Of a stretch of DNA of 51,025 bases, positions 1-51,025 are shown piece after piece (the first letter of the stretch is position 1; each line of letters opens with the position of its first letter). The stretch covers positions 1 to 51,025 of the forward strand of contig CAMBFD010000008.1 of the NCBI GenBank assembly GCA_945865625.1, in the 5' to 3' direction. The notes below the pieces were generated by a model that did not search any database, was not told where the DNA came from, and saw only the letters and a program-made list of their open reading frames with translations. The DNA comes from Chitinophaga pinensis (GTDB lineage Bacteria > Bacteroidota > Bacteroidia > NS11-12g > UBA955). A program made the translations under genes and the position numbers.

Positions 1-151
1 GGCTCTCTGTGTCGATGACGCAGATGTCACTCCATTGATTTGTGAGTCCTTTTGCAAGTAGTAAAGAAGAATAGGTCTTCCCGCTACCACTGCAACCTTG
101 AATGGCCAGTTTGATTTTGGCTCTCTTTCTTTGTGCTTGTGTGATTTTCAT
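1..151 (-). CDS. Sak4-like P-loop ATPase, N-terminal part only (runs off left edge); second copy of the gene at 14771-15664
   Basis: Nucleotide match to 15514-15664 with one visible mismatch; encodes MKITQAQRKRAKIKLAIQGCSGSGKTYSSLLLAKG.. with Walker A GCSGSGKT. Confidence 0.9.
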   Translation of the reverse strand, partial: MKITQAQRKRAKIKLAIQGCSGSGKTYSSLLLAKGLTNQWSDICVIDTES

Positions 152-530
152 AATTTTTTATGTTAGCAGTAGCAGAAAGAAAAAAGGAAACCAATTTAGT
201 AGGACTAATCAGTTAGGTTATGAAATCCAATCTAACGGTATATCTATATTAACTCGAAATGTTATGATGTAGGGGAGTAGTCGGTTTCTCATTAAGAGAT
301 AGGGGGGATCAATTAGACTACCCCCACAGTCATTTGTATAGGAAATGAGGGTGAGGGTTGGAAATTTTGGTAGAATTAGGTCCCAAAGTGCGAACTGAAC
401 TGCGAACTGGAAGGTGGTTTTTGGGGTATAATTTGGAAAATTATAACATTTGAGGTTAATTTTGAAAAAGCACTTTTTTACAAATTTGCTCTCTGTTCTA
501 CTTCATTAACCATTGAAAACACTGGTAAAG
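1..530. repeat. Direct repeat copy A (right end of an upstream related element)
   Basis: Aligns with 15514-16044; coding part ~99% and noncoding part roughly 94% identical by eye; similarity stops at ..CACTGGTAAAG. Confidence 0.93.
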
Positions 531-542
531 AGCATAAAAAAA

Positions 543-562
543 GCCTCACATTTCTGTGAGGC
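543..562. terminator. Hairpin terminator following tRNA-Asn-like sequence
   Basis: Perfect GCCTCACA-TTTC-TGTGAGGC stem with A-run on the left and T-run on the right. Confidence 0.8.
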
Positions 563-568
563 TTTTGG

Positions 569-642
569 CTCCCTGAGCTGGACTCGAACCAGCGACCTAT
601 TGATTAACAGTCAATTGCTCTAACCAGCTGAGCTATCGGCTT
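569..642 (-). tRNA. tRNA-Asn (GTT)-like; acceptor stem 5' strand does not pair (possible pseudo-tRNA / att relic)
   Basis: D-arm GCTC..GAGC, anticodon arm ATTGA-CTGTTAA-TCAAT, T-arm GCTGG-TTCGAGT-CCAGC and encoded CCA are present; 5' acceptor AAGCCGA versus 3' TCAGGGA pairs at only 3 of 7 positions. Confidence 0.7.
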
Positions 643-713
643 GAACCCGATGTTTATTGGGGTAAAGTAGAGAATTAAGCGAATTTTAAAATAAGTGCGA
701 ACTGAAATCGCAC

Positions 714-1823
714 ATGAACCAATTTTTGCTATACTCTCAACCGACCATTGGCGGAATGGAAAAAGGCAGACCTTATGTCTACTTCTCGCATGTAATTAGC
801 AAACAGAAATACCGATTTTACTCTGGTGTTGCCTTTGGAATGCGAAGTGCTAGAGGACTTAATGACGAAGAACTACAATTGTATTTTAGGTCTTTGGCTC
901 AGGCCATCACTATGAAGTTGAGTACAGGATGGAGTCCCGAAGATGACAAACCCACACCCAACAAAGTTGAAAAGGATAATAAACCGTTGAAATCCTACAG
1001 CGCTTTGTTTTGCGATTATATTGAGAAAGCCGACTATAGCGCTAAGCACAAATATGCTTTGCGATGGTATTGGGGTGAATTATTGAAATTTAGTGGTCCG
1101 ATTCATATCGAAGATATTACTACCTCTGATATTCAAGTTCATTTGATGAATCGATATGCCTCTAGCAATACCTCTTATAACACAGCGAAGCGATACTACA
1201 AGTGTATATTTAATCTGCTTGTACAACTGGGGCATGTTGAGGTGAACCCTGTAGTAGGGGTAAAGAGTAAAAAGGCAGTGGCGAGCATCAATGGAGCTTT
1301 TGATCAAGTAGAGCTACAAGCACTGATGGAGTACCTTAAGGCAAACGACCGAGTGCTCTATCGAGTGGCACTTTTGATGTATACCACATTTATGAGGCCT
1401 CACCAAGAAATACGTTTACTACAAGTAAAGTTTATTCATTTTGATGATCGTCTTCTTGTCCTACCACCACGATTTACTAAAAATGGGAAACAGGCAACAA
1501 TTCCACTGCAAGATTCAGTTCTAGAAGAGTTCAAGTTTATCAAAGACATGAAGCCCGAAGATTACATCTTTGGGAAAGTTAATCCAGACTACTTCGCTAC
1601 TCGGTGGGGTAAGCGTGTCAAAACAAAATATCCATTAAGGCCAAATCAAACGCTTTACTCCATAAGGCATACTGCTGCCGTGGAGATGTATCGCAAAACA
1701 AAGGATGTGGCACTGATACAGCGAATGATGCATCACAGTAGCATGGAAGTTACCATAGGTTACTTAAGAAGCCTCAACTGTACCTTAACTGTAGTTAGTG
1801 CGGAGATGTATCCGAGTTTGTGA
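714..1823 (+). CDS. Tyrosine recombinase/integrase
   Basis: C-terminal catalytic pattern: TTFMRPHQEIRLL, LYSIRHTAAVEMY, MMHHSSMEVTIGYLRSL. Confidence 0.92.
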   Translation: MNQFLLYSQPTIGGMEKGRPYVYFSHVISKQKYRFYSGVAFGMRSARGLNDEELQLYFRSLAQAITMKLSTGWSPEDDKPTPNKVEKDNKPLKSYSALFCDYIEKADYSAKHKYALRWYWGELLKFSGPIHIEDITTSDIQVHLMNRYASSNTSYNTAKRYYKCIFNLLVQLGHVEVNPVVGVKSKKAVASINGAFDQVELQALMEYLKANDRVLYRVALLMYTTFMRPHQEIRLLQVKFIHFDDRLLVLPPRFTKNGKQATIPLQDSVLEEFKFIKDMKPEDYIFGKVNPDYFATRWGKRVKTKYPLRPNQTLYSIRHTAAVEMYRKTKDVALIQRMMHHSSMEVTIGYLRSLNCTLTVVSAEMYPSL

Positions 1824-3227
1824 TTAAGTAAGATTTAAACTTGGGACTAATCCAAATAGGTTGAGTGCCTCTTCTTCTAATGTTGATTTTATGATTGGCA
1901 GGTACTCTTCAGTTGTATAAATGGAATCATGTTTTGTAAATAGAGGAATGTTCTTGTACCTTTTGTTAATGCTCTTGCACACAACTTCTAGAATATAATA
2001 CGATTCTAAAGATTGTAGAAGTACAGGGAAGTAGTTTCCTTCTTCTGATGAATCTTTAATGGCACTGATGATTTTGTGTACTCCAGGATACTGTTTTTTA
2101 AACTTTGGAATGCCCTTTTTATTGTTTTTAGGTTTCGTAAAAAACAGTGTAAAAAACAGATCTTTAACAACTCGTTTATTATCGTTTACATACTCAAGGC
2201 CAAAGATGTTTTGCGACATTACAGGGTACAAATGCCCTTTTTTACATAAAAGTTGAAACTCTAGAACCCCAGTAAAATCAGCATCTGACAAAAAATCTTC
2301 CAACATAATGGTATGATAGGGAGGATGTGTGTGAGTGTATTTATATAGATAGTTGTTAAGTTTTGTATTGGTTATTAGTGGATTTAATGAGTGATTTGAT
2401 GGGAGGGGCTCTTTTTTTAGCTCATTTTGTCTCAATTGGTATGATATGAGTAATGAGTTAATTATAACTGAAGTTAAGAAGGGTTGGCTGTTGGCTATAT
2501 CATATCCAACGAGATGTTTACCTTTGAATCTTAACGCGGGAAAAATCTTAGAACTTAGCCCAGTTAAACTAGTATGTAGGCGACCTGAGGTTGTATCTCT
2601 AGTTGCGTAAATCCTACCTTTATTGATTGATTTAACATTGTCTTTCCTGAAATTGTAGGCACGCAAAGGAATTATGTGATATGGCTCTAATCCGAACATG
2701 CCTTCTTTATATCCAACCCTCGGCTTTACTTTATCTTGCTGATAAACTGACCAATTTAAATCATTTGCAAGTTGATCATCTATGGTGATTTGATTTAACC
2801 AATCTACCAAGAATGATATACCAAATATGTTCTGAACATTAGTTACACTAGAAGTTAAAGAAGAGTTAGACTCAAAGGTAACTGTCATCAGAACGTCTCT
2901 GCCGTAATTAATATTAGTTACATCATCTGTGATTAGTTTGTAGTACCTACACTTTGACTTGATCTGATAACTATAATCAATTTGGATTATATCTTTACTT
3001 TCCATCCAACTCAGGTAAAAGCGGTACTCATGAGATATTTTCTGCAGGTGTTCTGAGCAGAGCATTACATAACCATCAGGAACAACATCTTTGTTTAAGT
3101 TGTGCACCTGTATTAGGTTTTTTAACAAACTGTAACAATGGTTTTTGTTGAATTTAAAACCTGCTTCTTCATCAGTTGCACACTCCACTTTTTGCATAAC
3201 AGTATAGGGTAATACGACAGTTAACAT
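1824..3227 (-). CDS. Palm-domain polymerase-like protein (superfamily A DNA pol / T7-like RNAP related; TV-Pol-like)
   Basis: Motif A-like LVGYDIANSQPFL, motif B-like KRVVKDLFFTLFF, motif C-like LFTKHDSIYTTEE in the right order; upstream GRLHTSLTGL. Confidence 0.6.
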   Translation of the reverse strand: MLTVVLPYTVMQKVECATDEEAGFKFNKNHCYSLLKNLIQVHNLNKDVVPDGYVMLCSEHLQKISHEYRFYLSWMESKDIIQIDYSYQIKSKCRYYKLITDDVTNINYGRDVLMTVTFESNSSLTSSVTNVQNIFGISFLVDWLNQITIDDQLANDLNWSVYQQDKVKPRVGYKEGMFGLEPYHIIPLRAYNFRKDNVKSINKGRIYATRDTTSGRLHTSLTGLSSKIFPALRFKGKHLVGYDIANSQPFLTSVIINSLLISYQLRQNELKKEPLPSNHSLNPLITNTKLNNYLYKYTHTHPPYHTIMLEDFLSDADFTGVLEFQLLCKKGHLYPVMSQNIFGLEYVNDNKRVVKDLFFTLFFTKPKNNKKGIPKFKKQYPGVHKIISAIKDSSEEGNYFPVLLQSLESYYILEVVCKSINKRYKNIPLFTKHDSIYTTEEYLPIIKSTLEEEALNLFGLVPSLNLT

Positions 3228-3268
3228 ATAGCAAAGTTCTTAAAGAAAATCTAATAACTTTGCTATAT
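3226..3268. promoter_or_regulatory. 13-bp perfect inverted repeat in divergent polymerase/hsdM intergenic region, containing Bacteroidota -7-like TAACTTTG
   Basis: ATATAGCAAAGTT (3226-3238) and AACTTTGCTATAT (3256-3268). Confidence 0.75.
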
Positions 3269-3272
3269 CACC

Positions 3273-4730
3273 ATGTTCGAACAAACCTTTAAAAATATAG
3301 ACGATATCCTTTACAAGGATGCAGGAGCTGACAGCGAGTTAGATTACATCGGACAAACTTCATGGATTCTATTTCTCAAGTACCTTGATGACTTAGAGAA
3401 AGACAGAATGGATGAAGCCGAACTCAAGGGTGAAACATACAATTACATCTTAACACCTGAGTTTCGTTGGGAGTCATGGGCAATGCCAAAAGGGTCTGAT
3501 GGCAAGCTAGATCACAACATAGCTCTAACTGGTCCTGACTTTGTGGACTTTGTGGACCAACAGTTGTTCCCCTACTTGAAAGGGTTTAAGTTGAGTGCAG
3601 ATAACCCTCAAACCATCGAATATAAGATTGGTGAGATTTTTAGTGAGCTGAAGAACAAGATTCAGAGCGGTTACAACCTAAGAGAAATTGTTGCTCATAT
3701 CGATGGCTTACCTTTTAGAACATCCGTTGACAAGCATGAGTTGAGTCACTTGTACGAGACCAAGATCAAGAATATGGGTAACGCAGGGAGGAATGGTGGT
3801 CAATACTATACTCCTAGGCCACTTATCCGTGCGATGATCAATGTAGTCGGTCCAAAAGTTGGTGACAAGGTTTACGATGGTGCGGTTGGAAGTGCAGGCT
3901 TCTTATGTGAAGCTCATGAGTATATGACTAAAGATCGCTCTGCTTTGTCTACTTCAGATTTAAAGACCATCCAAACCAACACCTTTTACGGTAAGGAGAA
4001 AAAGAACCTCGCTTATATTATTGGTATCATGAACATGATTCTTCATGGAATTGAAGCACCGAACATAATCCACACGAACACCCTAAGTGAGAATTTGCGT
4101 GACATACAGGAGAAAGACAGATTCTCAGTAGTTCTTGCTAACCCTCCCTTTGGAGGAAAGGAAAGACCTGAGGTTCAACAGAACTTCGATATTAAGACCA
4201 GTGAAACGGCTTTTCTTTTCCTACAGCACTTCATCAAGATATTAAAAGCTGGCGGTAGAGCTGCTATAGTAATCAAGAATACTTTCCTTAGTAATACGGA
4301 CAATGCTTCTGTAGCCCTCAGGAAGCACATCTTAGAGAGTTGTAACCTTCATACTATCTTGGATATGCCATCGGGTACTTTTCAAGGAGCAGGAGTAAAA
4401 ACTGTGGTTCTATTTTACGACAAAGGACAGCCCACAAATAAGATATGGTATTACCAGTTGGATCCAGGAAGAAACATGGGTAAAACCAATCCCCTGAACG
4501 ATAAAGACCTTGAAGATTTCATCAATCTACAGAAGACCAAAGCTGATTCGGATAAGTCATGGACGATTGATGTTGCTGATGTAGACGAGTCAACTTACGA
4601 TTTATCGGTTAAAAACCCTACCAAGAAGGAAGAAAAGGTCGTTCGTACCCCTACTGATATATTGGCTGAGATGAGGTCATTAGACGAAGAAACCAACAGC
4701 ATTTTAAACTCAATAGCAGGATTGATATGA
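3273..4730 (+). CDS. hsdM: Type I restriction-modification system, N6-adenine DNA methyltransferase subunit
   Basis: N-terminal HsdM helical domain, GQYYTPRPLI, VYDGAVGSAGFL, catalytic NPPF (ANPPFGG). Confidence 0.96.
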   Translation: MFEQTFKNIDDILYKDAGADSELDYIGQTSWILFLKYLDDLEKDRMDEAELKGETYNYILTPEFRWESWAMPKGSDGKLDHNIALTGPDFVDFVDQQLFPYLKGFKLSADNPQTIEYKIGEIFSELKNKIQSGYNLREIVAHIDGLPFRTSVDKHELSHLYETKIKNMGNAGRNGGQYYTPRPLIRAMINVVGPKVGDKVYDGAVGSAGFLCEAHEYMTKDRSALSTSDLKTIQTNTFYGKEKKNLAYIIGIMNMILHGIEAPNIIHTNTLSENLRDIQEKDRFSVVLANPPFGGKERPEVQQNFDIKTSETAFLFLQHFIKILKAGGRAAIVIKNTFLSNTDNASVALRKHILESCNLHTILDMPSGTFQGAGVKTVVLFYDKGQPTNKIWYYQLDPGRNMGKTNPLNDKDLEDFINLQKTKADSDKSWTIDVADVDESTYDLSVKNPTKKEEKVVRTPTDILAEMRSLDEETNSILNSIAGLI

Positions 4731-5848
4731 AGGAAGGTTGGGAGATAAAGACTTTAGGTGAAGTTTGTGATATCCTAGATAAATTGAGAAAGCCAATCAC
4801 CAAAAGCGATCGAGTTGTTGGGGATTATCCATATTACGGTGCAACTGGTATATTAAGCTACGTTGATCACTACATTTTCTCGGAAGATTTGGTATTACTA
4901 GGCGAGGACGGAGCTAAATGGGGCGTTGGAGACAGAAGTGCTTTTATTGCTACTGGTAAATACTGGGTAAACAATCACGCACACGTACTGAAACCCAAGA
5001 ATGACGCATTGGAATATAATTGGTTAGTACATTATCTGAATGGCAATGACCTAACTCCATTTGTAACGGGAATGACTGTACCCAAACTTACTCAGGAAAA
5101 AATGCGTTCTATACCAATTCCTTTGCCTTCACTTCCAGAACAACAACGCATAGTATCCATCATAGACGAATCCTTTGAAGCCATAGACAAAGCCATAGAA
5201 AACACCCAAAAGAACCTACAAAACGCCAAAGAGCTGTTTGAGAGTTACTTGAATAGTGTGTTTGAGAATGGTGGTGAGGATCGGGCGATTCATAAGTTGG
5301 GGGAAGTAGCATCCTTTTCACAAGGTATTCAAGTAGGTCTTGAACATCAACTTACTGAACCCCAACAAGGTTATGTAAGGTTTATTAGGATAGTAGATTA
5401 TACTCAAAATACAGATGATATCAGATACGTTCCTAATCCAGGACAAAAGTATTTTGTCAATGAAGATGACATTGTAATGGTTCGTTACGGAACCCCAGGC
5501 TTAATTGGTCGTGGAAAAGCAGGAGTCATTGCGAATAACCTTTTTAAGATAACTATTCAAAGAGAAGATTTGTTAAATGATTTTTTGTCACTGTGTCTTT
5601 CTCAAAAACATATTCAGACATTTTTAAGCACACAGGGTTCTGCAACTATGCCTGCATTAAATTTTGGACAGCTGAAAAATGTTATGATTATTTTTCCATC
5701 TCTCAAAGACCAACATAATATCGTTCAACAATTAGATGCTCTGCAATCAAAAATTCAAACTTTGGAAGCGAAATACCAACAAAAACTCCGTGATTTGGAG
5801 GAGCTAAAGAAATCCGTACTTAACAGAGCATTTGCAGGAATATTATGA
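4727..5848 (+). CDS. hsdS: Type I restriction-modification system specificity subunit (two TRDs)
   Basis: Two TRD halves each followed by conserved coiled-coil (LPSLPEQQRIVSIIDESF.. and FPSLKDQHNIVQQLDAL..); ATGA overlap with hsdM. Confidence 0.95.
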   Translation: MKEGWEIKTLGEVCDILDKLRKPITKSDRVVGDYPYYGATGILSYVDHYIFSEDLVLLGEDGAKWGVGDRSAFIATGKYWVNNHAHVLKPKNDALEYNWLVHYLNGNDLTPFVTGMTVPKLTQEKMRSIPIPLPSLPEQQRIVSIIDESFEAIDKAIENTQKNLQNAKELFESYLNSVFENGGEDRAIHKLGEVASFSQGIQVGLEHQLTEPQQGYVRFIRIVDYTQNTDDIRYVPNPGQKYFVNEDDIVMVRYGTPGLIGRGKAGVIANNLFKITIQREDLLNDFLSLCLSQKHIQTFLSTQGSATMPALNFGQLKNVMIIFPSLKDQHNIVQQLDALQSKIQTLEAKYQQKLRDLEELKKSVLNRAFAGIL

Positions 5849-6687
5849 AAAAAGAAGAATCTACATGGAAAGAGGCAATTACACTAGTACTTGCATCAGA
5901 AGGAAGACCAATGCATTACGCAGAAATTGCTCAGCTAATTGCAAAAAGTGGTTTTCGGGAATCTCTTGGAGCTACTCCGCAGGATACAGTTAATGCACAA
6001 ATCTCAGTTGACATAAAGAAAAATGGATCCAAATCAATTTTTATTCGTGCAGCAAAAGGAATCTACAATATTAATAATGTAGCGTTAGCAGACAAAAGGA
6101 CTATTGAAAAGACAAAAACAGATATTTTTTTAGATAGTTTAGACTCCATTGATTTTGATGATCCTGAATTATTCAAAGAAAATGAGTCCGTAATACGTGT
6201 TGTGAATGCTTTTGGTATACATTGGGACAGGAAATTAGTGGAATGGAAGTCCAAACCTCATCTTTACGGAATTCAATTACAAGGCGCAACAGAAGTTAAT
6301 TTTCAGTCCCAAATTGGCATATACATGTTACACGATTCTCGTGAAACGATTTATGTAGGTCAAGCAATCAAGCAAAGTTTAGGAGAACGACTCCGCCAAC
6401 ATACTATTGATCGATTGAGTGGAAGATGGGATCGTTTTTCTTGGTTCGGGTTTTACCCTGTTAAAAATGACGGTTCATTGGACCAAAAATTTAAATTGCC
6501 CGAATTACAAATTGAAGAAATGGGTGATTTCATTGAGGCCTTATTTATTGAAGCGCTTGAACCTAGGCAAAATAGGAAACAGGGTAATCAATTTTATACC
6601 ATGGAGTACTTACAAAAGGAAGATGAAAATATCAAAAAGAAAAGAGAAGACCAGTTACTTGCTGACCTAATTACGAGAAGAAGATAA
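5845..6687 (+). CDS. HARE-HTH domain + GIY-YIG nuclease-like protein embedded in type I R-M operon
   Basis: N-term EGRPMHYAEIAQLIAKSGF..SIFIRAAKGIYNIN (HARE-HTH pattern); C-term GIYMLHDSRETIYVGQA..LGERLRQH..FIEALFIEALEPRQNR (GIY..YVG..R..E..N); ATGA overlap with hsdS. Confidence 0.72.
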   Translation: MKKEESTWKEAITLVLASEGRPMHYAEIAQLIAKSGFRESLGATPQDTVNAQISVDIKKNGSKSIFIRAAKGIYNINNVALADKRTIEKTKTDIFLDSLDSIDFDDPELFKENESVIRVVNAFGIHWDRKLVEWKSKPHLYGIQLQGATEVNFQSQIGIYMLHDSRETIYVGQAIKQSLGERLRQHTIDRLSGRWDRFSWFGFYPVKNDGSLDQKFKLPELQIEEMGDFIEALFIEALEPRQNRKQGNQFYTMEYLQKEDENIKKKREDQLLADLITRRR

Positions 6688-6689
6688 CT

Positions 6690-9074
6690 ATGAACGAAGC
6701 TGAAACCATAGCAAACCTAATTGATCCCCATTTAAGAAGCCAAGGATGGCATTCAAATGGGAGTTTGATTAAACGTGAGTTCCCCATAACTCCAGGAAGA
6801 ATACTAGGTCAAGGCAGAAGAGGTACTCCTGAGAAAGCCGACATCGTTCTTCAATACAACAACAGAAACATCGCTGTAATCGAAGCCAAAAAGAATGACG
6901 CTTATGTCAGTGACGGCAGAGATCAAGCCATCAGATATGCCAAAAGGCTTAACCTACGCTACACCTATAGCACCAATGGTGTTGAATACTACCAAATAGA
7001 CCTCCTTACACAGGAGGAAACTACAATTGACACATTCCCGACTCCAGAGGAGTTGTGGGAAATGACTTTTGCTACTGCCAATGCAACTGAGCAAGAGTTA
7101 ACTGCCAAAGAGCTTCTTGATAAATTAGTATCAATTGGATTCGAAGAGCGTGGAGGAACATGGAAGCTTAGATACTACCAAGAAAACGCCATTACAAGGG
7201 TGTTAGAAGCCATAGCAAACAATCAGAAGCGGATTCTACTCACACTGGCAACAGGTACAGGAAAAACAGCCATTGCGTTTCAGATTGCATGGAAACTATT
7301 CCAAGGCAAATGGAGCTTATCAAACAATCAACGTAGACCAAGAATCTTATTTCTTGCTGATAGAAATATATTGGCTGATCAAGCCTTCAATGCATTCTCA
7401 TCCTTCGATGAAGACGCACTCGTAAGGATCAAACCTGCTGACATTCGCAAGAAGGGCCAAGTACCCAAGAATGGAAGTGTATTCTTTACCATCTTCCAAA
7501 CGTTTTTAAGTGGTGATAATGAAACTCCATACTTTGGTGAGTATCCACAGGACTTCTTTGACTTCATTATCATTGACGAGTGTCACAGAGGTGGTGCTAA
7601 CGATGAAAGTAACTGGAGAGCCATTATGGACTATTTTAGTCCTGCTGTCCAACTAGGACTTACTGCTACCCCTAAAAGAGATCAAAACGTTGATACCTAC
7701 AAGTACTTCGGTGAGCCTGTATATATTTACTCGCTTAAAGACGGTATCAATGATGGATTCTTGACTCCTTTCAAGGTTAAACAAATCTCTACAACAGCTG
7801 ATACCTACACCTTCACCCCAGACGATGTTGTAGAGCAAGGAGAAATAGAAGAAGGTCGAGAATACACCAGAGATGAGATGAATCGAATGATTCAAATCAA
7901 AGAACGTGAGGAATACTTGGTCAAGGTATTCATGGAGCAAATTAATCAGAACGAGAAGACCTTGGTCTTTTGTGCTACCCAGTATCACGCTGCCATGGTT
8001 AGGGACTTCATCAACAAGCACGCTAAAGTTAAAAACTTAAACTACTGCCAACGTGTAACTGCCAATGACGGTGATACGGGAGAAGGTTATCTGAGGGAGT
8101 TTCAGGACAACGAGAAAACGCTTCCTACTATACTAACTACTTCACAGAAGTTAAGTACGGGTGTAGATGCTCCAGAAGTGCGCAATATCATTCTAATGAG
8201 ACGAGTGAACTCGATGATTGAGTTCAAGCAGATTATTGGTCGTGGTACTCGTTTATTTGAAGGTAAGGATTACTTTACCATATACGACTACTACGAAGCC
8301 TACAAGCTATTCAGTGACCCTGACTGGGATGGTGAACCTATTGATCCAGAAGTAAAAGAGCCAGTAACACCTCCACAACCGTGTAATTCGTGCGGTCAGA
8401 GACCTTGTGTATGTTCAGTTGATGATCCAGGAGAACCTTGTGAAGTTTGTGGATACACAAAATGCAGATGTAACGCTAAATCAAGGATTATGATTAAAGT
8501 CCGCTTAGCGGATGGCAAGGTAAGGCAGTTACAAAACATGGTGCATACCACGTTCTGGAGTCCTGATGGCAGTCAGATTAGTGCAAAAGAGTTTCTCGAG
8601 TCCTTGTTTGGACAATTGCCATCTCTATTTAAGAACGAAGATGAACTAAGGACCATATGGAGTGCACCTGATACCCGTAAGAAACTTTTGTTACAACTAG
8701 AAGAACGGGGATTTGCTAAACCACAGTTACAAGAGTTTCAAAAGGTTCTTAACGCAGAGAACAGTGATTTGTATGATGTGCTTGCTTACATCGCTTTTGA
8801 GTCTCAAATGATCGACAGGGGAATTAGAGCGGAGTATGCCAGAGAGACGATTACAGGGCTTACAGACAAGCAACAGGAGTTTATCAACTTCGTTCTTGGT
8901 CAGTACGTCAAAGAGGGCGTAGAAGAGTTGGATATGGACAAATTAACCGAGTTGCTCGAGTTAAAGTACATGCAGATAGCAGACGCCAAAAAGGAATTAG
9001 GATCTATTGCAAACATCAGGGATTCGTTTGTGAGCTTCCAACCGATGTTATACAAAAAGGCTATAGCGATATAG
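6690..9074 (+). CDS. hsdR: Type I restriction endonuclease subunit R (DEAD-like helicase)
   Basis: PD-(D/E)XK ADIVLQYNNRNIAVIEAKK, Walker A LATGTGKTAIA, DEAH-like IIDECHRGG, GRGTRL motif VI. Confidence 0.95.
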   Translation: MNEAETIANLIDPHLRSQGWHSNGSLIKREFPITPGRILGQGRRGTPEKADIVLQYNNRNIAVIEAKKNDAYVSDGRDQAIRYAKRLNLRYTYSTNGVEYYQIDLLTQEETTIDTFPTPEELWEMTFATANATEQELTAKELLDKLVSIGFEERGGTWKLRYYQENAITRVLEAIANNQKRILLTLATGTGKTAIAFQIAWKLFQGKWSLSNNQRRPRILFLADRNILADQAFNAFSSFDEDALVRIKPADIRKKGQVPKNGSVFFTIFQTFLSGDNETPYFGEYPQDFFDFIIIDECHRGGANDESNWRAIMDYFSPAVQLGLTATPKRDQNVDTYKYFGEPVYIYSLKDGINDGFLTPFKVKQISTTADTYTFTPDDVVEQGEIEEGREYTRDEMNRMIQIKEREEYLVKVFMEQINQNEKTLVFCATQYHAAMVRDFINKHAKVKNLNYCQRVTANDGDTGEGYLREFQDNEKTLPTILTTSQKLSTGVDAPEVRNIILMRRVNSMIEFKQIIGRGTRLFEGKDYFTIYDYYEAYKLFSDPDWDGEPIDPEVKEPVTPPQPCNSCGQRPCVCSVDDPGEPCEVCGYTKCRCNAKSRIMIKVRLADGKVRQLQNMVHTTFWSPDGSQISAKEFLESLFGQLPSLFKNEDELRTIWSAPDTRKKLLLQLEERGFAKPQLQEFQKVLNAENSDLYDVLAYIAFESQMIDRGIRAEYARETITGLTDKQQEFINFVLGQYVKEGVEELDMDKLTELLELKYMQIADAKKELGSIANIRDSFVSFQPMLYKKAIAI

Positions 9075-9092
9075 GCTTAATAACTAAATTGA

Positions 9093-9449
9093 ATGAAAAA
9101 TCTCTCAAAATCAAAATGGCGTGGACAAAATGGGAAATTCACAAAATGTAAAAATTGTGGTAAAGGTTTTACGGTAATTGCCTATAATAAACATCGGTTA
9201 AATTGTGGCTTAAATGTAACAACCTCAACAGAGAGCACGAGTTTAGCTACAACACTGCACAAGACAATGAAAAACAGGTCGAAATTTAGAGGTTCAATAA
9301 ATCAGGTGCACCCTTCAAAAGGAAAGAAACGTAGCGAAGTAATAGCAGAACTAAAACGAGGCAAGTTGAATGGTCCTTATACAAAAGAAGATGAAAAAGA
9401 ACTTAATCGTATTGTAGGCAGCCGTAATGCTGGTTTTGTTAGGAAATGA
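9093..9449 (+). CDS. Small C2HC zinc-finger-like protein, unknown function
   Basis: CKNCGKGFTVIAYNKHRLNC; 18 bp downstream of hsdR. Confidence 0.6.
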   Translation: MKNLSKSKWRGQNGKFTKCKNCGKGFTVIAYNKHRLNCGLNVTTSTESTSLATTLHKTMKNRSKFRGSINQVHPSKGKKRSEVIAELKRGKLNGPYTKEDEKELNRIVGSRNAGFVRK

Positions 9450-9571
9450 AAATCAAAACCACATCTAATGATTATTATATAATACTCCCTGAATCCTGGA
9501 CTGAAACCAAGAGCAACAAATTGGTATTTTGGTTTAAGAACTGGGGGGCTATTATAGATAAAGCGTATTAA
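9446..9571 (+). CDS. 41-aa hypothetical ORF translationally overlapping the zinc-finger gene
   Basis: ATGA overlap at 9446; MKIKTTSNDYYIILPESWTETKSNKLVFWFKNWGAIIDKAY*; absent from ORF track because of length. Confidence 0.4.
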   Translation: MKIKTTSNDYYIILPESWTETKSNKLVFWFKNWGAIIDKAY

Positions 9572-9589
9572 GTGCAGTGTATTTTTTTT

Positions 9590-10510
9590 CTAATCGTAGT
9601 ACTCATATTGCCAAACGTCATATTTTTTTCGACATTCTGATACGAATTGGCTGCATTCTATTTTGTTGCCTAGATAATCATATTTATAGATGTTTTTCGA
9701 GACCAAACTACCATCTGGGCCATACTGATGTGTTTCTACTAAACTACCCATATCGTTATATTTATACGAATCTGTGAATTTAATTGTATTGTCTTCATTG
9801 AAAACAATGAGTTCAATTAGATTCCCCTGAACATCATATTTAAAAGTACTGCTCAATTTACCGTTATAGTAGAAATATGCAAATTCAATGGACTTATCTT
9901 TATATAGATAGATATTTTTACTCGAACAAACTCCTTTAGCATCGTATTCGCAACTTTCAAGTTCATTATTGTTAATGTCGTATTTGTAAGTGGAATGACT
10001 TCTTTTTCTACCATCAGAATTGTAACGGGTTTGTTCAATTATTTTATCACTATCATTATAGGTGTTAACACAAGTAAACTGTATTTCTAAAATATTGGCA
10101 GCATTAGAATTGGAATTTCTAAATTCAACAATATGGCCCTTATTGTCAAATTTGCCAGTCTTACGATGTAATAACTTGCCATCTGCGTTGAACTTTTTCC
10201 GTTCAATTATTTTATCGCTGGTATCGTATATGTAAATTTTGCGACTTTGCAATATGTCATTTTTATTATAGAAATACTCTTCAATCAGATTGCCTGTGTT
10301 GTCGAAATTATTAGTCATACGCCTTAATAACATGCCATCTACGTCAAAATTTGATTCCGTGTAAGATTTCACTTTTCCTTTTAACTTTCCAAATTCCCAA
10401 GCATTTCGAAAATATTCAGGTTGAGCATTTTGAGAATACACCGTGCTCACCACGGTGAAAATTGATAAAATTAATAATTTTATTTTTTTCATGATTGATG
10501 GGTATGACAA
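9590..10510 (-). CDS. Secreted protein with YD/RHS-like short repeats (start probably MKKIKLLIL at 10492)
   Basis: Signal peptide MKKIKLLILSIFTVVSTVYS; repeated pattern YD..G..IE...Y..DG.L. Confidence 0.7.
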   Translation of the reverse strand: MSYPSIMKKIKLLILSIFTVVSTVYSQNAQPEYFRNAWEFGKLKGKVKSYTESNFDVDGMLLRRMTNNFDNTGNLIEEYFYNKNDILQSRKIYIYDTSDKIIERKKFNADGKLLHRKTGKFDNKGHIVEFRNSNSNAANILEIQFTCVNTYNDSDKIIEQTRYNSDGRKRSHSTYKYDINNNELESCEYDAKGVCSSKNIYLYKDKSIEFAYFYYNGKLSSTFKYDVQGNLIELIVFNEDNTIKFTDSYKYNDMGSLVETHQYGPDGSLVSKNIYKYDYLGNKIECSQFVSECRKKYDVWQYEYYD

Positions 10511-10660
10511 ATGATTTTAAATTTAATTATCATTAATTTTAAATCGCCATAAAAAAACAATTAAATCTCCAAATTATAGAAGTTTGACACTTAGATGGAA
10601 TATGACTTAATGAAATAAATCACCAAAAAAAATAGAGTATCTGATGAATTCTATCTTTAT

Positions 10661-10897
10661 TTAGTTGCGACATTTTAGTCTCGCATTATTTAGTCCATCA
10701 TATTTTTCAGCACATCTCTGAAGCTTTACTTTCTGAGACGGTGTCGTATTTAAAAGCCATAATCCACCATTATATACTCCAACTTTTTCTGCAAGTTTTG
10801 AACAATCACAAGCAGAAGGCCCACAAGCGCTAAGTATTGTTGATATTGTTAACAATAAGAAAATACCTTTTAGTTTAGTTGTTGTTTTTACACCCAT
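10661..10897 (-). CDS. Small lipoprotein
   Basis: Lipobox LLTISTILSACG. Confidence 0.6.
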   Translation of the reverse strand: MGVKTTTKLKGIFLLLTISTILSACGPSACDCSKLAEKVGVYNGGLWLLNTTPSQKVKLQRCAEKYDGLNNARLKCRN

Positions 10898-11009
10898 ATT
10901 TCAAAGATAAAAAATTTTTGCACTTATTGTTTGAACTCATGAACTAAAATATTAAATTCGTATCTGTCGGAATAGTATACCAAACACTAACTAAATAAAA
11001 TATTACAAA

Positions 11010-12182
11010 ATGAATTTCTTTTACAAAGTTTTATTTTTAGGTTTGTTTATTTTTTTAAATTTTGCCAAATGTGCAAATGATGGTTTAGAAACTGTTAAGA
11101 TAGGGAATCAAGAATGGTTGACAGAAGATTTAAAAACGTCAAAATATAATAATGGAGATCCTATTTTTGAAGCAAAATTGCCAGAGGAATGGGAGCAATA
11201 CGGCAAAAATCAAACAGGGTGTTTTAGAATACTTCATAATGGTACATTCATATATAACGGATTTGCAATAGCAGATTCACGAGGTATTTTACCTGAAGGG
11301 TTTGCTTTACCCGAATACGATGACTTTCAAGAACTACTTGAAAATCTTGGCGGAGTTGGCGATTGTGGTGTCCCCGCAGAAAAATCAATGGCAGTATACA
11401 CCTATCATTGTACCCAATTTGATGAAAAACTTGGGGGATTGATGGAAGTTGAAATTAAGGGGAATAACAATTCTGCGTTTAATGCCAAAGAAGGGGGATT
11501 CGTTTATAATCATGGTGCCATCGGTAACGAAGGGCCGTGTTCCTTTTGGTGGACATCAACATTAGAAGGAACAGATTTAGTTTCCTTAGGAATCGGATAT
11601 TGTTCGAATGACATAGGTGGTAAGACCATATGTGAGAAATCATTTGGTTTTGCAGTAAGAGGTTTGAAGAAAACAAAAAATACGATTCAAAATCAACGAC
11701 TTAAACTAAATCAATCTGTTATTCATAAATCTCCAAACACTGAGTCAATTGAACTTATTAATTCCATCATCAGAATTACTGGTAAAGATTTTAATCGTGG
11801 AACTAGTGTCACTGGCCTGGTTAAAGGCGAGTCTGTAATGGCAATTATACCAAACAATACTACAGTGAATGTAGTAGTAAAATATCGTTATTTTGTGTCA
11901 TCGGGAATTGAAGAAGCCCAAGAAGAAGGTACACTGCAGAATTTCAAAATAACAACAGATGGTCCGAATAATACTAAAACAATCTCTGCAGAATGGAATA
12001 ATTTAGATGCATATGCGGGAGATGGTACATTTACATTCAGGCTCTACAGCGAGGATGAACCTCAAACTATTATTGCACAAATCGATTCAAAAAATGGTAG
12101 CAATTGGCGCCATAGTGCTTGGATTGAACTTTCAAATGATAGCTACAAAAAGATCCTTGAATTCATATCTGTTGAAAAATAA
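11010..12182 (+). CDS. FISUMP-domain secreted protein
   Basis: VKIGNQEWLTEDLKTSKYNNGDPI and later WWTSTLEG..FAVRGLKK typical of FISUMP (Fib_succ_major) domain. Confidence 0.8.
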   Translation: MNFFYKVLFLGLFIFLNFAKCANDGLETVKIGNQEWLTEDLKTSKYNNGDPIFEAKLPEEWEQYGKNQTGCFRILHNGTFIYNGFAIADSRGILPEGFALPEYDDFQELLENLGGVGDCGVPAEKSMAVYTYHCTQFDEKLGGLMEVEIKGNNNSAFNAKEGGFVYNHGAIGNEGPCSFWWTSTLEGTDLVSLGIGYCSNDIGGKTICEKSFGFAVRGLKKTKNTIQNQRLKLNQSVIHKSPNTESIELINSIIRITGKDFNRGTSVTGLVKGESVMAIIPNNTTVNVVVKYRYFVSSGIEEAQEEGTLQNFKITTDGPNNTKTISAEWNNLDAYAGDGTFTFRLYSEDEPQTIIAQIDSKNGSNWRHSAWIELSNDSYKKILEFISVEK

Positions 12183-12282
12183 TAAATGATATTACGAAAT
12201 ATCCTTTTAGCAATCAATTTGATTTGAAAACAGCAATTTATATCTTCAACCGAAACAACAAATTCAATTAAATATCAACCCA

Positions 12283-12474
12283 ATGAGGCAAAAGAATTTA
12301 GTTCAACAAATCAGAGATGTAATAAAAAATGGACTGGTAAAAGAACCATTTAAAGCCACTGATTTCACATTTCTCAGTAAAAGTCCAAGTTTTATTTCAA
12401 AGCACGCAGTTGGAAATGGTAAATATACTGAATACTTTGTCAGAGTTGGAATAGGGACATACAAGCTAAAATGA
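12283..12474 (+). CDS. Small wHTH-like hypothetical protein
   Basis: 63 aa ending SKHAVGNGKYTEYFVRVGIGTYKLK, resembling the terminal strands of HARE/wHTH domains. Confidence 0.45.
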   Translation: MRQKNLVQQIRDVIKNGLVKEPFKATDFTFLSKSPSFISKHAVGNGKYTEYFVRVGIGTYKLK

Positions 12475-12600
12475 GAAATCTAGCTAATAATAGCATTTGC
12501 TGAAAATTAAAATTTAGGTCGTTAAATAATTTTAACATAGCCAAAAGGTATATATTATATTAAAAGAAAAACCCCACCCATTACTGAGTGGAGTATCTTT

Positions 12601-12654
12601 TCAAAGCCAGCCCTTTTCCGCAAAACTCGTGTAATCACTATCCAGACCCTCTAC
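12601..12654 (-). pseudogene. radC 3' end relic
   Basis: Minus strand encodes ..VEGLDSDYTSFAEKGWL* versus intact RadC C-terminus KDDYSSFTEKGWL*. Confidence 0.75.
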
Positions 12655-12748
12655 TTAGCAATCAATTGCATTGTTTTGCAAAATCATTAGTTTTTACTAT
12701 AATTGAACGTTCATAACGCATTGTATAGCATAACACAACAAACTCAAT

Positions 12749-13258
12749 ATGAAAAAAAGTACAATTTTCCGTTTCTCTCTTCTTGCCGCAGTTTGCGGAC
12801 TCTTCTTTCTTCAGTCTTGTGAAAAAGACCCTGTAACTCCTCCTGTCGATAACTCTGCCAATGTAAAGCCTTATATTCTTGTAAATGGAGTAAAATTTGT
12901 TTGTGCAAAACCTAGCGTTTTAAGGGTTAATGGGACAGCCTTCGATTCAACGTTGACTTGGTGGGGAACAGGTTCTTCAGATACCATTATAACTATTAGC
13001 CATCAAAAAAATGAGATTAAAGTAGGTTCGTATCAGGTTGATTCAACTGGTTTTGGAGATCCTGGATTTATTACATGTGGAATGAGATGGGGTACTATGT
13101 CCTCTTCACCAAACATTAACATTGCGAAAGGTACTTATGAGTTGAAACGTGAAAATGGAAAATTTGTTTCCTATTTAAAAAATGGCGAAGGCTTTAATGG
13201 TTTAAAACATAATCAGCGTTTCTACAACATAGAATTCAAGGTTGTTTGGCCATATTGA
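12749..13258 (+). CDS. Lipoprotein, unknown function
   Basis: Lipobox GLFFLQSCEKDP; cargo gene flanked by radC relic and intact radC. Confidence 0.75.
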   Translation: MKKSTIFRFSLLAAVCGLFFLQSCEKDPVTPPVDNSANVKPYILVNGVKFVCAKPSVLRVNGTAFDSTLTWWGTGSSDTIITISHQKNEIKVGSYQVDSTGFGDPGFITCGMRWGTMSSSPNINIAKGTYELKRENGKFVSYLKNGEGFNGLKHNQRFYNIEFKVVWPY

Positions 13259-13324
13259 TAGTATTTTCTTGATGCTGCTGATTGTTACTAACTCGGTGCA
13301 TCTTAATTCTTCATTCAAATAAAG

Positions 13325-13348
13325 AGGGCTGGTATTATAACCAGCCCT
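13325..13348. terminator. Hairpin terminator shared by lipoprotein gene and radC 3' end
   Basis: AGGGCTGGT-ATTATA-ACCAGCCCT followed by TTTTCT. Confidence 0.7.
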
Positions 13349-13790
13349 TTTCTGTAAAACTGGAGTAATCATCCTTTATCCCTAGGATGAGATGGTCAAT
13401 CAATCGGATGTCCAATAGCTCGCCTGCTTCTTTGATCTTTTTCGTAAGCTTCAAATCCTCATCCGAAGCTTCTAGATTGCCACTGGGATGATTGTGTGCA
13501 ATCACGATTCCTGAAGCAAGAACTTTGAGAGCGGTTGCGAAGATGATGCGATGATCTACCACAGTAGCTGAAATGCCACCTTTGAACGCTTTTAAGCCCC
13601 CAATCACCCTGTTGGCTCTATTCATGAATAGAACGACAAATTGTTCGTTCAAACCCAAGGAATTGGGCTCAAATAGCTCTTTGAGTAGTCGGTAGGCATC
13701 AGAAGAATTTCTGATTTGCGGTAGCGGTGTTTCTTTGGGTGAGTAACCAATGGAAAGTTCACGTAGTTTGAGTAGTTGGTTTTCGTTCAT
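13335..13790 (-). CDS. radC: RadC/JAB (MPN+) domain protein
   Basis: AHNHPSGNLEASDEDLKLTKKIKEAGELLDIRLIDHLILG (JAMM motif). Confidence 0.93.
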   Translation of the reverse strand: MNENQLLKLRELSIGYSPKETPLPQIRNSSDAYRLLKELFEPNSLGLNEQFVVLFMNRANRVIGGLKAFKGGISATVVDHRIIFATALKVLASGIVIAHNHPSGNLEASDEDLKLTKKIKEAGELLDIRLIDHLILGIKDDYSSFTEKGWL

Positions 13791-13860
13791 ACGCTAGAGA
13801 AGAGAAAAATCCCACAGCATAAGCCATGGGATAATTCTACACTTAGGGAAACTTAAGGAA

Positions 13861-14784
13861 TCAGCAAAACGTTTGAAGCAAGGATGAAGCATTTACACCC
13901 CTGTCCAACAAACGATCGATGTAGGAGCTCTTATTTGCTCCCGTGAAGAGGTTGTAAAGCCTCCAAAGATTGATTTCACCATCAGTTCTACTGAAGTTTG
14001 GATCGTTGTAGTACCCTTCAACCACTTGATTGATTTGGGAATCCCCAAACTCGAGCTTAGGTAGTAGCGCTTTCTCCTCTTTTGGCATGTACAAGTACAT
14101 TCTGCAGCGTCCAATGAACTCAGCAAACTGTTGTTCGGTTAGATTGATGTTTTGCCAGCATTCAAATTGGTCTAATGTCGCTTGAGGTTCAAACTCCCGA
14201 ATCATTTGCTTAGTCCTTTGGGTGATTTCATCCACACTGAACACTCTGAGATCGTCAACAATCCCATCTGTCCACACACATAGGTTACAGCACACTCGGT
14301 TTTTAAACCCAATGAACAGTTTGAACTTCTCCAAGCTTTTCTTCGAATGAAGATTTTCTAGGTGGTAGCTTTTCACCCCTCCAATGGTAAGCGTGAGTTC
14401 GTCATCGCCAATCATTCTTTTAACCGAAGGTATTTCGATGGCAAACATCATTCGCTCGTAGTACAAAGTCTCTTCATGGGATTCCAGATCACTGGCTTTT
14501 TTATGACGTGCTTCAGGTATTCTTCCCTTAACAGGGTGAGAAACACGGATTACAGGATCGTTGGAATGATAGAAGGCGCTTACTCCGTCCAAAACTGCTT
14601 CAATGAACTCATGATGTGAGATAGCAGCTTCGTTGTCCTTGGCAAAAACAGGAATTGTACACCCGTAGAGCAACTCATTCATCGAAACAGGCAAAGTGTT
14701 CGCTTCAATGAATACAGGGGCTGAAATGGTCTGTAAATCGCTCTCAATAGCCAAGTCGCTAAAGGGATTGTTATGATTGTCCAT
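13861..14784 (-). CDS. DUF3871-like protein
   Basis: Overall composition and motifs (FKLFIGFKNRVCCNLCVWTDG) as recalled for Bacteroidota DUF3871 proteins; overlaps ATPase gene. Confidence 0.65.
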   Translation of the reverse strand: MDNHNNPFSDLAIESDLQTISAPVFIEANTLPVSMNELLYGCTIPVFAKDNEAAISHHEFIEAVLDGVSAFYHSNDPVIRVSHPVKGRIPEARHKKASDLESHEETLYYERMMFAIEIPSVKRMIGDDELTLTIGGVKSYHLENLHSKKSLEKFKLFIGFKNRVCCNLCVWTDGIVDDLRVFSVDEITQRTKQMIREFEPQATLDQFECWQNINLTEQQFAEFIGRCRMYLYMPKEEKALLPKLEFGDSQINQVVEGYYNDPNFSRTDGEINLWRLYNLFTGANKSSYIDRLLDRGVNASSLLQTFC

Positions 14785-15664
14785 TGGTATACCTCCCTTC
14801 TTTCTGTAGTTCGTTTTTACGCTTCAAAAACACATCGTAGTTTTCTTGGGAGTGGTCTATTTTACCCCACAGTACCACCAGTTCTTCTAGGTGTTTGACT
14901 TCTGCAACCATTTCCTCTACTGAAGGAGCGGTAACTTCAAACCTAGGCTCTCTTTCGATTCTTTCAGCTACCTCGGTAGATTGGATTCTGACTCCATTAC
15001 ACCATTCCACAATCTTTTCACCTGTTTGCTCGGTGATTTTGAACGGAATGCTGGCTGAGAATAGTTGAGTGCGGTCTTTTGAGCATGTGGCGTTGTGATT
15101 GATGTCAACATCCATAACAATTGTGAACTCGTAATCCATCCCATCTTTGGTGACAGACTTCAAACCCACTTTCTCGGGAGTCATTTTACCGTTTTTGTCG
15201 CTTAGTACATAGTCTTGTTTGGTTCTAAAGGTAACAATGATGTGACAATCGCTCTGAAGAATCTTCTGAACAAGGGAATTGTGTCTAGGGGTTACTTTGC
15301 TCCAATTGGTAAAGGAGTTGCCTACCATCCCTGCATGGATTTCCAGAATTCCACCTTCGCCATCCCATTCATGAGACAGTGAATCGATAACAATAACCTT
15401 CACACCAGATTGTTCGCATAGTTCAATCGCTTGAATGTAGCTCTCAGGCGTAAATGGCTTACCAATGGAAAGAACATTGTAGTTCCCCAAATGGGCGTAG
15501 AGGTCAGCAGAATGGCTCTCTGTGTCGATGACGCAGATGTCACTCCATTGATTTGTGAGTCCTTTTGCAAGTAGTAAAGAAGAATAGGTCTTCCCGCTAC
15601 CACTGCAACCTTGAATGGCCAGTTTGATTTTGGCTCTCTTTCGTTGTGCTTGTGTGATTTTCAT
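14771..15664 (-). CDS. Sak4-like RecA-fold ATPase (phage/element AAA ATPase)
   Basis: Walker A IQGCSGSGKTYSSLLL, Walker B VKVIVIDSLSHEW, sensor-like DCHIIVTFRTKQDY. Confidence 0.8.
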   Translation of the reverse strand: MKITQAQRKRAKIKLAIQGCSGSGKTYSSLLLAKGLTNQWSDICVIDTESHSADLYAHLGNYNVLSIGKPFTPESYIQAIELCEQSGVKVIVIDSLSHEWDGEGGILEIHAGMVGNSFTNWSKVTPRHNSLVQKILQSDCHIIVTFRTKQDYVLSDKNGKMTPEKVGLKSVTKDGMDYEFTIVMDVDINHNATCSKDRTQLFSASIPFKITEQTGEKIVEWCNGVRIQSTEVAERIEREPRFEVTAPSVEEMVAEVKHLEELVVLWGKIDHSQENYDVFLKRKNELQKEGRYTNGQS

Positions 15665-16044
15665 AATTTTTTATGTTAGCAGTAGCAGAAAGAAAAAAGG
15701 AAACCAATTTAGTAGGACTAATCAGTTAGGTTATGAAATCCAATTTAACTGTATATCTATATTAACTCGAAATGTTACAATGTAGGGGAGTGGTCGGTTT
15801 CCCCTAGAGAGATAGGGGGTGTCAATTAGACTACCCCCACAGTCATTTGTATAGGAAATGATGGTGAGGGTTGGAAATTTTGGTAGAATTAGGTCCCAAA
15901 GTGCGAACTGAACTGCGAACTGAAAGGTGATTTTTGGGGTATAATTTGGGAAATTATAACATTTTAGGTTAAATTTGAAAAAGCACTTTTTTTACAAATT
16001 TGCCTAATGTTCTACTTCATTAACCATTGAAAACACTGGTAAAG
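15514..16044. repeat. Direct repeat copy B (right end of the element in this window)
   Basis: See copy A at 1-530. Confidence 0.93.
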
Positions 16045-16054
16045 TCAATAAAAA

Positions 16055-16076
16055 AGCCCCTCATTGCTGAGAGGCT
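16055..16076. terminator. Hairpin terminator following tRNA-Met
   Basis: AGCCCCTCA-TTGC-TGAGAGGCT with A-run to the left (minus strand T-run). Confidence 0.75.
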
Positions 16077-16081
16077 TTCTG

Positions 16082-16155
16082 TGGGCCCACTTGGAATCGA
16101 ACCAAGCACCTACTGATTATGAGTCAGTTGCTCTAACCGAATGAGCTATAGGCCC
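16082..16155 (-). tRNA. tRNA-Met (CAT)
   Basis: Full cloverleaf: acceptor GGGCCTA/TGGGCCC, anticodon arm ACTGA-CTCATAA-TCAGT; elongator Met versus Ile2 cannot be distinguished by eye. Confidence 0.85.
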
Positions 16156-16220
16156 GATTTGAGGGTGCAAATATACAAAATTCAATCAAATATTGCAATT
16201 CAACGCGTATGCTTAACACC

Positions 16221-16964
16221 TCACATAAAATCCAACACACAATTCACCCCGTATTTGGCGTGCTTTCTTATTGATATTCCCACCTCGATATATCCCTCAG
16301 AAAGACAAATATAACGGTGACCTAAACTCGGCACACCATCGTCGATCAGGAGCTGTAAAACAATTGAAAGCCCACTTCCACAACCATAGGAAATACACTC
16401 TCCCATGAAATACGAATCGCACTTTTTCTTGGTTTTCCGATTCACACTCCTGGTATGTCCAACAAAACCCAACTCCCCAGATACAATTGCGTGGCAATCG
16501 GCAGATGCATATAACTTTCTATCTGGCAACAATGTACCCATTGGTTTTAGCGACATCATTTTTTCAACCAAACTGTTTTCATAAGAATTATTCTTATCCC
16601 AATTGGGAATCACAAACTTCTCACAGAATTCCTTTGGCCTAGTTCTGGCAAAATTCAAGTAGTTATAAACGTCTTTTTCTATATCTGTGGCAAACACGCA
16701 TTTCGCGATTACGAGTGAATCTGCTTTAAATTTCAAATAAGGCACTTTGCTTTTATCGTTTGCCACTTTCACCATCAAGAGTTGCTTTGCCTGACCCAAC
16801 GAATCCCTCAATAACTTATGCTGTTTCTTAAAATTAGCAACCTCATTTTTCAAGGTTGAATTTTGATCCTTCAACTGCTCCAATTCATTTCGCTTTTGCG
16901 TCACCATTTCCTGGCTCACGCAACCTGTTAAAATCAATATAACCAAACCAAAATATTTACCCAT
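16221..16964 (-). CDS. CAP/SCP-domain lipoprotein with N-terminal coiled coil
   Basis: Lipobox LILTGC; LNFARTRPKEFCEKF..GHTR..GECISYG..LLIDDGVPSLGHR. Confidence 0.85.
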   Translation of the reverse strand: MGKYFGLVILILTGCVSQEMVTQKRNELEQLKDQNSTLKNEVANFKKQHKLLRDSLGQAKQLLMVKVANDKSKVPYLKFKADSLVIAKCVFATDIEKDVYNYLNFARTRPKEFCEKFVIPNWDKNNSYENSLVEKMMSLKPMGTLLPDRKLYASADCHAIVSGELGFVGHTRSVNRKTKKKCDSYFMGECISYGCGSGLSIVLQLLIDDGVPSLGHRYICLSEGYIEVGISIRKHAKYGVNCVLDFM

Positions 16965-16968
16965 GATT

Positions 16969-17190
16969 TTATAATTTAGGATTTAACAAACGCTTATAAT
17001 AAGCAAGACTATCACTAATAACTTTATTCTTATTATTTTCTTGATGCCATTTTTTGATGATGCTGAGCGACTTTTTCTTCTCAGCCAAAATATCGGCATC
17101 TAGCCCTTTCACTTCATAATAATTTTGAATGCCGCAAGAAGTGCAATTCAATGAAATCAAGATCAATATTAAAGGGAAAAGCTTTCGCAT
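16969..17190 (-). CDS. Small lipoprotein
   Basis: MRKLFPLILILISLNCTSCG. Confidence 0.5.
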   Translation of the reverse strand: MRKLFPLILILISLNCTSCGIQNYYEVKGLDADILAEKKKSLSIIKKWHQENNKNKVISDSLAYYKRLLNPKL

Positions 17191-17380
17191 ATAATTTCAT
17201 AACGAAAGTAACCTATCATTTATTGTAAAAAAAATAGAGTCGCTATTTTCATAACAACTCTACGCTTTTTATTCACAGAAGTTTCCGTCGACTTAAATAG
17301 GTTAACGTTTCACACATTTCATGGTCATACCATTCATGGTTAGACGCAAAATCAATCTGAAAAGTTACAAACCACAAAAA

Positions 17381-17402
17381 AAGAGTGGCATAAACCACTC
17401 TT
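17381..17402. terminator. Terminator downstream of OM protein 1
   Basis: AAGAGTGG-CATAAA-CCACTCTT with adjacent A-run; duplicated at 18179. Confidence 0.8.
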
Positions 17403-17425
17403 ATAAAATATCATATCTGCTTTCT

Positions 17426-18100
17426 TTAAAAGAAATAGTTGATTCCAAAAGTGAAGGAACCTGCAGTAATGGGATTGATTTCGAATCCGGACTTCTGAGT
17501 TTGAAATATAACTTCACCGTCTTGAGTTAATTTATTTAAGCTGTAGTTGTATCCACCCAAATTTCCAATTGAAATATCTAGACCAAAATGCTTATTGACC
17601 ATATACGTAAAACCACCTCCAACACCTAAAACCAATGCTAAACTCTCAATTTTGCCCGAACTTGATAAATTGCCATTGCTATATTGTGAGAATTTTCCAG
17701 AATTAGGAAGAAAGCTAAATCCAGGATTTGCAAAAAATCTGAATCGATTTTCACTTTGTGCATACACTCTTGAGCCTAAATAAAATCCAATTCCAGATAA
17801 ATTAATTCTTTGAATATCACCAGGTTCAATAATTTCATTTTCAGCGCTATATGAAATTAAAGACAAATCTAAACTTAAATTATTTCTAACAAAATATCCT
17901 CCACCAATGGCAAATAGATTACTCTTATCAATTGTTGTCTTTGTTGAATATAGTCCTGTATATTTAAACTCTTCATTATAAGTATTTTGAATTGTAAGCC
18001 CTATTAATTTACGACCTACTTCAAATTGCGATGATGCTTTTGTTGTTAAGCACAACAATAACAATAGAACTAATTGTTCTTTTACTTTATTAAACCTCAT
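17426..18100 (-). CDS. Outer membrane beta-barrel protein (paralog 1)
   Basis: Signal peptide, FEVGRKLIGL.., terminal strand GSFTFGINYFF. Confidence 0.8.
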   Translation of the reverse strand: MRFNKVKEQLVLLLLLCLTTKASSQFEVGRKLIGLTIQNTYNEEFKYTGLYSTKTTIDKSNLFAIGGGYFVRNNLSLDLSLISYSAENEIIEPGDIQRINLSGIGFYLGSRVYAQSENRFRFFANPGFSFLPNSGKFSQYSNGNLSSSGKIESLALVLGVGGGFTYMVNKHFGLDISIGNLGGYNYSLNKLTQDGEVIFQTQKSGFEINPITAGSFTFGINYFF

Positions 18101-18178
18101 TTTACAACATTATATATTTAATTCGAATTAATTAAATTAATCTATAATATTCAACTAATAAATTATCCACCACAAAAA

Positions 18179-18200
18179 AAGAGTGGCATAAACCACTCTT
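18179..18200. terminator. Terminator downstream of OM protein 2
   Basis: Same AAGAGTGG-CATAAA-CCACTCTT hairpin as at 17381. Confidence 0.8.
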
Positions 18201-18230
18201 TTAAATTCATATGGATTGAATATATTTATT

Positions 18231-18905
18231 TTAAAAGAAATAGTTGATTCCAAAAGTGAAGGTTCCTAAATCCAAAGGAGTAAGTGTAAAATCAAGAGAC
18301 TTTTGCGTATCCGGGTCTGCGATACCCTCAGTTTTAACCTCCATACTTGAAGATGTTACTGCGGCCAAATTTCCAATTCCCAAATCCAATCCCCAATTTT
18401 TACTCAACATGTAAGTGAATCCGCCACCAACCATCAAACCCATATTCGTTGATTTCATGGTTTGTTTTGGACCTGGTGTGCTTGACAAATCTTCTTTTTC
18501 ACCCGAAATCGACATGAGCCCAATTTGAGGATTTGCATAAAACCTTAACTTATGGTCATTGTTTGCATAGATTCTTGAACCAACCATCAAACCAAAACCT
18601 GAGGTTGTTGTTTTTGATTTTCCACCCCAAGCAGATTCATCTTCAATTGAAGAATTCAAAATTGCAATTCCAATACCCAAAGAAATATTGTTGTTGAAAA
18701 AATAATTAAACTGAGGACTTAATTGCATATTTGTACTTTTTCTAGTGTTGTTCGAAGTGGAACCAACAGAAACATCTTCCTCTGAGTTATAAGACATGTT
18801 TAATCCAATCATTTTTCTTCCTGCTTCAAATTGAGCATTTAATTTAACACTTGAACTGATCATAAATGTTAACATTGCCACGATCATTAAATTTTTCTTT
18901 TTCAT
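18231..18905 (-). CDS. Outer membrane beta-barrel protein (paralog 2)
   Basis: FEAGRKMIGLNMSYNSEED.., terminal strand GTFTFGINYFF; tandem paralog of 17426-18100. Confidence 0.82.
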   Translation of the reverse strand: MKKKNLMIVAMLTFMISSSVKLNAQFEAGRKMIGLNMSYNSEEDVSVGSTSNNTRKSTNMQLSPQFNYFFNNNISLGIGIAILNSSIEDESAWGGKSKTTTSGFGLMVGSRIYANNDHKLRFYANPQIGLMSISGEKEDLSSTPGPKQTMKSTNMGLMVGGGFTYMLSKNWGLDLGIGNLAAVTSSSMEVKTEGIADPDTQKSLDFTLTPLDLGTFTFGINYFF

Positions 18906-19113
18906 ATTTTTCTTAATTTGTTTTTTGCAATTTATTACAATTTTTTAATAAATCGATTACGGAATAATCATAAAAACGGAAAAAAGATTTGCAATTTTCG
19001 CAAAAAACAACATTGCTTCACTTATTTTTCACTCTCAGAGCTTATTGTCCCTCAAAAAAATGAATTCATCGAATTTAAACTCACCAAAAAAACTTCTCGG
19101 TAAATGGTTTGTT

Positions 19114-19121
19114 TATCTTTG
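19114..19121 (+). promoter_or_regulatory. Bacteroidota -7 promoter element TATCTTTG
   Basis: Matches TAnnTTTG just upstream of the nitroreductase ATG at 19126. Confidence 0.5.
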
Positions 19122-19125
19122 TAAC

Positions 19126-19758
19126 ATGGAAGCTATCCAACACTTAAAATGGCGTTATGCCACCAAAAAATACACCGGACAACAAATTCAAGATGATCAT
19201 TTAGACACCATTTTAGAGTCTATTCGTTTGTCGCCAACTTCATTAGGACTTCAATCTTTCAAAGTATTTGTGGTTGGAAACAATGCCGAATTGAGAGCGC
19301 AAATGCTGCCAATTGCATACAATCAGACACAAATTACAGACGCTTCTCACTTACTCATTTTTGCCGCTTTCAACCATGTGAACCAAAATTATATAGAAAG
19401 TTACTTAAACAATATTGCCGCAACCCGCCAGGTTCCAATTGAATCATTAAGTGGTTTCAAAAAGAGTATCGAAGGATTTACTTCAAGTAAAGACGAAATC
19501 CAAACGGCCGAGTGGGCTTCACGCCAATGTTACATTGCCCTTGGAATTGCCATGGCAACAGCGGCAATGTTAAAAGTAGATACAACGCCAATGGAAGGTT
19601 TTAATCATGAGGGACTTGACACAGTTTTAGGCCTAAAAGCACTGGGATTAACAAGCGCAGTGATTCTTGCTGTGGGTCACCGCGATCCAGAAAACGACAA
19701 ATTGGCAAATGCCGCCAAAGTTCGCAAACCGAGCGAAGAAATGTTTGAGTTTATTTAA
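19126..19758 (+). CDS. NAD(P)H-dependent nitroreductase family oxidoreductase
   Basis: MEAIQHLKWRYATKKYTGQQI..SIRLSPTSLGLQSFKVFVV..; start moved from ORF-track 19045 to the ATG after the promoter. Confidence 0.9.
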   Translation: MEAIQHLKWRYATKKYTGQQIQDDHLDTILESIRLSPTSLGLQSFKVFVVGNNAELRAQMLPIAYNQTQITDASHLLIFAAFNHVNQNYIESYLNNIAATRQVPIESLSGFKKSIEGFTSSKDEIQTAEWASRQCYIALGIAMATAAMLKVDTTPMEGFNHEGLDTVLGLKALGLTSAVILAVGHRDPENDKLANAAKVRKPSEEMFEFI

Positions 19759-19880
19759 CACTTACATCACACTTAAGTTACATCAGCGCTTTATTTTAAG
19801 CTTTTAATATTGTTAAGTTAACACAAAGGTTAAGGCTTCTTTAAATCGAATCGTTCATTTTGCATTGATATCAAAAGCAA

Positions 19881-22800
19881 ATGAAAAAACATTTAAAGTT
19901 ACTCTTAATCCTTTGCCTAGGACTCCTAGCTCAAGGTAAATTAACGGCACAAAACCCTGGGCTGGTTATCTCAGAAGTTTTTGTAAATCCCACTGGAACA
20001 GATTCTTGCAAAGAATTTGTAGAATTGGTTGCCACAACTGCCATAAATTTTAGCAACACACCTTACACGGTTATTGTTGCAAACAATGGCACCGCCACTG
20101 TGCGCGGTTGGAAAGAGGGAAAAGCCATAACATATGCCTTCGAAATAAACTCTGGATCAGTAAAATCTGGTGACATTGTTTATGTTGGTGGTTCATGTAT
20201 GAAAATTAACGGTTTAAAAATAAAAACCATCAACAACATGACAACCGCCGGCGATGGTGGTATCGGAAACATCAATAGCTCCGGTGTTTTTGGAAATGGT
20301 GGAACTAGCGCAGACGCTGTTGCAGTTTTTGCGAAAAGTGTTTCTACGATTGACTCAACTTCAGTTCCAGTAGATGCAATTTTTTACGGAACAGCTTTTG
20401 GTACCGCAATCAATGCTGCAGGTGCTGCAGGGTATCAATTGCCAGTGAACGACTTGTACAATGGTGGTAAATTAAGTTCAACGTCTTATTTTACAGGTGA
20501 TCCAGGCGCCAATTACATTGTTGCAACAGGAAAGTTCAATACCGTATCAAATAGTTTTAAAACGGCTCGTACACATACTGTGACTTCAACTACAGCTTCA
20601 GACGGAACCACCTCAATTACGTTTGAAGGTGCTGCAGATACCACTGCTCCGGTAGCTTCATTTGTCCCTCAAAATAATGATACCGCAGTTTTTTCAAACG
20701 CATCATTGAAAATTTCGTTCTCTGAAAAAGCATTTTTGCCAGGTTCGGTAGCGTTAAATCAAACAAATATTGATACTTGTGTATTTCTACGTTTGGCAAC
20801 AGGTACCAATGTAAGTTTCGATGCATCTGTTTCTAATAACGTCATCACACTTACACCAACAATAGAATTATCGAAAAACACAGCTTACACGTTTGGAATC
20901 ATTTCAGGCAAATTAGCAGATAGCATTGGCAATAAAATCACAACAAATTTATCAGTAAACTTCAAAACGTTACCTGAACAAACGGCTTTTAAACCTGCCG
21001 ATATTTCAGTCATTGCCTACAGAATGAATGCGTTAACAACCGATGACGAATTTGATTTTGTAACTTTTGTAGACATTTTACCATTTACAAGAATTCAATT
21101 TACAGATGCAAAATTCACTACAAATTCTCTAGCGCAATGTTCTGGTGGATTAACATGGATTGCACCATCTACGGGTGTAGCTGCAGGTAGTATTGTTCAA
21201 ATTAAGAACGATTTACCTTCTACCAACATTGGAACCGTAACAGGAGCTAAATTTGGATTAAGCAGCGGTGGCGATCAGGTGATTGTTTACACGGGTACAA
21301 ACACAAACCCTAATTACATTACAGCATTTAGCTCGAACAATTGGTTAACTTCGAATACGCTTTGCTCTGGTAGCACTTCAATGTTGCCAAGTACACTGAG
21401 CAATGCCGTGAATGCAATTCAACATTCAGGAACAAAAGGAAATGTGTCTGGAAATACAGCAAATGCTTATTATACCGGACCAACTACAGGCACTGTAGCG
21501 CAATTGAAATTACTGATTCACGACACAGCAAATTGGAATGGATCGGCTTCAGGAACTGCAGCACAAACCTTCCCTAATTGGATTTTCCCAGGATCTCCAA
21601 CCGTTGTAAAAGCTGAAGTATTGTCAGCGAAATCAATTCGTGTGATTTTCAGTAGGGACATGGACTCTGCAAGTGTAACTAGCCTTTCGTCTTATACAGG
21701 AATTTCAGGTTTGAATTCAATTAGTGTAACTAAAAATGGATCTTTAGCCGATTCAGTTACATTAAATTATAGCACGGCATTTCAGAACAACACCGCTTAT
21801 TCATTAACTGTTTCAAATGTTACAGATAAGGAAAATCGCAAATTGTTCACGCCATTTATTTATAATTTCAATTTTAACACATCAATCACCTTCGATACAC
21901 GTTTTGTAACTGTAACCGAAGGAACAAAAACAATCTCAGTTAATTTGTCGGTGAAATTCCCAAGCTCGGGTTCTTTTACCATAGACGCAATGCCAAACTC
22001 TTGGAATACAGCATCTTCAAATGATATTAACTTATCGAGCAGTTCATATAATTTCGATGAAACAACATCGAAAATTACCGTAACATTGAATATCACCGAC
22101 GATACCGAAGCGGAGCAAGATGAATACTTTGTTATTGGAATAAAGAACATCAATGGCTTTACGGTTACCGGAAATGATTTCTTTACAGTTTACATTAAAG
22201 ATAACGACAGATTGGCTCCAATACCAAGCAAATCTATTGAATTAAACTATCTTAATAGTTATGATCCAAATCCAGCTGCAGGGAGCACTTGCGAAATTTC
22301 AGCATACGACTCTGCATCAAAAAGATTGTTTATGACAAGCGCAATTCAAAAAAGAATGGATATTGCCGACATTTCTAATCCTTTGAGTATTCAGTTGATT
22401 AAATCAATAGACATGGCACCTTACGGTGGCATCACCAGTATTGCAATTAAAAACGGACTTGTAGCGGTTTCATCACCTGATTCAATTGAGCAAAATCCGG
22501 GTAAAGTAATATTTTTCAATACAAACGGTGATTTCGTCAGCAAAGTTACTGTTGGTGCATTACCTGATCACGTTGGATTTAGCCCGAATGGAAAATTCGT
22601 AGTAACCGCCGATGAAGGGCAACCTAATTTAAGTTACTCCAATGATCCAGAAGGTTCAGTGACCATGATTGATATTTCTAATGGTGCGCAAAATTTAACA
22701 CAATCGAATGTAACTGTGATTGATTTCAAAAGTTTTAATTCAAATGAAAGTACATTATTGGCATCTGGGGTTCGCAAATTATTTAAAGCAAGCACATTGT

Positions 22801-23960
22801 CACAAGACTTTGAACCAGAATATGTTACCATTTCGGCCGACAATAAAACTGGATGGGTTTCACTTCAAGAAAACAACGCGATCGCTGTTATTGATTTCAC
22901 AACGAAGAAAGCAACAAATATTTGGGCCCTTGGAACCAAAGAATTTAAAACATTTGGTAGCGGTTTCGATGCAAGTGATAAAAGTGGTTCTGTTTTAATT
23001 TCTAATTGGAATGTTAAAGCGTTTACAACTCCTGACCAAATTGCAAATTACTCTGTGAACAACAAAAATTATTTGGTTACGGCGAACGAAGGAGATGAAA
23101 AAGAATATACTCCTTTGAACGAAAGAACAACAGTAAGTGCTGTTACACTTGATTCAAGTAGTTTCCCGAATCGCAAGATGCTAAAAGAAGACCATTCATT
23201 GGGTAGACTCAGAATTACCAACTTACATGGCGATAATGATGGCGATGGCGATTATGATGAACTTTACATGGTTGGCCCACGTTCTTTTTCAATCTATGAT
23301 TTAACAAACAACTCTATGGTATTCAATAGCGGTGACGCATTTGAATTAATTACCTCACAAAACACAACTTTTGGCAAACTATTCAATGCAGACAATGAAG
23401 CATCAAATACTTTAAAAGCAAGAAGTAGATCTAAAGGACCAGAACCAGAGGGTGTTACAGTATCAACAATTGGCGACAAAACATATGCATTCATTACTTT
23501 AGAACGAATTGGTGGTGTAATGGTTTATGACGTTACAAATCCATCAACGCCAATTTATGTTGATTATAAAAACACACGTAATGCAACTGCTTTTGGAGGA
23601 GATAACGGTCCTGAAGGCATCATTTATATCCAACCAAGTCACAGTCCTACTGGCAAACCAATGATTATTGTTTCGAACGAAATCAGCGGAACTATATCCT
23701 TATTTGAGGTAACCAACAATGTTCCTTCTGCAGTAGATGAACTTCAAAATGCGTCTAATAGCTTTAGTGCTTATCCAAATCCATCACAAGGATTAATCAA
23801 TACCACTAAATTTGGAAACTTTACCATTTTTAATGGTTTGGGACAAGTAATGATGAAAGCTAACAACACCAATAAATTAGATATTTCATCACTTCCAGCT
23901 GGAATGTATTTCATCCAAAACGAAATGAAACAAACGCACAAAATCATCCTTCAAAAATAA
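19881..23960 (+). CDS. Large secreted multidomain protein: lamin-tail-like, Ig-like, Calx-beta-like, choice-of-anchor I-like, T9SS C-terminal sorting domain
   Basis: Signal peptide; VTVTEGTKTISVNL (Calx-beta); YDVTNPSTPIYVDY..NGPEGI (choice-of-anchor I); SAYPNPSQGLINT..LPAGMYFIQN (type A sorting). Confidence 0.85.
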   Translation: MKKHLKLLLILCLGLLAQGKLTAQNPGLVISEVFVNPTGTDSCKEFVELVATTAINFSNTPYTVIVANNGTATVRGWKEGKAITYAFEINSGSVKSGDIVYVGGSCMKINGLKIKTINNMTTAGDGGIGNINSSGVFGNGGTSADAVAVFAKSVSTIDSTSVPVDAIFYGTAFGTAINAAGAAGYQLPVNDLYNGGKLSSTSYFTGDPGANYIVATGKFNTVSNSFKTARTHTVTSTTASDGTTSITFEGAADTTAPVASFVPQNNDTAVFSNASLKISFSEKAFLPGSVALNQTNIDTCVFLRLATGTNVSFDASVSNNVITLTPTIELSKNTAYTFGIISGKLADSIGNKITTNLSVNFKTLPEQTAFKPADISVIAYRMNALTTDDEFDFVTFVDILPFTRIQFTDAKFTTNSLAQCSGGLTWIAPSTGVAAGSIVQIKNDLPSTNIGTVTGAKFGLSSGGDQVIVYTGTNTNPNYITAFSSNNWLTSNTLCSGSTSMLPSTLSNAVNAIQHSGTKGNVSGNTANAYYTGPTTGTVAQLKLLIHDTANWNGSASGTAAQTFPNWIFPGSPTVVKAEVLSAKSIRVIFSRDMDSASVTSLSSYTGISGLNSISVTKNGSLADSVTLNYSTAFQNNTAYSLTVSNVTDKENRKLFTPFIYNFNFNTSITFDTRFVTVTEGTKTISVNLSVKFPSSGSFTIDAMPNSWNTASSNDINLSSSSYNFDETTSKITVTLNITDDTEAEQDEYFVIGIKNINGFTVTGNDFFTVYIKDNDRLAPIPSKSIELNYLNSYDPNPAAGSTCEISAYDSASKRLFMTSAIQKRMDIADISNPLSIQLIKSIDMAPYGGITSIAIKNGLVAVSSPDSIEQNPGKVIFFNTNGDFVSKVTVGALPDHVGFSPNGKFVVTADEGQPNLSYSNDPEGSVTMIDISNGAQNLTQSNVTVIDFKSFNSNESTLLASGVRKLFKASTLSQDFEPEYVTISADNKTGWVSLQENNAIAVIDFTTKKATNIWALGTKEFKTFGSGFDASDKSGSVLISNWNVKAFTTPDQIANYSVNNKNYLVTANEGDEKEYTPLNERTTVSAVTLDSSSFPNRKMLKEDHSLGRLRITNLHGDNDGDGDYDELYMVGPRSFSIYDLTNNSMVFNSGDAFELITSQNTTFGKLFNADNEASNTLKARSRSKGPEPEGVTVSTIGDKTYAFITLERIGGVMVYDVTNPSTPIYVDYKNTRNATAFGGDNGPEGIIYIQPSHSPTGKPMIIVSNEISGTISLFEVTNNVPSAVDELQNASNSFSAYPNPSQGLINTTKFGNFTIFNGLGQVMMKANNTNKLDISSLPAGMYFIQNEMKQTHKIILQK

Positions 23961-23985
23961 TTTCACTTCTATTTTTTAAATAGTT

Positions 23986-24021
23986 AAAAAAAGGAGCTTC
24001 AAAATGGAGCTCCTTTTTTTT
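23986..24021. terminator. Bidirectional-looking hairpin terminator
   Basis: AAAAAAAGGAGCTTCAAAATGGAGCTCCTTTTTTTT. Confidence 0.85.
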
Positions 24022-24133
24022 GCGCTTTATGCAAATTAAAAGTAGTCATTTATATTGCTTTATTCTCTCGAAATGATGAAATTATAGTTTGAAAAAACGA
24101 CCTTTGTATTCATGAAATTTTGAAAATGCCGTT

Positions 24134-24700
24134 TTGAACAAGCTCATTATTTTTTCTGCCCCTTCCGGATCTGGTAAAACCACAGTGGTTAAACATCTTT
24201 TAGAAGTGATGTCCTCTAAACTTGCATTTTCTGTAAGCGCAACGACCAGAAGCCCCAGACCCGGAGAAGTTTCTGGACGCGAATACCATTTCTTACAGCT
24301 CGAAAATTTTCAAAATAAAATTCAAAATAATGAATTTTTAGAGTACGAGGAAGTTTACGCAGGCATTCTATACGGAACACTTTGGAGTGAAGTTCAAAAA
24401 ATTTGGGCTGAAGGAAAAGCCGTGGTTTTTGATGTTGATGTAAAAGGTGGCTTGGCTTTAAAACGCCAATTCGGAGAGCAAGCACTTGCTGTATTTCTTA
24501 GACCACCAAGCGTTGAAATCCTATTGGAACGCCTTACCAAAAGAAGTACTGAAGTTGAACATCAATTGCAAGAGCGACTAGCAAAAGCAAACTTTGAATT
24601 GAGCTTTGAAAACCAATATGATGTTGTGGTTGTAAACGATATTCTTGAAGAAACATTTGTCAATTGTGAAAACCTTGTCAACAACTTTCTAAATCAATAA
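24134..24700 (+). CDS. gmk: Guanylate kinase (TTG start)
   Basis: IIFSAPSGSGKTTVVKHLL, SATTRSPRPGEVSGREYHFL. Confidence 0.96.
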   Translation: MNKLIIFSAPSGSGKTTVVKHLLEVMSSKLAFSVSATTRSPRPGEVSGREYHFLQLENFQNKIQNNEFLEYEEVYAGILYGTLWSEVQKIWAEGKAVVFDVDVKGGLALKRQFGEQALAVFLRPPSVEILLERLTKRSTEVEHQLQERLAKANFELSFENQYDVVVVNDILEETFVNCENLVNNFLNQ

Positions 24701-25305
24701 TGGCTAGAATTGGACTTTATTTTGGATCATTTAACCCAATTCACATTGGGCATATCCAAGTCGCAATTCTCATTTGGGAAAAAGCCAATTTCGATGAAGT
24801 TTGGTTTGTTCCATCACCTTTAAATCCTCACAAAAGTGAGGAAACGCTGATACCTGCTAACATACGCTTAAAATGGGTTCAATTGGCATTACAACACCAA
24901 AATAAAATGAAATGTTGTGATGTCGAATTCACTTTATCAAAACCATCTTATACCTATAAAACAGTCACCCACCTATACCAGCAATTTCCACAACATCAAT
25001 TCGAAATCATCATGGGGGCCGACAATTTACATGGCTTTCACAGCTGGCAACACGCCGAAGAATTGGCTAAAATGTGTCCTTTAAACGTTTATCCTAGACC
25101 CGGTTACCCGAAACCACAAGAACCAATTCCTTTTAATGCAAAATGGTTCGATGCACCGTTGCTCGACATCAGTGCAACTCAAATAAGAGATTTATTGTGG
25201 AACGTTGACTTAACAAACTACAACACCGAAGAGTTACTACAAACCCTTGTCCCTCAAGAAATTATTGAAGATTTAACCTCGTTTTTTCAAACGATAAAGC
25301 CTTAA
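24700..25305 (+). CDS. nadD: Nicotinate-nucleotide adenylyltransferase
   Basis: GLYFGSFNPIHIGHIQVA, DISATQIRDLL. Confidence 0.95.
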   Translation: MARIGLYFGSFNPIHIGHIQVAILIWEKANFDEVWFVPSPLNPHKSEETLIPANIRLKWVQLALQHQNKMKCCDVEFTLSKPSYTYKTVTHLYQQFPQHQFEIIMGADNLHGFHSWQHAEELAKMCPLNVYPRPGYPKPQEPIPFNAKWFDAPLLDISATQIRDLLWNVDLTNYNTEELLQTLVPQEIIEDLTSFFQTIKP

Positions 25306-26181
25306 TCGCATAAGCACCCAGGCCACAAAAAAGGTTACAAAAAATGAAAACAATGCATACACCAATGCAGGCTTCTCCATTGCGCTAACTCCCAATTTCT
25401 GACTGGCAATTAACAATGCCAACGCGGTATTGTGCAATCCCACTTCAACCGAAATGGTAATCCTATTCTTAAATGATAACCCAAACGGCGTGCCAATTAA
25501 ATAGCCGAAAAACATACTTAAAACATTCAACCCTATTACAATTGGGGTCAATTGAACAATATCCATTCTAGTCACTGATGCCCCACCCGATTGAGTGCCT
25601 GCCAAAAATTTAAATGTAAACACCAATAACAACAGCAGTGGGAGTAATATATGAATGACCTTTTGAAATTCTAAAATTCGCTTTCCTAGTCTATACCTTA
25701 GCAACATGCCAATGCCAGCTGGAACAATTGTAATGGCAAAGATTTCAATCATTGTGCTCAAAAATGGCAAATGAACTTCATTTTGAATATCGCTTCCCTT
25801 CATGAAATACCCAATGAAAACATTGATCATTATTGGAATTGAAAACAACGATAAAAAAGCATTTGAAACCGTTAACGACACAGCCAGCGCAACATTTCCT
25901 TTCACAAAATAACTCACCAAATTTGAAGTTATTCCTCCAGGACAAACCGATAGAATCATGGCCCCCACTTTAAGTTCAGGAGCTAAATTGGATTTATAAA
26001 CGAGTAAAAATGCGATTAAAGGCAACAACAACATTTGAGCCGACAATCCAATGGCCAATGGTTTCGGCTGATCAAACAATTGTTTAAAATCTTCTTTCCG
26101 TAAACTAATACCCAAACCAAGCATAATCATGGCCAACACAATGTTCAAGATTAAATTGATATGTTGACCCACTAAATCCAC
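25273..26181 (-). CDS. Bile acid:sodium symporter family protein
   Basis: Multi-TM; ILSVCPGGITSNLVSYFVKGNVALAVSLTV; EVGLHNTALAL. Confidence 0.92.
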   Translation of the reverse strand: MDLVGQHINLILNIVLAMIMLGLGISLRKEDFKQLFDQPKPLAIGLSAQMLLLPLIAFLLVYKSNLAPELKVGAMILSVCPGGITSNLVSYFVKGNVALAVSLTVSNAFLSLFSIPIMINVFIGYFMKGSDIQNEVHLPFLSTMIEIFAITIVPAGIGMLLRYRLGKRILEFQKVIHILLPLLLLLVFTFKFLAGTQSGGASVTRMDIVQLTPIVIGLNVLSMFFGYLIGTPFGLSFKNRITISVEVGLHNTALALLIASQKLGVSAMEKPALVYALFSFFVTFFVAWVLMRLRLYRLKKRG

Positions 26182-26844
26182 TTACTTGTAATGCGAAATG
26201 GTTAATTCAAAAATGAGTTTTATAAAATTATACAGGTAATATGCACCCAATCCAGTTAAAATAATTCCAAAATAACGGTTCACGAAAAAGTACATTCTGT
26301 GGCTTAATTTTTTTCCCAAATAATCGCTCAAATATACCTTACCCATGTCAAGTGAAAATACTGTGACTAAGGTCGAAACAATTTGCACCAAAATTGTATA
26401 CCTCCCTTCAACCGAATCGTCGTGTCCAACGCTCATTGCTCCAGTTAAGGTAACCCAAAGTAATATCACAAAAGGATTGAGCAGGTTCATCACAAATCCT
26501 TTTAGTAAATTGGTATTTTTTTCTATGGGGGATTGAAGGTTTTTGATAAATTTCTTATACCCAACTGCAATACCTTTCACACCGATGAAAATAATTCCAA
26601 ACGCAGCGAATCCTGCAAATCCAATTTGAAACTCAGGCATTGTAAAAAATCCAGAAAGACCAAAAAAGCAAGCCAAAGCAACCAATAAATCGCTTAAAAA
26701 TATACCCAAAGCCATGAGTAAACCTGCCATTTTTCCACCTTGAATTCCCACTTTAATTAAAGCAAAAAATGAAGGCCCAAAACTAAGTAGCCCAAGAAGC
26801 AAACCGCTTCCAATTCCTTTTAATATGGCTAAAATCCAAGGCAT
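26182..26844 (-). CDS. LysE family translocator
   Basis: GLLSFGPSFFALIKVGIQGGKMAGLLMALGIFLSDLL; LLNPFVILLWVTL. Confidence 0.85.
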   Translation of the reverse strand: MPWILAILKGIGSGLLLGLLSFGPSFFALIKVGIQGGKMAGLLMALGIFLSDLLVALACFFGLSGFFTMPEFQIGFAGFAAFGIIFIGVKGIAVGYKKFIKNLQSPIEKNTNLLKGFVMNLLNPFVILLWVTLTGAMSVGHDDSVEGRYTILVQIVSTLVTVFSLDMGKVYLSDYLGKKLSHRMYFFVNRYFGIILTGLGAYYLYNFIKLIFELTISHYK

Positions 26845-26920
26845 GGTATTGCAAAATAAGGCCTATTCCTTAGAAGTCCAAGGATTTTAGACACACAACA
26901 AAAAATACATCAGTAAATCT

Positions 26921-27724
26921 TTAATTTCTAACTAAAATTTGGAGTTCTTGCAGAAAATCTCCATAGATCGCTTCACTAGAAGCTACAATTTCATTTTTAA
27001 AAATCACTTCGCCTTGTTTCGAAAAATCAGACACTATGCCTCCGGCCTCTTCAACAAGTAGGATTCCTGCGGCTATGTCCCAAGGACTTAAATTCATTTC
27101 AAAGAAAGCATCGAAACGTCCACAAGCTGTGTACGCCAAATCAATTGCGGCAGAACCCATTCGTCTCAAACCATGTGTTGATTTCATTAAATGACTTAAC
27201 ACAACCAGATATTGATCCACTTTTTCAAATTGATAATAGGGAAATCCAGTTGCAATTAAAGTGTCTTTTAGTTGTTCATTTTGAGCCACATAAATTCTAT
27301 CTCCATTTAAATATGACCCTTGATTTTTTAGGGCAGTGAATGATTCATTTAAAGCAGGGCAATAAACAACCCCTAAAATGGGTGTTCCATGATTTAACAA
27401 TGCAATGCTAATGCTAAACACAGGCAATCCATGAAGAAAGTTTGTAGTGCCATCGAGCGGATCAATGATCCAAGTAAATTCTGTAATTGTTCGATTATTT
27501 GGGGCTTTTTCTTCCCCTATAAACGTTGAATCCGGTAAAATTTCAGACAATGAATCAACCAATTTCTGCTCACTTTGCTGATCCACAAAACTCACAAGCT
27601 GGTTGAGTCCCTTGTCTTCAATTGAGTCTTGCTTAACTTTATTCCAATGCAAAAGTTGAAACTCACCAACCTTTTTGGCAATGGCCTCAACTTTTGCAAG
27701 AAATTCTGTATTGATCTCAGTCAT
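26921..27724 (-). CDS. Inositol monophosphatase family protein
   Basis: FIGEEKAPN.., WIIDPLDGTTNFLHGLPVFSISIAL, SPWDIAAGILLVEEAGG. Confidence 0.95.
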   Translation of the reverse strand: MTEINTEFLAKVEAIAKKVGEFQLLHWNKVKQDSIEDKGLNQLVSFVDQQSEQKLVDSLSEILPDSTFIGEEKAPNNRTITEFTWIIDPLDGTTNFLHGLPVFSISIALLNHGTPILGVVYCPALNESFTALKNQGSYLNGDRIYVAQNEQLKDTLIATGFPYYQFEKVDQYLVVLSHLMKSTHGLRRMGSAAIDLAYTACGRFDAFFEMNLSPWDIAAGILLVEEAGGIVSDFSKQGEVIFKNEIVASSEAIYGDFLQELQILVRN

Positions 27725-27736
27725 TCACTGAGAAAA

Positions 27737-28153
27737 TTAACAATGTTGCAGGTAAGCCCCCATGAGATTGTCGGCAACCATATCGGCTGTTCTTCCTTCA
27801 ATCATATGACGCTCAACCATATGCACAACTTGGCCGTTTTTAAATAAAGCAACAGCAGGAGAAGACGGTGGAAAAGGCAACATGAACTCACGCGCTTTCG
27901 AAACTGCATCTAAATCTTGACCAGCAAAAACCGTCAAAAGTTTTGCAGGTTTTTTATCGCCAATTAAACTTTTTAAGATTCCTGGACGTGCACTTCCTGC
28001 AGCACAACCACACACAGAATTGATGACAACCAAAGTGGTATCATCGTTTCCATTCATTGCATTTTCTACTTCTTCTGCAGATTTCAACTCTGTAAACCCT
28101 TTACTGGTTAACTCTGCACGCATTGGCGCGACTAACATTTCTGGATATGGCAT
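27737..28153 (-). CDS. BrxA/BrxB family bacilliredoxin
   Basis: [36 protein letters not shown] (CGC motif). Confidence 0.93.
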
Positions 28154-28209
28154 AAATTTTGTTATTTAGAATACTTCAAAATTACAAAATTCCCTCGAGA
28201 TAATAAAGT

Positions 28210-29475
28210 TTATACCCGATCTCCCCCAACAAAAACAGAATCAACGTGGTTCTGACCAAAGAAGTAAGGAATTCCTTTCACGGCATCTACTGTTTTTGTA
28301 GTGAAAAAATCGGCCCGCATGCCAACTGCCAAGCTCCCAACTTCCCCTTCCAACCGCAAAGCGCGTGCGGCATTGCATGTAACGGCGTGAAAGGCCTCTA
28401 CAGGCATCATTTTCATTTGTGTGCATGCCAGTGCCCAGATTGTTTGAATGGAACAAATAGGACTTGAACCAGGATTAAAATCGGTGGCTAAAGCAACGGG
28501 CAGACCATTTCCAATTAAATTGCGAATTGGAGCATACGGAATCCCTAAAAAGTAGGACGTTCCCGGCAAAGCAACAGGCATTGTCCCTCCATAATTTTGA
28601 GAAAATCCTTTTTGCAAAGCGGCGATTTCATTTTCTTCACAGTGTTCGAGGTGATCGGCACTCCAAGCTCTATGTTCCACGGCGATTTGAACCCCACCCG
28701 TGAGTCCCAATTCATTGGCATGAATCTTAGCAGGAATGCCTTTTTCAGCTGCCGCAGTCAAAATTACAGACGTTTGTTCCACGCTAAAAAATCCTTTGTC
28801 ACAAAATACATCAATGTGGTCCGCCAATTTCTCGGCAATTACAATGGGTAACATTTCATTTAGCACCAAATCGATATATCCTTGTTGGTTATTTTTATAT
28901 TCTGTTGGGAACGCATGTGCCCCTAAGAACGTAGATTTAATGGTACATTTAAAGTTTTCTTTCAGCCTTTTCACAACCCTTAAAATTTTAATTTCGGCCT
29001 CAACGGTGAGTCCATACCCACTTTTAATTTCAATGGTTGTAGTTCCATGAGCCATCATGAGCGCCACCCTTTTGGAGGCTTGTTCATACAAATCATTTTC
29101 CGACATGGCTTGAAGCTTTTTAGCAGAATTTAAAATTCCACCACCATTTTCAGCAATCTCTTCATAGGTTGCCCCTTGGATTCTCATTGCAAATTCTTCG
29201 TGCCTTGGGGCAGCAAAAACAATGTGCGTATGACTGTCTACAAACCCTGGCAGCACCTCCAATCCATCCAAATTAATCAATTCATTTGATTGGTTTTTTA
29301 AGTCTTCTATTTCTTTTTCTGAGGGACATTGACCCATTTGAATGATTGTTTCGTTTTCAACAAGCATCCAAGCATTTTCAAGAGTATTTAACTGTTGCAT
29401 TTCGAGACCTTTTTTAAAAGTTCCGCGCTCATTTGCACCATAAAGTTTCGATATGTTGTAAAACAGTTTTTTCAT
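28210..29475 (-). CDS. hutI: Imidazolonepropionase
   Basis: PGFVDSHTHIVFAAPRHEEFAMRIQGATYEEIAENGGGI; ALATDFNPGSSP. Confidence 0.95.
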   Translation of the reverse strand: MKKLFYNISKLYGANERGTFKKGLEMQQLNTLENAWMLVENETIIQMGQCPSEKEIEDLKNQSNELINLDGLEVLPGFVDSHTHIVFAAPRHEEFAMRIQGATYEEIAENGGGILNSAKKLQAMSENDLYEQASKRVALMMAHGTTTIEIKSGYGLTVEAEIKILRVVKRLKENFKCTIKSTFLGAHAFPTEYKNNQQGYIDLVLNEMLPIVIAEKLADHIDVFCDKGFFSVEQTSVILTAAAEKGIPAKIHANELGLTGGVQIAVEHRAWSADHLEHCEENEIAALQKGFSQNYGGTMPVALPGTSYFLGIPYAPIRNLIGNGLPVALATDFNPGSSPICSIQTIWALACTQMKMMPVEAFHAVTCNAARALRLEGEVGSLAVGMRADFFTTKTVDAVKGIPYFFGQNHVDSVFVGGDRV

Positions 29476-29569
29476 CCTTCACAAAAAAACAACATGTCTA
29501 TCAATGAAACCTAATTTTTAAAAGATATTTTGTTATTTACAGTCACATTTCTGAAACTTTACAAAAATA

Positions 29570-30097
29570 TTGACCATGAAACTCATAGACCAACTGAAAA
29601 CTCCAATTCAAAAGAAAGACACTACGTTTATTGCCCCAAACGCTACGGCTATTGGCAATGTAGTTTTAGGTGAAGAAACAAGTGTTTGGTTTGGTGCTGT
29701 TTTAAGGGGCGATACCGATTTAATTTCCGTTGGCGATAGAACCAACATTCAAGACAATGCAGTGATACATGCCGACCCAGGTTCGCCCTGTATGATTGCA
29801 AACGATTGTGTAATTGGGCATTCAGCCATTGTTCACGGAGCTAAATTAAGCCACCATGTTTTGGTGGGTATGCATGCTACCGTTTTAAACGACGTAGAAA
29901 TTGGTGAATATTCGATTATTGGCGCAAATGCCATGGTACCACAAGGAATGAAAATTCCACCATATTCAATGGTTTTAGGGATTCCTGCAAAAATAGTCAA
30001 ATCCTTAGGTCCTGAAATTGAGGCAAAAATCACTGAAAACGTTCAAGAATACGTTGAGCGTGCAAAGGTTTATATGCAATTTTATTCTGAAAAATAA
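29570..30097 (+). CDS. Gamma carbonic anhydrase family protein
   Basis: Left-handed beta-helix hexapeptides: VWFGAVLRGDTDLISVGDRTNIQDNAVIHAD..IGHSAIVHG. Confidence 0.94.
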   Translation: MTMKLIDQLKTPIQKKDTTFIAPNATAIGNVVLGEETSVWFGAVLRGDTDLISVGDRTNIQDNAVIHADPGSPCMIANDCVIGHSAIVHGAKLSHHVLVGMHATVLNDVEIGEYSIIGANAMVPQGMKIPPYSMVLGIPAKIVKSLGPEIEAKITENVQEYVERAKVYMQFYSEK

Positions 30098-30135
30098 GCA
30101 CATCATTGCCTTATTTCGGCTTGATTTTCGTATAA

Positions 30136-31107
30136 TTGTATGAAATCAGTATGCCACGTACCAAATATTTTTTCAATCCTAAAAGCTTAAGCTTTGAAAA
30201 AGTATCCGATCACCGCGGATATATGCGTTGGCGTATTATTGGTCTTTCGGCACTCATTATTGTGTCTGTCATTTCGTTGTCCCTCCTCTTTAGTCGATTC
30301 ATGAAAACACCAATGGAACTTTCCATTCAAAAGGAAAACTCGTTGATTCAAAGGGAATTAGATCAGATGGAGCGACAAACAATTGATTTAGAAAATCAAC
30401 TAAATGAATTAAGCAATAGAGACATTGAAATATACCGTGCAATGTATGGCGTAGCACCTCCAAAACCCATCAATTACAAAGGTTCAGACTATTCTGAACT
30501 TCTCAAAATGTCGCACGGTAAATTAGTAAATCGTTTGCGTGTAAAAATGGATCAAATGGATCAATTAGCCAAACAGCAAGAAGCTTCATACAAAACCTTA
30601 GAAAAACTCATTAGCAAACGAGAGGAAATGGTAAACTCCATTCCGGCAATTATGCCCGTTGCAAACAAAGAACTTCGCCGAATGGCAAGTGGATTTGGAT
30701 ACCGTATGGATCCATTCTATCATACATCTTCTTTTCACGCCGGCATGGACTTTACCGCCGATGTTGGAACCGAAGTGTATGCCACAGGCAATGGAGTTGT
30801 TACCGAAGTTAAAAACGACGGTTGGGGCTATGGAAATAATATCATTGTAAACCATGGTTTTGGGTATACTTCGCTTTACGGTCATTTAAGCCGTTTTGCT
30901 GTAAAACCTGGAACTAAAGTTAAAAGAGGACAACTCATCGGCTATGTCGGAAGTACCGGAAGATCAACAGGTCCTCATTTACATTATGAAGTGAGAAAAA
31001 ACAATAACCCTCTAAATCCAGCTTTCTTTTATAGAAACGATTTATCGGATATCGAATACCAAAAAATGTTAGAAATGTCGCAACGTGAAGCGAATCGATT
31101 TGACTAA
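30136..31107 (+). CDS. M23 family metallopeptidase
   Basis: FGYRMDPFYHTSSFHAGMDFTADVGTEVYATGNGVV..GYTSLYGHLS..STGRSTGPHLHYEV. Confidence 0.95.
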   Translation: MYEISMPRTKYFFNPKSLSFEKVSDHRGYMRWRIIGLSALIIVSVISLSLLFSRFMKTPMELSIQKENSLIQRELDQMERQTIDLENQLNELSNRDIEIYRAMYGVAPPKPINYKGSDYSELLKMSHGKLVNRLRVKMDQMDQLAKQQEASYKTLEKLISKREEMVNSIPAIMPVANKELRRMASGFGYRMDPFYHTSSFHAGMDFTADVGTEVYATGNGVVTEVKNDGWGYGNNIIVNHGFGYTSLYGHLSRFAVKPGTKVKRGQLIGYVGSTGRSTGPHLHYEVRKNNNPLNPAFFYRNDLSDIEYQKMLEMSQREANRFD

Positions 31108-31113
31108 AAAATT

Positions 31114-31449
31114 ATGAGCGAACTAGAAACCATTACAAAAAAGTACTTTAAAATTGGCGAAGCATCCGAAATTATTGGAGTGCCTGCATCAACCTTGAGA
31201 TTCTGGGAAAAGAATTTCCCTCAAATTAAGCCTATGAAAAATAAAAAAGGCGACAGAATTTACTCAACTAAGGACATTGAAATTTTGAAGGAAATTCATT
31301 ATCTTTCTCATAACAAGGGAGTAAGATTAGCAAACGTATCTAAAAAAGTGAGCCGGAACGCAGTGCAGACCGATGCTCGCGTGTTTTTGATTCAACAATT
31401 AAGAGACTTCAAAGAAAAACTTTTAAAACTTAAAGAACAGCTGGAATGA
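31114..31449 (+). CDS. MerR family transcriptional regulator
   Basis: KYFKIGEASEIIGVPASTLRFWEKNFPQIKP. Confidence 0.93.
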   Translation: MSELETITKKYFKIGEASEIIGVPASTLRFWEKNFPQIKPMKNKKGDRIYSTKDIEILKEIHYLSHNKGVRLANVSKKVSRNAVQTDARVFLIQQLRDFKEKLLKLKEQLE

Positions 31450-32258
31450 GGTACTTGACATTGATAGGATTTGTAATTTGTCGCTTTTCTTTTGCACAAA
31501 TCGCAACTTCTCCAATGTCACTCTCCAATGCACCAACAACCTTCTTGCCCCAACAATTGAATACCCAGCCAATTCAATTAAACTCAAGCGACGGCTCTGT
31601 TATTTCGCTCTCAAATGAATGGATGGTGGCTGGAACCGATTTGAGAAATTCTCAAATCTCATTTGCCAAACAATTTAACAATTCTAAACTCTCTGTCAAT
31701 TTTAATCATGATGGAAGTACCGATTTTTCAAACAATACTTTAGCCTTGAATTTGGCTAAAACAATATCCTCCCAAATTCATCTTGGTGTTGGTTTAAACG
31801 GACAAAAAGCGAATGCTTCAGTTGATCAAAATCTCCAAATTGGATATAATCTTTTTGGATCATATCAGCTCAATAAAGCAGCTACATTCTGCTTATGGCA
31901 TCAACAAATAGGAACAAAAACCTATCAATCTATTGCCTGCAATTTTGTGTCAAACAATACCATTGTTACAGGGGCAATTGCGCTCACTGAACATTCTCCA
32001 GTTTTAGAAATTGGATCAAATTACAAAATGAATAACAACATTCTTTTCGGAGCCATGCTCAGCAATGGCCCTTACCCTTTTGGTTTAAATATCAATTACC
32101 TATCTAATCATTGGGCAATTACTTTTAAAACCGCTTATCATCAGAATCAATTAGGTTTCAGACCTTCTATATATATTCATTATGTGTTTAAAGAACAAAA
32201 AAGTGGTGGCGGCAGTGTTGGGATGGATGATGTTCATAAACCTTTACGCTCAAATTGA
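31446..32258 (+). CDS. Hypothetical outer-membrane-like protein
   Basis: Signal peptide, beta-strand rich sequence ending IYIHYVF; ATGA overlap with merR. Confidence 0.7.
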   Translation: MRYLTLIGFVICRFSFAQIATSPMSLSNAPTTFLPQQLNTQPIQLNSSDGSVISLSNEWMVAGTDLRNSQISFAKQFNNSKLSVNFNHDGSTDFSNNTLALNLAKTISSQIHLGVGLNGQKANASVDQNLQIGYNLFGSYQLNKAATFCLWHQQIGTKTYQSIACNFVSNNTIVTGAIALTEHSPVLEIGSNYKMNNNILFGAMLSNGPYPFGLNINYLSNHWAITFKTAYHQNQLGFRPSIYIHYVFKEQKSGGGSVGMDDVHKPLRSN

Positions 32259-34089
32259 CCTAGATCAATCTATCGAAATTCCTATAGAAATAGATTTATT
32301 GCATAATCTACCTCATAAATATGCACCAACCACAACCATATTTATCAATTTAATCCAAGCCAATGAGCTTGAAGAATTAAATTTTTTATCGCCAATTCAA
32401 TGTGCAAACATCATCCAACATCGCACAATATATGGTCCGTTTTTAAACGCTCAAGAACTCATTCAATGCAATCTGAACATTGAGCAAATCGATAGCCTTT
32501 TCCCAAACTTGGATTTTAGCACGAGTATGATGGATGAATGGAGATCTATTCAATCTCATTTTTTAGGAGGGACATTGACTTTCAGCGGCAGATTAAAGCC
32601 TCCAACATCTGCGCTTCCAAGCAGTGCACTAAATTCACATTGGGGACATGAATTTAAGATGAAATATTCGGTCAAAAAAAACTTAGAAATGGGATTCAGC
32701 TTTGAAACGGATCCGGGTGAAAAACCAATTGATTTTTTTTCAGGTTTTTTATGTTACAAAGGCAAATCGAGATTGAAAATGCTCATCCTTGGAAATTTTG
32801 TTACGCAATGGAATAAAGGACTTGTTTTTGGAAGCAGCGGGCAGTTTGGATCGCCACTTTCGCTTGAAAATTATACATACCAACCTGTCAGTATGAAAGC
32901 GTATTCTTCTTATAATGAAGACATTGGACATTTTGGTGCTGCTTTTCAACTGCACTATTTCAAAACCGATTTTTATGCAGGATATGGCATTAAATCTATC
33001 GATTGTCAACTAAATTCCGCCGGAAATTCATTCATCGATAGATCTTTTGGCGGACTTCACCAATCGGAACTTCAAAGAAAACGGAGACACAATAATTTAG
33101 AATCATTGTCATTTTTAGGGACCCAAAAGTCCCTCAAAAAAGCAACAATTAACCTTTGTTTATCAAACTATAAATATCTGATTCCGAAGATTGAAATGAT
33201 TGAAAAAGATAGTCAATTAAGTTTTTCGAGTTCGTATCTTGAAATACAAATTGCGGTCCCTAAAATTTTACATGGTCGTTGGATTGCAAATCATTCGATT
33301 CAATTGAATCATGCAATCACAGCAACTTACATTGCCGGTGTTTACAGCATTCTAAAAACAGTAGATTTTGGCATGAAATTTCAGAGAGTTAACATTAACT
33401 ATTCTGCTCCAGAATTAAGTTATCGCTTAAAAAGTCAAGTCAATCAAAATTTATTGGAGATGGGTTTCGACATTCAGGCCACACGTAAGTTCAATCTAAA
33501 ACTAAGAACCGAAATACTTGAAGGAATTGTTGTAACATATCGAAACAACACCAATCAAAACAACATTAGAAATACCCTATTGGCAAATTATCATTTTTCC
33601 AAAAATGCAATCTTGCTTGCTCAATTCAGAAGGGAAACTGCATTTAGCTTAGATGGATCAACCATTGGGAAATCGTTTTATTATCAAAGTCAAGTTTCTC
33701 AAAAAATCCAAATTAGTCAGATTTCAAATTTAGAATTTGGATTCACCCAAAAATGGAACAATGTGAATTTATTCGTAAACCATTTGTATCATTTGGGATA
33801 TTCCCATAAAATAGGAAAATATGGTTCCATCAATATTGAATCGAACTGGTTTAACTGTAATGAATCGAATATTTATGGACTAGATAATTCACTGCCCGGA
33901 AATCTTGGATATATGATTTATTCTGGCATCGGAAAATATTACAATGCCATTCTCAAAATTCATCTTTATAAGAAACTCTGGTTAAACCTAAAATTGCAAA
34001 AAATGCAAAAAATGAATGTAAAAAATACAACAGAAATTGATGGCACTAGCTCCTACAATCGTATTTTTGTGCAAATTAATTTTCAATAA
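32182..34089 (+). CDS. Helix-hairpin-helix domain + predicted OM beta-barrel protein
   Basis: Signal peptide-like MCLKNKKVVAAVLGWMMFINLYAQ; ANELEELNFLSPIQCANIIQHRTIYGPFLNAQELIQ (HhH); beta-strand rich C-terminus ending IFVQINFQ. Confidence 0.8.
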   Translation: MCLKNKKVVAAVLGWMMFINLYAQIDLDQSIEIPIEIDLLHNLPHKYAPTTTIFINLIQANELEELNFLSPIQCANIIQHRTIYGPFLNAQELIQCNLNIEQIDSLFPNLDFSTSMMDEWRSIQSHFLGGTLTFSGRLKPPTSALPSSALNSHWGHEFKMKYSVKKNLEMGFSFETDPGEKPIDFFSGFLCYKGKSRLKMLILGNFVTQWNKGLVFGSSGQFGSPLSLENYTYQPVSMKAYSSYNEDIGHFGAAFQLHYFKTDFYAGYGIKSIDCQLNSAGNSFIDRSFGGLHQSELQRKRRHNNLESLSFLGTQKSLKKATINLCLSNYKYLIPKIEMIEKDSQLSFSSSYLEIQIAVPKILHGRWIANHSIQLNHAITATYIAGVYSILKTVDFGMKFQRVNINYSAPELSYRLKSQVNQNLLEMGFDIQATRKFNLKLRTEILEGIVVTYRNNTNQNNIRNTLLANYHFSKNAILLAQFRRETAFSLDGSTIGKSFYYQSQVSQKIQISQISNLEFGFTQKWNNVNLFVNHLYHLGYSHKIGKYGSINIESNWFNCNESNIYGLDNSLPGNLGYMIYSGIGKYYNAILKIHLYKKLWLNLKLQKMQKMNVKNTTEIDGTSSYNRIFVQINFQ

Positions 34090-34814
34090 TGTCGAACACC
34101 AAGCTCAGCGTCAATATCAATAAATTCGCAACCATTAGAAATGCTCGTGGTGGCAATAATCCTAATTTAATTCAAATTGCAAAAGACTGCGAAGCCTTTG
34201 GTGCTCAAGGAATTACTGTTCATCCAAGACCCGATGAACGACATATTCGCTACCAAGATGTGATTGATTTAAAGCCAATTGTAAAAACTGAATTGAATGT
34301 TGAGGGATACCCGTCGTCGGAATTTATTGAGCTCATCCATACTGTAAAACCTGAGCAAGTAACCTTGGTTCCTGATCCACCTGACGCATTAACTTCAAAC
34401 GCGGGTTGGGATACCATCCAAAACCAAGAATTTCTAAAAGACGTGATCATAGAGTTGAAGAAAAGCACGCAAAGAGTGAGTATCTTCTTAAATCCACAAC
34501 CAGAATTAGTGAAGTCCGCTTTAACCTGCGGTGCAGATAGAATTGAACTTTATACTGAATATTACGCTGTGAATTTCAAAAAGAACCCAGAAGATGCAAT
34601 TGAACATTACTTGGCAACTGCCATCGAAGCACAAAAGTTGGGAATTGGTTTAAACGCAGGACATGATTTAGACTTACAAAATTTAAATTACCTCGCAAAA
34701 AATTTACCTGGGTTGCAAGAAGTTTCCATTGGACATGCCTTGGTTTGTGATGCCCTTTATTTAGGACTTCAGAACACCATTCAAATGTATTTAGCCAAAC
34801 TAAGAATAGAATGA
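34089..34814 (+). CDS. pdxJ: Pyridoxine 5'-phosphate synthase
   Basis: LSVNINKFATIRNARGG..GITVHPRPDERHIRYQDV..ELYTEYYA..LNAGHDLDLQNL. Confidence 0.95.
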   Translation: MSNTKLSVNINKFATIRNARGGNNPNLIQIAKDCEAFGAQGITVHPRPDERHIRYQDVIDLKPIVKTELNVEGYPSSEFIELIHTVKPEQVTLVPDPPDALTSNAGWDTIQNQEFLKDVIIELKKSTQRVSIFLNPQPELVKSALTCGADRIELYTEYYAVNFKKNPEDAIEHYLATAIEAQKLGIGLNAGHDLDLQNLNYLAKNLPGLQEVSIGHALVCDALYLGLQNTIQMYLAKLRIE

Positions 34815-35746
34815 TGAAACGGCTCAGTTTGCTGATTGTGTGTTTGATTTGTGGGGTTGGGAATATCAGAAGCTGGGGATTTCTTGCGCATAGAACCATT
34901 CATCAAAATGCTTGTTTGGCCATGCCAAAACCGTTGTTTGATTTTTACAAACGCCACATCAATTATTTAATTGACCATGCAACAGACCCCGACAATAGGC
35001 GTTATGTTGTAGGAAATGAAGCGTGCCGTCATTTCATGGATTGCGATTTTTATGAAACAACAGTGCCTTTAGATACTGTGCCTAAAGATTATAGTGAAGC
35101 TGTTTGCCTATTCTCTGAAGATACCGTTTTAAAACATGGAATTGTGCCATGGCAATGCAATAAAATGATCTATTGGCTTAAAAATGCCTTCCAAGAAAGA
35201 AATCTACAGAAGATACTGAAAGTTTCAGCAGATATTGGGCATTATGTTGCCGATGCACATGTTCCTTTGCATACAAGTTCCAATTATAATGGCCAAAAAA
35301 CAAATCAACATGGCATCCATGCACTTTGGGAAACGAGAATCCCAGAAATATTTATCAATCAATATCCAATTTACATTTCCGAAGTTGAATTTCTTCCGAA
35401 TTATTCTGTAGAAATTTGGAAATCGGTGGAAGAAAGTTTTAGGTTGGTTCCAAAGGTTTTATTGTTTGAAAAGATTGCGAAACAACTTACACCCGTAAAC
35501 AGTCATTATCAGTTTGTGCAAAAAGGTTCGAACGTAATTAAAATAGAAAGTGAACAATTGATCCGCAACTATGAACGCCAATTAGAAAACATGGTTTTGC
35601 TCAGAATGAAAAAATCGATTCAAATGGTTGCAAACACATGGTACACTGCATGGATTATGGCCGGAGAACCCGATTTGACAAATTTAGATTCCTCTATTCC
35701 TGTAGATTTACCCATTGAAAATATCGAGAATGATCTTCATCGATAA
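34811..35746 (+). CDS. S1/P1-nuclease / zinc-dependent phospholipase C-like protein
   Basis: Mature N-term WGFLAHRTIHQNA; DIGHYVADAHVPLHTSSNYNGQKTNQHGIHALWE. Confidence 0.85.
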   Translation: MMKRLSLLIVCLICGVGNIRSWGFLAHRTIHQNACLAMPKPLFDFYKRHINYLIDHATDPDNRRYVVGNEACRHFMDCDFYETTVPLDTVPKDYSEAVCLFSEDTVLKHGIVPWQCNKMIYWLKNAFQERNLQKILKVSADIGHYVADAHVPLHTSSNYNGQKTNQHGIHALWETRIPEIFINQYPIYISEVEFLPNYSVEIWKSVEESFRLVPKVLLFEKIAKQLTPVNSHYQFVQKGSNVIKIESEQLIRNYERQLENMVLLRMKKSIQMVANTWYTAWIMAGEPDLTNLDSSIPVDLPIENIENDLHR

Positions 35747-35750
35747 TTTA

Positions 35751-35794
35751 AGAAGGATTAGAAGGATTAGAGAGATTAGAAGGATTAGAGGATA
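35751..35794. repeat. Short 9-bp tandem repeat (AGAAGGATT)
   Basis: AGAAGGATT AGAAGGATT AGAGAGATT AGAAGGATT AGAGGATAA. Confidence 0.85.
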
Positions 35795-35864
35795 ATCAAT
35801 GTTTTATCACAATTGGTTTGTAGATGTATTGTTGTTAGAATGACAAAAAATTCAAGGGGATTTT

Positions 35865-37760
35865 CTACAAATTCAAAATCCGTATTTCAATTCTTCGGTT
35901 CTTCGCCCTTCCCTCTTCATTGTCGTTAGAGGCATTTGGTTTGCTAGAACCATATCCTTTTGCCACCAATCGTAAAGGTGCAATGCCAAATTTTTCTAGG
36001 TAAGTTTTCACTGAAATTGCCCTGTTTGCCGATAATTCTTTGTTGTGTGCATCTGAACCAGTGTTGTCTGTATGACCAGAAATTTCAATTTTCATTTGCG
36101 GATTTGTAGTTAGCAATTGAATCACGGTTTTTAATTCAACCTCACTTTCTGGTTTCAATTCATATTTATCGAGATCGAAGAAAATATTATTCAAAGTAAC
36201 CACTTGATCTGTTTTGATTTTCTCCAATAAGGCTTCAATAATGTATGGCTTATCGATGCTCGATTCTGTTGGTTGGAAATTTCGCGAATCCAACATATAC
36301 CCTTTTGCAGTTGAATGCAAAGCATAATTATTTCCAGCAACTACAGGAATCAAAAATTGAGAAGTGCTATCTTGATAAATCACTTTTTGTGTCTGTAAAT
36401 TTACCAAGCGCACATTGGCTGCAATTTCCTTTTTGGTTTGTTTATCGAGAATTTTTCCCAATAAATAGTTCACCGGTTTGGGTTTGAATTTATCGATCAA
36501 TTTGATTGAGTAGATATCCAATCCTCCAAAACCACCTTCACGCGCAGAGGCAAAATAGGCTTTTTGGGCCATGGCATCCACATAAAATCCAACATCATCC
36601 TTAGAAGTATTTACACCTTTTCCTAAGTTTTCAGGTTTTATCCATTGTCCTTCCTCATTAAATCGGGCCATGAAAATATCGTGCTGCCCATATCCTGGAT
36701 GTCCATTACTCGCAAAATAGAGAGTCACCCCATCGTAATGTAAAAATGGCGCTTCTTCATCAAATTTGGTATTAATCGTAGGTCCTAAGTTTATGGCTTT
36801 TGTCCATTTACCATTGACTTTTTTCGTCAACCAAAGATCTTTACCGCCCATACCTCCTGGTCTTGAAGAAGCAAAAATGATGGTATTCCCATCTCCGCTC
36901 ACGCTTGGTTGCGCGTCCCACTGCGGGGTATTAACAATTTCACCCAAATTCTGTCGCTCGCCCCAACGTTCATTTGCCATTTCAGAGAAGAAAATATCGC
37001 AGCTACCAAATCCATCTTGGTTACAAACTGTGTAATATAAAATTTGTTGTTTTGGACCATCATAAACTGAGTTGGTCCCTTCATTTTCAATTGTATTGAT
37101 TTTACCTGGTGCGAAACGCGATTTTTCCCAACCATTCAGACCCAATTTAGACACATAAAAATCTTCTTGATTTCCAACCAAACGGGTGTAAACAAATGTA
37201 TTTCCATTGATGGGCATTCCAGGCCAATATTCATTTAAAGGCGAATTGATTGCTTCACCCATGTTTTTAATTTCCATTTTTAGAAGATCTCCCAATTCTG
37301 CTTTAGCCATCTCGATAGACGCTCTTAAGCGATCAACTTTAGATTTCATACTTGGAGAAGCGGCATCTTCTTTAGGGTTAAAATCGGGCATGAATGGAAC
37401 ACTATCGTAACGCATCAAATATTTCAATGACTCATCGAAACGCGACATTCTAAAAAGGTAATAAGCAAAATAATAATAGCTTGGCTGATAAAGAGAATCA
37501 GTTTTAATACAAGACTTGTGAGATTTTATGGCATTTGCGCTATCTTTTAACGCCTCATAAATTTCAGCTTGAATGGCCCAGGCAGTTGCAGAATTAGGAT
37601 CGCATTTGATCGATTTCTTTATGCAACTCAATGCCTCTTTAAACATAGCTGCCTGGAAGTCAACGTAAGCTTTATCCTGCAGGTCCTGACATTTTTTCTT
37701 TTGTGCAGACAATGTCCCCAAAAATAAAAAGAAACTCAAAAAAACGAATCCGTATCTCAT
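35865..37760 (-). CDS. TPR + PD40 beta-propeller + CRD + OmpA_C protein, T9SS PorE-like
   Basis: N-terminal TPRs; WPGMPINGNTFVYTR / ..TIIFASSRPGGMGGKDLW PD40 repeats; GKILDKQTKKEIAANVRLV; OmpA ISGHTDNTGSDAHNKELSANRA. Confidence 0.8.
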   Translation of the reverse strand: MRYGFVFLSFFLFLGTLSAQKKKCQDLQDKAYVDFQAAMFKEALSCIKKSIKCDPNSATAWAIQAEIYEALKDSANAIKSHKSCIKTDSLYQPSYYYFAYYLFRMSRFDESLKYLMRYDSVPFMPDFNPKEDAASPSMKSKVDRLRASIEMAKAELGDLLKMEIKNMGEAINSPLNEYWPGMPINGNTFVYTRLVGNQEDFYVSKLGLNGWEKSRFAPGKINTIENEGTNSVYDGPKQQILYYTVCNQDGFGSCDIFFSEMANERWGERQNLGEIVNTPQWDAQPSVSGDGNTIIFASSRPGGMGGKDLWLTKKVNGKWTKAINLGPTINTKFDEEAPFLHYDGVTLYFASNGHPGYGQHDIFMARFNEEGQWIKPENLGKGVNTSKDDVGFYVDAMAQKAYFASAREGGFGGLDIYSIKLIDKFKPKPVNYLLGKILDKQTKKEIAANVRLVNLQTQKVIYQDSTSQFLIPVVAGNNYALHSTAKGYMLDSRNFQPTESSIDKPYIIEALLEKIKTDQVVTLNNIFFDLDKYELKPESEVELKTVIQLLTTNPQMKIEISGHTDNTGSDAHNKELSANRAISVKTYLEKFGIAPLRLVAKGYGSSKPNASNDNEEGRAKNRRIEIRILNL

Positions 37761-37791
37761 AAAATATTTACCTCTAAAAAATCAATACCAC

Positions 37792-38382
37792 TTATTTCTT
37801 CCAAACGAAAGTTTTCAGTATTTCGTTTACATCTTGTTCTAAAAATTGAAATACTGGATAAATTGAATCAGCTTGAGTTTGCTTGTTAAAGTATAAAGCA
37901 CCGCGAAGAAAGTGCCTTGAACTGTCTGTTGTGAAAAAGTTTAAGTTGGTGGCGGTGTTCCCTTGGATATGAAAAATCAAACCTGGAACTTTAGGATTTA
38001 AGTTGGTTACAGGTTCTTCTAAGATATCTTCTGCTCGCTGCAAATGTTTGTTTACCAAGCTTCTAGAATCGGAGACCAAAGTATCGAAATCATTCCAATT
38101 TTTAAATTCGTAATATGTAAAATGCAAAGTTGCATTTAAGGTTGGGAAATGCAAATTATACCAATGTTTCCCTTTTGAATTTTCATCTGGAAGCATAATG
38201 CTGTATCGAGGTATTTGAAAGGTAAATGGACAATCTTTCGCTTCAAATTGGAAGTATCTTTTTTGGGGCAAACTTAATTTAGGATAAGCATGCGGCTTTG
38301 GCACATAATTGTCGTTTGAACCACATGAAATGATGCAGATTGACACGAATATTAAGAGACCATTCAATAGATACTTTTTCAT
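37792..38382 (-). CDS. gldD: Gliding motility lipoprotein GldD
   Basis: Lipobox CIISCG; YVPKPHAYPKLSLPQKRYFQFE..DCPFTFQIPRYS; synteny with gldE. Confidence 0.88.
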   Translation of the reverse strand: MKKYLLNGLLIFVSICIISCGSNDNYVPKPHAYPKLSLPQKRYFQFEAKDCPFTFQIPRYSIMLPDENSKGKHWYNLHFPTLNATLHFTYYEFKNWNDFDTLVSDSRSLVNKHLQRAEDILEEPVTNLNPKVPGLIFHIQGNTATNLNFFTTDSSRHFLRGALYFNKQTQADSIYPVFQFLEQDVNEILKTFVWKK

Positions 38383-39713
38383 TCTTCCGGCAATATAATT
38401 TTTATTTTCTTCACTTTTCTTGGGTCGGCAGATTCAACAATGAATTGAATGTTATTCACCAAAATAATATCTCCTTTTTTTGGAATTCTACCCAATTGCT
38501 CAGAAATCAAACCTGCCAATGTATCAGATTCAAAATCGTTCTCATCGAACAGCATTATTGGCAAATTTGTTTCTCTTAAAAAGTCAACAATGAGGGTTTT
38601 CCCCTCGTAGATAAATGTATAAGCGTTCAATTTAATATAATCAAGCGTTTGTTCATCAAACTCATCGTTTAATTCCCCAAAAACCTCTTCCAATACATCT
38701 TCCATGGTAACCATGCCTGAAGTTCCTCCAAATTCATCAACAACAATGGCTATATGACCGTGCTTTTGTCGCAATTCTTGCAACAAATCATCAATTGCTT
38801 TATTTTCAGGGATAAAAAAGGGTGGATAGATCAATGATTGCCATTTGAATTCCGAACCTTCATTCAAGTAGGGCAACAAATTCTTAGAATTCAAAACTCC
38901 AATAATTTGATCTAAATTTTCTTTGAATACGGGCATTCTAGAATAACCCATTTCACGAGTCAACTTAAGCACTTGATTGAAATCGTCTTCAATATCGAGT
39001 GCAATCATATCCAATCTTGAAACCATAATTTGTTTCACCTGGATATTTCCCATATTTACAATTCCTTTTAGAATTTCTTTTTCTTGTTTAGCGTCATCTT
39101 CATCGGTTGTGAGATCAATTGCTTGCGATAATTCTTCAGGTGTTAATTCTGGGGTTACAGACTTTGCATTTTTCTCTAAAAACTCTCCAATTTTTTCTAA
39201 AACAGATGTGAAAGGATATAAAATCCAGAAGAAAAAACCCATGGGGCGCACTAAAAAACGTGCAGATTTTCTGTAATTCTGAGTGGCATAAACTTTTGGC
39301 ATGACTTCCCCAAAAATCAATATAACCAATGTTACCAAAATTGTGTCGATTAGAAATTCTAACCATGGATATTTTGCATTATTGAGAATATGTTCGTAGA
39401 AAAGTTTTGAAAAAAGCACAAAAGCAACAATGACTAAACTATTTAACAATAAAATAGTTGCAAGTAAATGTTTGGGTTTACTTAAGAGCTTTAAAATAGC
39501 CAAAGATATTTTATCTTTTGAAAATTCTAATTCTTCTAAATCGTTTTCTTTGTGCGAAAAGAATGCATTTTCTGAAGAAGCGCAAATCGCAGAAATAATC
39601 AAGCAAGTGATCATTGCCAAAACCAAACAAATGAGCGTAGGAATGTCTTCCGAAGGAATGTCCTTCAAAAAATCAATAGTCAGTAAAAGGGCTTTAGGGC
39701 CAGTGTCGTCCAT
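38379..39713 (-). CDS. gldE: Gliding motility-associated protein GldE (CNNM/CBS/CorC-HlyC)
   Basis: TM domain, CBS pair (GYSRMPVFKENLDQIIGVLNSKNLL; HIAIVVDEFGGTSGMVTMEDVLEEVFGE); overlaps gldD. Confidence 0.9.
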   Translation of the reverse strand: MDDTGPKALLLTIDFLKDIPSEDIPTLICLVLAMITCLIISAICASSENAFFSHKENDLEELEFSKDKISLAILKLLSKPKHLLATILLLNSLVIVAFVLFSKLFYEHILNNAKYPWLEFLIDTILVTLVILIFGEVMPKVYATQNYRKSARFLVRPMGFFFWILYPFTSVLEKIGEFLEKNAKSVTPELTPEELSQAIDLTTDEDDAKQEKEILKGIVNMGNIQVKQIMVSRLDMIALDIEDDFNQVLKLTREMGYSRMPVFKENLDQIIGVLNSKNLLPYLNEGSEFKWQSLIYPPFFIPENKAIDDLLQELRQKHGHIAIVVDEFGGTSGMVTMEDVLEEVFGELNDEFDEQTLDYIKLNAYTFIYEGKTLIVDFLRETNLPIMLFDENDFESDTLAGLISEQLGRIPKKGDIILVNNIQFIVESADPRKVKKIKIILPEE

Positions 39714-39717
39714 TGAA

Positions 39718-40134
39718 TTAACTTAAGTGATTATCGTTGTCATTGTCAGATTTATCCGACGTATCAAATGGATCCACAGCACCTCGATCGGCATTTTCAT
39801 CTCGGTTGCCAAGCATGCTATTCATCATTTGAAAGCTAGTGACACGAATTTTGCGAAGTTGCTTTTCAACTCCTTCTGCATCAACATATTTATCGGTCTT
39901 TATTTTACCTTCTATGTATAATATATTTCCTTTTTTGAAATATTTCTCTGCCGTAAGTGCCTGTTGATCCCACATTTCCAAATTATGCCATTCTGTACTT
40001 TCCATACGTTGGCCATCTTTGGTGTAAAAATCATTGGTAGCTAAAGAAACATTTGCCACTATACGGCTATTATCAAGTTTTCGAATTACTGGATCTTTAC
40101 CCAAACGACCGAGTAAAATAACTTTATTTATCAT
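39718..40134 (-). CDS. ssb: Single-stranded DNA-binding protein
   Basis: MINKVILLGRLGKDPVIRKL..TEWHNLEMW..YIEGKIKT. Confidence 0.95.
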   Translation of the reverse strand: MINKVILLGRLGKDPVIRKLDNSRIVANVSLATNDFYTKDGQRMESTEWHNLEMWDQQALTAEKYFKKGNILYIEGKIKTDKYVDAEGVEKQLRKIRVTSFQMMNSMLGNRDENADRGAVDPFDTSDKSDNDNDNHLS

Positions 40135-40143
40135 CTCTCAAAA

Positions 40144-41193
40144 TTACAAGTTTAAATTATTCAACATTTTTAACATCAATTTATGCATCGGAAAATTACG
40201 AATTTCGATTGAATTTACCAAAATTAGTTGATTCGACAATACAATATTATTCGGAATCGATGATAAATGCCAACAACGGGCAAAAATAGTTAGATGTGTG
40301 AGTAAATGTTTATAGTCGTGGTACTTTTTTACATGAATATTTTCAGAATTCAAACCTAACTCTTCTAAAAAGTGAAGTGGCAGATGTTCCAAATTCGAAT
40401 GTTCTGTGTTGGGAAATTCGTGCAATCCTCCCCAAATTCCAGAACTTGGACGCAACATAATGGCAACGTTACCTTCTTGTTCAACCAAGAAATAATGAAT
40501 GTATTTTTTCAAGGGCGATTTTTTAGGGACGGTTACTGGCAATTCAGATACTTTATTGAATTTAAATGCAACGCATTCATCTTTTAAGGGACATTGACCG
40601 CAACGAGGATTCTTAGGAGTACAAATTATAGCCCCCATTTCTATCATTGCCTGATTAAATAAATCTGGAGGGCAATACTGAATTGCATCGGAGAGTAAAT
40701 TCAATGCTTGATTGTAGAAAATTGGTGAATTTATTGGGGTATCAATGCCAAAAAAGCGGGCTGAAACACGCTTCACGTTACCATCAATTGCGGGGTGAGC
40801 TAATTTGAACGCAAAAGAGGCAATTGCAGCCGCGGTATAATCGCCAACTCCTTTCAATTTTTTTAATTCTAGGTAAGATTCTGGAAACTGACCATGATAA
40901 TCATTTACAATTTGTTTTGCCGCAAAATGCATATTTCTAGCTCGGGCATAATAGCCAAGTCCTTGCCAAATTTTTAGTATTTCTGACTCATTTGCAGCGG
41001 CTAATGAAAAAATATCAGGAAATTTATCTACAAATTTTAAAAAGTATCCACCGCCTTGATCGACCCTAGTTTGCTGTAAAATAATCTCTGAAACCCATAT
41101 CTGATAAGGAGTTACGCTTTCCCTCCAAGGGAGTTTTCTGTGGTTCTGTTGATACCAAGTCAACAAATTAGGGATAACATTTTGCATAAACAT
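40144..41193 (-). CDS. mutY: A/G-specific adenine glycosylase (ORF-track start 41358 is too long; real start 41193 or 41187)
   Basis: NHRKLPWRESVTPYQIWVSEIILQQTRVDQ, LKGVGDYTAAAIASFAF, CX6CX2CX5C Fe-S cluster; upstream extension would overlap HU. Confidence 0.93.
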   Translation of the reverse strand: MFMQNVIPNLLTWYQQNHRKLPWRESVTPYQIWVSEIILQQTRVDQGGGYFLKFVDKFPDIFSLAAANESEILKIWQGLGYYARARNMHFAAKQIVNDYHGQFPESYLELKKLKGVGDYTAAAIASFAFKLAHPAIDGNVKRVSARFFGIDTPINSPIFYNQALNLLSDAIQYCPPDLFNQAMIEMGAIICTPKNPRCGQCPLKDECVAFKFNKVSELPVTVPKKSPLKKYIHYFLVEQEGNVAIMLRPSSGIWGGLHEFPNTEHSNLEHLPLHFLEELGLNSENIHVKKYHDYKHLLTHLTIFARCWHLSSIPNNIVLSNQLILVNSIEIRNFPMHKLMLKMLNNLNL

Positions 41194-41236
41194 TGTGCAA
41201 AAAACGTGTTTATTTATTTTTTTTGCACATTGAATC

Positions 41237-41536
41237 ATGACAAAGTCTGAAATCGTAAACGAAATTGCCGTGCGCACAGGTCTTGAAAAGGCTGCAATTG
41301 CGGACACTATCGACAACTTATTTGTTGTTGTAAAAAACTCTATGGTAAATGGTAACAATATTTATTTAAGAGGTTTTGGAACATTTGAGCTTAAGGAAAG
41401 AAAAACCAAAGTTGCTCGTAACATTAAAAGAAATACCTCATTGGTAGTTCCTGCACATTATGTAGCACGTTTCAAACCGGCAAAAGAATTCGCTGCTCAA
41501 GTGAAAGAAAGCAAGGTTTTAAACGACAAATTATAA
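41237..41536 (+). CDS. HU/IHF family DNA-binding protein
   Basis: MTKSEIVNEIAVRTGLEKAAI..VNGNNIYLRGFGTFELKERKTKVARNIK. Confidence 0.95.
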   Translation: MTKSEIVNEIAVRTGLEKAAIADTIDNLFVVVKNSMVNGNNIYLRGFGTFELKERKTKVARNIKRNTSLVVPAHYVARFKPAKEFAAQVKESKVLNDKL

Positions 41537-41556
41537 GCTTTATTGCTTAAGTTTAT

Positions 41557-42363
41557 TTGGTGAAAAAACCCTCTAAAGAAATTGTAATTGCCGTTGCTTC
41601 TGCAACTGTTTTAACATTTGCTCTAACGTTCAACCGTTGGAAAACCAATCAGGCGGCACCGTCTACTGGAAAAAATATGCCATCCATGCAAATGGGTGGT
41701 ATAGATCAGTCTCCAGTAGACCGTGTTGCTTTTTTACAAGCTGTATTTGAAAAAGCAAAACCCCCAACTGAGATATCAAGAATTTTGTTATCGCAGCCAG
41801 GGTCGATGCCCAAAGACAGCAGTACAAAGGCTTTAAAATGGGCAATTGAAACCGAAAATCATGCCCTTCAAACCCTAATTGAATTAGATTTATTTGCCCT
41901 TTTCAAAGAAGGCAACGAAACCGATGTCGCTAGAAATTTAATTTTTAATGGCGCCGAGTATGTTGATGCCCCTAAAATCAGTGCATTTTTATTTCAGCAA
42001 GGTAAAATTCTCATCGATAAAGGATTGTTGTCTAACCCCAAAAACATGGAGCTGCGCAATGCTTTAATTATTTATCAAAGTGAATATATGAATCAACCAA
42101 TGCAATTTTTAGCAACTTTAAAAGAGTCTCTATTAATTGATAGTAATAACGTTGAATTACATTTTATTCACCTAAATTTATTAAAAAAATCGCAACAATG
42201 GGAAAAAGCGATAAAAAAATGCCAAAAATTGGTATCTTTGCAACCCCAAAATCCTTATTGGTTGTTCGAAACAAGCAACACATTTGGCAACATGGGTGAC
42301 TCAATAAACGCAAAAATCTACCTGAATTTAGCGGTTAAAAGTCAAAAGATACTAAAAAAATAA
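41557..42363 (+). CDS. TPR-like membrane-anchored hypothetical protein (TTG/GTG start)
   Basis: N-terminal TM, TPR-like helices. Confidence 0.7.
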   Translation: MVKKPSKEIVIAVASATVLTFALTFNRWKTNQAAPSTGKNMPSMQMGGIDQSPVDRVAFLQAVFEKAKPPTEISRILLSQPGSMPKDSSTKALKWAIETENHALQTLIELDLFALFKEGNETDVARNLIFNGAEYVDAPKISAFLFQQGKILIDKGLLSNPKNMELRNALIIYQSEYMNQPMQFLATLKESLLIDSNNVELHFIHLNLLKKSQQWEKAIKKCQKLVSLQPQNPYWLFETSNTFGNMGDSINAKIYLNLAVKSQKILKK

Positions 42364-42382
42364 ACTTTAAATATATACAGAT

Positions 42383-42472
42383 ATGCCAAGTGGTAAAAAA
42401 AGAAAAAGACATAAAATCGCTACTCACAAGCGTAAAAAACGTTTGCGTAAAAATCGTCACAAAAAGAAATAA
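42383..42472 (+). CDS. 29-aa basic protein, AURKAIP1/COX24-domain-like
   Basis: MPSGKKRKRHKIATHKRKKRLRKNRHKKK, directly upstream of rng; absent from ORF track because of length. Confidence 0.75.
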   Translation: MPSGKKRKRHKIATHKRKKRLRKNRHKKK

Positions 42473-42491
42473 GCGATAATTAAAAACAATC

Positions 42492-44048
42492 TTGTCTAAC
42501 GAATTAATTATAAAAAAGAGTTCGTCAGGAATAGAGATTGCCCTTCTGTCTGATAAAAAACTAACGGAATTCCACCAAGAAACTGTCGACTCTCCTTTTC
42601 AGGTTGGCGATTTCTACTTGGGTAAAGTCCGCAAAATTTCGCCATCACTCAACGCAGCTTTCGTCCACATCGGAGGAGAAAAAGACGGCTTTCTAACCTA
42701 TTTCGACCTTGGACCCAATGTTAGGTCATTGCAGAAGTTTGTCCGTATGGCACTCGATGGCAATCGCAATGCTGGTGATCTCGACGCATTTGAACTCGAA
42801 GAACAAACCGTAAAAACCGGTAAAATTGGTTCTGTTTTGAAATCTGGTGAGCAACTGCTCATACAGGTAATGAAAGAACCCATTGCCAATAAAGGCCCAA
42901 AAATCACCTGCGATATTTCTCTTCCAGGTAGATATTTTATTTTGGTGCCATTCTCTAGGCAGGTTTCAATCTCTAAAAAAATTGGTAACGCCAAAGAAAA
43001 AGCAAGACTCAAAGATATAGCTTACTCACTCAAGCCAAAAAACTTTGGGGTAATTGTTAGAACAGTTTCTGAAGGTGTGGCTCTCGAAGAACTCGATAAA
43101 GACCTCAGAGAACTACTCAGAAAGTGGGATGAATTGGTCATCGGTTTGAGAAAAGCTAGTGTCGGACAAAAAGTCATTGGGAACGCCAATAGGGTTGATT
43201 CTCTTTTGAGGGACATTTTGAACGACTCATTCACTCAGATTTCTGTGGATGATGTCGAAATTCACGCATCCCTCAAGAAAACACTCGACAAGTACAATGT
43301 TGATTCAAATAAAATATTAAGACTTTACCAAGGTAAATTACCTATTTACGATCAGTACGGAGTCAATAAGCAAATCAAATCTTTATTTGGTAAAAATGTT
43401 CCTTTCAGTGGTGGTGCTTACCTAGTCATTGAACATACCGAAGCACTTCACGTAATTGACGTGAATAGTGGAAATACATCTTTCGACCCTTCTGACCGTG
43501 AAGAAAATGTATTTAAAGTGAATACCGAAGCTGTTGATGAAATTGCGCGTCAAATTCGATTGCGTGACATGGGTGGAATTATTGTGATCGATTTTATCGA
43601 CATGAAAGACCCCAAGAAAAAGGCTGCTCTGCACCAAGCATTGAGAGATGCTATGCAAAAAGATCGTGCCCGTCACAATATTTTACCAATGAGTAAATTT
43701 GGTCTTGTGCAATTGACACGTGAACGAGTTCGCCCGGCAATAGAAATTGCAACTTCAGAATTGTGCAGCACTTGTATGGGAACCGGAAGAGTTGATAGCT
43801 CGGTTCAATTAATTGGTAAAATTGAAAATGAAATTACCTACCTCTGGGAAAATATGAACCAAAAGGGAATCACTTTGAGAGCCAATGCCCTAATTACGCA
43901 TTATTTCAAAGCTGGTTTGCCTTCAATTCGGATGAAATGGTTTTTAAAACACAAGCGTTGGCTACATTTAGAAACTGACCCCAACTTGCCAATTACGGGC
44001 TATGAATTAATCAATGCCGACAAACAAATTATAAACAACAGTTTATAA
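42492..44048 (+). CDS. rng: Ribonuclease E/G family
   Basis: GDFYLGKVRKISPSLNAAFVHIGGEKDGFL (S1), IVIDFIDM, QLTRERVRPAI..CSTCMGTGRV. Confidence 0.95.
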   Translation: MSNELIIKKSSSGIEIALLSDKKLTEFHQETVDSPFQVGDFYLGKVRKISPSLNAAFVHIGGEKDGFLTYFDLGPNVRSLQKFVRMALDGNRNAGDLDAFELEEQTVKTGKIGSVLKSGEQLLIQVMKEPIANKGPKITCDISLPGRYFILVPFSRQVSISKKIGNAKEKARLKDIAYSLKPKNFGVIVRTVSEGVALEELDKDLRELLRKWDELVIGLRKASVGQKVIGNANRVDSLLRDILNDSFTQISVDDVEIHASLKKTLDKYNVDSNKILRLYQGKLPIYDQYGVNKQIKSLFGKNVPFSGGAYLVIEHTEALHVIDVNSGNTSFDPSDREENVFKVNTEAVDEIARQIRLRDMGGIIVIDFIDMKDPKKKAALHQALRDAMQKDRARHNILPMSKFGLVQLTRERVRPAIEIATSELCSTCMGTGRVDSSVQLIGKIENEITYLWENMNQKGITLRANALITHYFKAGLPSIRMKWFLKHKRWLHLETDPNLPITGYELINADKQIINNSL

Positions 44049-44157
44049 AGCAGAAAACTCTCCTTTTTTTGATCATAATCATAAGTGATTTTGTTTCAAT
44101 TAAGCGGTAAATGTCTACACTACAATACATGTGTAAAACCATTTTAACCTTTTTTTT

Positions 44158-45147
44158 ATGTCTGCACTAACTTCGTGCAATATGAAAGTATTTTGGAGTA
44201 TCGTTTGTGTTGGTCTTACGCTTTTTTCATGTGTGAGCCAAAAAAAATACCAAGCCTTGGGTCGTGAAAAAGATTCTGTAGCAACTTCTTTAACCACGAA
44301 GATTGAAGATTGCAATGCGGTGAATGTAACGGTTAAAAATGAAGTGACTGCACTCCAAGCTTTTCAAGAACGTCAAAAACTCATTATTTCTAAACTCCAA
44401 GATAGCATACAAATTTGTGAAAATGAATTGGATGAAAATTTAACTTATATCCGTTCCCTTGGTGAATCTCACGATGAACAGCGCATCAAAATTGCCGCTG
44501 AATTGGATAAGAAAAACAAAGCCATCCAACAAAAAGAACTTGAGTTAAATAAAGCCCTAGCAAGCGCAGAAGCTGAACGTTTGAGACTCGAAAACTTACG
44601 TAAAGAACTTGAAAAAGTAAGCGGACGTGTGAAAGAACTTGAGGCCGAATTGCGTAGAAAAGATAGTGCCGTGATACTTCTAAAAGATGCCATCATTAAA
44701 GCTCTAGCCGGTTTTGAAAAACTTGATGTGAAAGTTGAATACAGGAATGGTAAAGTGTATGTGATTCTTCCTGAAAAACTTCTGTTTAAAAGTGGAAGCA
44801 CCGCTGTTGATCCTAAAGGACAAGAAGCCTTGGTTGAATTGGCCAAAGCATTGAATAAAAAGCCAGATGTTCAAGTGGCTGTTGAGGGACATACCGACAA
44901 CGTTCCAATGAACGGAGAAATCATTAAAGACAACTGGGATTTGAGCGTATTGCGAGCAACTTCAATTGCAAAAATTATGATCAACGAGGGGGGCATGAAA
45001 GCAAAAAGAATTTCTGCAAATGGTCGCGGTGAAACCATGCCTGTTGTCACAAACGAAACTCCCGAAGGACGCGCTAAAAACAGACGTACTGAAATTATTT
45101 TAACACCTCAACTCGACAAAATATTGGACATACTCAACAACAATTAA
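44158..45147 (+). CDS. OmpA family lipoprotein with coiled coil (start possibly downstream at MKVFWSIV)
   Basis: Lipobox LTLFSCVSQ; VAVEGHTDNVPMNGEIIKDNWDLSVLRATSI..NRRTEIIL. Confidence 0.9.
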   Translation: MSALTSCNMKVFWSIVCVGLTLFSCVSQKKYQALGREKDSVATSLTTKIEDCNAVNVTVKNEVTALQAFQERQKLIISKLQDSIQICENELDENLTYIRSLGESHDEQRIKIAAELDKKNKAIQQKELELNKALASAEAERLRLENLRKELEKVSGRVKELEAELRRKDSAVILLKDAIIKALAGFEKLDVKVEYRNGKVYVILPEKLLFKSGSTAVDPKGQEALVELAKALNKKPDVQVAVEGHTDNVPMNGEIIKDNWDLSVLRATSIAKIMINEGGMKAKRISANGRGETMPVVTNETPEGRAKNRRTEIILTPQLDKILDILNNN

Positions 45148-45609
45148 GTGGCTATTGTTATTGCTGTTATAGAGAATCACAAGAATAAAGAAATTGATTC
45201 TCTCTGTGCCGATTACCTCAAAAAACTTACTGGAACCTACGCCACAAAGTTAGAAATTTTACCTGCGGCAAGGGTTACAGACCCTGCCCAGCAAAAAGCT
45301 AAGGAAACAGAAACCATTCTAAAACTCTGTAAACCAGGCGACAAGCTTGTTCTTTGCGATGAACATGGCAAAACTTATGAAAGCATTGGCTTTTCTAAAT
45401 TTATTGAAAATGAACTTTCAAATATTCGCGGAAAACTCATCATTGCCATCGGCGGGGCTTACGGCTTTACTGCCGAAGCACTGAAACAATATCCCTCAAT
45501 AAAATTAAGTGATTTAACATTTCCTCACCATCTTGCGCGACTTGTGCTCATTGAGCAAGTTTACAGAGCCTATAATATTCAAAAAGGTACAGGTTATCAT
45601 CATATATAA
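45148..45609 (+). CDS. rlmH: 23S rRNA (pseudouridine1915-N3)-methyltransferase
   Basis: FVIGGAYGF-like IIAIGGAYGFTAEA, LSDLTFPHHLARLVLIEQVYRAYNIQKGTGYHH. Confidence 0.95.
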   Translation: MAIVIAVIENHKNKEIDSLCADYLKKLTGTYATKLEILPAARVTDPAQQKAKETETILKLCKPGDKLVLCDEHGKTYESIGFSKFIENELSNIRGKLIIAIGGAYGFTAEALKQYPSIKLSDLTFPHHLARLVLIEQVYRAYNIQKGTGYHHI

Positions 45610-45645
45610 GTTGGTGAAACCTAATTTCCATCGTAATTTCGCATC

Positions 45646-47526
45646 ATGAATATTGAGGGAGATATTATTGCAAGTATTGAAAAAGCCATTGCTGCTTTGT
45701 ACAATACTTCCGATTCACAACAGGTGAAAATTGAAAAAACCAAAACCGACTTCGTTGGCGACTTTACTTACGTGGTTTTTCCAATTGTCAGAATTTCTCG
45801 AAAATCTCCTGAACAAACCGCAGAAGAAATTGGCCAATACCTCAAAACAAATGCTTCTTTTATTCAAGATTTCAATGTTATTAAAGGATTTTTAAACCTT
45901 GTCATTGATCCAAGTATTTGGCTAAATTATTTAGAAACCAATTGGGAGAATACATCGTTTACCCGTCCCTCAAAAAATGAAAAAGTGATGGTTGAATATT
46001 CTTCGCCAAATACAAATAAGCCTTTACACTTAGGTCATATTCGAAATAATTTATTGGGATATAGCCTTTCGCAAATATTCCAACACACTGGATACGATTT
46101 AATTAAGGCCAATTTAATTAACGACAGAGGCATTCACATTTGCAAAAGCATGTTGGCTTGGAAGTTATTTGGAAACGGTGAAACACCACAATCTGCAAAT
46201 TTAAAAGGCGACCATTTGGTTGGTAAATATTACGTGGTTTTTGAAACCAAACTCCGCGAACAAACTGCCGAAAGCATTGAAAATGCGCTCAAAGGCAATT
46301 TTGAATTTACCCAAGCAAACATTCAAAACCGATATTCTGACACCCTAGAAAAACTCAAAACTGCAACCGAAGAAAAACAAATTGCAAAACTTTCCGATGA
46401 TATAAAAGAATTTGTTCGTAACAACTCTAATTTAATGATTGCTTGCCAAGATATGCTCAGAAAATGGGAAGCCGGCGATGCTGAAACAATTCAACTTTGG
46501 AAAAAGATGAATGACTGGGTATATGAGGGATTCAATATAACGTATACCAAATTAGGCGTTTCATTTGATAAATATTACTATGAAAGCAATACCTATAAAT
46601 TAGGTAAAGATTTGGTTCAAGAAGGTTTGGCAAAAGGTGTTTTTTACCAAAAACCAGACAATAGTGTTTGGATTGATTTAACGGCAGATGGTCTCGATGA
46701 AAAACTTGTTCAACGTGGCGATGGAACTTCCGTTTATATTACCCAAGATATTGGTACAGCTGAATTAAAATTCCAAGAATTTGGGATGAATCGCAGCATT
46801 TATGTGGTTGGTAATGAACAAGATTATCACTTCAAAGTATTGTTTTTAATTATGCAGAAACTAGGAAAATCATACGCCCAAGGAATGTATCACTTGAGTT
46901 ATGGTATGGTTGATTTGCCTAGTGGTAAAATGAAAAGTAGAGAGGGTACAGTTGTTGATGCCGATGATTTACTCAACGAAATGTATGAAACCGCAAAGGA
47001 AAAAACCATTGAACTAGGTAAAACCGATGGCCTTTCTGAAGAAGAATTAAACAACCTTTATACCCAACTTTCGCTTTCAGCACTTAAATTCTTTATTTTA
47101 AAAGTTGATCCTAGAAAACGAATGCTATTCAATCCCCAAGAAAGCATTGATTTCCAGGGCGATACCGGTCCTTTCGTGCAATATACTTACGCCAGAATTC
47201 GAAGTATTTTACGTCAAGCCGGCAACAATTGGCAAACTGCTATCACAGCAACAGCTTTACACCCAGCAGAAATTAACACCATTAAAGTGCTTTATGATTT
47301 CCCTGCAGTCTTAGAAGATGCATGCAAAGATTATTCTCCTGCAATTATTTGTCAGTATTGTTTAGATTTGGCTAGAGCCTATAATCGATTGTACAACGAA
47401 GTTTCCATTTTGCGCGAAACCGATGAAACGCTTAAAAACTTGCGTTTGAAGTTGGCTCATCACACTGCAGAAACCTTAAAGTTTGGATTGAATTTATTGG
47501 GAATTAATGTAGTTGAAAGAATGTAG
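45646..47526 (+). CDS. argS: Arginyl-tRNA synthetase
   Basis: VEYSSPNTNKPLHLGHIRNNLLG (HIGH), KMKSREGTVV, C-terminal anticodon-binding domain. Confidence 0.97.
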   Translation: MNIEGDIIASIEKAIAALYNTSDSQQVKIEKTKTDFVGDFTYVVFPIVRISRKSPEQTAEEIGQYLKTNASFIQDFNVIKGFLNLVIDPSIWLNYLETNWENTSFTRPSKNEKVMVEYSSPNTNKPLHLGHIRNNLLGYSLSQIFQHTGYDLIKANLINDRGIHICKSMLAWKLFGNGETPQSANLKGDHLVGKYYVVFETKLREQTAESIENALKGNFEFTQANIQNRYSDTLEKLKTATEEKQIAKLSDDIKEFVRNNSNLMIACQDMLRKWEAGDAETIQLWKKMNDWVYEGFNITYTKLGVSFDKYYYESNTYKLGKDLVQEGLAKGVFYQKPDNSVWIDLTADGLDEKLVQRGDGTSVYITQDIGTAELKFQEFGMNRSIYVVGNEQDYHFKVLFLIMQKLGKSYAQGMYHLSYGMVDLPSGKMKSREGTVVDADDLLNEMYETAKEKTIELGKTDGLSEEELNNLYTQLSLSALKFFILKVDPRKRMLFNPQESIDFQGDTGPFVQYTYARIRSILRQAGNNWQTAITATALHPAEINTIKVLYDFPAVLEDACKDYSPAIICQYCLDLARAYNRLYNEVSILRETDETLKNLRLKLAHHTAETLKFGLNLLGINVVERM

Positions 47527-47529
47527 TTG

Positions 47530-48840
47530 TTATTGTATAACCATTCTTATTGATTGACCATTTTTTATTTTTACCAAATAAATTCCGGAAGGCATATTCT
47601 GGGTGTTTATGCGATATCCTTCAGCGTTAAATTCTCCTTCCACATTCATTGATTGCCAAAGCGAATTAAATATTTGAGGAACATCTTTACATTTGAATTT
47701 TAAGAATACCATTTCACCTGATCTGGCAATGTTCGGAAATAGTCCAAGTTTTTCAGATTCGAAATCTATTTTATTGGTTTTTGCACATGGCAATTGATTG
47801 ATATTCTTCCAAATTTCGTTATTGAATATCCAAGGAACCAAGCCATTGTTATTGGGTTCATTTCCCATTCTTATCCATACCAATCCTTTTAACTCAGAAA
47901 CATTGATCAATTGACCATTTTTACCAAGAGCCATAATAACATCATTGGGCGCATCGGGTGAAATAGCACCAGGAAATACCAACTGACTTTGAGGTGCCAT
48001 ATACGAAGTTTTCCCATTTAACCAAGTTAAGTAGCCGTAGCCTTTATTGATTGTTTGACTTGAATTTGTCATTTGCTTGAAATAATTTGTATCCTTCAAA
48101 ATTAAAGTTCCATTCCACAAGCCTTTGTTTAAAAGCAATAATCCAAATCTTGCCATACTTCTCGAATCCGAACCATAAATATTGTTATACCCTGATTTAA
48201 AGTAAAGACCTTTCATGCCAATTGGATTGGCGATTTTCTGATACACATAAACGTTTAAATTAGAGCCAGTTGCCGATTCTATAACCTTATCTAACATTGT
48301 ATAAGGGGCATTGTGATAAGCCCATCGATTTCCAGCAATATCGGCATATTGAAGACAAGCGGGCAAGGTGCAATCTGGGTCGGCAACATTATCTTTCAAC
48401 CCGGTGGTCATAGATAATTGATTCGAAATGGTAATTTTATCTTCTTGAGCTTGATTGAGGGATGTCCATCCAGATCCCAAATATTTAGAACTTTGGTCGG
48501 TAATTTTCAATTTGCCTTCAGCTTGTGCAATTCCAACACAGAATCCGGTTAATGTTTTACCAGCGCTTGCCCAATACCAATTGCTGTCTTTGGTGAAGGT
48601 ACCAAAATACTTTTCCAATACAATTTTACCATCGTAAAGGAGAATGAAAGATTTAGAGTTTTGCTTTTCGAGAAAGTTGTATAAACTATCAATTCTTTCT
48701 TGGCAATAACCCAAACGATCTATAGACAGTGTGTCCCAAGTTCCTGTTTTAGGAGGGAAATAAGTTTGACCAAATGTCAAATTTGACGAGGCCAAAAGTA
48801 AAATGACATTGAAAAATTTCTTGAATTTGAAAAACTGCAT
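47530..48840 (-). CDS. Beta-lactamase-family serine hydrolase with T9SS-type C-terminal sorting domain
   Basis: SAGKTLTGFCVGIAQ (SxxK), YxN-like motifs; C-term FNAEGYRINTQNMPSGIYLVKI. Confidence 0.88.
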   Translation of the reverse strand: MQFFKFKKFFNVILLLASSNLTFGQTYFPPKTGTWDTLSIDRLGYCQERIDSLYNFLEKQNSKSFILLYDGKIVLEKYFGTFTKDSNWYWASAGKTLTGFCVGIAQAEGKLKITDQSSKYLGSGWTSLNQAQEDKITISNQLSMTTGLKDNVADPDCTLPACLQYADIAGNRWAYHNAPYTMLDKVIESATGSNLNVYVYQKIANPIGMKGLYFKSGYNNIYGSDSRSMARFGLLLLNKGLWNGTLILKDTNYFKQMTNSSQTINKGYGYLTWLNGKTSYMAPQSQLVFPGAISPDAPNDVIMALGKNGQLINVSELKGLVWIRMGNEPNNNGLVPWIFNNEIWKNINQLPCAKTNKIDFESEKLGLFPNIARSGEMVFLKFKCKDVPQIFNSLWQSMNVEGEFNAEGYRINTQNMPSGIYLVKIKNGQSIRMVIQ

Positions 48841-48884
48841 AAATAGAAGACGCTAAATGAATCTAAAAGTTGCAAAAACAGGAA

Positions 48885-49490
48885 TTACTCTACCCTATCA
48901 GGATTTTCCTTCAGAAATTGAGCCCAACCACCTGTTTTTTTGCCGGTGCTTTTTGTAGTTCCAAAAGAACGTGGCTGAAATTGGTATAAATGGCAAAGTG
49001 CCGCAGCAAGTCCGTCTGAAGCATCTAAAGTCTCAGGTGCTTGCTCAAACTGAAATTGCGCATGCAACATTGCAAGGACTTGTTCTTTAGAGGCCGCCCC
49101 ATTGCCGCAGATTGATTGTTTTATTTTTCGAGGGACATATTCAAAGACAGGGACTTTTCTGGAAATTGCGGCAGCAATTGCAACCCCTTGTGCCCTACCC
49201 AGCTTGAGCATACTTTGAACATTTTTCCCATAAAATGGAGCTTCAATGGCAACTTCTGTCACTTGAAAGCCATCAATGAGGGCAACAATACGTTCAAAAA
49301 TATGAAAAAGCTTTTCACCATGGTCTTCAATTTTATTTAACTTAACAACGCCCAATGTCTCTAAAATAGGCGTTTTAACATCCACTTTCACAATGCCATA
49401 ACCCAATAAATTGGTCCCCGGGTCTATCCCTAATATGATTCTTGGAGAATTCACCATACAAAGATGTGGAAATAATAGAAAATCCAACAA
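48885..49490 (-). CDS. ruvC: Crossover junction endodeoxyribonuclease RuvC
   Basis: [53 protein letters not shown]. Confidence 0.95.
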
Positions 49491-49532
49491 AAAAATACGA
49501 AATTTGCAGTAAATAGATTAATAAATAAGAAA

Positions 49533-51025
49533 ATGGCTTTTGATATTGAAGTGATTAAATCTGTTTACGAAAGAATGCCCGAGCGCGTTAAAGCTGCCCG
49601 CCAACTTCTTGGTAAACCCCTTACACTAACCGAAAAAATTTTATATTCTCATTTATGGGAAAATCCTGCCAATCAAACATTTGGTAGAGGAGCCGACTAC
49701 GTTGATTTTGCTCCGGATAGAGTTGCAATGCAAGATGCAACGGCTCAAATGGCTTTGTTGCAGTTTATGCAAGCTGGTCGTCCAAAGGTTGCAGTTCCAA
49801 GTACCGTGCACTGCGATCACTTGATCACCGCAAAAGTTGGAGCAACAACCGATTTGGCAGTTGCTAACGACGAAAGTAAAGAAGTTTATGATTTCTTGGC
49901 TTCAGTTTCAAATAAATATGGCATTGGATTCTGGAAACCAGGTGCTGGTATCATTCACCAAGTAGTGCTTGAAAACTACGCATTCCCAGGTGGAATGATG
50001 ATTGGTACCGATTCTCACACTGTAAACGCAGGTGGTTTGGGTATGATTGCAATTGGTGTTGGTGGTGCCGATGCTTGTGACGTCATGGCTGGTTTACCTT
50101 GGGAACTTAAATGGCCTAAATTAATTGGTGTTAAGTTAACTGGAAAATTGAGCGGTTGGTGTTCAGCAAAAGATGTGATTCTTAAAGTTGCTGGTATCTT
50201 AACTGTAAAAGGTGGTACTGGTTGTATCGTTGAGTATTTTGGAGAAGGTGCAACTTCAATGAGCTGTACTGGTAAAGGTACAATCTGTAACATGGGTGCT
50301 GAAATTGGAGCAACAACTTCAACTTTCGGTTACGATGAAAGCATGGAACGTTACCTTCGCGCTACAGGTCGTGCAGATGTTGCTGATTTAGCAAACGGTG
50401 TGAAAGAACACTTAACCGCCGATGCTGAAGTTTATGCAAACCCAGAACAATACTTCGACCAAATCATTGAAATTGATTTAAATACATTAGAACCTTACCT
50501 TAACGGTCCTTTCACTCCAGATTTGGCAACTCCTATTTCTAAAATGAAAGAAGAAGCTGCTAAAAATGGATGGCCTACAAAAGTTGAAGTGGGATTGATT
50601 GGTAGCTGTACCAACTCTTCTTACGAAGATATTTCTCGTGCAGTGAGTTTGGCGCAACAGGTTTCTACCAAAAATTTAAAACCTAAAGCTGAATACTTAA
50701 TTACTCCAGGTTCTGAGCAAGTTCGTTTTACAATTGAACGCGACGGATTCTTGAAAATATTTGACCAAATTGGTGCCAAAGTGTTTACAAACGCTTGTGG
50801 TCCTTGTATTGGTATGTGGGATAGAATGGGCGCTGAAAAACAAGAAAAAAATACCATCGTTCACTCTTTCAACAGAAACTTTGCAAAACGTGCTGATGGA
50901 AATCCTAATACTTACGCATTTGTCGCTTCTCCAGAATTGGTTACAGCTCTTGCAATTGCAGGTGATTTAACTTTCAACCCTTTAAGCGATTCATTAATCA
51001 ATGAAAATGGCGAGTCAGTGATGTT
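49533..51025 (+). CDS. Aconitate hydratase, 5' part (runs off right edge; absent from ORF track)
   Basis: [76 protein letters not shown]. Confidence 0.95.

Follow-up and report, generated by a model that had tools for sequence, protein, structure and literature searches.

We propose that the 467-aa protein encoded beside a tyrosine recombinase gene in the window, the whole stretch of 51,025 nucleotides analysed here, is probably a minimal TV-Pol-type superfamily A palm polymerase, which replicates a tRNA-integrated element of about 15.4 kb or primes its synthesis. Most likely it works on this element after excision, and we infer both catalysis and priming. The polymerase is an additional member of an already known family: TV-Pol was defined by Iyer, Abhiman and Aravind in 2008, and members from Bacteroidetes were known earlier (PMC2579912). 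The combination of a TV-Pol with a Sak4-DUF3871 accessory module, on the other hand, is apparently undescribed in the literature we searched. The features discussed below are listed in Table 1.

Table 1. Features of the integrative element and of the polymerase gene (window coordinates).
Feature	Position	Strand	Basis
tRNA-Asn 3' fragment (att), 5' acceptor strand replaced	566..645	-	5' acceptor compared by eye
Tyrosine recombinase (integrase), convergent with polymerase	714..1823	+	PF00589 E 1e-15; PHROG integrase E 8.5e-35
TV-Pol-like superfamily A polymerase, 467 aa	1824..3227	-	ATG start; motifs, fold model, profile match
Motif C KHDSIYTT, residues 432-439, H433-D434	1911..1934	-	HD 35/35
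QxxES helix start (Q405, E408), at place of Pol I Q849	2001..2015	-	Q and E 35/35
Motif B / fingers helix KRVVKDLFFTLFF, residues 351-363, K355	2139..2177	-	K 35/35
Motif A YDIANSQPFL, residues 242-251, catalytic D243	2475..2504	-	D 35/35
Q248 within motif A, presumed ribose-gate position	2475..2504	-	Q 34/35; E in no member
Hairpin GRLHT, R216 (= Pol I R668 by motif order)	2571..2585	-	R invariant 35/35
Putative thumb helices, residues 138-202	2622..2816	-	Inferred from order relative to hairpin and motif A in AlphaFold2 model
Predicted N-terminal winged helix-turn-helix, residues 28-98	2934..3146	-	AlphaFold2 secondary structure, moderate confidence
Type I restriction-modification genes (M, S, 280-aa ORF, R), cargo	3273..9074	+	
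RadC-like JAB domain protein	13335..13790	-	PF04002 E 1.3e-37
DUF3871 protein, overlapping end of ATPase gene	13861..14784	-	PF12987 E 7.6e-107
AAA_24 ATPase, Sak4-like	14771..15664	-	PF13479 E 3.6e-16; PHROG 124 Sak4-like E 7.4e-8
Element right end, abutting tRNA-Met flank	15514..16044	.	95.7% identity over 531 bp to window 1-530
Intact tRNA-Met at element right end	16081..16155	-	

Catalytic motifs and distribution of the family

The polymerase gene is convergent with the integrase gene, as the first-pass annotation had described, and the two stop codons abut to give a tail-to-tail pair. The open reading frame was checked, the D, K and HD motifs reported in that annotation were found again at the same positions, and none of the 35 aligned sequences lacks these residues. 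Invariant throughout the 35-member alignment are R216, D243, Y334, K355, P381, Q405, E408, H433 and D434, including both active-site aspartates in motifs A and C. The first fingers helix carries an RxxxK arrangement, in which position 351 is R in 23 members and K in seven, the window protein having KxxxK. Motif A follows the family pattern D-I/L-x-N-S-Q-P, and a degenerate codon pattern of this region gave one match in the window and none in 100 dinucleotide shuffles. The residue five positions after the motif A aspartate, which is the ribose gate in Pol I (E710 in E. coli), is a glutamine in the window family; it is the E in the DYSQIE motif that was used to pick 18 PolA sequences from the host clade. 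A 17-nt inverted repeat (94% complementary, 3226-3268) lies in the short stretch that separates the polymerase gene from the divergently oriented hsdM and likely constitutes a shared promoter or operator.

Homologues were identified in 30 of 396 genomes of the class (about 7-8%) and in 17 of 397 genomes sampled across the phylum, 14 of which were already part of the class sample, indicating that the motif set is not due to chance. Relatives come from the same genus (G068, 56% identity), from another genus (G046) and from further families and orders. Eight more loci were obtained by scanning IMG/VR with a codon pattern, and relatives are also present in three huge phage genomes and on the Hymenobacter qilianensis plasmid NZ_CP060788. 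The idea that the latter relative is the sole replicon of its plasmid was rejected because a separate initiator and ParA are annotated there. Two further relatives, carrying the annotation other or unknown, are located beside recombinase/resolvase genes on an 11 kb Polaromonas plasmid (L187) and a 13.7 kb Calothrix plasmid (L186).

When used as a lone query, the window protein retrieved no related loci from the genome or viral contigs searched, no match in Pfam, NCBIfam or the PDB sequences, nothing useful from PADLOC and weak, uninformative matches in PHROGs. One might argue from the lack of a match in Pfam, NCBIfam and PDB that the motifs are coincidental and that the protein is no polymerase. 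We consider this very improbable, as the catalytic set is invariant in 35 sequences and both the fold search and the TV-Pol profile match described below point to a polymerase.

Predicted fold and placement within the TV-Pol family

An AlphaFold2 model was calculated from a 10-sequence alignment (pLDDT 75.8, pTM 0.66). The model starts with secondary structure elements in the order expected for the predicted winged helix (H28-45, E54-57, H58-64, H68-77, E81-84, E93-98), and two strands, E208-210 and E217-219, form the hairpin that carries R216 ahead of the palm. The first-pass annotation had recognised no exonuclease domain; this agrees with the absence of a Pfam domain and with the model, in which the winged helix and further helices occupy the region before the palm. 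The 50 best PDB matches in a Foldseek search were all Bst, Taq or Aquifex Pol I, Pol theta or mitochondrial RNA polymerase, the best of them with an E-value of 2.9e-4, a probability of 1.00 and a low TM-score of 0.37 at best. The predicted structure thus has the superfamily A fold, with matches of the Pol I or T7-like RNA polymerase type, which is the palm fold anticipated in the first-pass annotation. The best BFVD structure matches are phage proteins of about 400 aa, one of them called putative DNA polymerase I, and a protein of a Barba-group Rheinheimera phage annotated as DNA polymerase is also among the BFVD matches.

The motifs align with those of PolA in a forced full-length alignment, but in a profile comparison with hhalign the 18 Bacteroidota PolA sequences gave no significant match (score 20.1, with shuffles reaching up to 22.8). 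Kinship with PolA therefore rests on the structure and on the link to TV-Pol. The Microcystis phage Ma-LMM01 has been named as a TV-Pol carrier, with the gene not specified (PMC2579912). An HMM search alone found no TV-Pol member in Ma-LMM01, and we took MAP_030 as the candidate, because it adjoins transposases and contains the motifs. The family profile matched the profile of MAP_030 and the Polaromonas and Calothrix plasmid relatives with an hhalign score of 48.8 (P 1.8e-5), compared with at most 15.0 in 60 column shuffles. Based on this match we place the family under TV-Pol; together with the fold search and the motif invariance, it bears out the TV-Pol-like reading of the first-pass annotation.

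As described for TV-Pols (PMC2579912), the window protein has a minimal superfamily A core with the hairpin arginine, two catalytic aspartates and the fingers-helix lysine, has no nuclease domain, falls within the size range of 400-600 aa and is encoded next to a lambda-type integrase in a region rich in restriction-modification genes. Of the neighbours that characterise TV-Pol genes (an integrase, resolvase or transposase, or a D5-like helicase), it has the adjacent integrase. There are also differences: motif A reads D-I/L-x-N-S-Q-P, the window element has a Sak4-like ATPase and DUF3871 and no labelled D5 helicase partner, and the N-terminal domain is predicted here as a winged helix, whereas an all-helical domain was predicted previously (PMC2579912). 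One TV-Pol ORF (L092 7523-9580, genome G339) ends in a GIY-YIG homing-endonuclease-like region; nuclease fusions of TV-Pol were not reported in the 2008 paper (PMC2579912). Cellular DNA polymerase I shares the palm fold and the order of motifs A, B and C, but the window protein is without exonuclease or 5' nuclease and has Q in place of E in motif A. Going by published descriptions, the protein also resembles the phage proteins divPolA1 and divPolA2, divergent PolA variants without a working exonuclease (PMC11348598), although these are phage-borne and have other neighbours.

CcPol of SCCmec has likewise been classed as a TV-Pol and primes DNA de novo with its partner MP (PMC7581432, PMC10061031). 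The likeness, again drawn from description, consists of an A-family polymerase on a mobile element with a recombinase neighbour and replication partners. CcPol also bears on the question of which nucleic acid is made. The window protein could instead be an RNA polymerase of the T7-like kind, serving to transcribe the element or solely to make RNA primers, in line with the mitochondrial RNA polymerases among the fold matches, with Q248 replacing E at the ribose-gate position and E occurring in no member, and with the suggestion that the divergent phage relatives divPolA2 are possible RNA polymerases (PMC11348598). We regard this as quite unlikely: DNA polymerases (Bst, Taq) are the best fold matches, the proven relative CcPol makes DNA (PMC7581432), and the protein is without T7-type promoter-recognition domains, with only a small winged helix predicted.

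The integrative element and its relatives

The proposal in the first-pass annotation that the gene belongs to a small integrative element is borne out by the tRNA-Asn 3' fragment flanking the integrase gene and by relatives found in elements with tRNA direct repeats. Window positions 568-637 are identical to an intact host tRNA-Asn on contig C48. In another genome (G069, L124), DNA resembling window 441-567 and DNA resembling the 5' flank of the C48 gene join at one intact tRNA-Asn, which thus represents a site without the integrase-polymerase unit. Window 1-530 is the right end of a second, related element and abuts the flank of the tRNA-Asn fragment. As two right ends each abut a tRNA flank, the element spans about 15.4 kb, from approximately 638 to 16044; between 16 and 51 kb the window contains housekeeping genes (arginyl-tRNA synthetase, aconitase). 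The exact bounds in the assembly are uncertain, since the left att is derived from tRNA-Asn and the right one from tRNA-Met, a mismatch possibly caused by recombination between tandem elements or by an assembly join. A repeated motif, AAGTGCGAACTG, is found at both element ends (386-411, 693-706 and 15899-15922, in tandem at the right end), and these repeats are candidate integrase arm or origin sites.

In other genomes, integrase and TV-Pol genes lie inside elements of 7-14 kb whose boundaries are marked by direct repeats (32-53 bp) derived from tRNA 3' ends: a 13.6 kb element with a 32 bp tRNA-Met repeat (G319), a 10.8 kb element with a 40 bp tRNA-Arg repeat (G339) and a 7.0 kb element with a 35+17 bp tRNA-Gly repeat (G815). 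In the last one, TV-Pol is the only replication-type protein that was labelled by our searches. The tail-to-tail arrangement of integrase and polymerase occurs in three genomes (the window genome, G046 and G319), and a serine recombinase is the neighbour of TV-Pol at two loci (L090 and L091).

With their size of 7-15 kb, integrase, tRNA att, replication gene and cargo, these elements might be phage satellites, similar to SaPI/PICI islands, in which TV-Pol would replicate the element after induction by a helper phage. We think this improbable, as we recognised no gene for capsid morphogenesis, packaging or a repressor in the labelled neighbours and as relatives also occur on plasmids and with serine recombinases; moreover, the question concerns the lifestyle of the element and not the polymerase.

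Proposed replication function and accessory proteins

For the polymerase as replication or priming enzyme, we propose the following sequence of events. The integrase would excise the element by recombination between the tRNA-derived att sites. The predicted winged helix might then set the polymerase at the element origin, and the palm would synthesise either a primer or a strand, using as template the excised circle or a single strand that enters a new cell; its putative metal ligands are D243 and D434, with K355 contributed by the fingers helix and R216 by the hairpin. The Sak4-like ATPase, DUF3871 and RadC may process single-stranded intermediates, and the Type I restriction-modification genes would be cargo that favours retention of the element. 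The host retains its own PolA, so that the TV-Pol gene could be accessory.

TV-Pol is repeatedly accompanied by the Sak4-like ATPase (AAA_24), DUF3871 and RadC. Six independent loci (window, G319, G339, G166, G068 and IMG/VR 2830022421) have it near DUF3871, and five (window, G319, G339, G166 and G459) have it near the ATPase, a member of the Sak4 single-strand annealing protein family (PMC8093625). Of 247 class genomes, 13 encode DUF3871; TV-Pol is also present in five of these 13 and is physically linked to it in four. Three other DUF3871 elements contain a VapE-like helicase, and TV-Pol was not found there; conversely, our labelling of the window element yielded no D5/VapE helicase. This exchange beside Sak4-DUF3871 provides evidence on function by context and a candidate role for DUF3871. 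It also argues against an accessory repair or translesion polymerase that would be carried as cargo, either for recombination with Sak4 or as a defence gene, rather than as a replicase. Such a role would fit the recombination-type ATPase nearby, the Type I restriction-modification genes adjoining TV-Pol in the window, L101 and L088, and the presence of relatives among many other genes in some huge phages. We nevertheless give it only a small chance, because TV-Pol keeps company with an integrase and att sites across otherwise different elements, one of only 7 kb, and because small plasmids carry relatives.

No OB-fold homologue of MP was recognised, and no such gene lies next to the window polymerase; DUF3871 might take the place of MP. 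Going further, one could speculate that the Sak4-like ATPase, DUF3871 and TV-Pol form a replication module dedicated to the integrative elements of Bacteroidota, with DUF3871 conferring primase activity on the polymerase and with Q instead of E at the ribose gate permitting starts with NTPs, an idea that we put forward as doubtful. TV-Pols are proposed minimal prim-pols near the ancestral form of Pol I and T7 RNA polymerase, and the literature searched contains assays of the SCCmec relatives only. Since the subfamily described here is compact and common and the element ends can be read from the sequence, it is directly testable whether these enzymes prime, use ribonucleotides and require a partner.

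DUF3871 itself is essentially unstudied in the literature searched. Its model (pLDDT 77) combines a long antiparallel sheet with a C-terminal part made of helices, and no PDB match reached an E-value below 0.13, so that the predicted structure is possibly a new fold. At another locus (L155, 3566-5743), a 726-aa helicase-like protein is encoded directly upstream of TV-Pol, and proteins that appear similar to it by eye adjoin DUF3871 in L163 and L177.
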